NCBI RefSeq assembly: GCF_016757965.1
Contig: NZ_JAEKIW010000015.1
Location: 1 to 60,787 of the forward strand
Direction of reading: 5' to 3'
Origin: Archaeoglobus neptunius
Lineage (GTDB): Archaea; Halobacteriota; Archaeoglobi; Archaeoglobales; Archaeoglobaceae
Length of the DNA: 60,787 nucleotides
The position numbers were made by a program, and so were the translations under genes. Position 1 is the stretch's first letter. Each line of letters starts with the position of its first letter. Under the pieces are notes generated by a model. That model saw only the letters and a list, made by a program, of their open reading frames with translations, was not told the DNA's origin and did not search any database. Below are positions 1 through 60,787 of this stretch, in pieces.

Positions 1-107
1 ACATGAGTCTGAATTTTGATGAACTTGAGACTCCCTATCAGGCTTTTCTCAGGAAGTTGCCTGCTGAAAGGGTGTTTGAGTACGGAAGGTGGTTGTTTGA
101 AGAGTGA
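1..107 (+). mobile_element. C-terminal end of a DDE (integrase-core) transposase, cut by the window edge
   Basis: The open frame enters from the left edge and stops at 105-107. The visible residues (about 35) begin with an H-M-S-L-N run and continue with TPYQAF and a charged tail. This fits the end of rve/IS481-like transposases, where a YN..RPH.SL motif is followed by TP.+aF. Only the tail is visible, so the family is inferred from the short motif and the IS family cannot be named. The decayed gene pieces just downstream support an insertion at this site. I could not recognise a terminal inverted repeat. Confidence 0.55.
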
Positions 108-117
108 AATTATTTCG

Positions 118-202
118 GGATATCACACTCTCCGGCAGATCAACTTTTTCGAGGGGTTTAAACACTCCCGTTTTCGTACACGACCTCTATGATTTTTTCC
201 AT
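118..202 (-). pseudogene. Remnant of a DUF104 (AF2212-like) antitoxin, frameshifted and truncated
   Basis: On the minus strand an ATG at 200-202 opens with MEKIIEVVYENG. After one extra base near 163-166 the neighbouring frame continues as VFKPLEKVDLPE. Joined, this matches the typical start of the DUF104 antitoxin family, whose members pair with PIN-type toxins and begin with a pattern like ieavYEnGvfkPLekvdLpEG. The reading frame as it stands stops at 158-160. The similarity ends near 118, just before the transposase end, so the gene was probably broken by the IS insertion. No toxin gene is visible. The match is from memory of the family pattern, not from a search. Confidence 0.5.
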
Positions 203-219
203 ATCTCTATTCCAAACCT

Positions 220-336
220 TCAAATACCTTTTGCCCCCATGGCTCTGGCAATTCTCAGAGTAATGTTCGCTTCGACCCAAGCTGCTATTACGATTAAGAT
301 GATGGAGATCAGGGCGAGGGTTAGGTACTCCTTGGG
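220..336 (-). pseudogene. Possible remnant of a small membrane protein
   Basis: A minus-strand open stretch of about 38 codons lies between in-frame stops at 337-339 and 220-222. It reads EYLTLALISIILIVIAAW, followed by an amphipathic VEANITLRIARAMGAKG tail. The hydrophobic segment followed by a basic helix looks protein-like, but there is no ATG, GTG or TTG at its beginning, so it appears to have lost its start. It ends 18 bases before the antitoxin remnant, so the two may have been one transcription unit. Family unknown. Confidence 0.25.
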
Positions 337-494
337 TTATTGTGTTTTTGAGATTGATACTAGCTGTATCTCTAAAAGCTGGTTTTCTCAGTAATATATC
401 AGAGAACCGGAATTCAGATTTCATGGACAAACCCATAGAAGCGGCAAAACACGGGTTTGAACCTTTCATAACAAGCCAGATCCAGAAAAACATA

Positions 495-567
495 AGCCGC
501 CGGCGGGATTTGAACCCGCGACCTGGTGATTACGAATCACCCGCTCTGCCAGCTGAGCCACGGCGGC
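495..567 (-). tRNA. tRNA-Thr (anticodon CGU)
   Basis: The minus strand folds as a full tRNA. The acceptor stem GCCGCCG pairs with CGGCGGC. The anticodon stem GGTGA/TCACC holds the loop TT-CGT-AA, and the T arm is GCGGG-TTCAAAT-CCCGC. The discriminator base is U and CCA is not encoded. Anticodon CGU reads ACG threonine codons. No intron is seen. An A/T-rich box at 593-602 lies about 26 bases before the 5' end and a T run (minus strand) at 486-490 follows the 3' end, fitting an archaeal promoter and terminator. Confidence 0.95.
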
Positions 568-592
568 GCCTTTTGAGCCTCATCCTCAGGTC

Positions 593-602
593 ATAAAAAT
601 TT
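593..602 (-). promoter_or_regulatory. TATA box for tRNA-Thr
   Basis: The minus strand reads AAATTTTTAT about 26 bases before the mature tRNA 5' end, the usual archaeal TATA spacing. It sits against the end of nadM (stop at 605), so the tRNA has its own promoter. Confidence 0.5.
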
Positions 603-604
603 TG

Positions 605-1120
605 CTAATCCATGCTTGCAGCTCTTCTTATCCTTTCAACACCGTTCAGCTTACTGATAATTTCAGCAACAGCGTCTGGAACCAGCTTCTCCCATTCTCC
701 ACCCTCAAGCATCAGCCTCCTGATGTAACTGCCCCTGTATTTGTTTCTCTCAAACTCTGGAGGGCTTAGTACTTCGAGTCCGGCATCCCTGAATACCTGA
801 GCAATGACAGGATTTCTGGTTATTATGGCACCGACAGCGGGAACAAGATTTATGATGTAGAAGGCATGGCCCACGTAAACGCTCATTGTGGGGACAGTCG
901 CCGTAACGATCCTGCTCAGATCAACATTCTCTGACCTGAGCGCCTCTCTTATCATCCAGATTCGCTCTCCGGCGGTAAAGGGATTGAGTAGTGTGTGACT
1001 TTCGTCAGCCATTCCGACAAGCAGAACGAGCTCATCAAAGTCGTTCAAGGCCCATTTGACAACTCGAAGATGGCCGTAATGGAAGGGCTGAAACCTTCCA
1101 AATATCAGCGCTCTTACCAT
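605..1120 (-). CDS. nadM: Nicotinamide-nucleotide adenylyltransferase (NadM type)
   Basis: This 171-residue protein makes NAD+ from NMN and ATP in the cytoplasm. It starts with MVRALIFGRFQPFHYGH, the GRFQPxHxGH nucleotidyl-transferase motif of archaeal NMNATs. The C-terminal part has YRGSYIRRLM, in place of the family's S-[ST]-x-IR loop. The length is typical of the archaeal enzyme. The start ATG at 1118-1120 puts the motif at residue 7, as in relatives. The gene follows iorA after 21 bases on the same strand, so the two may be cotranscribed, though there is no known functional link. Confidence 0.9.
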   Translation of the reverse strand: MVRALIFGRFQPFHYGHLRVVKWALNDFDELVLLVGMADESHTLLNPFTAGERIWMIREALRSENVDLSRIVTATVPTMSVYVGHAFYIINLVPAVGAIITRNPVIAQVFRDAGLEVLSPPEFERNKYRGSYIRRLMLEGGEWEKLVPDAVAEIISKLNGVERIRRAASMD

Positions 1121-1141
1121 GAATAGAAATAAAAATTCTGG

Positions 1142-3016
1142 TTAATTACTCTTTCTGGGCTTTATTGCCCTGTTCGGACATATTTTTGCACACACTGCAC
1201 ATCCAACACAGAGGGATTGATCTATTGCAATCCTTTCACCATCAAATATCAGGGCTGGGCAGGCAAATGTGTTTACACACTCCATGCAGAGAGTACAATC
1301 CTCTGTAACTGTGTACGGAATAATTTTCTTCCCCTCCCTTTTTCTAGCTCTGGTCCATAGAATTGCGCAGGGCTGTCTGGCTATAACGACTGCCACTCCA
1401 TCGTGGTCTAGAGCTCTTTTGAGCGTATCAATCATTTTTCTCACATTGTACGGGTTGACAACCTCAACAAAACTGACACCGCAACCTCTCACGATATTCT
1501 CGATCTTTACAGCCTTTCCAGCTTCTCCACAACCTCTGACTCCCGTTCCCGGATGAGGCTGATGACCTGTCATACCTGTTGTTGAGTTGTCGAGAATTAC
1601 CAGAACGAACTTCGCATTGTTGTAAACCGCATTTATGAGGGCCGGTATTCCTGCATGGATAAAGGTGGAATCTCCAATTGTGGCGATTGTACTGTCATTG
1701 AGTACGTGTGCAAGGCCGTTAGACACTCCAACGCTTGCACCCATACATATCGTTATATCGACACCCTCAAGCGGTTTGTTTATCCCCAGAGTATAGCATC
1801 CTATATCGCTGGGTAGTGCAGCATTTCCGATCATGTCGACAACCCTTCTGATTGCGTAAAACGAAGCGGAATGGGGACATCCCGGACATAGAACTGGTGG
1901 TCTTGGAGGAGCTTTTGTAGAGATTTTTGCTGCTTTTGCAGTTATTTTTTCGTAATCTCTGCTTGGTTTAATTCCGAGAACCCTTGCAATACCCACCTCA
2001 ACCCTAGGAATATCGTACTCGTAGTTCATCGGCATGTATCCGTTCATTTTTCCGTAAACCTCCGCTTCCGTCATTGCTCTGACGTGCAGCTCGACAAAAG
2101 GATCGACCTCTTCCACGATAATAACCCTCTTCATCTGGGAAACAAAGTCCTCAATTAGTTTTTCCGGAAGAGGATGCATTGAGGAAAGCTTCAAGGTGGG
2201 CAAGCTGACACCTAAATTTTCCATCGCCTCTTTGGCGTAAGCGTAACTTAATCCGCAAGCTATTACACCCGTGTCTCCGTCTCCATCATCAATCCAGTTT
2301 ATTTCAGACTTGTTGAAATAACTCATAATTTTGCTGAGTTTCTCCAGAAGTACCGGCTTCAGCCTCCTAGCGTGGGCAGGTAGGACAACGTCAGTATCCG
2401 GATGTTTCTCCCAGTCCACCCTACTGAATTCTTTTTCAGGGATCTTTCCCAGCTCGACCAAGCCGCTTGCGTGACTCAGCCTTGTGTAGCTTCTAAAAAT
2501 CATCGGCAAACTAAATTTTTCGGAAAGTTCAAAACAGAGCTTGGCATAATCTTTGGCCTCCTGAACACTTGAAGGCTCAACAACGGGAAGCTTTGCAGCC
2601 ATTCCATACCATCTGTTGTCCTGCTCGTTCTGGCTGCTGTGCATTGTGGGGTCATCTGCAGTAACAAGAACAAAACCGCCTCTCGCCCCAACATACGCAA
2701 AGCTGAAAAGAGCATCTGCTGCCACATTCACACCTACGTGCTTCATCGTTACCATAGCCCGTTTACCAACAAGAGAGGCACCTATAGCAACCTCAAAGGC
2801 AACTTTTTCGTTGGATGAGTATTCCATATAGAAATCCATCTTTCCTCTCAAAACTCTGCATGCACTGCTGAGTGTATCGGCAATTTCGGAAGAAGGAGTG
2901 CCGGGATAAGCAGCAAAAACATCAATTCCGGCTTCAATGGCCCCTCGTGCTATCGCCTCGTTTCCGAGAAGAAAGACCTTTTCTCCCTCGGCATCCTTGA
3001 CAACATCCTTTAACAT
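1142..3016 (-). CDS. iorA: Indolepyruvate ferredoxin oxidoreductase, alpha subunit
   Basis: The 624-residue protein is a thiamine-diphosphate enzyme that decarboxylates aryl pyruvates from aromatic amino acids and reduces ferredoxin. The N-terminal half carries the YPGTPSSEI pyrimidine-binding start. A TPP-binding region near residue 440 includes IGDSTFIHAG and the N-N-A segment. The C-terminal 60 residues hold two ferredoxin motifs, CTLCMEC...C and CVGCAVCAKIC, for two 4Fe-4S clusters. Length and layout match IorA. The beta subunit IorB normally works with it, but no iorB is adjacent: the neighbours are nadM and a thioesterase. iorB is expected elsewhere in the genome. Confidence 0.93.
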   Translation of the reverse strand: MLKDVVKDAEGEKVFLLGNEAIARGAIEAGIDVFAAYPGTPSSEIADTLSSACRVLRGKMDFYMEYSSNEKVAFEVAIGASLVGKRAMVTMKHVGVNVAADALFSFAYVGARGGFVLVTADDPTMHSSQNEQDNRWYGMAAKLPVVEPSSVQEAKDYAKLCFELSEKFSLPMIFRSYTRLSHASGLVELGKIPEKEFSRVDWEKHPDTDVVLPAHARRLKPVLLEKLSKIMSYFNKSEINWIDDGDGDTGVIACGLSYAYAKEAMENLGVSLPTLKLSSMHPLPEKLIEDFVSQMKRVIIVEEVDPFVELHVRAMTEAEVYGKMNGYMPMNYEYDIPRVEVGIARVLGIKPSRDYEKITAKAAKISTKAPPRPPVLCPGCPHSASFYAIRRVVDMIGNAALPSDIGCYTLGINKPLEGVDITICMGASVGVSNGLAHVLNDSTIATIGDSTFIHAGIPALINAVYNNAKFVLVILDNSTTGMTGHQPHPGTGVRGCGEAGKAVKIENIVRGCGVSFVEVVNPYNVRKMIDTLKRALDHDGVAVVIARQPCAILWTRARKREGKKIIPYTVTEDCTLCMECVNTFACPALIFDGERIAIDQSLCVGCAVCAKICPNRAIKPRKSN

Positions 3017-3086
3017 AGTCAGGGAGTTTATTTAGAGATTATAACATTTGCCCTTTGGCCAGCTTAGCCACTCTGTTTCCGCTGAT

Positions 3087-3494
3087 TTACAGGGGAAGTT
3101 CTCTATCCAAGCGAAAAACCGTTCCCTTTGCAAGAGCAAGCAGTTCATTTTTCGAGTTCCTTACCTCTATTAGGTAGGTTGCAGTTCTTCTCCCTGAATT
3201 CACCTCCTTTGCCTCAGCAAAAATCCTTTCACCGGCTGATGCTGTTTTCATGTATGTGATGCTGACCTCAAGGGCCAGAGAAATCTTTCCATGACTGTTG
3301 CTCGCAACAGCAAATGCAAGGTCAGCAAGAGTGAAGATTACGCCACCATGACAGACATCGGCGGCATTGAGATGTTCCTCCTTAACCTCCATTTCAACCT
3401 TTGCGTGACCTTCTGAGACCTTCACCAGTTCTGCTCCGAGCAAATCAAAAAGCCTGTCCCTTCTTCGCATGAATTCTCCAACTTTTCCTATCAT
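3087..3494 (-). CDS. PaaI-family hotdog thioesterase
   Basis: A 135-residue hotdog-fold protein. The segment with NAADVCHGGVIFTLAD is the PaaI/YbgC hallmark, with the HGG loop and a following acidic residue used in thioester hydrolysis. A second strand set (SITYMKTASAGERIFAEA) follows the fold. Relatives hydrolyse acyl-CoA esters such as hydroxyphenylacetyl-CoA, but the substrate cannot be read from sequence. The location next to iorA, whose product is an aryl-acetyl-CoA, makes an aromatic-acyl-CoA substrate a reasonable guess. An A/T-rich TATA candidate lies at about 3519-3528 on the minus strand. Confidence 0.82.
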   Translation of the reverse strand: MIGKVGEFMRRRDRLFDLLGAELVKVSEGHAKVEMEVKEEHLNAADVCHGGVIFTLADLAFAVASNSHGKISLALEVSITYMKTASAGERIFAEAKEVNSGRRTATYLIEVRNSKNELLALAKGTVFRLDRELPL

Positions 3495-3611
3495 TGGGGT
3501 CGGTTGAGGCTGGCTGAATATAAATTATTGTCAAACTCACTCATTATGATTATAACTATAGTAATAATATATTAACCAAAAATTTAAATACATTGAAGCT
3601 TAATTTGTAAT

Positions 3612-3701
3612 ATGAAGATCGTGCTTGAAGTTAAGGACCTGATAATTCTTGCGTTGATCGCTTTAATACTGGTTTCCATTCAGCTAACTCTGTTTGGGTA
3701 A
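3612..3701 (+). CDS. Possible 29-residue single-helix membrane peptide
   Basis: An ATG at 3612 opens a 29-codon frame reading MKIVLEVKDL then a strongly hydrophobic stretch (about residues 9-27) and a TAA at 3699-3701. A TATA-like TTTAAATA lies about 25 bases before the ATG, which would suit a leaderless mRNA. It overlaps the 3' end of the convergent polymerase gene by 71 bases. It could be a real small membrane protein or chance. I do not recognise a family. Confidence 0.3.
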   Translation: MKIVLEVKDLIILALIALILVSIQLTLFG

Positions 3702-5613
3702 AATTTACTGTGAAGTTTATTTCGTGCCATGCTCTGTTGAGTAGCTTGAGGTAATACCGGTAATCGAAATCTGAGAAATCCTTAATTCTTACAATGCGTT
3801 TCTGGGAATCAACAACAACATACTCGATCAGCATTCCTGGTGATATCTGTCTCCCTGCCCTTCTGTATTCCCTCAGCACTCTGGACTCGATGCAGTCCCT
3901 CCTGTAATCGACCCTCCCGACAGCCTTTTTTATGACCAATTCAGCAGGATCGGCAAATCTTAGGTTATCAGCGAATTTGCGATAGGTGTCTCTCAATCGA
4001 GGAGCCAGTTTTTTGATATCCTCCAGATTCTCCGCTCTGGAGAGAATATCGAAGCACCGCAGTTGCATTTTTCTGATGTATTCCGGAATATCCCTTCTCC
4101 TCATGGCAACTCCGCGAATTCTCATCTCCCCATTTGAGAGTCTGCCGTAATATCTGTTGTAAGCCCCTTCGCCATCCTTCATCGGAAGAAAGGTGATCCA
4201 GTTGTACATTTCCAGCTCTGTGAGCAGGCCAGTCTTCTTTTCCACCCGCTCTTTAAGCTTCCATGGGTCACCTTCACCGGAAATCCACAAACAGTCTATT
4301 ATACCATGAAGAACGCTAAATCCCATCTCTTCTGCAATCCCCTTGCTCTGAAGAAGTATCTCCCTGCCAATCCTGTTTATCTCTTCGTGGACTTCTATTC
4401 TGCCAAACTTGGCATTTCTGTATCCCGTGTAACCAAAGCAGGTAACTAGCATCCATTTCAGAATGGAGTCCAGATCCATGCACCTCATTCTCTTCGTTTT
4501 TATCCGCATGCTGAGGAGGGGACTCAGAACCTCAGCAAGGAACCCCCTCTTTCCATTTCCGTGAATGGTTTCAGGGGACAGGTTGTATTTTACAATAATT
4601 GACGGATACATTGATGTGAAGTCGATCTGCCATACATTCTCGTAAACACCGGGTTGGGGCTGAAAAATCATCCCGCCCCTGTCAGCAATTCTAAGCTCTG
4701 AAAGTGTTTTCACCCTCTCTGCGTCACTTTTTCTGAACGGGACAGCTATATCCCTTCTTAAAGCCTCAAAAATTTCGTAAAGTGAAATCAGGGATCCGGG
4801 ACTGAAGCGGGATGCAAGATTGGGGGATATTGCAGCCAGACGAGATGCAAGAAGTACACCACGAATTCCGCCTTCTTTGAAATTGAAGCTTCCAGTATCG
4901 ATTAGTATTCTCCCCTCGGGAATGAGTGCCTCTCTTCGCAATCTGGCCTTTCCGTAGCTCCAGTAGGACTTCTGGGGAAGCTTTCTGAACTTTCCCGTTC
5001 TACTTATGGTGTTCTCAACACCGCATTCTCTGGCTATGGAATCTATGCGTGGCATCCAGAAGTCAGCATCTGTAAGAAGGATTATGTCGGGGTTTGAGGA
5101 CTCAATGCACGAGAGCATGTCTTTAACTGCATCTTTCTCACCCCTCGCCATTCTTTCGCCATCAACACGTATTTCGTTAATTCTGTTGTCACCTCTGATT
5201 GAAATCTCCATTATCGTGAAGGGCAAGTCAAATTCGATCTCAAACCTTTTTCCACAGTCTTCGAGTATGTGGGAGCATGGAAAAACGTTCTTTTTAGCCA
5301 TGACCTTATGTTCGAGTCTTACATCAACGTTAAACAGCTTTGAGTCTTTTGTCTGCCTCTCCACCTTTTCAGCAACCTTCCTCCCGGCATAAATTTTGTA
5401 GCCATTAACCGTACCGTATATGGTTTTTATCTCGCAATCTTCAACCCTGTATCTGCTTTCAAGATTCTCAAGCATCTCGTAGTGCAGTGAAGCATCTGGC
5501 AGATATAAAAGAAAGTAGTTTTCAGCCTTTACTGTGTGTTTTCTGACCCTGCTGCCCCTCTTCACCCAGAAATTAACACCTTTTTTCCATGAACTGCAGT
5601 CCAGAACCCACAT
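3631..5613 (-). CDS. B-family DNA polymerase of the degraded PolB2 type
   Basis: 660 residues with the layout of a B-family polymerase. Motif A (DFTSMYPSII, 331-340) is intact. Motif B (ILKWMLVTCFGYTGY, 384-398) keeps the Lys but has Val where Asn is usual. In motif C the expected YGDTDS is HGIIDC (436-441), so the first catalytic Asp is lost. The 3'-5' exonuclease motifs are also worn: the D-I-E of motif I reads I-M-E (134-136), and motif II lacks its usual N and D pattern. This fits archaeal PolB2, a paralogue known for missing catalytic residues. In Sulfolobales its relative Dpo2 acts in DNA-damage tolerance. It is the last gene of a three-gene run and overlaps the preceding gene by 41 bases. 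A. fulgidus, as I recall, has the same neighbourhood (AF0693-AF0695). Confidence 0.85.
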   Translation of the reverse strand: MWVLDCSSWKKGVNFWVKRGSRVRKHTVKAENYFLLYLPDASLHYEMLENLESRYRVEDCEIKTIYGTVNGYKIYAGRKVAEKVERQTKDSKLFNVDVRLEHKVMAKKNVFPCSHILEDCGKRFEIEFDLPFTIMEISIRGDNRINEIRVDGERMARGEKDAVKDMLSCIESSNPDIILLTDADFWMPRIDSIARECGVENTISRTGKFRKLPQKSYWSYGKARLRREALIPEGRILIDTGSFNFKEGGIRGVLLASRLAAISPNLASRFSPGSLISLYEIFEALRRDIAVPFRKSDAERVKTLSELRIADRGGMIFQPQPGVYENVWQIDFTSMYPSIIVKYNLSPETIHGNGKRGFLAEVLSPLLSMRIKTKRMRCMDLDSILKWMLVTCFGYTGYRNAKFGRIEVHEEINRIGREILLQSKGIAEEMGFSVLHGIIDCLWISGEGDPWKLKERVEKKTGLLTELEMYNWITFLPMKDGEGAYNRYYGRLSNGEMRIRGVAMRRRDIPEYIRKMQLRCFDILSRAENLEDIKKLAPRLRDTYRKFADNLRFADPAELVIKKAVGRVDYRRDCIESRVLREYRRAGRQISPGMLIEYVVVDSQKRIVRIKDFSDFDYRYYLKLLNRAWHEINFTVNFTQTELAEWKPVLKRSTQELSGP

Positions 5614-5833
5614 TGGTATCGAGCTCCTTAAGCAGCTCGATGAGTACTGAAAACACTGCAGCCTCCAGTGGATCGCTGAAGGCGTAGAAGGCCTCGCTGC
5701 TGTGTTTTTTGATCATTTCAGCTAACTTTTCAGCGTAAATTCTCTCCTCCTTTTTCAGAGCTTTTGATGTCCTCAGCCACCTTTCAGCCATCTTTTTAAC
5801 CTCCATCCTCACACTTGAAACGCTCCTACCCAT
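5573..5833 (-). CDS. Small helical protein in the PolB2 operon, function unknown
   Basis: 86 residues, rich in Lys and Glu and predicted mostly helical (for example MEVKKMAERW and KKEERIYAEKLAEMIKK). There are no cysteine pairs, signal peptide or membrane segment. It abuts the upstream gene (the next base after its start, 5834, is the last base of that gene's stop) and overlaps the polymerase start by 41 bases, so translation is probably coupled. I do not recognise the family. Its position suggests a partner or regulator of the polymerase-like protein. Confidence 0.65.
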   Translation of the reverse strand: MGRSVSSVRMEVKKMAERWLRTSKALKKEERIYAEKLAEMIKKHSSEAFYAFSDPLEAAVFSVLIELLKELDTNVGSGLQFMEKRC

Positions 5834-6406
5834 TCAGAACACCTCCAGAGTCAGTTGCCCCGATATTTTAGGATAGAACCGCTGAGTCAATCCGTTGACT
5901 CCCACATCGGCAATATAGTATCCTCCCGCATCCTCCTCAACGTAGATGTATCTATCGGCAAGATTTGTTATGAAGTCGAAGATTCGATCTCTTTCGGTTG
6001 TGAGATATATCAGAAGCCTGTCTCTGCCGATCTGTCTCAGAAGCATCACAAAATCTTCAAGGGTGTAGAAGCTGCAATCTTCAAAAAGCAGTGGATCGTG
6101 TTCGATGAACACCGTGTCCTCGTAAGAATTGAGCAGTATTTCCATGACCTGGTGTATTGTAAAGCCCCTTCTGATGTGCAGATTTCCGTCTATTCTGTCG
6201 ATAATGGATGAGTGGTTTCCACAGATGTACATGGACGGAAATCTACTGTCGGCGCTTCTGATGCTTTTTGCGCAAACTTCAGCCGGTGCTGATAATGCCG
6301 TAAATCCACCATCTATCTGGACTGACAGTACCTCTATCATGTAAGGTAATGCGTCCCGGAAAATAAGAAGTTCAACCCCCGGATGCAAGTGAAAAAGATT
6401 ATACAT
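5834..6406 (-). CDS. DUF835-like RecA-fold protein without a P-loop
   Basis: 190 residues. The second half has the strand-helix rhythm of KaiC/RecA folds: GFTIHQVMEILLNS, then a Walker-B-like strand EDTVFIEHDPLLF (96-108), then DFVMLLRQIGRDRLLIYLTT and NLADRYIYVEE. The N-terminal half, where GxxxxGKT is expected, reads DGGFTALSAPAEV, so there is no nucleotide-binding loop. This resembles DUF835 proteins, which are P-loop-less RecA relatives common in Archaeoglobales and Thermococcales. The start could instead be the ATG at 6338-6340. With the first start, its ATG is only about 15 bases from the likely start of the divergent cdc6. It is the first gene of the PolB2 run. Confidence 0.7.
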   Translation of the reverse strand: MYNLFHLHPGVELLIFRDALPYMIEVLSVQIDGGFTALSAPAEVCAKSIRSADSRFPSMYICGNHSSIIDRIDGNLHIRRGFTIHQVMEILLNSYEDTVFIEHDPLLFEDCSFYTLEDFVMLLRQIGRDRLLIYLTTERDRIFDFITNLADRYIYVEEDAGGYYIADVGVNGLTQRFYPKISGQLTLEVF

Positions 6407-6421
6407 ATTGAGGTATGTTTT

Positions 6422-7513
6422 ATGTCAATGCTCTCATGGGACGAGAGTCTGTTCAGAAATATTGAAGTTTTCGACCCTGATTACATACCAGATGAAGTTC
6501 TGTTTAGAGATGGGCAGATAAGACAGCTCGTCTCATGCATAAAACCCGTTTTCCACAGCTCATCTCCCATAAATGCCTTCTGCATTGGCCCACCATCCAC
6601 TGGAAAAACCTCGACAATAAGGTATGTTTTGAGAGAGGCCGAGGAGGAGATTGAGGGGTTCAAGTACTCATACATCCGTTCTCCAAGGTTCAAGGAGCCT
6701 TACAAGATTTTTGCAAAAATATTTCAGGATGTTATTGGACATCAAGCTCCTGCGACCGGAATAAGCAAGACTGCGATGATGGATAGGGTCTGGAGAAATC
6801 TTGAAGACCCTCTTGTGGTGGTTCTGGATGACGTGAACTTTCTCAGCAAAAATTATGCTGACGAGGTTCTTTACGAGATACTCAAGGCTCCTGAAGAGTA
6901 CGGGGTGAAGGTGGGGGTTATTGCTGCTGCAACCGACATACGGTTTCCGATGCTTCTCGATCCGTTTGTAGGCGCCATTTTTCACTATGTGGAAATTCAC
7001 TATCCCACCTACACTTACTCTGAGGTGAGGGAGATACTTAAAAAGAGGGTCGAATACGGTTTTATACCGGACGTTTTTGAAGAGGAGGCTTTTGAGAGGG
7101 TGGTGGAGATAGCTCACAATGCAGGGGACGTCAGATACGGGATATATCTCTTAAAAGCTGCCGGTATGAACGCAGAAAGCAGGGGGAGCAGAAAGGTGCA
7201 GGTTGAGGATGTGGAAAAGGCAAATGCAGGGGAGTCTCTATCCTTCATTGCGAAGATAGTTTCCGCATTAAACAGTGAGGAGAGGGCGGTTTTGAGGATT
7301 ATATACTCTCAAGAGGAGATTTCGACAGGGGACCTGTACGATCTGATCCACAGTGAGGTCAGAATGGGATACAGGAAGTACTACAACGTTCTTGAGAAAC
7401 TGGAGAGACTCAGATTAATTGACATTGCTTTTGGTGACAAAGGAAGGGGAAAAACAAGGTACATCTACCGGAAATTTGATCCTGAGGTGGTGGAGAAGGC
7501 TCTGGAGTTTTAG
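6422..7513 (+). CDS. cdc6: Orc1/Cdc6-family AAA+ ATPase
   Basis: The protein has 363 residues from the ATG at 6422. It begins near SLFRNIEVFDPDYIPDE, the usual Orc1/Cdc6 entry. Walker A is GPPSTGKT (about 56-63) and Walker B is VVVLDDV (about 132-138). A sensor strand (IAAATDIR) and a C-terminal winged helix for origin DNA binding follow. An upstream in-frame ATG at 6383 exists, but it would overlap the divergent gene, and GAGGT at 6410-6414 favours 6422. Members mark replication origins or, in Sulfolobus Orc1-2, control the DNA-damage response. The divergent position to the PolB2 genes suggests the second, regulatory type of paralogue. Confidence 0.9.
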   Translation: MSMLSWDESLFRNIEVFDPDYIPDEVLFRDGQIRQLVSCIKPVFHSSSPINAFCIGPPSTGKTSTIRYVLREAEEEIEGFKYSYIRSPRFKEPYKIFAKIFQDVIGHQAPATGISKTAMMDRVWRNLEDPLVVVLDDVNFLSKNYADEVLYEILKAPEEYGVKVGVIAAATDIRFPMLLDPFVGAIFHYVEIHYPTYTYSEVREILKKRVEYGFIPDVFEEEAFERVVEIAHNAGDVRYGIYLLKAAGMNAESRGSRKVQVEDVEKANAGESLSFIAKIVSALNSEERAVLRIIYSQEEISTGDLYDLIHSEVRMGYRKYYNVLEKLERLRLIDIAFGDKGRGKTRYIYRKFDPEVVEKALEF

Positions 7514-7533
7514 GAAAATTCCAAATAACCTGT

Positions 7534-7827
7534 ATGAAACTTTTTTGCGTGGCTCTGGTAGAGAAGGTGATAGGTCTTTTAGAAAATCAGAGCGGGCTCT
7601 CTGTCAGGGAGATCTGCATTGCCCTGCAAATTGAACCCGAAAGGGAAAGGGAAGTATATGGGGTTTTGAAAAAAGCTGCGAAAGTTCTGAAAAGAAAGGG
7701 GAAAAGGCTTCTGATGCAGCCTCCGAGATGCAAGAAATGTGGATTTGAGTTTGAAAAAATGAGGGCAACAAAATGCCCGAGGTGCAGGAGTGAGTGGATA
7801 GAGGAGGCAAGATTTTTCATAGATTAA
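7534..7827 (+). CDS. HTH and zinc-ribbon predicted transcription regulator (COG3357 type)
   Basis: 97 residues. The first half forms a winged-helix-like segment (ALVEKVIGLLENQSGLSVRE, then EREREVYGVLKKA). The second half is a zinc ribbon with CKKCGFEF and CPRCRSEW. This arrangement is that of COG3357, small predicted regulators found in archaea. The target is unknown. A GTG at 7549 is an alternative start. It follows cdc6 by 20 bases on the same strand and overlaps the convergent Cas4-like gene by 4 bases. Confidence 0.75.
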   Translation: MKLFCVALVEKVIGLLENQSGLSVREICIALQIEPEREREVYGVLKKAAKVLKRKGKRLLMQPPRCKKCGFEFEKMRATKCPRCRSEWIEEARFFID

Positions 7828-8459
7828 AGGAATTTGGAGGCAAACGTTTCCGGCTTTGAGTGACATTCCTCTTTAAAATTGCACAAATCGCAGTATTTGC
7901 TCTCCCTTTTTTCCGGAAGAAAGCCCCTCTCTACCATTTTGACCCTCTCAATAAGCTTCAACACTCTTCTTTTCGTTCCATAGCCAGTTTCAGCACTTCT
8001 CAGGTCTCCCGAATAGGCGTAGTAAATCCTCGCTCCATCAAATCCGATTAATGCTGCAAATCCAGCCTTTATCACATCTCTCAGCCACACACCCTTTTCC
8101 GGAGGGTTAAGGGAGATGAACAGCGGGACATCTCTTTCCCCATCCCTCACGATCTCATCAACAACCATACCAACACCGAGCTTCTCGGATCTGACGTAAA
8201 CATCAAAGTCAACAGTGCGTAGGCCGTGATCTATGTAAACAAACTTTTCTGCAGCTCTTCTGAAAACACCCTCGTCAAAGTTTTCATAGAGAGATCTTGT
8301 TCTGCTTTCGGCCCATTCTAGATCGAATCCCTGTCGAAAACTGAAATATATTTCCCTCACAGCATGTATCTCCGCAAAAACGTTCTCTCCAAAGTGGATA
8401 CGGTAATAGCAAAGTCTCGGACATGTTAGATAGCTCACAACATGGCTTAGTCCTATCAC
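7824..8459 (-). CDS. Stand-alone Cas4-like PD-(D/E)XK nuclease family protein
   Basis: 211 residues. The N-terminus has SYLTCPRLCYYR with the first cysteine of the Cas4 iron-sulfur site, and the C-terminus has CDLCNFKEEC with the other three. The nuclease core keeps the Asp strand (GVGMVVDEIV). Where Cas4 has E-x-K, the following strand reads FISLNPPEKG, so the second part of the active site is altered. No CRISPR array or other cas gene lies in the window. It may be a free-standing Cas4-type nuclease or an inactivated relative with a structural role. Confidence 0.7.
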   Translation of the reverse strand: MIGLSHVVSYLTCPRLCYYRIHFGENVFAEIHAVREIYFSFRQGFDLEWAESRTRSLYENFDEGVFRRAAEKFVYIDHGLRTVDFDVYVRSEKLGVGMVVDEIVRDGERDVPLFISLNPPEKGVWLRDVIKAGFAALIGFDGARIYYAYSGDLRSAETGYGTKRRVLKLIERVKMVERGFLPEKRESKYCDLCNFKEECHSKPETFASKFL

Positions 8460-8509
8460 TGCAAAACATCGCCACCAACATTTTTAACCCTGTCGGTTAG
8501 TTTTAACAC

Positions 8510-9040
8510 ATGAAAAAAATTCTTGCGATCTCCGACACTCATCTTAAAGACTGGAACATTCCCGAAAGGCTTGATGAGATGATGAATGATGCCGATATGC
8601 TGGTTCATGCCGGAGATTTTGACAGTTACGCCGTTTACAAAAAGTTCTCAGATTATGATCTAGTGGCGGTTGCTGGAGACAGCGATGATGAAAAGATCAG
8701 AGAGGAATTGCCCGATTCTGCAGTGTTCGAAGTGGAGGGAGTGAGGTTTGGTGTTGTGCACAGGGGGAATTACATTAACCAGTTTCACGACCTCATATAC
8801 AGAGCGATGGAACTCAATGTCGACGTTCTCGTATTCGGCCATCTACATCGTTTTGTACTTGAGGAAGTGAGGGGGAGAGTCATCGTCTGCCCCGGCAGTC
8901 CGACAAGCCCGAGACTTTCTGTTGCTAGCTGTGCAGAGATTATTGTTGATGGGAGCAAAGTTGATGTCAAATTCCACGTTGTACAGCCGCTGTTTTGTGG
9001 GATGGATACCTTGAAAGCTTTAAGAGGTGGTTGTGGGTGA
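8510..9040 (+). CDS. YfcE/MJ0936-type metallophosphodiesterase
   Basis: 176 residues of calcineurin-like fold. Metal-site motifs are SDTH (8-11), HAGDFDS, VHRGN and GHLHRF, with PGSPTSPR near the end as in MJ0936-type phosphodiesterases. The motif usually written GNxD reads AGDSDD, so the Asn ligand is Asp. These enzymes hydrolyse phosphodiesters, often tested on artificial or cyclic nucleotide substrates, and the natural substrate is not known. The start ATG follows a short leader. The stop is in a GTGA overlap with the probable GTG start of moaE. Confidence 0.82.
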   Translation: MKKILAISDTHLKDWNIPERLDEMMNDADMLVHAGDFDSYAVYKKFSDYDLVAVAGDSDDEKIREELPDSAVFEVEGVRFGVVHRGNYINQFHDLIYRAMELNVDVLVFGHLHRFVLEEVRGRVIVCPGSPTSPRLSVASCAEIIVDGSKVDVKFHVVQPLFCGMDTLKALRGGCG

Positions 9041-9741
9041 GGGTGTTTGTGCCTGAAAACTGGGATGAGATTAAAGAAGAACTGTCAAAACACGGAAGGG
9101 TTGTTGAAGTGAGAAAGGGGAACGGTGAAGGAGAGTGCTGCGCCCTTATTGGCAGGTCGCTTAGAATGATTGCCGGACCAAAAAATATGAGGGACGCTCT
9201 TGAAACCCTTGCAGATCTGGGTTTTGATTTTGCGGCAATAATTGGCTTTGACTTTGAGTTGGAGGGGCTCGAAAAAGGCATCGGTTTTAAGATTCCCCGA
9301 GTGAGAAGTGTAGAAGAGGCTCTTAACGCTCCTGAAGTTGAGTCCCTGAAATCCATTGTTCTCAAAACCAAATGTGTTGATGGAGTTGAGAGGTGCGGGG
9401 CAATAGGTATCTTTGTGGGTTTCGTGAGGAGGAATTCCGGTGGCAAGAAGGTAAGGCAGCTTGAATACGAGACTTATGATGACCTGCTTGAAGAGAAGGC
9501 AAAGGAGATAGAGGAGAAGATAAAAAGCATGCCAGGAATCGTTAACGCCAAAATATATCACAAAAAAGGGGTTCTTATGCCAGGCGAGGACATCGTTTAT
9601 ATTGCGGTGATGGGCGAGCACAGAAAAGACATATGGGAGCCGTTGAAAAAGGCAGTAGAGATAATGAAAGAGGAACTGCCGGTATGGAAAAAGGAGGTTT
9701 ACGAAGAAGACGGCGAAATGTGGGTTCACGATAAGGAATAG
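9037..9741 (+). CDS. moaE: Molybdopterin synthase large subunit MoaE with an extra N-terminal domain
   Basis: The C-terminal 115 residues are MoaE: GAIGIFVGFVRR, then LEYETYDDLLEEKA, GEDIVYIAVMGEHR and the conserved ELPVWKKE near the end, which holds the catalytic Lys. MoaE with MoaD puts dithiolene sulfur into precursor Z for molybdenum or tungsten cofactor. The first 115 or so residues look like a worn MobB-type domain (FDFAAIIGFDFELE resembles the MobB D.vlvEGyK strand) but have no P-loop. I chose the GTG at 9037, overlapping the upstream stop, over the ATG at 8995, which lies 45 bases inside the previous gene. Confidence 0.88.
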   Translation: MRVFVPENWDEIKEELSKHGRVVEVRKGNGEGECCALIGRSLRMIAGPKNMRDALETLADLGFDFAAIIGFDFELEGLEKGIGFKIPRVRSVEEALNAPEVESLKSIVLKTKCVDGVERCGAIGIFVGFVRRNSGGKKVRQLEYETYDDLLEEKAKEIEEKIKSMPGIVNAKIYHKKGVLMPGEDIVYIAVMGEHRKDIWEPLKKAVEIMKEELPVWKKEVYEEDGEMWVHDKE

Positions 9742-10817
9742 AGGAGGATTTTTGTCAGCAATCCACCGTACTTAACGAACCTATCGTGAATTAACTCGAG
9801 TCCCACTCTCTCCGCACATTCCTCAAATATTCTGTACTCTGCAGTGATCAAAACAAGTCTGTCGTTCATGCACTTTTTAGCTGCAATGGCGAATTTTTCG
9901 TACAGTAGCCTTATGGCACTCTTTTTCCAGATTCTCAGACCGTAAGGCGGATTGGTGGCGATTATGTCGTAACTTCCGCTCAACTCTGTGGCATCACCGA
10001 GACTGAATGTTATTGTGTCTGCAACCCCAGCACTCTCGGCGTTCAGCGTTGCACCCTCGAGATGTTTCCTGAATTTCTCAGTTCCGTAGAGTTCCATTCT
10101 GATACTGGAAATTTTTTCACTATCGTTCTTGGTTATCTGGCAAAGATTCTCGTAAGCAAAACTCCTTTTGTTGGGGACGTTCCTGCCCATTAGCGCAGCC
10201 TCTATCGGAATTGTCCCACTCCCGCACATCGGATCGATAAGCGATTTTTTGGGATTCCACCCAGCAATTTTCAGCATTGAGCAGGCAATTGTTGCGTTGA
10301 GATGTGCAGGATGGTTGTAGACCCTCCACCATCTTCTGTGCAGGGCGTCATCACCGGTTGTGTCAATACCAACAAAAAACTCGTTTTCCACAACTTCCGC
10401 CCGAATGATGACGTCAGGATTGTTCAGATTGACCTTCAGTCTTTTTCCGTAGCTTTCCTGAAAACTGTCTATAACAGCCTGTCCCGCAACTCTTGCAACA
10501 TCAATGGATGTAAAATTGTGAGTGCCACTTCTCATGCTTCTTATCGCAAAGCTTTTTCCGTTGAGAAAATCAAATTCAAGGTTCTTCACCGCACTGTAAA
10601 TGTCATCGAGACCTGAAAACGTCCCCCTGTAAAGCAAAACGTTCAGCCTTTCAAGGGTTCTCGAATACCTGTTAATCCTATCGATGAGTTTTCTGCTGCC
10701 CTCAAAAAACAATCTTCCCTTCCCTACCCTTATTTCTGTAACATCACCCCCAAGCCTCCTGACTTCCTCCGCTGCAACGTCCTCAAGTCCCGGAGCGAGT
10801 GTTGCGTAGAACTTCAC
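9726..10817 (-). CDS. trm14: THUMP-domain tRNA methyltransferase (Trm14 type)
   Basis: 363 residues. The N-terminal THUMP region (about 1-160) starts MKFYATLAPGLEDVAAEEV, as in TrmN/Trm14 enzymes. The Rossmann methyltransferase part has DPMCGSGTIPIEAAL for S-adenosylmethionine and TNPPYGLR as the catalytic amino-methylation motif. This is the pattern of archaeal Trm14, which makes N2-methylguanosine at position 6 of tRNA. A related m2G10 enzyme is possible but usually shorter. It overlaps the end of convergent moaE by 16 bases. Confidence 0.87.
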   Translation of the reverse strand: MKFYATLAPGLEDVAAEEVRRLGGDVTEIRVGKGRLFFEGSRKLIDRINRYSRTLERLNVLLYRGTFSGLDDIYSAVKNLEFDFLNGKSFAIRSMRSGTHNFTSIDVARVAGQAVIDSFQESYGKRLKVNLNNPDVIIRAEVVENEFFVGIDTTGDDALHRRWWRVYNHPAHLNATIACSMLKIAGWNPKKSLIDPMCGSGTIPIEAALMGRNVPNKRSFAYENLCQITKNDSEKISSIRMELYGTEKFRKHLEGATLNAESAGVADTITFSLGDATELSGSYDIIATNPPYGLRIWKKSAIRLLYEKFAIAAKKCMNDRLVLITAEYRIFEECAERVGLELIHDRFVKYGGLLTKILLYSLS

Positions 10818-10888
10818 CGCTCACAGTATGTCCACCTTACAGTTTATAATTTTCCCAAAACACTTTTCTTCACTGGTAAATAGGATGG

Positions 10889-13480
10889 ATGGTGATCGTA
10901 GAGGGAAAGCCATACACGAACGAGGAAATACTGTCAATCCTGCATCCTCTCGTAGGAGAGTGGTTTCTTTCAAAATACTCTGATTTTACCCCTCCTCAAC
11001 GCTACGCCATTGTGGAGGCTTTTAAAGGTAACAACGTACTGATCACGTCTCCTACCGGAAGTGGGAAAACTCTTGCTGCTTTCCTGTCGGCGATAAGCAT
11101 GCTTGTTGATAGAGCTGAGAGGGGTGAGCTGGAAGATAGGGTTTACGTCGTCTATGTTTCACCACTCAAGGCTCTGAACAATGATATAAAGAAAAACCTT
11201 GAAGAGCCGCTCGAGGAAATTTACAAACTGGCAGAGAGAAAGAACGTCAGGTTGCAGAAAATTAGGGTCGCCGTTAGAACGGGAGATACCGATGCTTCAG
11301 AGAAGCAGAAGCAGATGAGAAAACCACCCCACATCCTCATAACCACACCCGAAACGCTTGCCATAATTCTGTGCAGCCCCAGGTTCAGCAAATCTCTTAC
11401 GGAAGTGAACTTTTTGATTGTGGACGAGATACATGCGATGGCTGAGAACAAAAGGGGTGTGCATCTGTCTCTCTCGGTCGAAAGACTTCAGAGAATTCAA
11501 AAAGGGAAGATGGCAAGGATAGGGCTCTCTGCAACGATTTCCCCGCTGGAGGAGATTGCAAGATTTCTCGTGGGCTACGAGTACGGGGTGGAAAGGAGCT
11601 GCATTGTTGCCGATGTGACATTTGAAAAACCCGTGGATATCAGGGTTGTATCTCCGATAAACGACTTTTTTGGAGCGAATGCTGATGAAATAAGTGAAAG
11701 GCTGTACGATCTGCTGGCAGACTATGTTAAAAACTCAAAAACGACCCTGATATTTACAAACACCAGAAGCGCAACAGAAAGGGTGGTGTATCATCTAAAG
11801 AAGAGGCTAAAGGATTTCCCGATTAAGGCGCATCATAGCTCTCTCTCAAGAGAGGTCAGACTTGAGGTGGAGAACGGGTTAAAAAATGGGACCCTGAGAT
11901 GCGTGGTTTCATCCACAAGCCTTGAACTCGGTATTGACATCGGATATATAGACCTCGTAATTCTTCTGGGCTCTCCAAAAAGCATAAACAGGGCACTGCA
12001 GAGAATCGGGAGAAGTGGACACAGACTGCACGAGGTAAGTGTCGGAAGAATCGTGGTTGTGGATCAGGATGATCTCATAGAGTGTACGGTTCTTGCTGAA
12101 GAAGCGAGAGAGAGAAGGCTGGACAGGATCAGGATACCGAAAAAGTGTCTCGATGTTCTCTGCCAGCATGTCGTGGGAATGGCCATTGAGAAAGTATGGA
12201 CCGTTGACGAGGCCCTGGCCGTTATCAGGAATGCATATCCGTACAGAGAGTTAACGAGGGAGGAATTTCTGTCAGTTTTGAGGTATCTCTCAGGCACATT
12301 TTCAGAACTCGAAAAGAAAAGGGTTTATGCGAAGATATGGTTCGATGAGGAGGAGGGTGTTTTTGGTAGGAGAGGCAAGCTCATCAGGCCGATTTATTAC
12401 CTCAACACAGGAACAATACCCGACGAGGTTGCGGTTAAGGTCATAACGAAGGATGGAAAAAGAGTAGGGAAGGTTGAAGAGGAGTTTGCCGAAAATCTCG
12501 TTCCCGGCGACATCTTCGTACTCGCCGGAAAAACATTCAGATTCCTGAAGGCAAAGGGAATGAGCATAATCGTTGAAGAGGTGGAGGGGGAGAGACCAAC
12601 TGTTCCAAGCTGGTTCAGCGAGCAGCTTCCTTTGAGCTACGATCTGGCATGCAGGATCAGGGAGTTCAGGGGATGGATGGAGAGAGTTCTCGAAGAAAAA
12701 AGCCGTGACGAGGTGATCGATCTCCTCATAAAGAATTACGGAATCGAAAGTAATGCTGCAAATGCCATATACCGCTACTTCATGGAGCAGAGACTTTTCA
12801 GTGAGATACCAACGGACAGAAAGCTTGTAATTGAGAAATATGAGGGTGAAAGAAACTACTACTTTTTCCACACACTTGTGGGCAGGAGGGCCAACAGTGC
12901 AATAGCGAGGGTTTTTGCATACAGAGCAGGTATGATAAAGAACTGCAATGTTCAGATGGGTGTGAACGATAATGGTTTCGTGCTGATACTCCCTGAAAAC
13001 AGGAGATTGAGTGATGCGGAAATTGAAGGACTCTTCATGCTGCCGAACTTCAGGGAGCATCTCAGGAAGGCTCTGGACAGAACTGAACTCCTCAGAAGGA
13101 GGTTCAGGCATGTGGCAGTAAGGAGTCTGATGATCCTTCGAAACTACATGGGGAGGGAGAAAAGTGTCTGGAGGCAGCAGTTCAGCGCAGACTCAATCCT
13201 GAACTTTTTGAAGCGTTACTTTCCCGACTTTCCCGTCTTGAAGGAGACCTACAGAGAGATAATGGAGGATGCCATGAACATCGATGATGCCATGGACTTT
13301 CTGGAGAAGGTTGGAAAGGAGATTGAGCCTGTAATTGTAAGAACGCCGTATCCAAGTCCATTTGCCTTCAATCTGTATCTGCTTGGAGACCAGGATGTTG
13401 TGCTTATGGAGGACAGAAGGAAGGTTCTGCGAGAACTTCACGAAAAGGTCATGGGTGTGATACAGAATGCACCGAATTAA
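10889..13480 (+). CDS. Lhr-family superfamily 2 ATP-dependent helicase
   Basis: 863 residues. Walker A is TSPTGSGKT (53-61), motif II is DEIH (179-182), motif III is SATI, and motif VI is QRIGRSGHR. A long region with winged-helix and Lhr-core domains follows up to the C-terminus. The length fits archaeal aLhr proteins, which unwind RNA:DNA hybrids and are tied to DNA repair and recombination. The start ATG at 10889 lies close to a TATA-like stretch. The gene overlaps the next (UbiA family) by 14 bases. aLhr1 and aLhr2 cannot be told apart with certainty here. Confidence 0.9.
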   Translation: MVIVEGKPYTNEEILSILHPLVGEWFLSKYSDFTPPQRYAIVEAFKGNNVLITSPTGSGKTLAAFLSAISMLVDRAERGELEDRVYVVYVSPLKALNNDIKKNLEEPLEEIYKLAERKNVRLQKIRVAVRTGDTDASEKQKQMRKPPHILITTPETLAIILCSPRFSKSLTEVNFLIVDEIHAMAENKRGVHLSLSVERLQRIQKGKMARIGLSATISPLEEIARFLVGYEYGVERSCIVADVTFEKPVDIRVVSPINDFFGANADEISERLYDLLADYVKNSKTTLIFTNTRSATERVVYHLKKRLKDFPIKAHHSSLSREVRLEVENGLKNGTLRCVVSSTSLELGIDIGYIDLVILLGSPKSINRALQRIGRSGHRLHEVSVGRIVVVDQDDLIECTVLAEEARERRLDRIRIPKKCLDVLCQHVVGMAIEKVWTVDEALAVIRNAYPYRELTREEFLSVLRYLSGTFSELEKKRVYAKIWFDEEEGVFGRRGKLIRPIYYLNTGTIPDEVAVKVITKDGKRVGKVEEEFAENLVPGDIFVLAGKTFRFLKAKGMSIIVEEVEGERPTVPSWFSEQLPLSYDLACRIREFRGWMERVLEEKSRDEVIDLLIKNYGIESNAANAIYRYFMEQRLFSEIPTDRKLVIEKYEGERNYYFFHTLVGRRANSAIARVFAYRAGMIKNCNVQMGVNDNGFVLILPENRRLSDAEIEGLFMLPNFREHLRKALDRTELLRRRFRHVAVRSLMILRNYMGREKSVWRQQFSADSILNFLKRYFPDFPVLKETYREIMEDAMNIDDAMDFLEKVGKEIEPVIVRTPYPSPFAFNLYLLGDQDVVLMEDRRKVLRELHEKVMGVIQNAPN

Positions 13481-14339
13481 GATGTATCTGGACTTCATTA
13501 AAATAGAGCACACCCTGTTTGCCCTGCCATTTGCATACGCCGGGGCATTTCTCGCTGCTGGCGGGTTTCCGGATCTAAGGGTGTCCTTTCTGATTTTAAC
13601 AGCCTTTACAGGGCTCAGAACTGCTGCAATGGTTTTCAACAGGATTATAGACCGGGAAATAGATGCCAGAAATCCCAGGACAGCTTCAAGACATCTCCCG
13701 GCCGGATTGATTGATCTGAAGGAAGCTTATGCGATAGCAGTTGTATCTCTGGCCATTTACTTCCTCTCGGCGGCTTTGATAAACAAAACAGCTCTTCTGC
13801 TTTCACCAATTCCAGCAATTACCGCATACATTTATCCCTATCTGAAAAGGTTTACGTGTCTCTGCCACTACGTTCTCGGCCTGAATCTCGCCTTTGCCCC
13901 TCTCGGGGGTTGGATAGCCGTAACAGATTCCGCAGACATCTTCGGCAGCGAACTGATTCCGGCATTGATCGGAATTGCTGTTATCTTCTGGGTGGCGGGC
14001 TTTGACATTATCTATGGACTCCAGGATATAGAGTTTGACAGGAAAGCGGGTTTGCATTCTATCGGCGCACACTTCGGTGTTAAAACCGCAATCTGGGTTT
14101 CGAGGATCAATCACATTGCTTTCTTTGTATTTGTTTCCATTGCGTTCTATATCTACCGTGCCGATCTGGCACTGGCCTTTCTTCCGGTAATTGGAATGCT
14201 GCTGTTTTACGAGCACTTTACGGTGAGAAAAGGATGGGACGAGGCAAAAATTCAGATTGCGTTTTTCTACATGAACGCTGCGGTTAGCGCAACCCTTCTC
14301 CTGTCGATCTTTGTTCAGGTTCTTAAAAATAAATTTTAG
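13467..14339 (+). CDS. UbiA-family polyprenyltransferase, MqnP-like
   Basis: 290 residues with about eight membrane segments. The two prenyl-diphosphate motifs are [12 protein letters not shown] (first) and [12 protein letters not shown] (second). The beginning, [18 protein letters not shown] followed by [11 protein letters not shown], matches the group annotated as putative 4-hydroxybenzoate polyprenyltransferase, which includes MqnP of the futalosine menaquinone pathway. Archaeoglobales make menaquinone, the electron acceptor of the Fqo complex in this window. This assignment rests on the family pattern. Other UbiA roles (for example lipid synthesis) are less likely. It overlaps the convergent cdc48 end by 4 bases. 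Confidence 0.75.
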
Positions 14340-16756
14340 CCGTATCCAACGAATGGCTTTGTGGCCATCTGTATTCTCTCGGTTTTCATCCTCTCCTCAA
14401 ATCTCTCGTAGAAGCTTAGCATGGTCTCGTTGATGCTCGGCTTTACCTTCTTTATTGCTTCAAGGAAATGCCTCATTTCAACCTTTTCCGCATTCACGTT
14501 TTCTCTGATTGCGATCATCACCGCTTCCCGGCATACTGCTTCAATGTCCGCTCCAACGTATCCTTCTGTTATTTCGGCAAGCTCGTCAAGGTCCACGTCA
14601 TCTGATAGTGGCATGTTTCTGGTGTGTATCCTGAGTATTGCCAGTCTGCTCCTCTTGTCCGGTGGTCTGACGAAAACGAGCCTGTCGAATCTCCCCGGCC
14701 TGAGCAGCGCAGGATCAAGGATATCTGGTCTGTTGGTCGCACCTATCACAACAACACCGTGCAGTTCCTCAAGCCCATCCATCTCGGTTAGGAGCTGATT
14801 AAGAACTCTTTCGACAGCCCTGCTACCCTCATCAACTCCTCTCAACTGGGCAATAGCGTCAATCTCGTCAAAGAATATTATACACGGAGCGACCTGTCTC
14901 GCCTTCCTGAATATCTTTCTCACAGCCTTCTCACTCTCTCCCAGCCACTTGCTGAGTATCTGCCCACCCTTGATGCTGATGAAGTTAGCCTCGCTCTCGT
15001 TGGCAACCGCCTTGGCGATCAGAGTTTTACCGGTTCCGGGCGGTCCGTAGAGCAGCACACCCTTTGGCGGCCTTATCCCAAACTTCTTGAACTTTTCAGG
15101 GAACTTCAGTGGCCACTCAACCGCCTCAATGATCTCTCTTTTCACGTCCTCCAGTCCACCCACGTCCTCCCAGCTTACTTTGGGTATTTCGACAAAGACT
15201 TCTCTCATTGCTGACGGCTCAATCTCCCTTAACGCTTCCATAAAGTCCTCCCAGGTAACCTTAATGGACTCAAGGATCTCCAGAGGAATCTCGTCCTCAT
15301 TTAAGTCGATCTGCGGGAGAAATCTTCTCAGAGCCTTCATAGCTGCCTCCTTGCACAGGGCCTCGATGTCCGCCCCAACGAAACCGTGAGTCTGATCTGC
15401 AAGACTGCGCAGCATTGACTTTGTTATTTCCGCCTCAAGATCAGACAGAACATCGCTGGGAAGGAGATTTTTGGCCGCCGCCTCTATTTCCTCTGCAGTT
15501 TCGGAGTTTTTAACCTCGTCATAGAAGAAATCAAGAGTTTTCAGCACCTCAACGTCATCAACGTTTTTTCTGTATCTCTCTATTGCGTCAAGGACAAATT
15601 CTCGTGCGTATTTTGGCTCAAGAGGCATGTTTCTGGTGTGTATCTGGAAGATCTCGTATCTCCCTTCCCTGTCCGGAACTCCAATCTCGATCTCCCTGTC
15701 AAATCTGCCCGGTCTCCTCAGGGCAGGATCTACAGCGTCTATTCTGTTGGTGGCTCCGATAACGATAACCTGTCCCCTCTCTTCAAGTCCGTCCATCAGT
15801 GTCAGGAGCTGAGCCACAACCCTTCTCTCAACCTCCCCCGTAACGTCCTCCCTTTTAGGAGCTATTGAATCTATTTCATCAATAAAAATAATCGAAGGCG
15901 CATTCTCCTTTGCCTCCTCGAAAATCTCCCTCAATCTCTGCTCAGATTCACCGTAAAATTTGCTCATTATCTCTGGACCGTTAATTGTATAGAAGCTCGC
16001 TCCAATTTCATTGGCAACCGCCTTGGCGATCAGAGTTTTACCGGTTCCGGGCGGTCCGTAGAGCAGCACACCCTTCGGCGGCTCAATCCCAAGCCTCTGG
16101 AAAATCTCGGGATATCTCAGGGGCAGCTCTATTACCTCCCTGACCTTCTGAAGCTCATCTTTCAGACCACCGACATCCTCATAGGTAATCCCTGCCTTTC
16201 CGAATCGCTCAAATCCCTTTGCCGGCCTGTCCCTGTAAACGACCTTGGTGGATTCATCAATTACAACCGGACCTTTGGGCTCAGTTTTAACTGCAACGAA
16301 CACTACCGCCTGATTCTGCTGGTTGTATCTTCCAAAGCCTGAGAGGGCCGGAGCTCCAACAAGGGGTACGAGATCCCCCTCAACGACAGGTCTTTTCAGA
16401 AACTGATGTTTGAGATATTCTCCAATATCAACTCCGTAAATTCTTAAATCCATCTTTTTGAGTGGAGCAAGAATAACCGTTTTTGCTGGCTGATATTCAA
16501 CTCTCCTGACTTTAACGACATCCCCCACTCCAACTCCCGCATTCTCCCTGATGAACCTGTCAACCCTTATGATGTTCTTACCCCAGTCTCTTTTTGGGGC
16601 TCTCCAGACCTTTGCAACGGTTTTGCGAGCCCCTTCTATTTCTATAATATCACCGGGGGATATCTGGAGCTTCAACATTGTATCAGGATCCAATCTGGCG
16701 ATTCCCCTACCCGAGTCACTCGGATAGGCCTGATTAACTTTGAGCGTGATTTCCAT
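14336..16756 (-). CDS. Cdc48/VAT-type double AAA ATPase
   Basis: 806 residues from the ATG at 16754-16756, preceded by GGTGGTG. The order is an N-terminal double-psi-barrel domain ([14 protein letters not shown]), then D1 and D2 AAA modules, each with GPPGTGKT and an FIDEID or FFDEID Walker B. It unfolds protein substrates and may work with the proteasome. Between the D1 end (HTRNMPL) and [12 protein letters not shown] there is an insertion of about 75 mostly charged residues. A similar insertion occurs, as I recall, in Thermococcales homologues. The C-terminus ends VGYG, which only partly fits the HbYX proteasome-docking tail. Confidence 0.93.
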
Positions 16757-16829
16757 CTCCACCACCTGCTACTATTTTTTAACCTAAACAGTTTTTATTT
16801 TGGAGATAAAAAAGGCTTGTGGTGGTTTG

Positions 16830-18011
16830 ATGAAAGTCGCAATATTTGATGCATTCAACGGTGCAGGAGGAGATATGATAATCGCCTCCATGTTGGATGT
16901 CGGTATCAGAAAATCAGAGATTGACGAAATTCTCTCCTCAATAAATCTCAAAATTGACTACAGAATTGAAAAAGCTGACGTTAAGGGGATACGTGCGAGG
17001 CGGATCAGGGTAATGGAAAGGGGAAGGGTTAAAAGAAGTTTTGAGGATGTTGTATCCATAATAAAAAGCTCCGGCATTGATGGAGAAGTTAAAAATGACG
17101 CATTGAAAATATTTGAGATTCTGGCGAGAGCTGAGGGAAGGGTACACGGAAAAGATTACAGAAAGGCAGTTTTTCATGAGGTTGGATCTGATGATGCAAT
17201 TTTCGATGTACTGTGCTCGGCAAAAGCGTTCAGAAATCTGGCCGATAAAGGGTACAGCTTTTTTGCAAAACCCATCAGAGTCGGGAGCGGCTTCATTGAT
17301 TTTTCCCACGGGAGGTATCCCGTCCCATCCCCGGCGGTTCTTGAGATCCTGAAGGATGCGAAGATAAAGATTCTGATGGAGGGAGAGGGGGAGCTGCTGA
17401 CGCCCACCGCTGCGGCAATCCTCTCGTATTACTGTGATGATTTTCCGCCGTTTCCGATGAGGATCGAGAATGTTTCCTACGGCGCTGGTAGCAGGGAGAC
17501 GGAGGTGCCGAATGTTCTTAGGTTGATTCTTGGCAAGGTGGAACTGCATGATAGCATAGCAGTGATAGAGACGAATCTTGACGATGTGAGTGGAGAGTAC
17601 ATGGGGTATGCGATGGAGAACCTGATTCAAGTTGATGGCGTGCTTGATGTAACAACAATTCCGGCTTTTGGTAAAAAAGGAAGGCCGGGTTTTGTGATGA
17701 GAATAATAGCGAATCTGGACAGAGCTGAGGAGGTGGCTGAGGAAGTGATGAGACAAACCGGAAGTCTCGGAGTAAGAATAATACCGGTTTACCACCGACA
17801 GATAGCTGAGAGAGAAGAGTACAGGATGAAGGTGAAAATCCGGGGCGAGGATTTTGAAGTAAGATTTAAACGCTCTCTTCCTGAGTTCAGGCACATGAAG
17901 CCAGAATTTGATGACATTGCTATGATCGCCAGCAGGCTTGATATCCCGATTCATGAGGTTTACCGAAAAGTGCTGAGGGTGCTTGAAAATGCTGATACCG
18001 AGTGGAAGTAA
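16830..18011 (+). CDS. larC: LarC-family nickel-insertion protein (DUF111)
   Basis: 393 residues from the ATG at 16830, preceded by GGTGGTT. The start KVAIFDAFNGAGGDMIIASML is the LarC/TIGR00299 signature, followed by FHEVGSDDAIFD and a C-terminal domain with ETNLDDVSGEYMGY. LarC inserts nickel into the pincer cofactor of lactate racemase and related enzymes. The partners larB and larE are not in the window. A longer in-frame start at 16800 exists but is weaker. radB overlaps its end by 23 bases. Confidence 0.88.
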   Translation: MKVAIFDAFNGAGGDMIIASMLDVGIRKSEIDEILSSINLKIDYRIEKADVKGIRARRIRVMERGRVKRSFEDVVSIIKSSGIDGEVKNDALKIFEILARAEGRVHGKDYRKAVFHEVGSDDAIFDVLCSAKAFRNLADKGYSFFAKPIRVGSGFIDFSHGRYPVPSPAVLEILKDAKIKILMEGEGELLTPTAAAILSYYCDDFPPFPMRIENVSYGAGSRETEVPNVLRLILGKVELHDSIAVIETNLDDVSGEYMGYAMENLIQVDGVLDVTTIPAFGKKGRPGFVMRIIANLDRAEEVAEEVMRQTGSLGVRIIPVYHRQIAEREEYRMKVKIRGEDFEVRFKRSLPEFRHMKPEFDDIAMIASRLDIPIHEVYRKVLRVLENADTEWK

Positions 18012-18645
18012 GTGTGTTGACTCTTTACTCGGAGGTGGGGTTGAAACCGGAACGGTGACGCAAATCTATGGCCACAGTGGTACCGGAAAAACAACTCTCT
18101 GCCTGATGTTTGCCAAAAATGCTGCAAAGGAGTTCAAGGTGGCATTTATTGATACCGAGGGCCTGTCTGCCGAGAGGGTCAGGCAGGTTTTCGGTGATGT
18201 CGGTCTTTTCGCCAACGTTTTCGTCTATGAGGTTTATCAGTTCAGACAGCAGGGGGTCGCTTTGAAGGAGGCAGAGAAGCTCTGCAGGAGTGAAAATGTC
18301 AGGTTAATCATCGTTGATTCCTTCACATCGCTCTATCGCAGTGAGCTTGAAGATGAGGGCAGGCAGCTCAGAATAAAGAGGGAGCTAACCTCCCAGCTCA
18401 CGTATCTGCTCGGAGTTGCAAGAAAACACGATGTTGCTGTGGTAATAACCAACCAGATGTACACCGATGTTAAGACCGGCATGGACAGACCGCTGGGAGG
18501 GCCGAGCATAGACCATCTGTCCAAGGTCATTCTGGCGCTGGAGAGAAGCGAAGACGTCAGGAAGGCCACGTTGATAAAACACAGATGGATGAGGGAGGGG
18601 ACAAGCTGCTTTTACCGCATAACTGACAGGGGAATTGAGCCCTAA
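17989..18645 (+). CDS. radB: RadB recombinase paralogue
   Basis: 218 residues, a RecA core alone without the N-terminal helix-hairpin domain of RadA. Walker A is GHSGTGKTT, Walker B is VRLIIVDSFTSLYR, and the DNA-binding loop region has TNQMYTD. Euryarchaeal RadB helps RadA in homologous recombination and binds Hjc and PolD. The ATG at 17989 follows GAGGGT. A TTG at 17983 in the same frame is less likely. It is probably cotranscribed with larC because the genes overlap, although the roles differ. Confidence 0.93.
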   Translation: MLIPSGSKCVDSLLGGGVETGTVTQIYGHSGTGKTTLCLMFAKNAAKEFKVAFIDTEGLSAERVRQVFGDVGLFANVFVYEVYQFRQQGVALKEAEKLCRSENVRLIIVDSFTSLYRSELEDEGRQLRIKRELTSQLTYLLGVARKHDVAVVITNQMYTDVKTGMDRPLGGPSIDHLSKVILALERSEDVRKATLIKHRWMREGTSCFYRITDRGIEP

Positions 18646-18648
18646 AGA

Positions 18649-19002
18649 TTACTTCAGCAAGGGAAGGTTTCCTGTAACCCTGTCAATTTTCCTCTCCTCG
18701 TCCGGACCTATAACGATGGCTGTAACAGTTCCGGGTGGAATTTCCGTTAAACCTGCATCCTGAACAACACCTGTTACGAGTCCGAGAGTTTCAGCCCTAA
18801 CCCTCACCCCCATGAGCTCTTCCAGACTCTTAACCTTAAGAACGATCTTCTTCTGCCCTTCGTCAAGCCACCTTCTTCTCAAATCAGGAGAAGATCGGAT
18901 ATAACCAATAACTGCAGCATGAGCAACCTGAACTGCCAGCTTACCTCTCGACAATTTTAAATCGTCCCTTACAACAATCACCTGTTTTAATTCATTCTTC
19001 AT
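18649..19002 (-). CDS. pth2: Peptidyl-tRNA hydrolase, Pth2 type
   Basis: 117 residues from the ATG at 19000-19002. The motifs [22 protein letters not shown] and [15 protein letters not shown] are diagnostic for Pth2, which releases tRNA from prematurely dropped peptidyl-tRNA. The catalytic Lys and Asp lie in these two segments. A longer start at 19014 would add four residues. It overlaps the upstream DUF5749-like gene by 11 bases, so the two are cotranscribed, and it meets radB tail to tail with a three-base gap. Confidence 0.93.
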
Positions 19003-19261
19003 CTCCAAAACCATATGATCTCAGTTCTTCAAGCGTTACAGGCTTTGATTTCTCCTCTATCCACCTTCTTCCAGCTTCCTTTGCCTCCTCCTCATCAAAC
19101 TCTGAAAGCACTATTTTATCTGCTTCAACACTTTTTATACAGGCTTTCGGAATTGCCAGAAATTCGGCGCCAACCTTCACTATTAGTCTGTCCCTGTGAA
19201 CGTCAATGCTCTCTCCGAAACTCACACTGTCCTTGAAAACGTACTTGCATATCAGGTCCAT
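18992..19261 (-). CDS. Small PRC-barrel-like protein (DUF5749-like)
   Basis: 89 residues. The N-terminal half ([20 protein letters not shown], then [19 protein letters not shown]) has the strand pattern of a small PRC-like barrel and the C-terminal half is charged and helical ([18 protein letters not shown]). It resembles archaeal DUF5749 proteins, which have no known function. It overlaps pth2 by 11 bases (23 if pth2 starts earlier), so it is in an operon with it. Confidence 0.7.
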
Positions 19262-19379
19262 GTTGGGAATTGACTGGAAATTTTAAATCTTTTGCTGATG
19301 AAGATTGAATTGGGACTTAAGCAGACCACGTATTTTCCGGGCAACACTTTTTATACTATTGGGAACAATTAATAATTAT

Positions 19380-20735
19380 ATGATCGCTCTCCTCAACCCC
19401 AACGCCAACGTTGAGGTCGTGAAAACCCTTGACATATCCACTCCACCCCTCTCTCTTGGTTATCTGGCGGCAGTGTTGAGGAGGGAGGGTTTCAGGGTAA
19501 GGGTAATTGATGACCTTGTGGAGAATGTGGGATTTGAGGAACTGCTGAAGAGAGTAAAAAATGCACTGGTGGTTGGAATAACTTCGACAACCCCGACATT
19601 CAGCTCAGCCATGAGATATGCGAAAAAAATAAAGGAGGCCCTTCCAAACATACAGGTCATTCTGGGTGGTGTGCACGTTACTTTCAAACCCTACGACCCA
19701 TTAAGATCTGGTTACGTTGATGCAGTCTGCATTGGAGAGGGAGAGGAGACTATAGTGGAGGTGGCCGAGAGGGTGGAGTCCGGAAACGGGCTTGATGGTG
19801 TTAGAGGTATAATTTACAGGGACGAAAGCAGAATCGTTAACAACGGGCCAAGAGAGCCAATCAAAAACCTTGACTCCCTTCCATTTCCCGCATATGACCT
19901 GATGCCTCTTGACAGCTACAGGATATTTGGATACAGGCTCGGACATTTTCCGGTCATAACATCTCGCGGGTGCCCATTTGGATGCAGATATTGCAGTTCC
20001 TCCACCTTTATGGGGTTTAGATTCAGGGCTAGGAGCGCCAAAAACGTGGTTGATGAGGTAGAGTGGCTGGTGAACGATTACGATGCAGAACACATAGCCT
20101 TCAGCGATGACACATTCACCCTTAGCAAAAGAAGGGTCGAGGCAATCTGCGAGGAAATCAAAAGCAGGGGGCTGGACATAGACTGGAGCTGCTCTTCCCG
20201 GGTGGATACAATTAATGAAGATATGCTGAGAAAGATGAAGGATGCTGGTTGTTCAGCGATTTATTTTGGTATTGAGTCTGCAAGTGAGACAATACTTGAA
20301 TTTTACAGGAAACGAATAAATCTTGAGAAAGCCATAAAAGCGATAGAGCTAACGAGAAAAATAGGGATTTCGGCCATCTGCTCCTTCATCATCGGAGCTC
20401 CGATGGAAAGAAGGGAGGATATGGAGTCCACATTAAGGCTTGCCCTTAAAATAGACCCGGATTACGCACAGTTTTCCATATTAACCCCTTATCCGGGGAC
20501 TGAAATTTACCAGGAGGCAAGGGAAAGGGGCTGGTTGCTCACCGAAAACTACGATGAATACACGGCAGGAAAACCTGTACTGAAAAACTTTTACATGTCT
20601 TCAGAGGAAGTTTACAGATTTTTGAAGTACTGCTATCTTAGATTTTATCTCAGACCCAGATTCATTATCAGGGAGTTTAAAAAGGGTCATTTCAGAGTCG
20701 TTTGGGGAATTCTAAGGAAGACATTAAAAGTTTAA
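19380..20735 (+). CDS. B12-binding-domain radical SAM protein
   Basis: 451 residues from the ATG at 19380, with TTTTTATA at 19346-19353 giving leaderless spacing. The first 150 residues form a cobalamin-binding-like domain (IALLNPNANVEV, GITSTTPTFSSA, ILGGVHVTF). The radical SAM motif CPFGCRYC comes next, followed by a SAM-binding TIM barrel and SAIYFGIESASE. Such proteins methylate or rearrange small molecules or lipids, and the substrate cannot be told. The LD-x-H motif that ligands B12 directly is not evident. It stands just before mer. Confidence 0.85.
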   Translation: MIALLNPNANVEVVKTLDISTPPLSLGYLAAVLRREGFRVRVIDDLVENVGFEELLKRVKNALVVGITSTTPTFSSAMRYAKKIKEALPNIQVILGGVHVTFKPYDPLRSGYVDAVCIGEGEETIVEVAERVESGNGLDGVRGIIYRDESRIVNNGPREPIKNLDSLPFPAYDLMPLDSYRIFGYRLGHFPVITSRGCPFGCRYCSSSTFMGFRFRARSAKNVVDEVEWLVNDYDAEHIAFSDDTFTLSKRRVEAICEEIKSRGLDIDWSCSSRVDTINEDMLRKMKDAGCSAIYFGIESASETILEFYRKRINLEKAIKAIELTRKIGISAICSFIIGAPMERREDMESTLRLALKIDPDYAQFSILTPYPGTEIYQEARERGWLLTENYDEYTAGKPVLKNFYMSSEEVYRFLKYCYLRFYLRPRFIIREFKKGHFRVVWGILRKTLKV

Positions 20736-21773
<1,038 letters not shown>

Positions 21774-21829
21774 TTCAATTTTTTGATTTAATTGGTAAAA
21801 TTTATCTCATCTTACCCATAGTATATTTC

Positions 21830-22597
21830 ATGAGAGCTACCTGGAAGGGAAACATATCCTTTGGACTGGTTACGATCCCTGTGAAGGTATACAGTGCAGT
21901 ACTCCCAAAGGAGATAAAATTCAATCTCCTCCATTCTGCAGATGGTGGCAGGATCAGATACAGGAAAGTTTGCGAGAAATGTGGCAGGGAGGTATCGAGT
22001 GATGAAATCGTAAGGGGTTTTGAAGTGTCGAAAAATGAGTATGTCATCCTGACTGATGAGGATTTTGAAAAGATCCCTCTGAATACGGTCAGAACTATAG
22101 AGATCAAACAGTTCTTTCAGCCAGAAGAGCTGGGGATCATATACTACAGCAACTTTTACTATGTGGTGCCGGACAAGGGTGGAGAGAAGGCGTACTACCT
22201 TCTCAAGAGGGCGATGATTGAGACGGAAAGCATGGCTGCCGGTAAGATGAGTATGAGAGGTAGAGAAAACCTTGTGGCTTTGAAAGCCTTTGATGGTGGA
22301 TTGTTGCTGGCAACTCTCCATTACATTGACGAAATAAGAAATCCCTACGAGGTTGCGGGATGGGGTACTGAGGTAGAGGTTAGTAGCGAGGAGCTCGATC
22401 TTGCTAAAAAGCTCATTCTAGCCATGAAGAAGCCTTTGAAGATTGAGGAGTACAGGGATGAGTATAAAGAGGCTTTGATGCAGCTTATAGACGCAAAGTT
22501 AGCAGGAAAGGAGATCGCCGTTACTGGTGGTGTTGAGGAAGTAGAATCGCTGATGGATGCTCTTAAGGCAAGTCTTGAGTCTGTTAAAGGTGCATGA
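21830..22597 (+). CDS. ku: Ku protein of the prokaryotic NHEJ type
   Basis: 255 residues. The start MRATWKGNISFGLVTIPVKVYSA is the bacterial-type Ku opening, and RYRKVCEKCGREV plus VILTDEDFEKI follow in order. Ku forms a ring that holds broken DNA ends and recruits the ligase. The stop of ku overlaps the start of the ligase (ATGA at 22594-22597). A. fulgidus has the same pair, as I recall. Ku is rare in archaea, so its presence suggests an old transfer from bacteria or retention in this lineage. Confidence 0.93.
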   Translation: MRATWKGNISFGLVTIPVKVYSAVLPKEIKFNLLHSADGGRIRYRKVCEKCGREVSSDEIVRGFEVSKNEYVILTDEDFEKIPLNTVRTIEIKQFFQPEELGIIYYSNFYYVVPDKGGEKAYYLLKRAMIETESMAAGKMSMRGRENLVALKAFDGGLLLATLHYIDEIRNPYEVAGWGTEVEVSSEELDLAKKLILAMKKPLKIEEYRDEYKEALMQLIDAKLAGKEIAVTGGVEEVESLMDALKASLESVKGA

Positions 22598-23550
22598 GCT
22601 GGTTTGACAAAAAGATAAGGCCGATGCTTGCAGTCAAAAGCCAGCCTTTCAGCAGCGAGGATTACATTTACGAGATAAAGTGGGACGGGACGAGATGCAT
22701 AGCGTTTGTCGATGTTGAAGGCAAAAGAGTCAGACTTCAGAACAGAAGGCTGCTCGACATTACATATCGATATCCGGAAATCGATTTTTTATCTCTGAAC
22801 CAGAATGCGGTACTGGATGGTGAGATCGTCGTCATTAAAGAGGGGAAACCGTCTTTTTCTCTTTTGCAAAAAAGGGAACATGTTGAAAGCAGGTTTAAAA
22901 TAGAAATCCTCAGCAAAACAATTCCAGCGATATATGTCGCCTTCGATGCACTTTACACTCAGAAGGACGGCTGGATAATTGATCTGCCATTGATGGAAAG
23001 GAAAAAAGCTCTGGAGGAGGTTGTGGCCGGGTCAAAAAGGATATGGAAGGTAAGATGGATTGAGAAAGCCGGTGAAGAATTTTACAAGAGAGTTAGAGAG
23101 TTAGGACTTGAGGGAATAGTTGCAAAGAAGAAAGATGGCAGATACCTGATCGGTAAAAGGAGTGATCTCTGGAGGAAAATCAAAAAAAGACAGACTATGG
23201 ATTGCATAATCGTTGGGTGGATTGAGGGCGAGGGTGAACGTGAGAGGTTTTTTGGATCACTCGTTCTTGCGGCACACTCAAACGGCAGGCTCGTGCATGT
23301 TGGAAATGTTGGTACCGGGTTTGACAGGGATTTTCTCGTCTGGTTTTCAGGAAAGCTGCGGGAGATAGAGGTGAAGACTCCGCATTTTGAGATAGGCAGG
23401 AAAGACGTGCACTGGGTTAAGCCCGTGTATGTGTGTGAGGTAGAGTTCCTGGAGCTTACTGAGGAAAACAAGCTCAGAGCACCGGTTTTTCTGAGATTGA
23501 GGGATGATAAAAGTCCTGAGGAGTGTAAAATCGATGAGGGTGTTAAGTGA
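22594..23550 (+). CDS. ATP-dependent DNA ligase (LigD ligase-domain type)
   Basis: 318 residues. The nucleotidyl-lysine motif is KWDGTR with Lys29, followed by LDGEIVV, the FDALY strand and GLEGIVAKK. The C-terminal OB-fold has GNVGTGFD and a KPVYVCEVEFLELT segment. This size and set is the ligase part of bacterial LigD, without the polymerase and phosphoesterase parts. With Ku it would seal breaks by end joining. The two genes overlap by four bases and are surely cotranscribed. It overlaps the convergent ADP-ribosylglycohydrolase by 8 bases. Confidence 0.92.
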   Translation: MSWFDKKIRPMLAVKSQPFSSEDYIYEIKWDGTRCIAFVDVEGKRVRLQNRRLLDITYRYPEIDFLSLNQNAVLDGEIVVIKEGKPSFSLLQKREHVESRFKIEILSKTIPAIYVAFDALYTQKDGWIIDLPLMERKKALEEVVAGSKRIWKVRWIEKAGEEFYKRVRELGLEGIVAKKKDGRYLIGKRSDLWRKIKKRQTMDCIIVGWIEGEGERERFFGSLVLAAHSNGRLVHVGNVGTGFDRDFLVWFSGKLREIEVKTPHFEIGRKDVHWVKPVYVCEVEFLELTEENKLRAPVFLRLRDDKSPEECKIDEGVK

Positions 23551-24460
23551 GCTTTACTATCCTAATATGAAGGTCGTAGAGTCTGTTTGCAAGCTCTTCG
23601 AGCTTTTCTCTATCTTTAATCTTTCCCAGCCACCTGTCGGGAATATCAAACCCTGCTGCACCCTTCAATGCCCCGCATATTGCAGCAATGGAGTCAGAGT
23701 CCCCTCCTGCGTTTGCTGCCAATATCAGTGAATCCTCAAAATTTTCACCAGAAAAAAACGCATAAAATGCCATTGGCACTACATCAAGGGCCGACATCGT
23801 ATTTCCGAGCTTTTCCACCGCAAAGTCAAGTTCTTTATCTGCAATTTCATAGGCGTACTTTATTTTTTCAGCCAGAAGGCTGTCAACAGGATCGACCCTT
23901 TTTAAAACTTCAGAAAGCATTTCCTCCTCGCTGAAATCGAGGAGATTGCATGCTATTCCAATTGCTACAGCTATGGCCCCACCGACTGCAGCCGTGCCCC
24001 TGTGAGTTACAATGGCCGACAGCTCGGCATATTTCTCTACCAGATTAAAGCTGAAATGATACACAAGGCCAACCGGAGCGACCCTCATCGCTGCACCACA
24101 CGTATCACTCATAACACCAGCTCTACTCCATGGTATCCCACTTAACAGATTTGAAATGGCTCTGGTGGAACTCGGGCCAATCCTTCTGCTTTCTGTGGAG
24201 AGAAACCACGTCTTGAGTTTCTCTGCAAAGTCCTCAGGATTGAAATATGTGGTTTCAAGGATAGAACTGGCAAGAATCATCATCTGCTCCGTGTCATCCG
24301 TCCATTCACCTTCTTTCAGGTCGCCGTAGGGCGAAGGAAAAAAGTCCCTGATCTCCCCGTAGATTTGCTTTACTGCCTCTCTCAATAGCCCCTCTGCAGG
24401 CATTCCAAGGGCATCTCCAACGGCTATCCCAGTGATACAGTTTCTGAACTTTTTATCCAT
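23543..24460 (-). CDS. ADP-ribosylglycohydrolase family protein
   Basis: 305 residues from the ATG at 24458-24460. The metal-site motifs are GEWTDDTEQMM near residue 55 and GGDSDSIAAICGALKGA near the end, both holding the Asp ligands for two Mg2+ ions. The first helix is GIAVGDALGMPAEG. These enzymes remove ADP-ribose from proteins or split ADP-ribosyl compounds such as DraG does. A longer start at 24592 would give a hydrophobic extension unlike relatives. It is tail to tail with the NHEJ genes, but no functional tie is shown. Confidence 0.87.
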   Translation of the reverse strand: MDKKFRNCITGIAVGDALGMPAEGLLREAVKQIYGEIRDFFPSPYGDLKEGEWTDDTEQMMILASSILETTYFNPEDFAEKLKTWFLSTESRRIGPSSTRAISNLLSGIPWSRAGVMSDTCGAAMRVAPVGLVYHFSFNLVEKYAELSAIVTHRGTAAVGGAIAVAIGIACNLLDFSEEEMLSEVLKRVDPVDSLLAEKIKYAYEIADKELDFAVEKLGNTMSALDVVPMAFYAFFSGENFEDSLILAANAGGDSDSIAAICGALKGAAGFDIPDRWLGKIKDREKLEELANRLYDLHIRIVKLT

Positions 24461-24536
24461 CAACCAACTCAATGGCAAGGGAAGATATAGTTTTTTTGCA
24501 GTAAACCACATATATAAGAAAGTTTCAGTATAAATA

Positions 24537-24926
24537 ATGAAAAAACGTGTACTGATTGTCGACAACGATCGGGCAGTGGTTGAAGCTTTCAAGGACTTGC
24601 TTTCTGAAGGCTATGATGTGGCGATCGCCTCAGATGGAAAAGAAGGAATCGAGGCCTTCAGGACATTCAAGCCCGATCTGGTGATCGTTAACATGCTGAT
24701 GCCCTCAGTTGAGGGGGTTGAGGTTGACATTCCACTGCCGCTGATGAACGGTGTTGAGTTTACAAGAGAGATTAAGAGGATTGATCCGGACATCAAGGTT
24801 ATAGGCATCTCTGCCTTTGCCGCACACAGGGGAGATGAGTTGCTTGAAGCGGGGGCAGAAGATGTTGTTAAAAAGCCGCTAAGTAAGGATGAACTGATCA
24901 GCATAATCGAAAGGCATATACATTAG
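24537..24926 (+). CDS. CheY-like receiver protein with a duplicated phosphorylation loop
   Basis: 129 residues, a stand-alone response-regulator receiver. The acidic pair is VDNDR (9-11) and the late Lys is in VVKKPL. The phosphorylation segment occurs twice in tandem: residues 51-62 read VNMLMPSVEGVE and residues 63-74 read VDIPLPLMNGVE. The first has Asn52 where the phospho-Asp should be, and the second has Asp64 at the correct spacing to P and G. The DNA shows the same 36-base unit twice (24687-24722, 24723-24758), clearly diverged. It overlaps the convergent kinase-like gene by four bases. Confidence 0.85.
   Translation: MKKRVLIVDNDRAVVEAFKDLLSEGYDVAIASDGKEGIEAFRTFKPDLVIVNMLMPSVEGVEVDIPLPLMNGVEFTREIKRIDPDIKVIGISAFAAHRGDELLEAGAEDVVKKPLSKDELISIIERHIH
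24687..24758 (+). repeat. 36-bp tandem duplication inside the receiver gene
   Basis: The two units are 24687-24722 and 24723-24758, each twelve codons beginning gtt and ending with gtt gag. The second differs at many positions. Both encode the canonical [DN]-x-x-x-P-x-x-x-G loop of receiver domains, so the duplication is in phase and copies one functional element. Confidence 0.7.
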
Positions 24927-26041
24927 GGCCCCCTTTTCCTGAGATATTCCCTGATTTTTTCCGATTCCACCCAGCCCTTTTCCAGTCTTTCAACGAGTCT
25001 TGTTATTCTTGAAAGCTGTTCGGCTATTTTTTCTGTGGCATTCCTGTCTTCAACAAAGGATTCCACAAAACCATGTGCAGCAGCCAGAGGATTGCGGATG
25101 TGATCCACCAGAATGGCGAATTGCTCAATATTTTTATCCAGTTGTTCAATCAATCTTTCTTTTTCTTTTTTCAGTCTTTTTAGGGCAATTCCATACGATA
25201 TGATTGCAGCGATGCGTTCGAGCAATTCCTTCTCCTCCTCGTCAAAAGCATCCTCCTCAATTGCGTAAACATTCAGAGAACCAAAAGTTGAATCCTTGTA
25301 GATGAGCGGAAGAGCAATTGACGATCCAAAACCCCTTTTCGTCGCCTCGTCCTTCCACATAAAGTCCGATCTCAAGTTACCCTTGATCACGATTTTTCTA
25401 TCCCTGATCGCTCTTCCCGTTGGCCCCTGCCCGAGTGGTGAATCGTCCCACCTCACCTCAACTTCCCTGAAATAATTGCTCCCGTAGCCGGCGACAGGCG
25501 AAACACTACCGTCCTTGTTGGCGTATCCAATCCAGGCGTGTGCGTATCCCTCGTCCACGATTGTTTCACAGACTTTTTCCAGAATCTCCTTCTCATCCTC
25601 GGCCATTAGCACGGTTTCGTTAACTCTGGCCAGAACCCTAAACGCCCTCTCCACTCTTCTCCTGGCCTCAAGCTCATCCTTTATCGACTTCTCGTAGATC
25701 TCCGAAACTACCTTTAGAACCTTACTCTGGAATCTGACCAGATCGATTACAGTCTCCTTGAAGGTTACCGGGTCAGCAACAGAAGCCAGTTTCTCAACCA
25801 GAAGAATCGTTTTTGAAAGAGCATCTGATGGTTTATTGCCGCTTTTTATTATCCTCTCAACCAGCTCCAAATCAAGCTGTTTCATGACTTTCTCTACAGT
25901 TTTATCCCCCGAAAGCAGAGCAACGATCAGATTTCTGACCAAAGGTCTGGCAGTTTTTGCGATATCGGGAGGCAGATCCTTTGATACTTCGCTGAACCAT
26001 TCTTCGAAAACCTTTTCTGCGACATCCGGGGGGACTGACAT
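24923..26041 (-). CDS. GAF-domain sensor with a histidine-kinase H-box but no ATPase domain
   Basis: 372 residues. Residues 1-125 are helical and resemble globin-like or RsbR N-terminal sensor modules. A GAF domain spans about 140-290 (for example EILEKVCETIVDEGYAHAWIGY and GFGSSIALPLIYKD). A segment with LVDHIRNPLAAAHGF carries His314 in the HisKA-like position. The protein ends about 58 residues later, after the second dimerisation helix, so the CA (HATPase) domain with N, G1 and G2 boxes is missing. It may be a phosphotransfer protein or a truncated kinase. The adjoining receiver gene is the natural partner. Confidence 0.75.
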   Translation of the reverse strand: MSVPPDVAEKVFEEWFSEVSKDLPPDIAKTARPLVRNLIVALLSGDKTVEKVMKQLDLELVERIIKSGNKPSDALSKTILLVEKLASVADPVTFKETVIDLVRFQSKVLKVVSEIYEKSIKDELEARRRVERAFRVLARVNETVLMAEDEKEILEKVCETIVDEGYAHAWIGYANKDGSVSPVAGYGSNYFREVEVRWDDSPLGQGPTGRAIRDRKIVIKGNLRSDFMWKDEATKRGFGSSIALPLIYKDSTFGSLNVYAIEEDAFDEEEKELLERIAAIISYGIALKRLKKEKERLIEQLDKNIEQFAILVDHIRNPLAAAHGFVESFVEDRNATEKIAEQLSRITRLVERLEKGWVESEKIREYLRKRGP

Positions 26042-26110
26042 TGATATTACCTGAGGTCAATACAATTAATATGCCTATCGTTATAACCATCTGTATAACA
26101 AAACTTAAAA

Positions 26111-27319
26111 TCACCCAACCCCAAGCCATACCCTCTTGAGCTCGTAAAAGGTGCCCTCTTCAATGGACCTTCTGATTTCATCCATGAGGCTCATGATGAA
26201 AAAGAGGTTGTGATAGGTGGCGAGTCTAAAGTACAGGAGCTCGTTGGACGTATAGAGGTGTCTGAGGTAAGCTCTGGAGTAGTTCTGACAGACGAGGCAT
26301 TTGCACGTCCTGTCCACGGGTCTCGTATCCTCTCTGAATCCGGAGTTTTTTATGTGAATCCGGAACTTGTTTTTCCTGTTTCCACCCTCAGCCGGGCTGA
26401 TGTAGAGATGCCCCCTCCTTGCCCATCTTGCAGGAGCGACGCAGTCGAACATGTCCACACCTCTTTCTGTGCAGTTGAACAGGTCTTCGACTGCCCCAAT
26501 ACCCAGAAGATGTCTTGGCTTCTCCTCGGGCAGCAGTGGAATCACCCAGTCCAGAATGTTTAGCATATCCTGCTTGCTCTTGCCCAGTGAGCCTCCAATT
26601 CCATAGCCTGCAAACTCCCTCTCCGCCATAAATCTTGCAGATCTCTCCCTTAAATCCCTATACTCTCCCCCCTGTACGACACCAAAAAGTGCCTGTCTCC
26701 TGTCGTAGTATTCCAGACATTCCTCAGCCCATCTGTGGGTTCTTTCCAGAGCTTTCTCTGTGTAGGCTCTGTCTGACAGGGGAGATGTGCACTCATCAAA
26801 GGCGAAAATAATGTCAGAACCAAGATTTGACTGAATTTCCATGGATTTTCTTGGTGTTAGCTCAACAATCCTGCCCGATTTTGGGTCTTTAAATCTCACT
26901 CCCCTGTCAGTTACAGAAGCAAGCTTTTTCCTCTCCTTCTGAATTTCCTTCAATCTTTCCTCCTTCAGACCCTCAAGAAATATGTTGTTGGCTATTTTTC
27001 CCACCCCGTGCTCCATCCCAAAGCCCAGTGAAAAAGCCTGAAAGCCACCCGAGTCCGTTACGATCGCCCCATCAAAGTTCATGAATTTGTGCAGCCCGCC
27101 AAGTTCCCTGATCAGCTCGTCGCCCGGCCTGAGGTGGAGGTGATATGTGTTTGCCAGAATAACCTCCACACCCATATCCTTCAGATCCCTGTTATCCAGG
27201 CCTCTGATGGCGCCCAGAGTTGCTACGGGAATAAAGACGGGAGTTTTAAAGCTACCATGACGGGTTTTAATCTTTCCAGCACGCATTCTGTCGAGAGTGT
27301 GTTTGATTTTGAACCTCAT
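26111..27319 (-). CDS. tgt: tRNA-guanine transglycosylase of the bacterial (queuine) type
   Basis: 402 residues. Active-site features include ILANTYHLHLRPGD, FDGAIVTDSGGFQAFSL and FGVVQGGEY. The nucleophile region is GVDMFDCVAPARWAR, and the zinc site CKCLVC with NYSRAYLRHL lies near the end. The C-terminus has the LYFRLATYHNLFFIMSLMDE helix of bacterial TGT, not the extra PUA domain of archaeal ArcTGT. An insertion of about 40 charged residues follows the substrate loop. It probably exchanges guanine for a queuine-type base at tRNA position 34, though archaea generally make archaeosine at 15, so the substrate is uncertain. Confidence 0.85.
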   Translation of the reverse strand: MRFKIKHTLDRMRAGKIKTRHGSFKTPVFIPVATLGAIRGLDNRDLKDMGVEVILANTYHLHLRPGDELIRELGGLHKFMNFDGAIVTDSGGFQAFSLGFGMEHGVGKIANNIFLEGLKEERLKEIQKERKKLASVTDRGVRFKDPKSGRIVELTPRKSMEIQSNLGSDIIFAFDECTSPLSDRAYTEKALERTHRWAEECLEYYDRRQALFGVVQGGEYRDLRERSARFMAEREFAGYGIGGSLGKSKQDMLNILDWVIPLLPEEKPRHLLGIGAVEDLFNCTERGVDMFDCVAPARWARRGHLYISPAEGGNRKNKFRIHIKNSGFREDTRPVDRTCKCLVCQNYSRAYLRHLYTSNELLYFRLATYHNLFFIMSLMDEIRRSIEEGTFYELKRVWLGVG

Positions 27320-27439
27320 TCTGCGTTTTAGTTGGTTTTAAATTTTTAAAGATTGCCCGACTTTCTGGATCGGGGATTCTTTCAGAATGTCAGCCGAAGA
27401 TGGTGGAAAGATTTATATTATTTGATCGGCACTCAGAAT

Positions 27440-27955
27440 ATGACTGACCAGTCAGTTAAAATCCTCGATGCAGCCTTAAAGCTTTATACAGCCAAACCAC
27501 CTCATGATGTTAGCGTTGAAGAAATTGCGAGAGAGGCAGGAGTTTCGAAAAGTCTCATCTTCTATCACTTCCGGAACAAGCAAAATCTGATAAAAGCCAC
27601 CGTACTGCATGCGTTTAACCGCATTCTTAATGAGTTCAATCCTGAAAGTCTCGAAGATTTTGTGAACTACGGAGTAGGTTTCATAAAGCAGAGGAGAGAG
27701 CTAATCGAGTTCCTGTTCTATGCCTTCGGCTACCTTCAGGGCGAAGTGGAAGAGGTTAAGACTGCTTTTGAGGAGGCGATGAAAAAAATTCAGCCGCTCT
27801 TTGAGGGGTGCCGGTATCCGAAAGAAACCGCCCTGGCTATCGCCGCAATGCTTGATGGGCTGTCCATTTATTCGCTGTACTGCGACATCGGAGAGCCTGA
27901 CAGGTACAGACGAATTGCACTGGAGTTTGTTGAAAGTCAGAGGGTGAGAGAATGA
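27440..27955 (+). CDS. TetR-family transcription regulator
   Basis: 171 residues from the ATG at 27440. The N-terminal TetR helix-turn-helix is VEEIAREAGVSKSLIFYHFRNKQ, with a helical ligand-binding body after it. A TATA-like TTTATATTA at about 27410-27418 gives leaderless spacing. A perfect inverted repeat TGACTG-AC-CAGTCA covers 27441-27454, directly at the start, a likely autoregulatory operator. Its stop overlaps the COG1361-like gene by four bases (ATGA), and the ABC exporter follows, so it probably controls the whole operon in response to an exported compound. Confidence 0.88.
   Translation: MTDQSVKILDAALKLYTAKPPHDVSVEEIAREAGVSKSLIFYHFRNKQNLIKATVLHAFNRILNEFNPESLEDFVNYGVGFIKQRRELIEFLFYAFGYLQGEVEEVKTAFEEAMKKIQPLFEGCRYPKETALAIAAMLDGLSIYSLYCDIGEPDRYRRIALEFVESQRVRE
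27441..27454. promoter_or_regulatory. Candidate TetR operator at the regulator start
   Basis: TGACTGACCAGTCA is a 14-bp sequence with perfect six-base arms around AC. It resembles operators of TetR/AcrR-type regulators. It overlaps the start codon (27440-27442) and lies just after the expected transcription start, so binding would block transcription. Confidence 0.5.
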
Positions 27956-29376
27956 GGATTCTGGTTTTTCTTTCCTTCCTGTTGTTGGTTGCCTCTGCAA
28001 ATGCCCAGCCAATTGTGAGTGTCGGCTACCATACAATACCGGAAAAACCCTCGCCAGGCTACTTCATCATTTCAATAGATATTTCAAATTCGGGTACCGA
28101 TGCCAGAAATCTTGGGCTGCTTGTTCAGGAGAACGAGGATGGGTTTTATTTTATTGACAACGGAGAGAAGAAATCGATCCTTTTCCTGAATCTCGGAGAC
28201 CTCTCTGCTGGCAGCACCTCTGTTCAGATCAAGGCATATGCTGAGAAGTCCGGGATATACTCAGTAAGGGTGAAGCTGACGTACACCAACAACAGCGAAA
28301 GCTACGCCATAAATTCAATTTTTGGCGTTCTGGTTTATGCATCCCCTTTTATCTACACCGGGGATGAGATATCCCTGAAGCCGGGGGAGAGCAGGGTTGT
28401 GAAGCTTGAAATCAAAAATACGGGTGGAGGCGTTGAAAGCGCTGTATTAAGCCTCATATCGGATTACGTAACATCAAAGCCTGTTTTGATTGAATCGTGG
28501 CGTGGAGGAGAAACCAAAACGGTCTATATGACTGTAAGCGCTGATAGAAATGCGGCGGAGGGTGTTTACGAGGCGAACCTGAGACTGAATTACAGGTCTG
28601 AGTTTGGTGAAAGCGGTGTGGAGAATGTACCTGTGATTCTCAGAATAACTCCTGTTCCGAAAATCAGCATTAGGGCCCATACAATTCCGGAAAAGATCTA
28701 CGTTGACTCGGACTTTACCCTTCAGCTCGTCCTCACATCCAGAAACTCTAATTTCAATAACCTGTCGGTGAAACTTGAATTGCCTGAAGGTTTCGAAGGA
28801 GAATCTTCAAAGTACATAGGTAGGCTCGATTCCGGAGAGAGTGTTTCGACTAACCTATCTCTCAAAGCTCCGAAAAAGAGCGGGAACTACAGACTGAGTC
28901 TCGTACTCTCAAACGGCAACATGAGTCAGAAATACGACATACCGATTTACGTGGCCGAGTACGGAAAAATTTCCATAGACCTTGCAGGAGTTTACACCTC
29001 ACCCCAGGAAGTTCACGCAGGAGAGAGTTTCAAGCTATCAATTCAGCTTGAAAACAGCGGAAAACAGGATGCAAAAGCTGTTGAGATCAGACTGATCTTT
29101 CCTGAGGGGCTTGAGGGGAGAGACAGCTACTTTATAGGCACCCTCGAAAGCGGCGACTCTGCCACTGCCACATTCGAGCTTAAAGCTCTGGCTGACGGCA
29201 ATCATGAGGTAAAGGCCAGAATCAGCTACATGGATCAGGCCTTTGAAGTACACGAAAAGGAAAGGAGCTTCACGGTTTACGTGTTTTCCTCAAACTATAC
29301 GGCAGAGATACTGGCGGCGGTTTTCATTCTGGTTGTTGCTGGGATTGCAGCATACTTTAAGTTCGGGAGGAAGTAA
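27952..29376 (+). CDS. Surface beta-sandwich protein linked to an ABC exporter (COG1361-like)
   Basis: 474 residues. A signal peptide (RILVFLSFLLLVASANA) covers the first 19 residues and a single membrane helix (AEILAAVFILVVAGIAAYF) lies near the end, so the bulk faces outside. Two repeats of CARDB-like strands occur, with recurring blocks such as RVVKLEIKNTGG and SIQLENSGKQDAKAVEIRLIFPEG. N-glycosylation sites (N-x-S/T) are many. Families of this type sit in operons with MacB/FtsX-like ABC transporters, as here (the next two genes). It overlaps tetR by four bases. Confidence 0.82.
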   Translation: MRILVFLSFLLLVASANAQPIVSVGYHTIPEKPSPGYFIISIDISNSGTDARNLGLLVQENEDGFYFIDNGEKKSILFLNLGDLSAGSTSVQIKAYAEKSGIYSVRVKLTYTNNSESYAINSIFGVLVYASPFIYTGDEISLKPGESRVVKLEIKNTGGGVESAVLSLISDYVTSKPVLIESWRGGETKTVYMTVSADRNAAEGVYEANLRLNYRSEFGESGVENVPVILRITPVPKISIRAHTIPEKIYVDSDFTLQLVLTSRNSNFNNLSVKLELPEGFEGESSKYIGRLDSGESVSTNLSLKAPKKSGNYRLSLVLSNGNMSQKYDIPIYVAEYGKISIDLAGVYTSPQEVHAGESFKLSIQLENSGKQDAKAVEIRLIFPEGLEGRDSYFIGTLESGDSATATFELKALADGNHEVKARISYMDQAFEVHEKERSFTVYVFSSNYTAEILAAVFILVVAGIAAYFKFGRK

Positions 29377-29379
29377 GCG

Positions 29380-30075
29380 ATGCTTGAACTGAGGGATGTG
29401 TGGAAAACCTACAGAATGGGAAAGGTGGAGGTCAATGCGCTGAGGGGAATAGACCTTGAAATTGAGATGGGTGAGTTCGTGGTTGTGCTGGGCCCTTCTG
29501 GCTGCGGGAAAACGACGATGCTTAACATTATAGGTGGGATAGACCGACCTACGAAGGGGAGCATAATTTTCGATGGCGTGGACATATCGCAACTCGACGA
29601 CAGGGATCTGACGTTGCACAGAAGGAAGAACATTGGATTCATATTTCAGTTCTTCAATCTGATACCCACCCTAACAGCAATGGAGAACGTTGAGATTGCC
29701 GCTTCGCTGGTTGAAAAACCGAGAGATACAATGGAAGTTCTGGAGATTGTTGGGTTGAGAGAGAGGGCGAATCATTTCCCTTCTGAGCTGAGCGGTGGAG
29801 AGCAGCAGAGGGTGGCAATAGCAAGGGCACTTGTCAAAAATCCACCGCTGATCCTTGCAGATGAACCGACGGGAAGCCTGGACTTTGAAACAGGAAAGAC
29901 CGTTCTTCAGGTAATGAGGGATATAAACAAGAAGGAAGGGGTGACCTTTATCCTCGTCACACACAATTCAGCGATTTCTGCCATTGCCGACAGGATAGTT
30001 CACCTCAAGGACGGGAGGATAGACCGCATAGTTGAAAATCCATCCCCAATGGAGCCGTATGACCTCAAGTGGTAA
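29380..30075 (+). CDS. ABC transporter ATP-binding protein, MacB/LolD type
   Basis: 231 residues. Walker A is GPSGCGKTT (about 39-47), the signature is [15 protein letters not shown], Walker B is [12 protein letters not shown], and the switch His is VTHN. This is the LolD/MacB subgroup, which powers FtsX-like permeases for export or envelope remodelling. It starts four bases after the surface protein and overlaps the permease by 17 bases. Confidence 0.93.
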
Positions 30076-32389
30076 AATTCTCAGGACCAAGCTTTTCAGG
30101 GATGTTAAATCGCAGAAAAGTCTGTTTGTAGCAACGATCTTCATCCTCTTCCTTGGAATAATGCTATTCTGCTCTTTCTACCTGGCGTATCTCAACCTCC
30201 ACGACACATACGAGAGCTTTTATGAGAGTTCGAATTTTGAAGACATCAGTGTAAGGGCTGCAGAACTCAGTGAAGAGGATATTCACAAGATAAAGAAAAT
30301 AGATGGTGTTCTTGACGTTCAGCCGAGGATGGTTGCCGATGGAAAGGTTGTCGTTAACGGCAGAGAGTATCCTGCCAAGGTAATTTCCCTTCCAGAGAAT
30401 GAGAGGATAGACAGGCTTTACATCGCAGAAGGGAAGAAAGGATTTGCTGTGATTAAGAAGTTTGCAGACTACCACGGTCTCCAGCCCAACGTCCCGCTGA
30501 CCGTAAGGCTGGGTGAAAGGGAATACAAGGAGAAAATCTCAGCCCTTGTTTACTCTGCCGAGTTTATACTCATTTACGAGGAGGGAGAAGAATCCTTTAC
30601 ACCTTCTCCCGGTAGTTTCGCCATCGTTTACATCCCGGAGAAGGATATGCTGTCACTCGGCCAGAAATACAACGAACTGAAGATTAAGGTAAGTGATGAG
30701 AGCAGGAAGGATGAGATACTGAGCAGGATTCTCCAGGTTCTTGGAAACAGGGTTGAAGAGTTCCACACGGATGAAAAACAGGTAAGCAGAAGACTCCTGC
30801 AGGAAGACCTCGAGGGATTTAAAAGTCTGGCGGTCCTTTTTCCAGCTTTCTTTCTTCTGATAAGCGTCTTTTCAACTTACGCTCTCCTTTCCAGAATCGT
30901 TAGATTACAGTTTGGAAATATTGCAGTTATGAAGGCTCTTGGATTCACGGAAGGAGAGATCCTGAGGCACTACATGTGGTATCCTGCACTTGTCGGAATT
31001 TCTGCCTCAATTGCTGGAGTGACCGCTGGCTACGTTGCATCACAGATACTGACGTCCGAATACGTGAAGTTTCTCAATCTGCCCTATTTTGTATCAAAAC
31101 CCCACCCGGAAATCTTTCTTGCTGCTGTGGTAACAGGCATACTCACACCCCTGATTTCCGGCCTTTTTGTTGCAAGAAACGCAGCGAAGATCAACATTGT
31201 CAGAGCTTTGAGGGGTTATTCAGAGGAGACATTTGGAGAGGGGTTTACAACCTTAATATCAAAATTTTTCACCAGAATTTTAAAATTAAAACTGATATAC
31301 AGCCTTGCAGTAAGGAATCTTGCAAGAAACAGAAAAAGGACAGCAATCTCGCTCTTCAGCATTGTTGCCTGCACGTCATTGATCCTCAATTCCATGGTTT
31401 TCATCGACTCCTTCGATTGCGTTATGAATCTGCAGTTCGGGAAGGTCTATTCATACGATGTGAAGGTAAACCTCCAGAATTATGATGATGGAAAAATTCT
31501 GGAAAGGATAAAACACATGGATGGAGTTCTTTATGCAGAACCACTAGTCGAGACTGTTGTTTCCGTTGAGAAGGGCGGGGTTGTAAGCTCAACTCTTTTA
31601 ATCGCCTCTCATTTCCAGAACCTATACAACGTTTACAACGTGAAGGGGGAAAAGCTGATAGCTTCGCATGGCATAATTTTTTCGACAACTGCGACAAAAA
31701 ACCTCTCTCTCGTCAATGGCGAGAAGGTGACGCTGTACACAGAATTTGGAAAAGTTGTTGGAGAGGTTGAGAGTCTTGAATACATTCCGCTGTTTCCCGT
31801 AGCGGTGACAAGCCTCGACTACTTTGATAGTATTACCGGAAACAGGGGGTACAACACCATAGTTGTGGATGCCGAGGATGGAAAGGTTCTGGAAGTTGCT
31901 GAAAAGATAAGGAGCATTGATGGTGTTAGGAAAGTCAGCACGACATCCGAAGCTCACGAGTCTGTAATGGAGATTATGGGGTTCTTTTATGCGTTTGTTA
32001 CATTTTCGTTGCTCTTTGGAGCATCCCTTGGCTTTGCAGCGATCTTCAATACAACAACAATAAGTGTGATCGAGAGGAGCAGAGAGTTTGCGACACTCAG
32101 AATGCTCGGATATACACCAAAAGAGATAGCGCTGTCCTTGATCTTCGAGAGCATAATTCTCGGTTCTGTGGGGTTACTAATCGGACTGCCAATAGCATAC
32201 TCTACAGCCTACGGATTTTTCACATCCTTTGAGAGTGAACTATACTATCTTCCAATGGTCATATATCCAAGAACATACATTTTGACCGTGGTCGCAGTCT
32301 TTTTGGTGGTTTTTCTGGCTTTGATTCCTTCAATTAGGCGTGTGTCCAGAATGGATATCTCAAAGGTAACGAAAGAGATTGTAAGCTGA
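30059..32389 (+). CDS. FtsX-like ABC permease, double length
   Basis: 776 residues from the ATG at 30059. An N-terminal membrane helix (SLFVATIFILFLGIMLFCSF) is followed by a large outside domain and three membrane helices near 270-370. A second helix set (SIVACTSLILNSMVFI, then another outer domain and three helices at the C-terminus) follows. The two halves are FtsX/MacB repeats, so this is a fused permease pair. With the ATPase and the surface protein it forms an exporter. A longer start at 30032 lies inside the ATPase gene. Confidence 0.9.
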   Translation: MTSSGKILRTKLFRDVKSQKSLFVATIFILFLGIMLFCSFYLAYLNLHDTYESFYESSNFEDISVRAAELSEEDIHKIKKIDGVLDVQPRMVADGKVVVNGREYPAKVISLPENERIDRLYIAEGKKGFAVIKKFADYHGLQPNVPLTVRLGEREYKEKISALVYSAEFILIYEEGEESFTPSPGSFAIVYIPEKDMLSLGQKYNELKIKVSDESRKDEILSRILQVLGNRVEEFHTDEKQVSRRLLQEDLEGFKSLAVLFPAFFLLISVFSTYALLSRIVRLQFGNIAVMKALGFTEGEILRHYMWYPALVGISASIAGVTAGYVASQILTSEYVKFLNLPYFVSKPHPEIFLAAVVTGILTPLISGLFVARNAAKINIVRALRGYSEETFGEGFTTLISKFFTRILKLKLIYSLAVRNLARNRKRTAISLFSIVACTSLILNSMVFIDSFDCVMNLQFGKVYSYDVKVNLQNYDDGKILERIKHMDGVLYAEPLVETVVSVEKGGVVSSTLLIASHFQNLYNVYNVKGEKLIASHGIIFSTTATKNLSLVNGEKVTLYTEFGKVVGEVESLEYIPLFPVAVTSLDYFDSITGNRGYNTIVVDAEDGKVLEVAEKIRSIDGVRKVSTTSEAHESVMEIMGFFYAFVTFSLLFGASLGFAAIFNTTTISVIERSREFATLRMLGYTPKEIALSLIFESIILGSVGLLIGLPIAYSTAYGFFTSFESELYYLPMVIYPRTYILTVVAVFLVVFLALIPSIRRVSRMDISKVTKEIVS

Positions 32390-32391
32390 GT

Positions 32392-32883
32392 TTATTTCTC
32401 CCTGTGCAGTTCAATTATCTCAACGGCTTTTCCTGCCGTCCATGCAACGACATTTGAACAGTACTCCATCATGTTGCTGTTTACAGCCTCATTAAACTCC
32501 TTCGGATCCCAGAGGTTGAACGATCTTCCCATGAGCTTTTTCTGCACGTCCTGGCATCTGCAACTACCGAACTCCCGAACATACTCGTCATGCAACTCCT
32601 TTACAAGCCTGTAGGCTTTCATTGCCCTGAACATGTCGCCAAAATTCTCCCTCTCCCTCGGAAAGAGATAGCTGATCACCATCGATGCTCCGACCAGTGC
32701 ACCACAGCTGCCATCTCCTGTTAGTCCGAGACCATCTGCAAGACCAGTCCCAGCTCTGAAAACGCTTTCACTCCAAATTCCGAGGCTATCGAAAATTGCA
32801 GCAATTGTGCTCTGGGCACAGCCGGTATTTCTCATTTCATACTCCTTCCCGAGTGTGGAGGCAACATCTCTTTTTGATGTCAT
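32392..32883 (-). CDS. C_GCAxxG_C_C-family protein
   Basis: 163 residues. The motif GCAQST near residue 21 and GDGSCGALVGA are the hallmarks of the C_GCAxxG_C_C family, whose Cys residues probably bind metal or an iron-sulfur cluster. CRCQDV and EYCSNVVAWTAGKA complete the Cys set. It occurs in anaerobes and is thought to act in redox chemistry, but its role is not known. It sits tail to tail with the exporter operon with a two-base gap. Confidence 0.8.
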   Translation of the reverse strand: MTSKRDVASTLGKEYEMRNTGCAQSTIAAIFDSLGIWSESVFRAGTGLADGLGLTGDGSCGALVGASMVISYLFPRERENFGDMFRAMKAYRLVKELHDEYVREFGSCRCQDVQKKLMGRSFNLWDPKEFNEAVNSNMMEYCSNVVAWTAGKAVEIIELHREK

Positions 32884-32922
32884 GGAAAAAGTATTTTATT
32901 ATTTTTTGTTAAAGTTTTTCCT

Positions 32923-33237
32923 TCAAACCTGGGACAGATAGTAGGATAACACCAGATGTGCCATCACACCAGTAAGCACGGAAACACCCAGATTTTCCCA
33001 TTTTCTGTAGGTCGCAAACACAAAAGCCAAGGCCACAATGCCTGTCACCTCCTTTTTCGCCTCAATCGGAAAAGACACGAAAGAAGTGACGAATAGCGCC
33101 GAAAGTATGGCCGTTGACGAGTGCACGATCAAATCCCTGTCGAATCCTCTGAGTCTTTCACCAAAAATCATCGGCAAAAATCTTGTCAGGTACGTACCGA
33201 CTGCAACCAGTATTACTGCAGCATAGCCTTCCAGCAT
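32923..33237 (-). CDS. azlD: AzlD-type branched-chain amino acid transport protein
   Basis: 104 residues with three or four membrane helices (TGIVALAFVFATY, VAVGTYLTRFLP). The RFLP segment after the first helix is typical of AzlD. AzlD works with AzlC in export of branched-chain amino acids and their analogues. It starts four bases after the azlC stop, so the two are cotranscribed. Substrate specificity cannot be read. Confidence 0.85.
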   Translation of the reverse strand: MLEGYAAVILVAVGTYLTRFLPMIFGERLRGFDRDLIVHSSTAILSALFVTSFVSFPIEAKKEVTGIVALAFVFATYRKWENLGVSVLTGVMAHLVLSYYLSQV

Positions 33238-33241
33238 TCTC

Positions 33242-33883
33242 TCACCTCCTCATTTTGAGCATCAATGGCGTCAGGATGGCTGCGAGCAGTATTCCGGTGG
33301 AGGTGCTGCCTAAATAGTGGAACAGCAGTGCTATGCTCCCGCCAATAATTGCAGATAGCGGTCTGGAATTCCGGAGATTTGAAATCAGGAGCACGAAGAA
33401 CAAAGCGGTGAGTGAGAACAACAGGGAAGGGGCCAGAATTTTATTTGAGAGCAAAACTACTCCACTGAGAACTCCAATGACCGTTCCTGAAACCCAGGAA
33501 AGATAGGCTCCGACCTCCAGACCCAGCACGAATCTCTCATTCTTTACATCTGATGAATTATCCAGAGATACGGCAAAAACTTCATCTGTCAACCCAAATG
33601 CTGTCAGAGCCGGCCTTCTGATCTCAAATTTCTGAGAGAGGATGTAGCCATACACAACGTGCCTCAGATTTAAGATTACCGGGATAACCACAGCGTTTAC
33701 AAGGGAGTCGGGAAATAATGAAACCAGCGCAAACTGGCTCGCTCCAGCAAATATCAGAACTGATGCGAGAATTGCCTTAACCTTGCCGAACCCCAGCGAA
33801 ACTGCAACCACTCCAAAGGTCATGGCAACAGGTAGATAACCGATTACTATGGGAAAGCTGGCGACGAGACCCCTTCTGAACAT
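33242..33883 (-). CDS. azlC: AzlC-type branched-chain amino acid permease
   Basis: 213 residues with about six membrane helices. It contains VIGYLPVAMTFGVVAVSLGF at the start and FAGASQFALVSLF, both AzlC signatures. The LRHVVYG motif is present. AzlC and AzlD form a small transporter. It is the first gene of the pair and its upstream region (33884-33965) is short and A/T-rich. Confidence 0.88.
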   Translation of the reverse strand: MFRRGLVASFPIVIGYLPVAMTFGVVAVSLGFGKVKAILASVLIFAGASQFALVSLFPDSLVNAVVIPVILNLRHVVYGYILSQKFEIRRPALTAFGLTDEVFAVSLDNSSDVKNERFVLGLEVGAYLSWVSGTVIGVLSGVVLLSNKILAPSLLFSLTALFFVLLISNLRNSRPLSAIIGGSIALLFHYLGSTSTGILLAAILTPLMLKMRR

Positions 33884-33965
33884 TCTTGCCCATCCTTTAT
33901 TTCAGAATAAAAATGTGTCTGGCATCGCCGATTTAAAGATAGTTGAACAGATTATCAACAGAAAT

Positions 33966-34211
33966 TTAATTCCTGAAGCCCTGCAATTTCGCTCTTTCGT
34001 ACTCTTTGTTTATCTTCTCCAGCTCTCTCTCCTCAACGTATGGAATTACTGCACCGCATGAAAGACAGAGCCACGGATACGGGTACACTCCTCCACCAAG
34101 CCTCGAAAGACCTTTTCTCCACGGTTCCTTCCAGAAGTATCTGGCATATCCCGCCTGTTTTGTCCTTCCTTTAATCATGATACCCCCACAGAGCGGGCAC
34201 TTCTTTTCCAT
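33966..34211 (-). CDS. Small zinc-ribbon protein
   Basis: 81 residues. CPLCGG near the start and CLSCGA in the middle form a four-Cys zinc ribbon, separated by a segment rich in Gly, Tyr and Trp (GYARYFWKEPWRKG). The end is charged and helical. No domain beyond the ribbon is evident. Such proteins are common in archaea and their role is not known. It is divergent from the PPP phosphatase gene (about 50 bases between starts). Confidence 0.65.
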   Translation of the reverse strand: MEKKCPLCGGIMIKGRTKQAGYARYFWKEPWRKGLSRLGGGVYPYPWLCLSCGAVIPYVEERELEKINKEYERAKLQGFRN

Positions 34212-34261
34212 GACATGTCAATGAGAGCGCAATTTATTAGTCTTTGTGTATCACATTCAGC

Positions 34262-35077
34262 ATGTACCTCACCGAGCTGATTGAGGAAGCTGCCAGCAAC
34301 ATGCCGAAAGAGAAGATGGTAATAATTGAGGAGGATTTCGTTACAGTCATAGGTGATGTGCATGCAGACATTGAGGCTTTAAATATAATCGAGAAGAAAA
34401 TTAAAGGTTATGCAATTTTTCTCGGTGATTACGCAGATAGGGGAAAATACCCGATTGAGTGTTACGAGAAAATTCTTAAACTCTTTCTGGAGGAGAGAGC
34501 TCTGCTTTTAAGAGGTAACCACGAAAATACGGGTGTTTATCCTCATGAACTCCCATATCAGCTTGAGGAGAGGCTAGGTGAGGAGGGGAGAGAGATCTAT
34601 GAATTACTTGTTAAAATGTGGCAGAAAATGCCGGTTTCAGCCCTCATCGAGAACAAGTTGTGGCTGGCCCACGGTGGAGTTCCCACAAAAAAATGCATGA
34701 TTGACGTGGATGGATTGAGGTTTTCAGAAGTCTCAAAACCAGATGAGTACACGATGCTTGAGATCATGTGGAACGATCCTTGGGAGAGGGAAGAATGCGG
34801 GGAAAATCACAACAGGGGTGTGATGTACTTTTACGGTAAAAAGGCAACGGATGTGCTGCTTGAAGAGCTTGGTGTTAGGGCTGTAATAAGATCTCACGAG
34901 CCAAAGAAGGTGCTCAGAGTGGAACAGGATGGCAGGGTTATAACCATTGGCTCCTGTGCAAATCCCTACGGCATTGATGAGTTCGCAGTACTTCTGATTG
35001 ACCTCAGCAGAGACTTTGGAAACGGCTGGGATATCGCCAGAAAGTTTGGAATGAGGTTCTCAATTTATAACGTTTAA
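34262..35077 (+). CDS. PPP-family serine/threonine phosphatase
   Basis: 271 residues from the ATG at 34262. All the metal-site motifs of PPP phosphatases occur in order: GDVHADIEAL, GDYADRG, RGNHENTG, HGGVP and RSHEPKK. These bind two metals and hydrolyse phosphate from proteins or other phosphoesters. Archaeal members dephosphorylate Ser/Thr, but the substrate is not shown. An in-frame ATG at 34244 adds six residues and is less likely. It lies upstream of fqoJ with its own downstream promoter gap. Confidence 0.87.
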   Translation: MYLTELIEEAASNMPKEKMVIIEEDFVTVIGDVHADIEALNIIEKKIKGYAIFLGDYADRGKYPIECYEKILKLFLEERALLLRGNHENTGVYPHELPYQLEERLGEEGREIYELLVKMWQKMPVSALIENKLWLAHGGVPTKKCMIDVDGLRFSEVSKPDEYTMLEIMWNDPWEREECGENHNRGVMYFYGKKATDVLLEELGVRAVIRSHEPKKVLRVEQDGRVITIGSCANPYGIDEFAVLLIDLSRDFGNGWDIARKFGMRFSIYNV

Positions 35078-35116
35078 ACTGCCTTAAAAAGGTAGGATTG
35101 TTCTACTGATTTAGTA

Positions 35117-35126
35117 AAATTTATTA
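35117..35126 (+). promoter_or_regulatory. TATA box for the fqo operon
   Basis: The sequence AAATTTATTA lies 24-33 bases before the fqoJ ATG at 35150. This is the usual archaeal TATA spacing for a leaderless or nearly leaderless mRNA. It is the only obvious promoter between the phosphatase and the eleven fqo genes. Confidence 0.5.
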
Positions 35127-35149
35127 GTTTGTGGCTTTGAGTTGCTGAC

Positions 35150-35614
35150 ATGAACATCGAGACACTGATAATTGCTGTCGCAGGCGTTTTTGCAGTTGCA
35201 TCATCCATCGGTGTTCTGCTGACGAAAGATAACTTCTACGCTGCCTTGTACATGTCGGTTACCATGCTTTTCGTAGCAGCGATTTACGCAGCCTTCAATT
35301 TGCAACCGGTGGTTGTTATAGTGGCCCTCATTTTTGTTGGGGCAGTTGGGATAGTTACGGTGGCTGTGGCTGCAACCTACAGGGCTAGAGTATCACGGCA
35401 GGTGAGTCTGTTTTGGACGCTGCCAGTCATCATCGTCTTCGGGATTTTGGCCTACGCCTACTACGGCCTTGCTGTTGAAAACCTGGAGATAACGAATCAG
35501 GGGGTGTTTTCAGCACTGCCAACCGATTACTTCTTTGTCGTTGTGTTCCTCTTTTCACTCGTTGTTGTAATGATGCTATCCGCAGTAAAACTTGCACGGG
35601 GGGTTGACCTGTGA
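35150..35614 (+). CDS. fqoJ: F420H2:quinone oxidoreductase subunit J (NuoJ-like)
   Basis: 154 residues with five membrane helices. It starts NIETLIIAVAGVFAVASSIGVLLTKD and has the NuoJ-type KDNFYAALYMSVTML followed by VVVIVALIFVGAVGIVTV. It belongs to the membrane arm of the F420H2 oxidoreductase, which pumps ions as electrons pass to menaquinone. Its stop overlaps fqoK by four bases. It is the first gene of the operon. Confidence 0.9.
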   Translation: MNIETLIIAVAGVFAVASSIGVLLTKDNFYAALYMSVTMLFVAAIYAAFNLQPVVVIVALIFVGAVGIVTVAVAATYRARVSRQVSLFWTLPVIIVFGILAYAYYGLAVENLEITNQGVFSALPTDYFFVVVFLFSLVVVMMLSAVKLARGVDL

Positions 35615-35931
35615 TCGATGTAGGGGTTTCTCAGCTTTCCGTAATTTTAACTGTTTCCGGAGCGATTTTACTGATTGCTTATCTGACAGCGGTTTCATCC
35701 AAGGACCTCATAAGACTTCTCATAAGCCTTGAACTGATGTTCGCAGCAGTATTTCTGGCTATTCTACCATTGTTCTCCATAAATCCCTCTATGGCGTATG
35801 CAGTGGCCATAGTTACTGCGTTTACAAGCAGTGGTGAATTGCTGGTCCTGATTACCGCCATAATAATGCTCGACAGAAGAAAGAGAGGTATAGAAGTCGA
35901 AAAGGTGGCTGTGGGAGGGGATAGCATATGA
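35611..35931 (+). CDS. fqoK: F420H2:quinone oxidoreductase subunit K (NuoK-like)
   Basis: 106 residues with three membrane helices. The NuoK pattern is clear: RLLISLELMFAAVFLAI, then a TAFTSSGELLVLITAIIM segment. The Glu residues in the helices (ELMFAA, SSGELLV) match the proton-path Glu residues of NuoK. It overlaps fqoJ and fqoM by four bases each, so translation is coupled. Confidence 0.93.
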   Translation: MIDVGVSQLSVILTVSGAILLIAYLTAVSSKDLIRLLISLELMFAAVFLAILPLFSINPSMAYAVAIVTAFTSSGELLVLITAIIMLDRRKRGIEVEKVAVGGDSI

Positions 35932-37391
35932 GTTTGGAAAATACTCTGGCAATTTCAATTCTAATTCCCCTTTTCGTGACCTTTATTCTACCGGCACTCA
36001 AACCGAGGATCGCAACTTGGGTTTCTGCGATGTCCTTCCTCATCCCCATGGCGGTCACTCTCGGCCTTCTCATCACCCTTCAGGAATTCGAAATCCCGCT
36101 GATCAATCTCGGCCCTCCAATCGGAGATTTCTACCTTCTGGTAGACCCGATAAGCAACGCCTTTGGTTTCACCATTTGCCTTGTCTCAGCAATGGTTGCC
36201 CTCTACTCATGGCCCTACATGAAACACAGGTTTGAAGAAATGCTGGAAGCTGGAGAAACAAAGGATACAAACTGGGAATTCAGAAAATACTGGTTCCTTT
36301 ACAATCTGTATGCTGTTGCGATGCTCTGGCTGGTTTATGCAGGTAATCTCATTCTGCTCTACATCTTTCTCGAAATATCCCTCCTGGCATCTTTCCTGCT
36401 AATCTACATGTACGGATACGGCAATAGACAGTGGGTCGGGATACTGTACTTCGTCTGGACGCATATCGCAGGAGTTCTTGCTCTGCTTGGATTTCTCATG
36501 GTTGGTTTCGAAAATCAGACCCTCGCCCTTCACAGCCTGAAGGTTATTGGGTTTTTACCGTGGCTCCTGATATTCCTCGGAATGCTCGTTAAGCTTCCAG
36601 GTCTCGGGCCGCACATATGGCTGCCATGGGCACACGCTGAAGCTCCAACACCTGTCAGCGCTCTCCTAAGTCCCCTGACTGTCGGTCTTGCAGGATACGT
36701 CCTGCTCAGAATTTACATGGTGGATTCCTCGTTTATTACCCAGTACAGGGACATCATAATTGCGTACGCAGTAATTTCAAGCGTCTATGCGGGATTTTCC
36801 GTTTTCAAGCAGAAGGACTACAAGAGGCTTCTTGCCTACTCGACGGTATCCCAGATGGGATACGTTTTGATAGCACTCTGCCTCGGCAGTTACGGGCTTG
36901 TTGGTGTGGTTATACAGTACATGAGCCATGCTTTTGGAAAGTCAATCCTTTTCATGACTGCGGGTGCGATAATCGCCTCATTCCACGGCTTAAGAGACGT
37001 TAACAAAATGGGCGGAATGCATGAATACGTACCAACAGTGGCAAATGCGGCGTTACTGGGTTTCATGACTCTGAGCGGTATACTGACAATAGGGATGTTC
37101 GGAGAGTTCTACATTCTTGCAGGACTGACCCAGATATACGGTTTCAATCTTTCTGTGATTCTGGCAGTTGTGCTCGTCTTCACAATTTCTGGGCTTTACA
37201 GCTTCTATACCATGAAAATAATCTACTACGGAAAACCTGCCGGATACGAGAAGCCGAGAATAAACAGGTTGCTGGACTTTCCGCTGTATGTAATAGCATT
37301 CTTTAGTATTGCGTTCATATTTCCACCGCTCTCCACAGCACTGCTCAACGGAATGAAGATTCTATTCGGAATTGGAGGTGTGGTACCATGA
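35928..37391 (+). CDS. fqoM: F420H2:quinone oxidoreductase subunit M (NuoM-like)
   Basis: 487 residues with about fourteen membrane helices. It carries the antiporter-like signature GLGPHIWLPWAHAEAPTPVS and the discontinuous-helix region KRLLAYSTVSQMGYVL. A Glu-containing helix near residue 150 (FLEISLL) corresponds to the conserved TM5 Glu. It is one of three ion-translocating antiporter-like subunits. It overlaps fqoK and fqoL by four bases. Confidence 0.94.
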   Translation: MSLENTLAISILIPLFVTFILPALKPRIATWVSAMSFLIPMAVTLGLLITLQEFEIPLINLGPPIGDFYLLVDPISNAFGFTICLVSAMVALYSWPYMKHRFEEMLEAGETKDTNWEFRKYWFLYNLYAVAMLWLVYAGNLILLYIFLEISLLASFLLIYMYGYGNRQWVGILYFVWTHIAGVLALLGFLMVGFENQTLALHSLKVIGFLPWLLIFLGMLVKLPGLGPHIWLPWAHAEAPTPVSALLSPLTVGLAGYVLLRIYMVDSSFITQYRDIIIAYAVISSVYAGFSVFKQKDYKRLLAYSTVSQMGYVLIALCLGSYGLVGVVIQYMSHAFGKSILFMTAGAIIASFHGLRDVNKMGGMHEYVPTVANAALLGFMTLSGILTIGMFGEFYILAGLTQIYGFNLSVILAVVLVFTISGLYSFYTMKIIYYGKPAGYEKPRINRLLDFPLYVIAFFSIAFIFPPLSTALLNGMKILFGIGGVVP

Positions 37392-39310
37392 TGGAGCTCC
37401 TGGCCTTGTTGTTCTTTTCACCAATCATAGCCAGCTTTCCAATAGCAATAGCCTGGGGCATGGATCCCAGACCTGATTGGGCGAGAAAGCTGCCGGTTCT
37501 TTCTGTCCTGGGCCTCTTCATCTCCCTCTGTATTGCCATCTACATCCTGTTCAATGTTGGTGAGCTATCTCCCGAGGCTGAGCCGATAAAGTATACAGTT
37601 TACTGGCTCCCGGAGTTCAACATCAATTTTGTCTTCATCTTTGACTACCTCAGCAAGCTCATGGGTGCTCTGACTGCAGTGATAGCATTTCTGATTGGGG
37701 TTTACGGTCTCGAGTATATGAGAGATGACTACAGGCTTGGCTGGTACTGGTTCTTCTTCAATCTGTTTACAGCATCAATGCTTCTTGTTGTTTACAGCGA
37801 CAACCTCTTGATGCTGCTAATAGGCTGGGAAGGTCTTGGCATAGCCTCATGGGGCCTCATCGGGCACTGGTTCAGGGACGATGATGAACTCAGCTATGTT
37901 GGGATTCTGAAAAGGAAAGTAGCAGGACTGAACATGTTCTGGTCACCAAGCACCGGTGGATGGAGAGCGATTTCGACAATTAGGGTTGGAGATATGCCAA
38001 TGTTCTTTGCTATCGGTGCCCTTTTTGCGCTTACAGGAACTCTCAACATCAGCGAAATCCCGTGGGCGGGACTGGAGGAGAAGATTGGTGTTGTTGGCAT
38101 TGTTATCCTCATGATTGCTTTTCTGATGGGGCCCTTCACCAAGTCAGCTCAGCTACCTTTCAGCGAATGGTTGATGACGGCCATGACCGGCCCAACAACC
38201 GTCAGTGCATTGCTGCACTCTGCAACGATGGTTGCTGCCGGAACCTACCTCTTCATGAGGCTTAGCTGGTATATAGAGCCCTGGAAACTGCACCTTGAGG
38301 GTTACGAATACGTGTACATCCTCGTCCTGTTCCTAGGCCTTGCATCTTCCCTCTACGGTGCTCTCGTTGCAACAAGTTCTCTCGAGAGAAAGGTTCTGCT
38401 TGCAGCATCGACGATGTCCAGCCTTGGCCTGATGTTTGCATCCGCAGCAGCAAGCTACTGGATCGGGAAGTTTGCGATTTTAGTTGCATTCTGGTATCTG
38501 ATCACCCACGCCTTTGCAAAGGCAACTCTCTTCCTAGTTGCCGGACACCTCATTCATGAAACCCACGACAGGTTCCTTGGTGGTGATACCGAGGTTGCGA
38601 AGAAGCTCAAGGCCGCATTTGTCGCTACTGTGGTGGCCACAATATGCCTTTCGGGGATACCGCCGTTTACCGCATACTGGGTAAAGTCCGGAATGGATGG
38701 AGTGATGCACACTCTCGAGCATGAGTTCGGTTATATACCTCTGGTACTGCTCGTAACGATTTCTGCAATTTACTCCGGTTTCCTCGGTAAATTCCTGAGC
38801 ATGAACTTCTTCAAGGGTAAGAAGGTACATCTGCACCTTCACGGCGGGGAGATAATGAGCTCCGCATACCTGGTCATGGTCTCCATGCTCTTCGTGATAC
38901 TCGGACTGTATCTTACCGCCCATGTGGAGCCGTTCAGGGAGTTCTTCCAGGAAGGGCTTGTCACGTCGTCTTTAACTGTGGGCCTGATAGTGATTGCTGC
39001 GTATTCGATAGGACTGTTTAAACCACAGATTGAGTCTCCGGTTGGGAAATTCTTGGGAGATAGAATGTATATGATGTTTCTGAACGACTACATAGTTCCA
39101 AAGTTTGGATGGGCAGTTGCAAGGGTGGTCGAGTATGGAAACAGGCTTATTGACTATACCTGCCACCAAGCAATTCCACAGATGTTTGAGGTATACTCCG
39201 TTGGTATAAGATTCATTCAGAATGGGAAACTTGAGAGGTACCTCCAGATCGTTATAGGGTTCGTGATGCTGATTGTTGTGGTTGCTGTGGCAGCGGGGTG
39301 GATATTATGA
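37388..39310 (+). CDS. fqoL: F420H2:quinone oxidoreductase subunit L (NuoL-like)
   Basis: 640 residues with sixteen or so membrane helices. The signatures are QLPFSEWLMTAMTGPTTVSALLHSATMV and MLLIGWEGLGIASWGLIGHW. The C-terminal part runs into a long lateral helix followed by a last membrane helix (IVIGFVMLIVVVAVAAGWIL), as in NuoL. It is the longest antiporter-like subunit and is at the far end of the membrane arm in complex I. It overlaps fqoM by four bases and its stop overlaps the fqoN ATG. Confidence 0.94.
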   Translation: MMELLALLFFSPIIASFPIAIAWGMDPRPDWARKLPVLSVLGLFISLCIAIYILFNVGELSPEAEPIKYTVYWLPEFNINFVFIFDYLSKLMGALTAVIAFLIGVYGLEYMRDDYRLGWYWFFFNLFTASMLLVVYSDNLLMLLIGWEGLGIASWGLIGHWFRDDDELSYVGILKRKVAGLNMFWSPSTGGWRAISTIRVGDMPMFFAIGALFALTGTLNISEIPWAGLEEKIGVVGIVILMIAFLMGPFTKSAQLPFSEWLMTAMTGPTTVSALLHSATMVAAGTYLFMRLSWYIEPWKLHLEGYEYVYILVLFLGLASSLYGALVATSSLERKVLLAASTMSSLGLMFASAAASYWIGKFAILVAFWYLITHAFAKATLFLVAGHLIHETHDRFLGGDTEVAKKLKAAFVATVVATICLSGIPPFTAYWVKSGMDGVMHTLEHEFGYIPLVLLVTISAIYSGFLGKFLSMNFFKGKKVHLHLHGGEIMSSAYLVMVSMLFVILGLYLTAHVEPFREFFQEGLVTSSLTVGLIVIAAYSIGLFKPQIESPVGKFLGDRMYMMFLNDYIVPKFGWAVARVVEYGNRLIDYTCHQAIPQMFEVYSVGIRFIQNGKLERYLQIVIGFVMLIVVVAVAAGWIL

Positions 39311-40521
39311 TTACGGAATTGCTTGCATCTCTGATTATCCTGGCTCTAGGATCTGCAGCAAGCTATAAAGACAAGAGAATCTCATTTGTACTCAGCATTT
39401 TTGCAGTCCTTCTGGTGGCAGTTTCAGGAAACGCCATCTATTCAGCGCTGATAGCATTCGTTGCAGTTCTGAACCTTCTCTCTCTGTTTGTGATAAGGGA
39501 GAATCAGATTGCAGGCTCTGACTATGCAATGATTGGCATAATGGCGGTTGCTACACTTTACGCCTTTGTCGTTGATGACCTGGCGGTTATGCTAACTTTA
39601 TTCGTTGTGGTTTCAGTACCGACCTACCTGCTGGCGATGGTGAGTGACAAGGGAGTGAATGTGGATGTTGGCATCAAGTACGTCACATTTATGGTCATAG
39701 CGACCGTACTGTTTCTCATAGGCGCGGTGCTGCTTTATTCTGCCAACTCCAACTCCCTGATATATTCAATAGCCTTCCTGATGCTCATTGTTGGTCTGTG
39801 CATGGAGGTAGGTGTCGCTCCTGTACACGAATGGGTTCCGGATGTGTTCTCCTCTGCCGATCCTATCCCTGTCTCAATAATCGCCTCACTTGCCAAATTT
39901 GTCCCGTTCATAATTGCCTACAAAATAATTATTGCAACAGCGACGCCATCCATTGGCATGCTGATGCTGATTGTAGGTTTAATCGCAGCCGCTTCCATGT
40001 TCACAGGAAACATTGGCGCTCTGACCACCAACGATCCAAGCAGAATTCTTGCCTACTCGACTGTTGCAAATATGGGTTACATTCTAGCAACCTTTGTTGC
40101 GATAACTGCAGGAAAGGAGTATGTTTACTTTGCCATTGCAGGAGGTATTCTGCAGCTATTCGTAAATTCATTTGGCAAGATAGGCTATTTCGCAAGCATA
40201 AAGAATGGCGGAACGTCTCCCATAACCGCATACATGCTCACGTTCTCCTTCATCGGTCTACCACCTTTGATGGGGTTCTGGAGTAAGCTCTTCATAATCT
40301 ACTCTCTGGTCTATTCAAGCTACATCTGGCTGGCAGTGATTCTTGTGCTGAATTCGGCCATCTCTGTACCGTACTACGTCAGGCTGGCAAGATTGCTTGG
40401 AACAGGATGGAAGTTCTCACTGGCCAATGCAGTGGTGCTATTTGCAAGTGTGGCCATGCTTCTAACTCTGATACCGCCAGTGTGGTTTGTAGATGTGGTT
40501 TCATTGATGAAGGGGGTGTGA
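39307..40521 (+). CDS. fqoN: F420H2:quinone oxidoreductase subunit N (NuoN-like)
   Basis: 404 residues from the ATG at 39307, which overlaps the fqoL stop (ATGA). It has twelve or more membrane helices and the segment VAPVHEWVPDVFSSADPIPVS, the NuoN form of the antiporter signature. RILAYSTVANMGYILATF is the second discontinuous helix. It is slightly shorter than bacterial NuoN (about 480). A GTG at 39298 is a weaker alternative. Confidence 0.92.
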   Translation: MITELLASLIILALGSAASYKDKRISFVLSIFAVLLVAVSGNAIYSALIAFVAVLNLLSLFVIRENQIAGSDYAMIGIMAVATLYAFVVDDLAVMLTLFVVVSVPTYLLAMVSDKGVNVDVGIKYVTFMVIATVLFLIGAVLLYSANSNSLIYSIAFLMLIVGLCMEVGVAPVHEWVPDVFSSADPIPVSIIASLAKFVPFIIAYKIIIATATPSIGMLMLIVGLIAAASMFTGNIGALTTNDPSRILAYSTVANMGYILATFVAITAGKEYVYFAIAGGILQLFVNSFGKIGYFASIKNGGTSPITAYMLTFSFIGLPPLMGFWSKLFIIYSLVYSSYIWLAVILVLNSAISVPYYVRLARLLGTGWKFSLANAVVLFASVAMLLTLIPPVWFVDVVSLMKGV

Positions 40522-40524
40522 TAA

Positions 40525-40899
40525 ATGACCCTGGTTGAAAATGCCCTGATTGTGGTGATCGTGATTGCAGTGGCTCTGATTACCGATGTTGCGGTGCTTT
40601 TACTGGCGAAGCTTTTCCCCAGATATCGCCCAACAGATGTTAAGATGTCAAGATTTGAGGCGGGCAACCCGCCACTCGGCATTCCCAAGTGGACTCTGCC
40701 CATGCAGTACATCGGCTTCATGATAATGTTCATGGCGTTCGAACCCATTCTCGTATTGCTTTTGCTTTTCTCAGGTGCACCAACTCTGGATGTATTTGCC
40801 TTAACGATTCTGGCGTTCCTTCTGATGCTACCGGCAATTTACGTGGCCTATCACTACTCACTTGAAATTGCAAAACTCAGAGGTGATGTACATGGATGA
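40525..40899 (+). CDS. fqoA: F420H2:quinone oxidoreductase subunit A (NuoA-like)
   Basis: 124 residues with three membrane helices. The NuoA marks are KMSRFEAGNPPLG between helices one and two, and PMQYIGFMIMFMAFEPI for helix two. The start ATG is three bases after the fqoN stop. The stop at 40897-40899 overlaps the likely fqoB/C start by eight bases. NuoA helps anchor the quinone site at the join of the two arms. Confidence 0.92.
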   Translation: MTLVENALIVVIVIAVALITDVAVLLLAKLFPRYRPTDVKMSRFEAGNPPLGIPKWTLPMQYIGFMIMFMAFEPILVLLLLFSGAPTLDVFALTILAFLLMLPAIYVAYHYSLEIAKLRGDVHG

Positions 40900-41944
40900 A
40901 TTTGTCGATTTCATAAGAAGCGGTCCACTTGGGCCCTTGAAGAAGTGGGGGACGAGATGGAGTTTGTGGCCGGTTCACCTCGTTACTGCCTGCTGCGGGG
41001 CAGAGCTTGCACACGCATTTGCCTGTGGTTATGATGGTGAACGTATAGGAGCGCTTAACTACGGTATCGCAAGGCAGACGAATCTGATAATTGTGGAAGG
41101 TGCGATTACAAGGAAAATGGCAAAGGTTCTTAGAATCACGTGGGAACAGATGCCAGACCCGAAGTTTGTTATTGTAATGGGAGCGTGCGGTCTGCAGGGC
41201 GGCATTTTCTGGAATGGATATCACATGGTTAAACCGTCCGATGTCGTTCCCGTTGACTTTTTCATTCCAGGATGCCCGCCCACTCCCGAGGCGTTGCTGA
41301 GGGGAATCAGACAGCTTCAGGAAAAGATTGTTACGGGTGAAGCAAAGACCTCGGCAGTTTTTCCAGAAGTCCCCCTCGAAAGTGGAAGAAAGCCGAGAGT
41401 CCTGCCGAGAAGTCCGAAAAGGATCTCAAAGGCTCCTGCTGTGATCGTCAACGTACCAAAAAATGTTGAGTGGGAATACGGGCAAAAGCTGGTTGGGGAG
41501 ATAAAAGCGAAGGTTGATGCTCTCTCTGTAACGATAACGGGTAAAAACAGAATTGCAATAAAGGTCGGGAGGGGCGATATCCCTAAAGCTGCAATGAAGC
41601 TCAGAGAAATTGGCTTTGACCATGTCAAGAATGTAAATGTTATTGATGTTCCAAACGAGGACAAGTTCATAGTGGAATATTACTTCTCCAGCTACAGCGT
41701 TAAAGAGCTCATGCCCGTGCTGGTTAATGTATTTGCGGATGTTCCAAGGGAGAATCCGAAAGTTAAAAGCCTTGCAAAGATGTTTCCGAGTGCGGACTAC
41801 CTTGAAAGAGAGATGCATGATTTCTTTGGAGTAGTGTTTGAGGGTAATCCGTGGACGGGCAGGAAATTCCTTCTGGCTCCAGATGCTCCTGAATATCCAC
41901 TGAGGAAGGACTTCAAACTTGAAGAAGAGGTATACTCGAGGTGA
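40892..41944 (+). CDS. Fused F420H2:quinone oxidoreductase subunits B and C
   Basis: 350 residues from the ATG at 40892 with AGGTG at 40881-40885. The N-terminal half is the NuoB/PSST part: VTACCGAELAHAF, GACGLQGG and PGCPPTPEALLRGI, which hold the cluster N2 4Fe-4S ligands. The C-terminal half (about 190-350) is NuoC-like, with ADYLEREMHDFFGVVFEG and PDAPEYPLRKDFK. The B/C fusion is known from A. fulgidus. A shorter overlap would result from ATG 40886. It overlaps fqoD at its end. Confidence 0.93.
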   Translation: MDEFVDFIRSGPLGPLKKWGTRWSLWPVHLVTACCGAELAHAFACGYDGERIGALNYGIARQTNLIIVEGAITRKMAKVLRITWEQMPDPKFVIVMGACGLQGGIFWNGYHMVKPSDVVPVDFFIPGCPPTPEALLRGIRQLQEKIVTGEAKTSAVFPEVPLESGRKPRVLPRSPKRISKAPAVIVNVPKNVEWEYGQKLVGEIKAKVDALSVTITGKNRIAIKVGRGDIPKAAMKLREIGFDHVKNVNVIDVPNEDKFIVEYYFSSYSVKELMPVLVNVFADVPRENPKVKSLAKMFPSADYLEREMHDFFGVVFEGNPWTGRKFLLAPDAPEYPLRKDFKLEEEVYSR

Positions 41945-41949
41945 TGAAA

Positions 41950-43182
41950 ATGGAGGAGTACAGCATTGATGTCCCGGTCACACCTCCTGCCGAACTGAGA
42001 TCGCTGTTTATCCCAATCCCTCCCGAGTATGTAGAGGATGCATACAAGAGCGACGACTTCCTTGTTCTGGTCGGCCCTCAGCATCCGGGAAGCGGTCACA
42101 TGAGGCTTATAGTAAGGGTAAAGGGTGACATAATCCAGGAGGTAATCCCCGATCCCGGTTATGTCCACAGGTCGATGGAGAAGCTGGCAGAAAACAGGCT
42201 CTACATTCAGAACATACCTCTGGTGGAGAGGCCGGCAATTATGGATGCCGCAAACTTCAATTTGGGTTATATCAGGGTGATCGAAGATGCTCTTGACATA
42301 GAGGTTCCTGAAAGAGCCAAGTACATCAGAACAATGCTCGCAGAGCTTTGCAGGGTTGGAACCCATCTGTACGATGCTGCAATTCTTGCAGTGTTCATTG
42401 GACACACAACGGGCTTCATGTATCCGTTTGGGATCAGAGAACTGATCTGCGAGGCGCTTGTCAGAGTCACCGGTGCGAGATTCACATCCTCATTCATAAT
42501 ACCGGGCGGTGTGAGGAGAGATGTTGATGAGAGCACGCTGAAATGGATCTATGACATGACGCTGGCGATGGAAAAAAGAATCAAATCGTTCGAGAGGATA
42601 TTTATCAAGAACCCGACTGTAATAGCAAGACTGCAGGATGTTGGAGTACTGAGCAGGGAGGAGGCAATAAAGTACGGCGTTGTGGGTCCGTTTCTGAGAG
42701 CAAGCGGTGTTGAGTATGATGTGAGGAAAGTTGAACCCTATGAGGTTTACGATGAACTTACGTGGGAAATACCCGTTTCCGATGCAGGTGATGGCTACAG
42801 CAGGTTCCTCGTAAGAGTTAACGAGGTTTCACAGAGTTTGAGTATAATAAGGCAGTGCATCAAGCAGATGCCTGAAGGCAGGGTTATAAGCGAGCAAATC
42901 TCTGAAAACGGAAGCGACATAAGGGGATCTTTCTATGACAGCCTGAGTAACATCGTCCTTCCTTCTGGAGAATACACAACACTGACTGAGGGTGCCAGAG
43001 GGACGATAATCTTCACCATTGTGAGCGATGGAGAGTCCAACGTTCCGTACAGGGTTAGAATCGTGAGTCCGGGATGGCTCTACCTCAAGGGATTCATGGA
43101 ATCGATGAAGGGTGAAAGACTGGCAGATTTGCAGGCAATTTACGGAAGTTTCGGCTACTTCCCGCCGGAGGCTGATAGGTAG
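41950..43182 (+). CDS. fqoD: F420H2:quinone oxidoreductase subunit D (NuoD-like)
   Basis: 410 residues from the ATG at 41950, with GAGGTG six bases before it. In-frame starts at 41941 and 41944 are alternatives. The pattern VGPQHPGSGHMRL, DPGYVHRSMEKLAEN and ERPAIMDAANFNLG is NuoD, the subunit that shapes the quinone pocket. The Cys ligands of nickel hydrogenases are absent, as expected. It lies between the fused B/C gene and fqoH. Confidence 0.93.
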   Translation: MEEYSIDVPVTPPAELRSLFIPIPPEYVEDAYKSDDFLVLVGPQHPGSGHMRLIVRVKGDIIQEVIPDPGYVHRSMEKLAENRLYIQNIPLVERPAIMDAANFNLGYIRVIEDALDIEVPERAKYIRTMLAELCRVGTHLYDAAILAVFIGHTTGFMYPFGIRELICEALVRVTGARFTSSFIIPGGVRRDVDESTLKWIYDMTLAMEKRIKSFERIFIKNPTVIARLQDVGVLSREEAIKYGVVGPFLRASGVEYDVRKVEPYEVYDELTWEIPVSDAGDGYSRFLVRVNEVSQSLSIIRQCIKQMPEGRVISEQISENGSDIRGSFYDSLSNIVLPSGEYTTLTEGARGTIIFTIVSDGESNVPYRVRIVSPGWLYLKGFMESMKGERLADLQAIYGSFGYFPPEADR

Positions 43183-43193
43183 GGGTGATGGAG

Positions 43194-44294
43194 ATGGTTG
43201 TAGAAATTCTAAACTATATTTACCAGATCTTCTCTTCAAACATGATGAACATTCCGCTGATTGCACCAATAGTCGACTATCTGATGAAAATACCTCTGAT
43301 TAACATAATAGTTGCCCTGATACTGTGGAAACCCTTTTTCTCAGTGATAATAATGCCTGGACTGGCAGTCCTGATGGTTTATCTGCTCTACATCGTGTGG
43401 TACGAAAGAAAGCTAACCGCAAGGATCCAGTGGAGAGTGGGACCTCTGGAAGTTTTCAGACCTTTAAGAGGGGCAATTCAGGCTCTTGCGGATGGTATCA
43501 GATACTTCTTCCAGGAGGCCATAATTCACAGAGATGCTCACAGGCCCTATTTTGTTCAGCTTCCCATACTTGCCTTCATTCCTGTGCTGCTTCCGCTGAT
43601 ATTCATTCCTGCGGGCAGTGCTGTCGGAATATACACTCCATACGCAATCCAGCTAATCGTAACGTTCATAGCTTTAATTCCGATAACGATAGTGGCCATA
43701 GGCTGGGCTGCAAACAACAGATTTGCCTTTATAGGCTCTGTGAGAGAGGCCTTCATGTATTTTGCCTATGAAGTGCCGCTCCTGATAGCTGTAATCTCCA
43801 TGATCTTCCTTTATGGCAGCGGTGATCCATACGTTGCAGTTGAGAAGCAGGGAATAATTCCCGGAGCAGTTCTCAACCCGGTGGCCTTCATTGTTTACAT
43901 AATTGCAATGCTCATGGCCACATCTCGTCTGCCGTTCGAGATTCCAGAGGCAGATCAGGAGATTGCATTCGGTCCATTTGTTGAGTATTCGGGCATCCTT
44001 TTCGGTCTTGTCATGGTTCTGGCATATGAGAAGCTCTATATCATGACACTGCTCTTCACAATCCTCTTCCTTGGAGGGTGGAACGGAATTTACTTCCCGC
44101 TCCTGGGAGATCTGAACGGGCCGCTGTGGATGACGATAAAAACCTTCGTTGTGATTTCAGTACTGGTCATTGTAAGGTCGATATACGCCAGATACAGACT
44201 TGACCAGGCGCTGAGAATTAGCTGGACATCAATGCTTGCACTCTCCATAATTGCCCTGATAATTGGTGGAGCTGTCGGAGTGTGGTTGTCATGA
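43194..44294 (+). CDS. fqoH: F420H2:quinone oxidoreductase subunit H (NuoH-like)
   Basis: 366 residues with eight membrane helices, counted from the ATG at 43194. ATG 43188 and GTG 43185 are possible. Signatures are YERKLTARIQWRVGPLEVF and RLPFEIPEADQEIAFGPFVEYSG, both typical of NuoH and lining the quinone channel. It joins the peripheral and membrane arms. It begins soon after the fqoD stop at 43182 and its own stop overlaps the fqoI ATG. Confidence 0.94.
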   Translation: MVVEILNYIYQIFSSNMMNIPLIAPIVDYLMKIPLINIIVALILWKPFFSVIIMPGLAVLMVYLLYIVWYERKLTARIQWRVGPLEVFRPLRGAIQALADGIRYFFQEAIIHRDAHRPYFVQLPILAFIPVLLPLIFIPAGSAVGIYTPYAIQLIVTFIALIPITIVAIGWAANNRFAFIGSVREAFMYFAYEVPLLIAVISMIFLYGSGDPYVAVEKQGIIPGAVLNPVAFIVYIIAMLMATSRLPFEIPEADQEIAFGPFVEYSGILFGLVMVLAYEKLYIMTLLFTILFLGGWNGIYFPLLGDLNGPLWMTIKTFVVISVLVIVRSIYARYRLDQALRISWTSMLALSIIALIIGGAVGVWLS

Positions 44295-45046
44295 TCAGGC
44301 TGGGAAAAGTTAAAACGGACCCTGTTGAGAATCTCAAAAGACATGCGGAGGCGATTGGAGAAGCTGTAAGGCAGGCAATCAAGCCTGACAGAATTACAGT
44401 TGAATATCCGAGAGAAAGGAGGAGATACCCTGAATGTTTTAGAGGCTTTATTATCTTTGACAAGGAAAAATGCATAAGCTGTTACAGATGTGCTCAAATC
44501 TGCCCTGCGAATGCTATCCAGATGGAGTATTATGATAACGCCTACCCGGGGATAGACTACGCAAAGTGCATTTTCTGCCACTTCTGCGTTGACAGCTGTC
44601 CGACCGGTGCTCTCAATACAAGCAAGGTTCATGATGTGGCATTCAAGACGATGGAAGAAATGAAACTGAGCACAAAGAACATAATGAAAATCCCTGAGGT
44701 GGTCAGGGAAGAAAAATTCACGGTTGACTATTACGTTGACAAAAACGTATGGAAACTTGTGAGAAAGAAGGAGCTGGACAGACTTGAAGTTGAGCCCAAG
44801 CCTGTAAAGGTTAGGGAAAGAAGGGCTGCCTGCATCGAACCTGAAAGCTGTATCGGTTGCAGACTCTGTGCCAGTGTATGCCCGCAAAATGCGATTGTGG
44901 TTGAAAGGTGTGAGATCAGCATAGACGAAGAAGTTACGGGGACTGGATGTGTTCTTGAAGTTCACACTGACAGATGTACCGGTTGCGGACTCTGTGTGAG
45001 ACAATGTCCGATGCAGATTTTGACCCTTCAAGAGGTGGGAGAATGA
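44291..45046 (+). CDS. fqoI: F420H2:quinone oxidoreductase subunit I with four ferredoxin motifs
   Basis: 251 residues from the ATG at 44291 (ATGA overlap with fqoH). The first pair of clusters is at Cys 61-71 (CISCYRCAQIC) and 93-103 (CIFCHFCVDSC), as in NuoI. A second pair at 187-197 (CIGCRLCASVC) and 229-239 (CTGCGLCVRQC) is an added two-cluster ferredoxin. A linker of about 80 residues with a KLVRKKELDRLEVEP stretch joins them. NuoI normally has two clusters in about 150-180 residues. The added domain may pass electrons from FqoF or from outside ferredoxin. Confidence 0.9.
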   Translation: MIRLGKVKTDPVENLKRHAEAIGEAVRQAIKPDRITVEYPRERRRYPECFRGFIIFDKEKCISCYRCAQICPANAIQMEYYDNAYPGIDYAKCIFCHFCVDSCPTGALNTSKVHDVAFKTMEEMKLSTKNIMKIPEVVREEKFTVDYYVDKNVWKLVRKKELDRLEVEPKPVKVRERRAACIEPESCIGCRLCASVCPQNAIVVERCEISIDEEVTGTGCVLEVHTDRCTGCGLCVRQCPMQILTLQEVGE

Positions 45047-46080
45047 TGGCGAGAGAGTGGCAGTTCCCTCTGCCAGAAAAGAAGCACAAGAAAAAATACT
45101 TTGGCAATCTGAAGATTGAGGTGATTGACACTGGGTACTGCTGTCACTGCGCCGCATGCGCGTCAATCTGCCCGGTGGAGGGAATAACAGCCGGAGACGC
45201 TCCCATAGACTTTCCCAACTGGATTAAAGAGTGTGTGGATTGCGGCGCATGTATTAAGGTATGCCCCAGATGGGACTACACTCCGAAAAACGGTCTTGGA
45301 GAGTACACGGAACTTGTTGCTGCAAGATCGAAGAGATTTGTGGGGCAGGATGGGGCAATGGTTACAGAATTCACAGCCTCAGCCCTCGAGATGGGCATAA
45401 TCGAAAGGGCGATTTTCGTTGCGAGAGACTCCAACTGGAGGACGAAGATAGTTACTGTAAAGTCTCCAGAGCAGCTCTATGATCGCAAGATTACTGGAAC
45501 GAAGTACTCTTATGCGGACGTTTTGCCTGCTTTGAAGGAAGCAGTGTTGAAGTCGGAAGCTGTGGGTTTTGTTGGAACCCCATGCATGGTAACTGCTGTC
45601 AGGAAAATGCAGAAAGCATTTAAGAAATTTCAAAGAGTAAAACTCTCCATCGGTCTTTTCTGCACTGAAAACTTCTATCATCACCAACTTTACGAATTCC
45701 TGCTTGAGAAGGCAAACGCAGACTTGAGAAATGCCGTTAAAACGGACATAAAGAAGGGAAAGTTCATTGTGGAGATGAAAGACGGCAGCAAAGTGAGGAT
45801 ACCTGTAAAGGACTTCGAAGAAATCATCCCTTCAGGATGTAAGGTGTGTCAGGATTTCACGGCAGTGGACAGCGATGTCAGCATCGGAAGTGTTGGAAGC
45901 GCAAACAGATTCTCTACAGTTATGGTCAGAACTGAGGTTGCGAAACAGATTCTTGATTACATTAAAGAGAAAGATTATGCTGAGTTCAGGGAGCCAAAGC
46001 TCGAACTTGTACAGAAGCTCTGCGATCACAAGATAAAGATACACCCGTGGCCACCCAAGAAAAAGAAAGAGGAAGATTAA
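45043..46080 (+). CDS. fqoF: F420H2 dehydrogenase subunit F (FrhB-like)
   Basis: 345 residues from the ATG at 45043 (or 45046) with AGGTGG at 45034-45039. An N-terminal part holds two 4Fe-4S motifs (CCHCAACASIC, CVDCGACIKVC). The FrhB/FpoF body follows, with GFVGTPCMVTAV and SIGLFCTENF. It oxidises F420H2 with FAD and passes electrons to FqoI. It replaces the NADH module of complex I, and no NuoE, F or G gene is present. Its end overlaps the convergent DUF447 gene by four bases. Confidence 0.93.
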   Translation: MMAREWQFPLPEKKHKKKYFGNLKIEVIDTGYCCHCAACASICPVEGITAGDAPIDFPNWIKECVDCGACIKVCPRWDYTPKNGLGEYTELVAARSKRFVGQDGAMVTEFTASALEMGIIERAIFVARDSNWRTKIVTVKSPEQLYDRKITGTKYSYADVLPALKEAVLKSEAVGFVGTPCMVTAVRKMQKAFKKFQRVKLSIGLFCTENFYHHQLYEFLLEKANADLRNAVKTDIKKGKFIVEMKDGSKVRIPVKDFEEIIPSGCKVCQDFTAVDSDVSIGSVGSANRFSTVMVRTEVAKQILDYIKEKDYAEFREPKLELVQKLCDHKIKIHPWPPKKKKEED

Positions 46081-46652
46081 ATCTTCTCCAGAATTATTTT
46101 AAAAGCATTTTTTTCTTTCTCAGATCCACATTTCCGTGCAATTTCGCTGTAGTATACTATTCTGTTTTTCAACTCTGCTTTTTTAGCCTCATCCTTTATC
46201 GCAACAAACCTTGTAGCATGCACAAGAGCCTCAATCACGGCGTTGAACCCCCTGTTAACTGCCCTGAATTGCCTCTGCAAAACCTCACCATCAACAAGTT
46301 CCAGCACTGCATAACCCCCCTCAAGTCTGGCGCTGAACTCGCACCATGCCATTGCCCCTTTGATAACCGGTGGATTGATTGATTCGAAGTATTCCGGCCC
46401 CAGATCATCAAATGAGGCCAGTGCGAATATTACAGCATCCCATATAACATTCGCAAATAGTCTCCCTTCTCTTTCCACGTTCTCTCTTGTATGTGATCTG
46501 TAAAGTCTGACTCTGGCCATTCTTGAGCTGCAATCCTCAACGATGATTCCGATGGGGGCAGTGTTTAGACTGCCGTCAGCTTTTCTGGTAATGGCGATTA
46601 TCTCGTTTATACCTTCGGTAAACCCAAAATCCGCGAGTCTCACACTCTCCAC
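46077..46652 (-). CDS. DUF447 family protein
   Basis: 191 residues. The start with FGFTEGINEIIAITRKADGSLNTAPIG is the DUF447 pattern, a split-barrel fold related to flavin reductases. It overlaps the CitG-like gene by 13 bases, so translation is coupled. The pair of DUF447 and COG1767 genes occurs in organisms that use methanopterin-type C1 carriers, which suggests a role in cofactor synthesis or handling, but this is an inference and no enzyme activity is known to me. Confidence 0.8.
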   Translation of the reverse strand: MESVRLADFGFTEGINEIIAITRKADGSLNTAPIGIIVEDCSSRMARVRLYRSHTRENVEREGRLFANVIWDAVIFALASFDDLGPEYFESINPPVIKGAMAWCEFSARLEGGYAVLELVDGEVLQRQFRAVNRGFNAVIEALVHATRFVAIKDEAKKAELKNRIVYYSEIARKCGSEKEKNAFKIILEKI

Positions 46653-47482
46653 CCCTCCACAATTGCAAGGTATATTGACGAGGCGGTCAAATCCGCTATT
46701 GTACCTGGATTTGCCCCATCTTTTAGCAGTCTTTCATCAAGCGCTCTGATCTTATCCGGACTGCCGGCGGCGTTTTTCGAATACTCCATAATCTTTTTTG
46801 CGTAATCAAACCCCTTCTTTGCGATTATGAGAGGATCCGGATAGCGAGAAAGCAGAGAATGGTAGAGAGAAACTATCGTTTCGTTTGGATCTTTATCTGA
46901 ACTCAGAATGAAGTCCGCACCGGCAAGACTGATGGGATAACCGTCTGTAAGCTCTTTCGCTATAAGATTCTCTCCAGGAGCAAGCTTCATCCATCCATAA
47001 ATGTTTACTCCACTCTCAGCTATCTCCCTCTCTGTCCCGGAACTCTGGAGATTCATTTTCTCGGCGCCTATCACTCTCGCTTTAGCAAGTTTAAAGGCGT
47101 CGAGAACTCTCAGACTGTCTTCGTAATCTGTTCTTTTCAGATTTTCAACAGCCACGTTTGCCATACCATCCTTATCTCCAGCTCTCCACGCTGAAACCAG
47201 AGGAACCAGCAATAAGAACGCGCCGAAATGAACATTCTCTGCCCTGTGCCATTTCATGCTCTCTCTCACGGCCATCAGGATACCCTCCCCGATTCCCATT
47301 TTGCCCTCCGCAACCTCCAGAAATGCCGGATATGCGCCAACAGAGGAGGCCAGAAACTGCTCGTACCTCAAATCTTCAAAATTATGCTCTCTATCGACAT
47401 TTCCGGCTTTGGGATTTCCAGAGACTTCCAGAAGCAATGAGAGGCAGGCCGCCGTGGCAGCGTCACTGGGCCTTCTGAGCAT
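46640..47482 (-). CDS. CitG-like (COG1767) triphosphoribosyl-dephospho-CoA synthase family protein
   Basis: 280 residues from the ATG at 47480-47482. A TATA-like ATTTTTAA about 25 bases upstream supports this start. The longer start at 47521 is weaker. The motif SGNPKAGNVDREHNF is the family's conserved nucleotide region, followed by a helical body as in CitG. CitG makes the citrate lyase prosthetic group, but no citrate lyase genes are nearby, so the archaeal paralogue probably has another job, perhaps linked to C1-cofactor synthesis with DUF447. Confidence 0.82.
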   Translation of the reverse strand: MLRRPSDAATAACLSLLLEVSGNPKAGNVDREHNFEDLRYEQFLASSVGAYPAFLEVAEGKMGIGEGILMAVRESMKWHRAENVHFGAFLLLVPLVSAWRAGDKDGMANVAVENLKRTDYEDSLRVLDAFKLAKARVIGAEKMNLQSSGTEREIAESGVNIYGWMKLAPGENLIAKELTDGYPISLAGADFILSSDKDPNETIVSLYHSLLSRYPDPLIIAKKGFDYAKKIMEYSKNAAGSPDKIRALDERLLKDGANPGTIADLTASSIYLAIVEGWRV

Positions 47483-47550
47483 AACCAGCGTATCTGAGAG
47501 GTTAAAAATTCTTTTCCGCAAATTTAATTTACTTCTTAATGACTGATTTT

Positions 47551-48687
47551 ATGAGACTTCATGAGTATCAGGCGAAGCAAATTTTCTCCAGACATGGGAT
47601 TAAAACTGCAAAGGGAGAGATAGCTGTAAGTGTTGATGAAGTGGAGTCAATAGCGAGAAAACTGGGTGGAAAAGTTGTCCTAAAGTCTCAGATTCTGGTG
47701 GGTGGTAGGGGAAAAGCAGGAGGGATAATGAAGGCATTCAGTGTTGAAGAGGCTGTTGAAAAGGCAAAGGAGTTGTTTGGCAAGATTATAAAGGGTCATG
47801 TCGTCGAGAAAATTTACGTTGAGGAGTTGGTGCAGATTGAGAGGGAAATGTACGCAGGACTAACTGTCGACAGGGCAGGAAAGGGAGTTACGGCAATTCT
47901 CAGCTCCGTTGGTGGGATGGACATTGAAGAGATCGCTGTTAAACATCCGGAGAAAATTGCAAAGGTAACAATAAACCCCAAATGGGGACTCTGGGATTAT
48001 CAGATAAGGCAGCTTCTGATCAACTCTCAGATGCCGAAAGATTACTGGAAAGAGGTGAATGCAATATTGAGAACTCTTTACAGCATCCTTATGCACTATG
48101 AGGCGGAGCTTGTTGAGATAAATCCCCTTGTTGCAACTCCGGAAGGCCTGATTGCTGCAGATGCAAGACTGAACATAGACGATAGTGCACTATTCAGACA
48201 TAGGGAGCTTGAGACCTTCAGAGACTATACCGAAGCTGACCAGACGGAGAGAATCGCAATGGAGAAGGGTCTGAACTATGTAAAGCTTGATGGTACCATC
48301 GGAGTTCTTGCCAACGGTGCAGGAATGGCGATGTCAACAATGGACCTGATATATCTTCAGGGTGGAAAACCGGCGAACTTCCTGGATATAGGTGGTGGAG
48401 CTTCAGCAGAGGTTGTGAGGGAAGCTATGAATCTGATACTGATGGACAAAAATGTTAAGACTGTTTTCATAAACATCTTTGGTGGGATTACGAGGTGTGA
48501 TGACGTAGCAAGAGGTTTGATACAGGCACTTGCAGAGATCTCGGTTCCGATCGTCGTCAGACTGGCAGGAACAAATGAGGAAGAGGGCAGGAGAATAATG
48601 GAAGAGTTTGCAAGAGAAAAAGAGAACGTTCATATTGTGGAGACGATGGAGGAGGGAGCCAAGAAAGCTGTTGAGCTTGGGAGGTGA
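47551..48687 (+). CDS. sucC: Succinyl-CoA synthetase, beta subunit
   Basis: 378 residues from the ATG at 47551, with an A/T-rich TATA box at 47521-47530. The ATP-grasp N-terminus is [16 protein letters not shown], with [14 protein letters not shown] in the nucleotide site and NANVKTVF-type CoA-domain strands ([20 protein letters not shown]) at the end. It makes succinyl-CoA and ADP (or GDP) phosphorylation in the citric acid cycle. sucD follows four bases after its stop. Confidence 0.95.
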
Positions 48688-48691
48688 TTTT

Positions 48692-49564
48692 ATGGCAATA
48701 ATTGTGAATGAGAATACAAGAGCGATCGTTCAGGGTATAACGGGATACCAGGGCAAATTTCACGCTGAGAGAATGATGAAGTACGGTACCAAGATAGTTG
48801 CTGGGGTTACTCCCGGGAAAGGAGGGAGTGAAGTTCTTGGTGTAAAGGTTTACGATAGCGTAAGGGAAGCTGTAGAGAACACCGGTGCCAATGCGTCCGT
48901 GATATTCGTTCCTGCAGCATTTGCTGCAGACGCCGTAATGGAGGCTGCGGATTCAGGTATTGAGGTTATAGTATGCATAACCGAAGGAATTCCGGTTCAC
49001 GATGAGCTCAAAATGTACTGGAGGGTTAAGGAGGCAGGGTCTGTGCTGATAGGCCCCAACTGCCCCGGGATAATCAGCCCCGGAAAGTCACATTTGGGGA
49101 TAATGCCAACCCAGATTTTCAAACCCGGTAGTGTGGGCATCGTTTCCAGAAGCGGAACCCTGACGTACCAGATAGCCTATAACCTGAGCAAGCTGGGCAT
49201 CGGCCAGTCCACCGTTGTGGGGATAGGGGGTGACAGGATAATAGGTACTGACTTTGTTGAAATCCTGAGCATGTTCGAGGAAGATGCCGAAACAGAGGCG
49301 GTCGTGCTGGTTGGAGAGATCGGGGGTAGGGATGAAGAGGTGGCTGCAGAGTTCATAAGGGAAGAGATGTCCAAGCCGGTGGTCGGTTACATTGCGGGCC
49401 TCACTGCTCCACCGGGCAAGAGAATGGGGCACGCCGGAGCTATAATCGAGGGAGGAGTTGGAACTGCAGAGTCAAAAATAAGGGCTCTGGAAAAAGCAGG
49501 CGTTGAAGTAGGCAAAACCCCAATGGAGGTAGCTGAGCTGGTTGCAAAGCTGTTTAGGAAATGA
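48692..49564 (+). CDS. sucD: Succinyl-CoA synthetase, alpha subunit
   Basis: 290 residues from the ATG at 48692 with GAGGTGA at 48681-48687. The CoA-binding part is [19 protein letters not shown] and the catalytic His is in [12 protein letters not shown]. It forms the phosphohistidine intermediate and pairs with SucC. The stop overlaps the next gene (ATGA), so the three genes form one unit. Confidence 0.95.
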
Positions 49565-50187
49565 GGCTTGATGTACTGCTCGTAAAGAAGGGCTACTTCA
49601 GTACCAGAAGTAAGGCGAAGGAGGCGATTAGGAGGGGATTCGTTAAAGTCGATGGAAGGGTCGTGACCAAACCCTCAACGGATGCTGATCTCAATGCCAA
49701 AATCGAAGTTCTCGTTGATGAGAAACCAAAGGGTTACTGGAAGCTGAAGGAAATAGATAACCGTTTCAATCTTTTTTCCGGTAATGAGGTTGTTCTCGAT
49801 CTCGGAAGCTCTGCAGGAGGATTCCTGCTCTATGCCAGCGAAAGGGCGAAGTGGGTGTACGGAATAGAGTACAGCAGAGAGTTTGAAGAGCAACTGAGGA
49901 CCATAGAGAAGAGCAAGAACAACGTAAAGGTCTTTATTGCGGACGCATTTACCTTCAACGCTTCAGTTCTCCCTGAATTTGATCTGATCCTGAACGATCT
50001 GACCCTACCATTTTCCTCCTCAATGATTGCCCTCAAAAATTTTTTGCACAATCTGAAATCTACTGGTTATGTGTTATTTGTGCACAAGGAGGGAGATGGT
50101 GAGCGGGCAGATTTCCAGAATTTAAAAGTTGTTGACTCCTTTTCTTCAAAAAACAGGAGAGAAACGTATTATCTTCTTCGCAGATAG
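49561..50187 (+). CDS. TlyA-like rRNA methyltransferase with S4 domain
   Basis: 208 residues. An S4 RNA-binding domain spans about 1-60 ([31 protein letters not shown]) and a FtsJ-type Rossmann methyltransferase follows ([18 protein letters not shown]). The family methylates 2'-O of cytidines in rRNA. The archaeal member is shorter than bacterial TlyA (about 270), so the target is uncertain. It overlaps sucD by four bases. Confidence 0.8.
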
Positions 50188-50268
50188 TGTATATCATAAT
50201 CACAACTACAATATCCAACATTTTTATTGATTAATAGCGAAAAAATTAAATAGTGCGCATTACATGAA

Positions 50269-50862
50269 ATGAATGTAAGAGTGGGGGTGTTAGCTGTGAG
50301 ACTGGCCATATGTGCGGGAATAGTCATCTTACTGGTTGCTGGTTCGCTGCCCGTTATGGCGGAGGACTTCAGCATGAACGGTACGGAGTTTGCAGCAGCA
50401 TTTATATCCAATACAATATCGAATCTGGACCTGGGATCCAAGGCGCTCAAGATGTTTTATGCAGTTAATACTACAGATACAAGCAGCAACCTCTTCCAGA
50501 ACCTGTGGGGTTTGATTTACGGTGGAGTCCTGGTTGCGGGATGGAACAATCAGGTTACGGCACTGGTTCTTGACGAACTGGCGAACACGAGCAATACCAA
50601 CCTCGATTCAGCGAGAACGAATATCTCGACTGCGATAAGATACATCGCCACAAACACAACAACAGTGTTTGGAGATACTGAAGGAAGCGCAGGACTTTCT
50701 GCCCTGCTTAAGTATCAGGTCAAGGCGCTGGAGAACAGGTCGGTGGAATACAACGGAGAACCTCTGATCCAGGCGTATGCAAAGGCAATTGCAGATACGA
50801 TACACGATAACATACTGTTCATGATGGAACTTTTCAAAGCAATACCAGAAGCACTGAGCTGA
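50269..50862 (+). CDS. Secreted Asn/Thr-rich protein, unknown
   Basis: 197 residues. A signal peptide (about 1-31, with LAICAGIVILLVAG and VMA before the cleavage) is followed by a body rich in Asn, Thr, Ala and Leu with several N-glycosylation sites (NTT, NTS, NRS). No repeats or known domain were recognised. The mature chain is helix-prone. It has its own A/T-rich promoter (AAATTAAATA, about 50246-50255) and stands alone between the tlyA-like gene and polD. Confidence 0.65.
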   Translation: MNVRVGVLAVRLAICAGIVILLVAGSLPVMAEDFSMNGTEFAAAFISNTISNLDLGSKALKMFYAVNTTDTSSNLFQNLWGLIYGGVLVAGWNNQVTALVLDELANTSNTNLDSARTNISTAIRYIATNTTTVFGDTEGSAGLSALLKYQVKALENRSVEYNGEPLIQAYAKAIADTIHDNILFMMELFKAIPEALS

Positions 50863-51024
50863 TTTATTATTTTTATATTCATCTTTAAGTATTAACAATT
50901 AAAGTATATACAGGACCTTTTTGGTTATAGGGCTCAAGGATTGGTGTAAATAGAATAGAAAAGAGTGATTATATATTCTCCGCAATCCAGAAACTTTAAT
51001 TTCTGATGTGTAAATGGTAAAAAG

Positions 51025-54000
51025 ATGAATCTGACTCTTGATGCTTTCTTCCCCCTGTTCGAATCGGAGCCAAATCTGGATTTCTGGAGGTTTAAAGAAA
51101 TAAGAAAATATCATGATTTACTTTTAGCAGAACTTGAGCGAATTTATAAAATTGCGGAGGCTGCGAGGCAGAAAGGACTTGATCCAGAGCCACATGTTGA
51201 GATACCTGTTGCGAAAAATATGGCCGAGAGAGTCGAGAAGCTGATGGGCGTTCCGGGACTGGCAGAAAGAATTATCGAGCTTGAAGAGGAAGGAGTCAGC
51301 AGAGAAACCATTTGCTTCAGGATTGCTGAGGAAATTGTTGACGGAAAGTTTGGAGAAATGCCGAAAGAAGAGGCTATAGATAAGGCTGTGAGGACGGCAG
51401 TTGCTATAATGACCGAGGGCGTTGTGGCAGCCCCGATTGAGGGGATAGCGAGGGTTAGAATCGACAGTGAAAATTTCTTGAGAGTTTACTACGCAGGCCC
51501 AATAAGGAGCGCAGGGGGTACGGCTCAGGTTATATCTGTCCTTGTTGCGGATTACGTTAGGAGAAAGGCTGGAATTGGAAGATATCAGCCAACTGAGGAG
51601 GAAATTTTGAGATACTGCGAGGAAATCCCGCTTTACAAGAAGGTTGCCAATCTTCAGTATTTGCCCAGTGACGATGAAATCAGGCTGATAGTCTCGAACT
51701 GCCCGATTTGCATTGACGGTGAACCAACCGAAGATGCTGAGGTGGCTGGCTATCGCAATCTACCGAGAGTGGAGACGAACAGGGTGAGGGGAGGGATGGC
51801 CCTCGTTATTGCGGAGGGTATAGCTCTCAAGGCTCCCAAACTTAAAAAGATGGTGGATGAAATAGGAATAGAAGGCTGGGAATGGCTGAACAAACTGATT
51901 AAAACCGGAGGGGATGAGGAGAAGGAGGAAAAGGTCGAGATTAAGCCAAAGGATAAGTACCTCACAGACATAGTTGCTGGCAGACCCGTTCTGAGTCATC
52001 CCTCAAGGAAAGGGGGCTTTAGACTCAGATATGGAAGAGCCAGAAATTCTGGCTTTGCGACGGTAGGCATAAATCCTGCAACGATGTACCTGCTTGACTT
52101 TATCGCTGTTGGGACCCAGCTAAAGATAGAGCGCCCCGGAAAAGCTGGAGGTGTTGTACCCGTTTCTTCGATTGAGGGGCCAACTGTAAGGCTGAAGAAC
52201 GGGGATGTTGTGAAAATAAGGACTCTCAGTGAGGCAAAGGCATTTAAGAATGACGTGGAGAAAATTCTCGACCTTGGAGAGATTCTGATAAATTACGGTG
52301 ATTTTCTCGAAAACAACCACCCTCTGATTCCATCTTCATATACCTACGAGTGGTGGATTCAGGAGGCAGAAAAAGCAGGTTTAAGGGGAGATTACAGGAA
52401 AATCAGTGAAGAAGAGGCGTTAAAGCTGTGTGATGAGCACGGGGTACCTCTTCATCCCGATTACACCTATCTCTGGCACGACATTGAAGTTGAGGAGTAC
52501 AAGTATTTGAGAAATTTCGTTTCGGACAATGGAAAGATAGAGGGTAAGCACGGAAAAAGTTCCCTGATACTCCCTTACGATGCAAAGGCAAAGGACGTTC
52601 TTGAGAAGATACTGATAGAGCACAAAGTCAGGGAAACCCACATCGTTATTGAGCAGTGGAGGGCATTTATAAGATGTCTTGGTCTGAACGAACGGCTGGA
52701 AAGAGTTGGAGAGGTCAGTGGAACAGACGTTCTTGAAATTATAAATTCGGTTTCAGGAATAAGAGTGAGGGCGAAAGCGCCTTCAAGAATTGGTGCGAGG
52801 ATGGGCAGGCCAGAGAAGGCAAAAGAGAGAAAAATGAGTCCTCCTCCACATGTTCTCTTTCCCGTGGGTCTTGCAGGGGGAAATACGAGAGATATAAAGA
52901 ATGCCATCAACTATACGAAGGACTACAATTCTGTAAAAGGTGAGGTTGAAGTTGAGATCGCTCTGAGAAAATGCAAGAAGTGCGGAAATGAGAGTTTCTG
53001 GCTAAAGTGTGACTGCGGTGGACTGACCGAGCAGGTCTACTATTGCCCCTTCTGCAAGATAAAGAATCACAGCAGAGTCTGTGAGAGATGCGGCAGGGAA
53101 ACCAGAGGATATGCCAGGAGAATCGTGAACATAAGGGAGTTGTATGAAAAGGCAATTGATAATCTCGGGGAGTACGATAATTTCGGAACAATAAAGGGAG
53201 TGCTCGGAATGTCTTCAAAGATCAAAATGCCTGAAAGACTTGAAAAAGGAATTTTGAGAGTAAAGCATGAGGTTTTTGTGTTTAAAGATGGTACAGCCAG
53301 ATTTGATGCCACAGACCTACCCATAACTCATTTCAGACCCAGAGAAATTGGAATAACGGTGGAGAAGCTGAAAGAGTTGGGATATGAGCGAGATTGCTCG
53401 GGAATAGAACTGAAAAGCGATGATCAGATCGTTGAGCTTAAGCCACAGGACGTGATACTACCGAAAAGAGGGGCAGAGTATCTTCTCAGGGTGGCAAATT
53501 TTATAGATGAGCTTCTGGTAAAGTTCTACGGAATGGAACCCTTCTACAATGCCAGTTCAATTGAGGATCTCATCGGGCATCTCGTGATCGGTCTTGCACC
53601 CCACACCTCCGCCGGCGTTTTAGGAAGGATAATCGGTTTTTCTGACGTTCTTGCAGGATATGCTCATCCTTACTTCCATGCAGCAAAAAGAAGAAACTGC
53701 GATGGTGATGAGGATTGCTTTATGCTGCTTTTAGACGGGTTGCTCAACTTCTCGAGGAAATTTCTGCCGGATAAGCGTGGAGGGCAGATGGATGCCCCAC
53801 TGGTTCTGACAGCCATAGTTGACCCCAAGGAGGTAGACAAGGAAGTGCACAACATGGACATAGTTGAGAAGTATCCTCTTGAATTCTACGAAGCCACACT
53901 GAGGTTCGTGAATCCAAAGGACGTTGAGGAATACATCGAAAAGGTAAAGGACAGGCTGAAGGATGAAACAAGATTCTGTGGGCTTGGATTCACCCACGAT

Positions 54001-54450
54001 ACTGAGGATATAGCCGCCGGAGTAAAGGAGAGCGCTTACAAATCACTTAAGACAATGCAGGAAAAGGTTTATCATCAGATGGAGCTGGCCAGGAAAATAG
54101 CAGCAGTGGACGAACACGATGTGGCTGAGAGAGTTATCAACGTTCATTTTCTGCCCGATATTATCGGAAATCTCAGAGCGTTCTCCAGACAGGAGTTCAG
54201 ATGTGTGAAATGTAATACAAAATATCGTAGAATCCCCCTTGTAGGAAAATGCACCAAGTGCGGAGGTAGATTGACACTTACAGTTCACAGCAATTCGATC
54301 ATGAAGTATCTGGACCTATCGAAATACCTTTCAACGAACTTCAACGTATCGGAGTACACCAGGCAAAGGCTGAAATTACTTGAGCAAGAAATTAAATCTC
54401 TGTTCGAAAACGAGAGTGAGAAGCAGGTGACAATATCAGATTTTGTTTGA
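51025..54450 (+). CDS. polC: DNA polymerase D large subunit (DP2)
   Basis: 1141 residues, the catalytic subunit of PolD, the euryarchaeal replicative polymerase. It starts near DAFFPLFESEP and holds the two double-psi-barrel catalytic regions, with KRRNCDGDEDCFMLLLDG giving the acidic residues. Zinc-binding segments are CKKCGNESFWLKC, CPFCKIKNHSRVCERC and, near the end, CVKCNTKYRR with CTKCGG. No intein interrupts it. The small subunit is not in the window. The gene follows a 162-base gap with a TATA-like CTTTAATTT about 25 bases upstream. Confidence 0.96.
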   Translation: MNLTLDAFFPLFESEPNLDFWRFKEIRKYHDLLLAELERIYKIAEAARQKGLDPEPHVEIPVAKNMAERVEKLMGVPGLAERIIELEEEGVSRETICFRIAEEIVDGKFGEMPKEEAIDKAVRTAVAIMTEGVVAAPIEGIARVRIDSENFLRVYYAGPIRSAGGTAQVISVLVADYVRRKAGIGRYQPTEEEILRYCEEIPLYKKVANLQYLPSDDEIRLIVSNCPICIDGEPTEDAEVAGYRNLPRVETNRVRGGMALVIAEGIALKAPKLKKMVDEIGIEGWEWLNKLIKTGGDEEKEEKVEIKPKDKYLTDIVAGRPVLSHPSRKGGFRLRYGRARNSGFATVGINPATMYLLDFIAVGTQLKIERPGKAGGVVPVSSIEGPTVRLKNGDVVKIRTLSEAKAFKNDVEKILDLGEILINYGDFLENNHPLIPSSYTYEWWIQEAEKAGLRGDYRKISEEEALKLCDEHGVPLHPDYTYLWHDIEVEEYKYLRNFVSDNGKIEGKHGKSSLILPYDAKAKDVLEKILIEHKVRETHIVIEQWRAFIRCLGLNERLERVGEVSGTDVLEIINSVSGIRVRAKAPSRIGARMGRPEKAKERKMSPPPHVLFPVGLAGGNTRDIKNAINYTKDYNSVKGEVEVEIALRKCKKCGNESFWLKCDCGGLTEQVYYCPFCKIKNHSRVCERCGRETRGYARRIVNIRELYEKAIDNLGEYDNFGTIKGVLGMSSKIKMPERLEKGILRVKHEVFVFKDGTARFDATDLPITHFRPREIGITVEKLKELGYERDCSGIELKSDDQIVELKPQDVILPKRGAEYLLRVANFIDELLVKFYGMEPFYNASSIEDLIGHLVIGLAPHTSAGVLGRIIGFSDVLAGYAHPYFHAAKRRNCDGDEDCFMLLLDGLLNFSRKFLPDKRGGQMDAPLVLTAIVDPKEVDKEVHNMDIVEKYPLEFYEATLRFVNPKDVEEYIEKVKDRLKDETRFCGLGFTHDTEDIAAGVKESAYKSLKTMQEKVYHQMELARKIAAVDEHDVAERVINVHFLPDIIGNLRAFSRQEFRCVKCNTKYRRIPLVGKCTKCGGRLTLTVHSNSIMKYLDLSKYLSTNFNVSEYTRQRLKLLEQEIKSLFENESEKQVTISDFV

Positions 54451-54486
54451 CAATAGAACTATATAGTAGTAGAGTGTAATTAATTT

Positions 54487-54903
54487 GTGGACGAAAAAGA
54501 TTTGAAAATACTCGAGATGCTTGTTCAGAATGCAAGGATTCCAAAAACGAAGATAGCGAAAGAGCTGAATGTAACTGAAGCCGCAGTAAGGAAGAGAATT
54601 TCCAATCTCGAGAGAAGAGAGGAGATTCTTGGATACAGGGCTATTGTGAACTACAAGAAGGTGGGAATAAGTGCATCCCTTACGGGCGTTGATGTTGAGC
54701 CTGAAAAACTGTGGGAGGTAGTTGAAAAACTAAAGAAGATGAGTCAGGTTAAATCGCTGTGGCTCACAACTGGCGATCACACAATCATGACCGAGATCGT
54801 TGCGAGATCGGTAAAGGAGCTTTCCGAAATTCACGAATCTATTGCGGATATGCCCGGTGTGAAGAGGGTCTGCCCTGCTGTTGTTACGGACATTCTGAAG
54901 TGA
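54487..54903 (+). CDS. Lrp/AsnC-family transcription regulator
   Basis: 138 residues. The start is GTG at 54487, about 25 bases after a TATA-like ACTATATAG, suggesting a leaderless mRNA. The helix-turn-helix is TKIAKELNVTEAAVRKRISNLERR and the RAM ligand-binding domain follows (KLWEVVEKLKKMSQVKSLWLTTGDHTIM). Its targets are unknown. It stands between polD and an enoyl-CoA hydratase, both in the same direction. Confidence 0.9.
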   Translation: MDEKDLKILEMLVQNARIPKTKIAKELNVTEAAVRKRISNLERREEILGYRAIVNYKKVGISASLTGVDVEPEKLWEVVEKLKKMSQVKSLWLTTGDHTIMTEIVARSVKELSEIHESIADMPGVKRVCPAVVTDILK

Positions 54904-54936
54904 AAAAACTTAAATTTAAAGATTATAAATCAGATC

Positions 54937-55728
54937 ATGGGTGTCACTCTTGAGATCGATCCGGAGGATAGCAGAATAGGATGGATAAGGATTCGGACAG
55001 AAAAAATTAATCTTCTGAACCGTCAGCTTATGGATGACCTGGAAAATGCGCTTTTATCGGCAGATAGAGATGAAGAAATACATGCAATTCTGATAACCGG
55101 CGATGAGAGGTCGTTCTGTGCCGGTGCGGATATCAAGGAGATCGCAAATTTGAGCTTTGAAGATGGCGTAAAATGGTTCTCCAGGTACTACAGAATAATA
55201 GATCTCCTCAGGACTACCTCCAAGCCTACAATTGCGGCCGTTAAAGGGATCTGTGTGGGAGGGGGTAATGAAATAGCAATGGCATGCGATCTCGTTGTGG
55301 CGGGCAAATCTGCAAGGTTTGGACAGCCGGAGTTAAGGGTCGGATCCACTGCACTCGGTCTGGGGGTGCAGATGCTACCTCTTATTGTGGGAGAAAAAAG
55401 AGCCAGAGAAATTCTTTTCACCGCAAAGATCCTTTCAGCTGAGGATGCGTTTCAGATTGGTCTGATCAACAGGGTGGTTGTGGATGAGGAAGTGGAGGAA
55501 GAGGCAAGAAAGCTTGCAGTACAGATTCTGGACAACATGAGCCCACAAGCATTTCGGATCGTGAAATCTGCCTTCAAGTTCTGGACAGACCTCGCAATGC
55601 TGAATCTGCAACTTGCAAGGGATATTACAGCAATGGTCTGGGCCTCGGAGGAGTTCAGAGAGAGGAGCAGGGAATTTCTGGAAAAGAAGAAGTTCTCGCC
55701 TAAAAGGTTCTGGGGCGTTACGGATTAA
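54937..55728 (+). CDS. Enoyl-CoA hydratase/isomerase family protein
   Basis: 263 residues of crotonase fold. The oxyanion segment is SFCAGADIKEI, and the two catalytic Glu positions are in GGGNEIAMACDL and FGQPELRVGS. It probably hydrates enoyl-CoA in fatty-acid or branched-chain breakdown, in line with the thiolase and acyl-CoA dehydrogenase near the right end. The exact substrate cannot be told. Confidence 0.87.
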   Translation: MGVTLEIDPEDSRIGWIRIRTEKINLLNRQLMDDLENALLSADRDEEIHAILITGDERSFCAGADIKEIANLSFEDGVKWFSRYYRIIDLLRTTSKPTIAAVKGICVGGGNEIAMACDLVVAGKSARFGQPELRVGSTALGLGVQMLPLIVGEKRAREILFTAKILSAEDAFQIGLINRVVVDEEVEEEARKLAVQILDNMSPQAFRIVKSAFKFWTDLAMLNLQLARDITAMVWASEEFRERSREFLEKKKFSPKRFWGVTD

Positions 55729-55735
55729 AACTTAT

Positions 55736-56803
55736 ATGAAGGAATCCAAACATAATTACGTGCAGTATCTTCTGTTTCACGACCTCGAAGATGTATTGCC
55801 GAATCTTCCAGATGCAAAACCGTCTTTCGGTAGACACAGATATGTTGAAATTCTGGCCGAGTTTGAAGGGGGAGTGGTGGGCAAATATCGGAATGTCATC
55901 TTCACCCTTACCACAAAAGATATAAAATTATCAAAAGAACCCATTGTTTCTTTCACTGTAGAATTCGCCAGTGATGATGGGAGCTTCAAGTCCTTCAGGT
56001 ACGGGAAGTACTCGTGCAATGATAAGATTCTGATTGATGGGGAGTATATCGACGAATTTTTTCATGATTTTCTCCCTGCTCTGCTTTCTGAACTGGGAAT
56101 AGCAGAGCTCCTACTCAGAGACTGTATCGAAAGAGCACAGTATCTCGCCGAGCGTGAGACAGAAATTGTGAAGGATATAATCAGACTTTCAGATGAGGTC
56201 AGAGCCCTCAGTGTCGAAAGACTTGAAGAACTATCATTTGAACTCAGCTCTCTGAGAGCTAAATTTTTCAGCCGTTACATGAGGTTTAAGGACGATGTTG
56301 AGGAGATCTTTGCTGCAGTTTCCAGAGCCAGCAGCATATCTTCTTTTCTTGGTGGTATGCTTGCGGAGAAGATAGAAAGCTTGAAACTGGGACTTGAAGA
56401 CCTCAGCTACTATGAATCAAGGTTTGAAGATACTCTCGCCGGTGTAAGAGACGCTCTCGATGTTGTGCATCTCCGACTCGAAATGTTGAGGGGAAAGGAG
56501 AACCTCGAACTGCAGAAAAGAACTTCTTCACTGCAGGCAGCAGCGGCAATAATCGAGTTTGTTGCAGTTTACTACTATACCCTGAAAATCTGGGAGACAT
56601 TCCTTCCAATTGAAAAGGTACCCTCGATAATATCGTTCACGGTTCTCACCATTTTCGCAACTCTGGCAATTCTTTATACAGAAGCACTTGGGGAGTATCT
56701 AAGGAAAAGAAGGGTATCTCTTAAGCTTGTTGTGCTCACCCTGATGTTGACCTTAATTCTGATTTTGATGTCTGCTCTCCCCATCATTTTTTCAGAAGTC
56801 TGA
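55736..56803 (+). CDS. Coiled-coil membrane protein, unknown
   Basis: 355 residues from the ATG at 55736. A soluble N-terminal part (about 1-120) with beta strands is followed by a long helical region (about 130-275) with Leu/Glu-rich coiled-coil repeats, then three membrane helices: LQAAAAIIEFVAVYYYTL, VPSIISFTVLTIFATLAIL and LKLVVLTLMLTLILILMSAL. A CorA-like plan (large cytoplasmic part, C-terminal membrane helices) is suggested, but the GMN motif is absent. The end overlaps the convergent ferritin-like gene by 20 bases. Confidence 0.6.
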   Translation: MKESKHNYVQYLLFHDLEDVLPNLPDAKPSFGRHRYVEILAEFEGGVVGKYRNVIFTLTTKDIKLSKEPIVSFTVEFASDDGSFKSFRYGKYSCNDKILIDGEYIDEFFHDFLPALLSELGIAELLLRDCIERAQYLAERETEIVKDIIRLSDEVRALSVERLEELSFELSSLRAKFFSRYMRFKDDVEEIFAAVSRASSISSFLGGMLAEKIESLKLGLEDLSYYESRFEDTLAGVRDALDVVHLRLEMLRGKENLELQKRTSSLQAAAAIIEFVAVYYYTLKIWETFLPIEKVPSIISFTVLTIFATLAILYTEALGEYLRKRRVSLKLVVLTLMLTLILILMSALPIIFSEV

Positions 56804-56972
56804 CAACCTTGAGACGCTCATGTAGTATTCTGATATGCTCCCTTTCCTGAGCTATAAGATAGTCAAGAATCTCCGCAGTTTCTGGGTCAGCATCAGATTT
56901 AAAACTCCGATAGGTTTCAATAGCATCTTTTTCAAGTTGTATGGCCTTTTTAAGAATTTCCTCTGGGCTCAT
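56784..56972 (-). CDS. Very short ferritin-like (rubrerythrin-type) protein
   Basis: 62 residues. Two helices are predicted, ILKKAIQLEKDAIETYRSF and ILDYLIAQEREHIRILHERL, with Glu and E-x-x-H residues (EREH) that in ferritin-like folds bind iron. A full ferritin-like bundle needs four helices, so two subunits would have to pair. It has no signal peptide. Its 3' end overlaps the upstream coiled-coil gene. Two-helix relatives include encapsulin-linked ferritins, though no encapsulin gene is nearby. Confidence 0.6.
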   Translation of the reverse strand: MSPEEILKKAIQLEKDAIETYRSFKSDADPETAEILDYLIAQEREHIRILHERLKVVRLLKK

Positions 56973-56989
56973 ATCTTAAATGTGTCCGC

Positions 56990-57370
56990 CTATGATAAAC
57001 TTTTTTCCACCACTATCTCATCCCCGTCTTTCACCTTCCTGAGAACATTCAGATCGCTTATGATTTTTCCTATTACGTTCACAGCACTGGCAGGTCTGAT
57101 TTTATCATCGCTGACTGGTGTCTTTCCGAAGAAAAGGCATATTGCCCTGCCCGGAATCCAGTAGGCAACATCACCGAGCTCTACAACATCCTTTGAGTTC
57201 TCCTCTTTGTCAACTACGATATCTGTTGTGAAGTATACCTCATCTCCCCACCTGCTGGCAGTACTCCTGATCGGCAAAGCCTCCACTAGTGCCCTGACAG
57301 TCTCAGGGGCCCACTCCTCGTAAAGCTCAATCTCGCACTCTACATTTCCAGCCCTGAGCTTTAACCTCAT
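56990..57370 (-). CDS. Cyclophilin-like fold protein (PF04126 type)
   Basis: 126 residues. The pattern GNVECEIELYEEWAPETVRALVEALP is the DUF369/TM1367-like cyclophilin barrel, with GDVAYWIPGRAICLFFG marking the fold. It lacks clear prolyl-isomerase catalytic residues, so function is open. The gene overlaps purB by four bases, on the same strand, so it is likely in its operon. Confidence 0.8.
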   Translation of the reverse strand: MRLKLRAGNVECEIELYEEWAPETVRALVEALPIRSTASRWGDEVYFTTDIVVDKEENSKDVVELGDVAYWIPGRAICLFFGKTPVSDDKIRPASAVNVIGKIISDLNVLRKVKDGDEIVVEKSLS

Positions 57371-58701
57371 CCGAGCACCTCCTCAACCCACTTCACAACC
57401 CTGTCAACTCTCTCTGCAGCCGTTCCCAGATAATTCTCAGGTTTCACGATCTCCTCAAGCTCTTCTGCTTTAAAGTATCTCATTATTCTCTCATCTCTGA
57501 TCAGCTCTTTATAAAGTGTCGTTCCATTTTCATATGCCCTCATGGAGGCCTGTCTGAGGATTTCGTGTGCTTCCTGCCTGCTTACCCCTCTCTTTGTCAT
57601 TTCAATCATCACAGCCTCACTCAGATTTAGACCCTTCTGCATCTCCAGATTTCTTCTAACACTTTCCTCATCAATCTCCATTGATTCGACAACCTTTATC
57701 ATCTTCGTCAGGATGTGATCCACCAGAACTGTCGACTCAACTAGAATTATTCTCTCTGCAGAGGAGTTTGTTAGATCTCTTTCCTCCCATAGAATCGCCG
57801 ACTGGTGCTGCGGCTCAACGAAACCCCTCACAACCCTTGCTAAACCACAGATGTTCTCACTGTCTATCGGATTTCGTTTGTGGGGCATCGTAGAGCTTCC
57901 AACCTGCTTCGCCTCGAACCTCTCCATAACCTCTCCAACCTCAGCCCTTTGCAAGAGTCTGAAGTTGAGGGCAATTTTTTCGAGTGTGGTTGCAAGGCTG
58001 GCCAAAAACTCAATGTATTCACAGTATATGTCCCTCGGTATGATCTGGCTTGAAATGATGGCGGGCTTAAGATTTAGCAGCCTCATCACCTCTTCCTCGA
58101 TCTCAAAACCGTCCTTTCCGAAAGCTGCCTGAGTTCCAACCGCACCGCTCATCTGTCCAACAAGCAGTCTGTCCTTCATCTGCTGAAGCCTGACATAGTG
58201 CCTTGCAATCTCAGCAGCCCATATTGCGAACCTGAATCCGTATGTGGTAGGTAAAGCAGCCTGTCCGTGAGTTCTACCAAGACAGACAACTTCTCTGTAC
58301 CGTTTTGCCCTCTCTGTCAGCAGTCCGGCAAGTTTCCTGATCTTGCCCTCAATAATTTTAACGCTGTCTCTCAACTGCAGAGCTGTCGCAGTGTCGATAA
58401 TATCATTGGACGTTGCACCAAAATGAACCCACCTGCAGTTTGTTACCTCGGTTATCGCCCTAACCAAAGCCATTATGTCGTGTTTTATTTCAGCCTCAAT
58501 TTCCCTGACTCTTTCAGGTGTAACTCTAAAGGCCAGTTTTTTAGCTTTTATCGCTTCCTCTTCGCTCAGATAACCTTTCTTTGCCAGAGCCTTGAGAAGA
58601 GCCATTTCAACCCTGATCATCCTTTTAATTTTGCTGTCCTCACTCCATATCCTCTTCATCTCTGGAGTGCCATAGCGGTAGTCGATTGGATGGACTATCA
58701 T
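57367..58701 (-). CDS. purB: Adenylosuccinate lyase
   Basis: 444 residues. The signature GSSTMPHKRNPIDSE is diagnostic for the fumarase/aspartase superfamily, and the catalytic segment GRTHGQAALPTTYG is present. It makes AMP from adenylosuccinate and also acts at the SAICAR step of purine synthesis. The start HPIDYRYGTPEMKRIWSE matches the PurB beginning. Confidence 0.95.
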   Translation of the reverse strand: MIVHPIDYRYGTPEMKRIWSEDSKIKRMIRVEMALLKALAKKGYLSEEEAIKAKKLAFRVTPERVREIEAEIKHDIMALVRAITEVTNCRWVHFGATSNDIIDTATALQLRDSVKIIEGKIRKLAGLLTERAKRYREVVCLGRTHGQAALPTTYGFRFAIWAAEIARHYVRLQQMKDRLLVGQMSGAVGTQAAFGKDGFEIEEEVMRLLNLKPAIISSQIIPRDIYCEYIEFLASLATTLEKIALNFRLLQRAEVGEVMERFEAKQVGSSTMPHKRNPIDSENICGLARVVRGFVEPQHQSAILWEERDLTNSSAERIILVESTVLVDHILTKMIKVVESMEIDEESVRRNLEMQKGLNLSEAVMIEMTKRGVSRQEAHEILRQASMRAYENGTTLYKELIRDERIMRYFKAEELEEIVKPENYLGTAAERVDRVVKWVEEVLG

Positions 58702-58775
58702 AGCCGTTAGTTGGTGGGCTGGGATAAAAGCTTTACAATAAGAACCTTTATTTTTAGTAAATACTACGTTATATT

Positions 58776-59291
58776 ATGCGACGGTTGTGGATCTTGCTGG
58801 TGGTGTTAACCGGAGGATTGCTGCCGTTGTGTGCACAACTGACACTTCAGAAGCCAACTGTTAGCATTGATAACATAAAGGTGGAGAGTGTGAGTGTAAC
58901 ACCGGGAAAAGGTGTAACTCTGGATTTAAGTGTTCGGATAATCGTGAGCAATCCTAACCCATTTGGTGCGCATTTAACGAAAATCGCCTATGATATATAC
59001 CTGCTTAATGGTAAAGAATCGTATCTTGGACATGGCGAAAAAGAAGATGTAACCATCAGGAAACAGGGAAATACGACTATTGAAATTCCCACGACCATGA
59101 ATCTGGACACAAAGACTTTTGGCAGGATTTTGGATTCTCTCGAAAAACAGGGATCGATAAAACTCAAAGTTTCTGGTTCGGCATATCTCGACCTGAAGAT
59201 AACGACGTTTGAAGTGCCATTTGAGAAAACAGAAGTCATCACACCATCAGCATTCACATCCATTCTCTCGACACCAGTTTTAACCTCATAG
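58776..59291 (+). CDS. LEA14-like (WHy-domain) secreted protein
   Basis: 171 residues. A signal peptide (about 1-20, RLWILLVVLTGGLLPLCA) is followed by a single LEA type-2/WHy beta-sandwich with the NPNPFGAHLTKIAYDIYL strand pair. Archaeal relatives are small surface or periplasm-like proteins of unknown use. The promoter region (58702-58775) is A/T-rich. It faces thiolase tail to tail. Confidence 0.78.
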   Translation: MRRLWILLVVLTGGLLPLCAQLTLQKPTVSIDNIKVESVSVTPGKGVTLDLSVRIIVSNPNPFGAHLTKIAYDIYLLNGKESYLGHGEKEDVTIRKQGNTTIEIPTTMNLDTKTFGRILDSLEKQGSIKLKVSGSAYLDLKITTFEVPFEKTEVITPSAFTSILSTPVLTS

Positions 59292-59358
59292 TCAAGCCAG
59301 ATTTTTCTTTTCAACATGCTGAAAACTGACAGTACCGCACCAGAGATAATATAAAAAA

Positions 59359-60606
59359 TTAGATATTAACGTTCTCGATAATCGTTGCTCCTCCCTGTCC
59401 TCCTGCCCCGCAGAGTGTTGCACATCCGTATCTGGCCTCTTCAACGGCAAGAATTCTTGCGAGGGTGCCTGTAACTCTAGGACCGCTGGCAGCGAGTGGA
59501 TGGCCAATGGCAATTGCCCCTCCCTTGACGTTAACTCTGTCTGGATCCAGACCGAGCTTCTTGATCGCAAAGATCGGCACGACAGAGAAAGCTTCGTTGA
59601 TTTCCCAGTAGTCAATGTCCTTAACCTCCAACCCTGCGTGTTTCAGTGCCTTCAGACTTGCGGGGACAGGACTGGCCCCCATGATGCTGGGGTCTATTGC
59701 GGCCCAACCGATGGATACTATTTTCGCCATCGGCTCAAGCCCGTACTCCCTCATCTTCTTTTTGCTCATGAGCATAATTGCCGTTGCTCCTGCATTGAGC
59801 GGCGAGGAGTTGCCGGCTGTGATCACTCCACCGGGCTTGAATGCCGGTGGAAGCTTTTCGACCTGGTCAAGAGTTGTGTCAGGCCTTATAGACTGATCAG
59901 AATCAATTACCTTCTTGCTACCATCCGCCTGCTCAACCTCAACCGGCAAGATCTCCCCCTCTCTCTTTGTCGGATAACCCTCACCATTCCTGAACCAGCC
60001 CTCTTTCAGCGCCTTCGCAGCGAGCTTGTGACTCCTAACACCCCACTCGTCCAAGTCCCTTTTTGTCCACCCAATTTCGTCCTTGTAAACTTCAAAGAGC
60101 TTTTCTGCTGTGAAACCCATGCTCATAGCGGTCATCAGGTCATATTTCTGTATGAGATCGGGCCTTGACATGAGGGTTGGTGAGACTCCGAGATGGGGGT
60201 TGAGATCCATCTGCATCGGCAGGTGGGTCATGTGCTCGATACCGCATGCAATCGTGATTTCTGAATAGCCAAGCATTATTTCCATTGCACACTGATGCAT
60301 TGCAGAGGTTCCCGAATTGCAAACCCTTTCCGTTCCCTGAGCCGGCACCTCAACTGGTAACTCGGCAAGCAGAGGAATGACTCTACCACCATAAAGCCAG
60401 TTCTCCTTCATCTGCATCGTACAACCTGTTATTATGTCCCCTATTTCTTTCGGATCGATTCCAGTTCTGTTTATCATCTCCTTAACGAGCATCGCTGCAA
60501 CTGCCGGCATGTCTATCTTGTTAAACACGTCTTTTTCAGGCTGTTTCGGCCTGCTTCTCGAAAAGGCAGACCTGAGAAAATCTACAATATACACCTCCTC
60601 CACCAT
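59359..60606 (-). CDS. Acetyl-CoA acetyltransferase (thiolase)
   Basis: 415 residues. The nucleophile Cys is in ERVCNSGTSAMHQ, the His is in GHPLAASGPRVTG, the second Cys is in CGAGGQGGA, and NEAFSVV is in place. It cleaves 3-oxoacyl-CoA to acetyl-CoA in fatty-acid degradation. Together with the enoyl-CoA hydratase and the acyl-CoA dehydrogenase end it suggests a beta-oxidation region. The substrate length range is not clear. Confidence 0.94.
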   Translation of the reverse strand: MVEEVYIVDFLRSAFSRSRPKQPEKDVFNKIDMPAVAAMLVKEMINRTGIDPKEIGDIITGCTMQMKENWLYGGRVIPLLAELPVEVPAQGTERVCNSGTSAMHQCAMEIMLGYSEITIACGIEHMTHLPMQMDLNPHLGVSPTLMSRPDLIQKYDLMTAMSMGFTAEKLFEVYKDEIGWTKRDLDEWGVRSHKLAAKALKEGWFRNGEGYPTKREGEILPVEVEQADGSKKVIDSDQSIRPDTTLDQVEKLPPAFKPGGVITAGNSSPLNAGATAIMLMSKKKMREYGLEPMAKIVSIGWAAIDPSIMGASPVPASLKALKHAGLEVKDIDYWEINEAFSVVPIFAIKKLGLDPDRVNVKGGAIAIGHPLAASGPRVTGTLARILAVEEARYGCATLCGAGGQGGATIIENVNI

Positions 60607-60663
60607 GTTATCACCTTACTTGCCACCTAGTTTTAAATTTTTTCAAAAAAAAGATGGAAATTT

Positions 60664-60787
60664 TTACATCAATGGATGCTTCCTCACCGTACCCAGCCTT
60701 GAGGGTATCTTGCCGAGCAGTGATCTGCCAATGACCTCAAGCTCGATCTCCCTCGTACCCTCGTAGATCTCAAGAATTCTTGCATCC
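60664..60787 (-). CDS. C-terminal end of an acyl-CoA dehydrogenase, cut by the window edge
   Basis: The last 41 codons of a minus-strand gene enter from the right edge and stop at 60664-60666. DARILEIYEGTREIELEVIG is the usual acyl-CoA dehydrogenase end, with the YEGT segment near the FAD and active site. It precedes the thiolase on the same strand by about 60 bases, supporting one degradation cluster. Confidence 0.85.
   Translation of the reverse strand, partial: DARILEIYEGTREIELEVIGRSLLGKIPSRLGTVRKHPLM

Follow-up and report, generated by a model that had tools for sequence, protein, structure and literature searches.

Introduction

The protein part of the system described here and its arORC2 neighbourhood are already known. 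The PolB2 operon and a neighbouring arORC2 gene were published in 2014 and again in 2025, and surveys have shown orc/cdc6 genes to be overrepresented in the vicinity of polB2 (PMC4104785, PMC11791011). The exonuclease motifs are lost throughout the PolB2 family, an N-terminal MGRT arm has been published for the small partner protein PPB2, and PIP motifs have been published for iRadA (PMC11791011). Early papers predicted that PolB2 is inactivated (PMC4104785), yet PolB2/Dpo2 from Sulfolobus is reported to be an active polymerase that is induced by damage, bypasses lesions and is solely responsible for targeted mutagenesis (PMC11791011, PMC7390963).

Two archaeal damage-response elements provide a frame for the regulatory side. 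In Sulfolobus, ANTTTC is the footprint of Orc1-2 at its damage-response element (DDRE), and the Walker B motif of this protein is reported to contain Glu (E154 in S. islandicus) (PMC9738581). In Halobacterium, a UV motif, TTTCACTTTCA, was reported for radA1, top6B, vng17 and vng280, with the regulator left open, and the same source cites Sta1 as an activator of a Sulfolobus radA paralogue (PMC2556686).

The question at stake is whether an SOS-like regulon exists in archaea beyond the Sulfolobales and, if so, which protein controls it. An SOS-like response was reportedly not seen in an earlier Halobacterium study. In the bacterial SOS system, a LexA box is combined with umuDC or imuA-imuB-dnaE2 cassettes. 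What is new in the present analysis of a locus from Archaeoglobus neptunius is the control region.

Results

A PolB2 mutasome operon and a divergent cdc6 gene

The features discussed below are located in the window, i.e., the whole stretch of 60,787 nucleotides that was analysed, and are collected in Table 1.

Table 1. Positions of genes, motifs and putative control elements in the window
Feature	Position	Strand	Basis
PolB2, B-family DNA polymerase, mutasome type, 660 aa, unbroken frame	3631..5613	-	NF004416
Motif C of PolB2, H-G-I-I-D, DxD with first Asp substituted	4294..4308	-	13-sequence alignment
PPB2, arCOG07300 family, 86-aa helical partner, MGRS N-terminal arm with Arg3 and Arg9	5573..5833	-	homologue listing
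iRadA, inactivated RadA paralogue, start moved from 6406 to 6340	5834..6340	-	alignment, upstream stop in G052, fold
QLTLEVF, putative C-terminal PCNA-binding (PIP-like) motif of iRadA	5837..5857	-	10-sequence alignment
Putative divergent promoter/operator region, iRadA operon versus cdc6, 81 bp	6341..6421	.	
TATA-like element of the iRadA-PPB2-PolB2 operon, 20-27 nt from start codon	6360..6367	-	
Conserved 39-bp block TTCAACCCCCGGATGCAAGTGAAAAAGATTATACATATT	6371..6409	.	relatives alignment
Box core, CACTTGCATCCGGGGG on the iRadA sense strand	6376..6391	-	
TATA-like element of cdc6, ATTATACATA, 15-24 nt before ATG	6398..6407	+	
Cdc6/Orc1 paralogue, arORC2 type, 363 aa, P-loop GPPSTGKT, Walker B LDDVN	6422..7513	+	NF001624

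The polymerase matched the NCBIfam profile NF004416 with 877.9 bits (cut-off 516) and is 46-63% identical to 12 other PolB2 proteins from Archaeoglobales. The initial annotation had described an intact motif A, a motif C without its first Asp and a motif B without Asn, and an alignment of all 13 sequences upholds each of these points. Motif A (DFTSMYPSI) is kept throughout, the first-Asp position of motif C (HGIIDC in the window) is occupied by Ile, Val or Met in 13 of 13 sequences while the second Asp is invariant in all of them, and motif B reads KWMLVTCFGYTG and lacks the canonical Asn. A conserved D(K/R) motif is present as well: the polymerase of the window has D311-R, and Arg or Lys follows the Asp in all 13 sequences. 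The worn motifs are a trait of the whole family.

The helical protein of 86 residues was identified as PPB2 and shares its MGRS start with all nine Archaeoglobales PPB2 sequences listed. The Met at 6340 is the homologous start of iRadA, since in G052 a stop codon immediately precedes it. The gap to the divergent gene therefore amounts to 81 bp and not to the approximately 15 bases originally assumed. A sequence profile of iRadA searched against the PDB did not retrieve RadA and gave only weak matches to siroheme synthase; the fold was therefore used instead. The structural model (pLDDT 86) matched RAD51, RecA and KaiC structures in the PDB with E values of about 1e-6, and iRadA thus has a RecA/Rad51/KaiC fold from which the P-loop GxxxxGKT is absent. 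Of the earlier description as a DUF835-like protein without GxxxxGKT, the missing P-loop stands, whereas DUF835 itself found no Pfam match at E values up to 1 and no support from NCBIfam. Close to the C-terminus, Q-x-T-L-E is invariant in ten iRadA sequences. The genes for iRadA, PPB2 and PolB2 share one orientation, are adjacent or overlap in the window, and occur in this order in most complete loci. Together they make up the PolB2 mutasome operon known from the literature.

The divergent Orc1/Cdc6 gene adjoining the operon was confirmed by a match to NF001624 (454 bits). Its product contains the AAA+ Walker A motif and matches the Orc1 structures 2qby and 2v1u over almost the full length; the winged-helix domain (Cdc6_C) was matched with only 12.6 bits, below the cut-off. 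In the methanogen genomes searched, the best Cdc6 paralogue scored 185-240 bits and the initiator type 77-104 bits; judged by its sequence, the window Cdc6 belongs to the arORC2 subfamily and is nearer to the second euryarchaeal Cdc6 than to the initiator type. The catalytic Glu of Walker B is absent from the window protein, which carries Asp at this position as do all 31 of 31 sequences of its type, and Glu is present in five initiators. In several Archaeoglobales, relatives of this Cdc6 are encoded directly behind integrase-like genes.

The four-gene order is kept in five Archaeoglobales genomes at non-syntenic places, and the neighbourhood is in this sense conserved. A system special to the Archaeoglobales is not supported, since operon and arORC2 neighbour have been published before (PMC4104785, PMC11791011). 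Four genes in the same order at unrelated positions resemble a transferable cassette. We did not find a clean "empty site" in A. fulgidus, where the flanks of the window map far apart (1345, 2029 and 1952 kb), so that insertion is indistinguishable from general rearrangement.

A conserved block between two TATA-like elements

The 39-bp block lies between two TATA boxes and is nearly invariant in Archaeoglobus: 37-38 of its 39 positions are identical to the genomes G001, G003 and G006, where the cassette DNA is otherwise about 70% identical. On the iRadA side, the TATA-like element is AT-rich and occupies the same position in four relatives. The cdc6 gene is divergent over the same block in five of five cassette genomes and is also divergent in G011. 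No description of this operator block was found in the PolB2 mutasome papers examined. Its position suggests that a single box could control both transcription units.

An 18-base core covering the box occurs in five further copies with 0-1 mismatches in G003 and G006, upstream of operons of small genes. One of these operons encodes a member of the photoproduct-lyase family (PF20903, 65 bits), and others encode a DUF488 protein. The boxes are single copies at a fixed place by the TATA elements and not clustered repeats, and some are found beside provirus-like genes. A search for an exact-box regulon in the window genome returned the site itself and one weak partial match inside a reading frame (G000:C2:137398, E 0.0033). 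The ANTTTC motif had been looked for in the divergent region and not seen. One instance, ATTTTC, is in fact present on the minus strand (6359-6364), overlapping a TATA-like stretch, but it is not conserved, and the element that is conserved is CACTTGCATCCGGGGG.

A related box in methanogens

Methanogen PolB2 operons carry a related box, YACTTTCRCNCCNC, upstream. CACTTTC is present in 38 of the 52 loci, against an expectation of 1.3; the flanking columns hold about 0.1 bit each, and the distance to a TTAT sequence is constant. The window core is probably a CACTTKC relative of this YACTTTCRC box, with CACTTGC equated with CACTTTC by eye alignment and TATA spacings of 15-17 versus 19. In 16 methanogen genomes, 94 sites were found versus 12 for the reversed control pattern. 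The box precedes radA in eight of the ten genomes in which sites were read, and also genes for RPA, xseA, nreA, a DNA-repair-type radical SAM protein and an mre11-like protein. Its ACTTTC core, situated upstream of TATA in the PolB2 operons, agrees with the Halobacterium UV motif TTTCACTTTCA (PMC2556686) and with the Orc1-2 element ANTTTC (PMC9738581). All 15 box-bearing methanogen genomes tested encode both a window-type and an initiator-type Cdc6; with the exception of one genome, cdc6 is not behind the box. Methanogen-type boxes are not overrepresented in the window genome (one site versus two for the control), and the strict box was not found before radA in the genus of the window.

Discussion

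The island is probably a PolB2 lesion-bypass mutasome operon joined to an Orc/Cdc6-type regulator and packaged as a four-gene cassette. The initial idea of one damage module made up of polymerase, partners and Orc regulator receives indirect support from the conserved order, the common block and the methanogen repair-gene boxes, which across many methanogens hint at an SOS-like damage switch. By analogy, we infer binding of Cdc6 to the box and induction upon damage. As has been described for Sulfolobus Orc1-2, DNA damage would bring the arORC2-type Cdc6, in the ATP state, to the box, where it would switch on both cdc6 and the mutasome operon before being reset via ATP hydrolysis. PolB2 would then extend beyond lesions within a heteropentameric PolB2-iRadA-PPB2(3) complex that the C-terminal QLTLEVF of iRadA may hold on PCNA.

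We count several observations against this model: cdc6 is unboxed in methanogens bar one genome, the window genome shows no excess of methanogen boxes and contains its own box in only a single clear copy, radA of the genus has no strict box, Walker B contains Asp versus Glu154 in Sulfolobus Orc1-2, and the equation of CACTTGC with CACTTTC rests on eye alignment with differing TATA spacing.

The initial annotation had suggested that the degraded proteins act through structure and not through polymerase chemistry, as the missing Asp of DxD, the missing Asn of motif B and the early predictions of inactivation (PMC4104785) would allow. We consider this very unlikely, since Sulfolobus Dpo2, which is reported to be active and solely responsible for targeted mutagenesis, carries the identical substitution (IID) (PMC7390963, PMC11791011), and since motif A and the second Asp of motif C are conserved. 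It is also rather unlikely that another regulator reads the box and that Cdc6 is merely a neighbour or itself a target. The unboxed methanogen cdc6 genes fit such an arrangement, as do the Halobacterium motif without an assigned regulator and Sta1, cited in that source as activator of a Sulfolobus radA paralogue (PMC2556686); on the other hand, every one of the five cassette genomes has cdc6 diverging from the operon on the far side of the block, the gene is divergent in G011 as well, and published surveys show orc/cdc6 enrichment around polB2 (PMC4104785, PMC11791011).

Cdc6 and box may alternatively form the replication module of an integrated element, with an origin-recognition-like box and the polymerase operon as cargo. 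Origin boxes carry a G-string. A G-string is also present in the box, Cdc6 relatives follow integrase-like genes, some boxes lie beside provirus-like genes, and the cassette is non-syntenic. We regard this reading as improbable nonetheless, because the box is single-copy at a fixed TATA-side place without clustered repeats, because the methanogen box precedes radA, RPA and xseA genes, and because no integrase was seen inside the cassette.

Returning to the proposed Orc/Cdc6-controlled mutasome cassette, a broader proposal seems possible, if doubtful: a single ancient damage operator of archaea, recognised by Orc/Cdc6 paralogues, might underlie the present boxes as well as the UV motif of Halobacterium and the Orc1-2 element of Sulfolobus. 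This would be a counterpart of SOS with Orc replacing LexA, in which Archaeoglobus would have joined regulator, box and mutagenic polymerase in a transferable 4-kb cassette and from which provirus-like elements would have borrowed the operator. A box is common to radA, the PolB2 mutasome, RPA, xseA, nreA and provirus-like genes, and in Archaeoglobus an Orc-type gene faces it. This provides a candidate regulator that can be named and a short DNA probe, and A. fulgidus, in which the same cassette is present, is a cultivable organism.

The window shares with the Dpo2-type mutasome of Sulfolobus all three proteins, the order iRadA-PPB2-PolB2, the MGR(S/T) arm of PPB2, the PIP motif of iRadA, the substituted DxD and an orc1/cdc6 neighbour. 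It differs in that cdc6 is divergent over one common conserved block and in that the four genes stay together while the flanks are not conserved. As for Sulfolobus Orc1-2, an Orc-type paralogue is located at a damage-gene promoter, autoregulation is presumed, and the methanogen form of the box has ACTTTC upstream of TATA; unlike there, the window box reads CACTTGCATCCGGGGG and not ANTTTC, with CACTTGC in place of the ACTTTC core of the Halobacterium UV motif and the DDRE, and Walker B is LDDVN. The resemblance to Orc1-2 would be one of function only. With the Halobacterium UV motif, radA is a common target, radA of Methanospirillum having already been noted in that work, whereas PolB2 operons and RPA, xseA, nreA, mre11-like and radical SAM genes are added here. 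This extension, the downstream CNCCNC half and the provirus-like genes were not found in the papers examined. The bacterial SOS system likewise has a damage box common to a recombinase and a mutagenic polymerase operon as well as a RecA-like accessory protein; unlike in bacteria, there is no LexA here, the proposed regulator is an Orc/AAA+ protein, and the polymerase belongs to family B.

Identity of the operon and its divergent neighbour

The island proposed in the initial annotation, three minus-strand genes and a divergent cdc6, is present with all frames intact (see table), and the trio almost certainly represents the PolB2 mutasome operon described in 2014 by Makarova and colleagues (PMC4104785), from which a PolB2-iRadA-PPB2(3) complex was modelled in 2025 (PMC11791011). 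In NCBIfam profile searches, PolB2 scored 878 bits against NF004416 and Cdc6 454 bits against NF001624, and the published operon order and Orc/Cdc6 neighbour are both found in the window. PPB2 carries the published MGR(S/T) arm, PolB2 the published D(K/R) motif (alignment of 13 Archaeoglobales), and the iRadA C-terminus, QLTLEVF, is predicted to be the published clamp-binding mark. iRadA indeed lacks a P-loop, and its predicted model (pLDDT 86) matches RAD51, RecA and KaiC in the PDB (E about 1e-6); the earlier assignment as a DUF835-like protein was rejected, as Pfam gave no match. The iRadA start is the Met at position 6340, where the protein alignment begins and shortly 5' of which genome G052 has a stop codon. 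The divergent gap is therefore 81 bp and not 15 bases as originally given.

Coordinates of the cassette and associated features
Feature	Position	Strand
Repeat at left end of window	1-130	
PolB2	3631-5613	-
PPB2	5573-5833	-
iRadA	5834-6340	-
Divergent region	6341-6421	
39-bp block	6371-6409	
Cdc6 (arORC2 type)	6422-7513	+
PF20903 protein, locus L114 (Archaeoglobus genome G006, contig C2)	1406-2380 of L114	

The alignment of the 13 Archaeoglobales PolB2 proteins shows a conserved motif A, Ile, Val or Met in place of the first motif C Asp in every sequence (13/13), and KW(M/L)L(V/I)TCFGYTG as motif B. The substitutions first read as degradation are thus real, but since they occur throughout this set they are a family trait and not decay of the window genome. 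A purely structural role of the proteins, as had also been suggested, is unlikely because the Sulfolobus PolB2, which shares the IID motif, is an active enzyme that causes targeted mutagenesis after damage (PMC7390963, PMC11791011).

Spread and possible mobility of the cassette

PolB2 is patchily distributed, entire or as a fragment, in about a quarter of 57 Archaeoglobales genomes; G011 carries three copies. Of the two in G013, the second (L046) is broken into two frames beside a cdc6 that is also split, and resembles a decaying cassette. The four-gene order is kept in the window genome, G001, G003, G006 and G052. The flanks differ among these five, the cdc6-side flank being common only to G001 and G003, and those of the window map to 1345, 2029 and 1952 kb of G001, whose own cassette lies at 626 kb. 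Such non-matching flanks would fit a transferable cassette, general rearrangement being the alternative. The repeat at the left end of the window matches many G006 contig ends and copies of about 950 bp in G001, and is probably an insertion sequence at a contig edge.

Window-type Cdc6 paralogues immediately follow a gene that was read by eye as integrase-like and carrying a zinc-ribbon (L119, L120, L122, L123, L124, L126 and L044), so mobile elements carry this Cdc6 type too. A second radA lies within a few kb of window-type cdc6 on G002:C38, G018:C4, G018:C137 and G018:C2, as if recombinase and Cdc6 were fellow travellers.

A conserved block and its relatives

Between two TATA-like stretches of the divergent region lies a 39-bp block that differs at one or two positions between the window and three other Archaeoglobus genomes, whereas the cassette DNA is only about 70% identical. 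Its 18-base core (0-1 mismatch) has one extra site in G003 and four in G006, and a sequence profile of the box recovers the same ten sites (E 1e-16 to 6e-11). Of the five extra sites, four are followed by a gene of the small-protein family small2, which at three of them comes after a second small gene; the same pair heads a PolB2 operon opposite cdc6 in G011. At L114, a box with one mismatch is followed by two small genes and, farther downstream, by a radical SAM protein of the spore-photoproduct-lyase family (PF20903, 65 bits) with an 83% relative in G022, and a DUF488 protein lies farther along at two extra sites (one of them scanned). Elsewhere in Archaeoglobales, small2 adjoins genes resembling integrated-virus genes, with ACTTTCA upstream in 7 of 13 such loci (0.4 expected). 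At L192-L206 it neighbours genes for P-loop ATPases and small membrane proteins that resemble those of published Archaeoglobi pleolipovirus-like proviruses; DUF4258-like or RelE-like proteins often come next.

A public-genome scan yielded 80 PolB2 loci, mainly from methanogens, among which the order iRadA-PPB2-PolB2 is the rule and cdc6 is nearby only in Archaeoglobales. CACTTTC occurs in 38 of 52 upstream regions, where first-order Markov shuffles predict 1.3. Alignment gives the element YACTTTCRCNCCNC, with TTAT at a constant spacing behind it and about 0.1 bit in the flanking columns; its first letters served for site selection, the later C positions and TTAT being independent of it.

Across 16 methanogen-type genomes the box pattern gave 94 sites versus 12 for the reversed pattern; some of the sites fall within genes and probably arose by chance. 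Among the sites read, the box precedes radA (8/10 genomes), the PolB2 operon, nreA (two genomes), xseA, an mre11-like gene and an RNase H-like nuclease gene, as well as RPA and a DNA-repair-type radical SAM gene in each of the four Methanotrichaceae covered (G080, G085, G086, G091). Archaeoglobales radA genes have a YACTTTCR box in several genera; in this comparison none was found at radA of the window's genus. Other genes behind boxes include additional PPB2-like genes without the MGR arm in methanogens (L364, L393; by eye) and a family of 139-151 aa proteins in four methanogen genomes (L358, L381, L389, L394), of which the one member scanned had no Pfam match. In G013, TnpB-family proteins directly follow a CACTTTCAC.CCAC box (L335, L355, L356; one by profile, two by eye).

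Cdc6 as candidate regulator

Alongside the initiator type, window-type Cdc6 is present in 15 of 15 methanogen-type genomes tested. Its Walker B motif has Asp in 31/31 sequences versus Glu in five initiators (consensus LDD.N, the N missing in one sequence, versus LDE.D). The methanogen gene lies behind a box in one genome only, so Cdc6 is no more than the best candidate regulator, although we lean towards its reading the box. Cdc6 would bind the 39-bp block in a state set by ATP, DNA damage would trigger the switch, and the mutasome would then extend past lesions on PCNA. Identities, gene order and the shared conserved block are established, as is the reappearance of related boxes in front of repair genes; the scheme as a whole, a mutasome operon with a Cdc6-read block and a damage switch, is probable, and in part we infer it.

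Comparison with known damage motifs

In Halobacterium, four UV-induced genes, radA1 and top6B among them, were reported in 2008 to have TTTCACTTTCA upstream, with a near-match preceding a UV-induced transposase gene and a similar motif at radA of other haloarchaea and Methanospirillum, no regulator being given (PMC2556686). In Sulfolobus, the promoter of the Orc1-2 regulator gene contains ANTTTC, to which Orc1-2 itself binds (PMC9738581). The window variant, CACTTGCATCCGGGGG on the iRadA strand, is one letter off in CACTTKC, plus a G-string, and in our reading may be equated with the methanogen box, whose ACTTTC agrees with both the Halobacterium UV motif and the Sulfolobus Orc1-2 motif.
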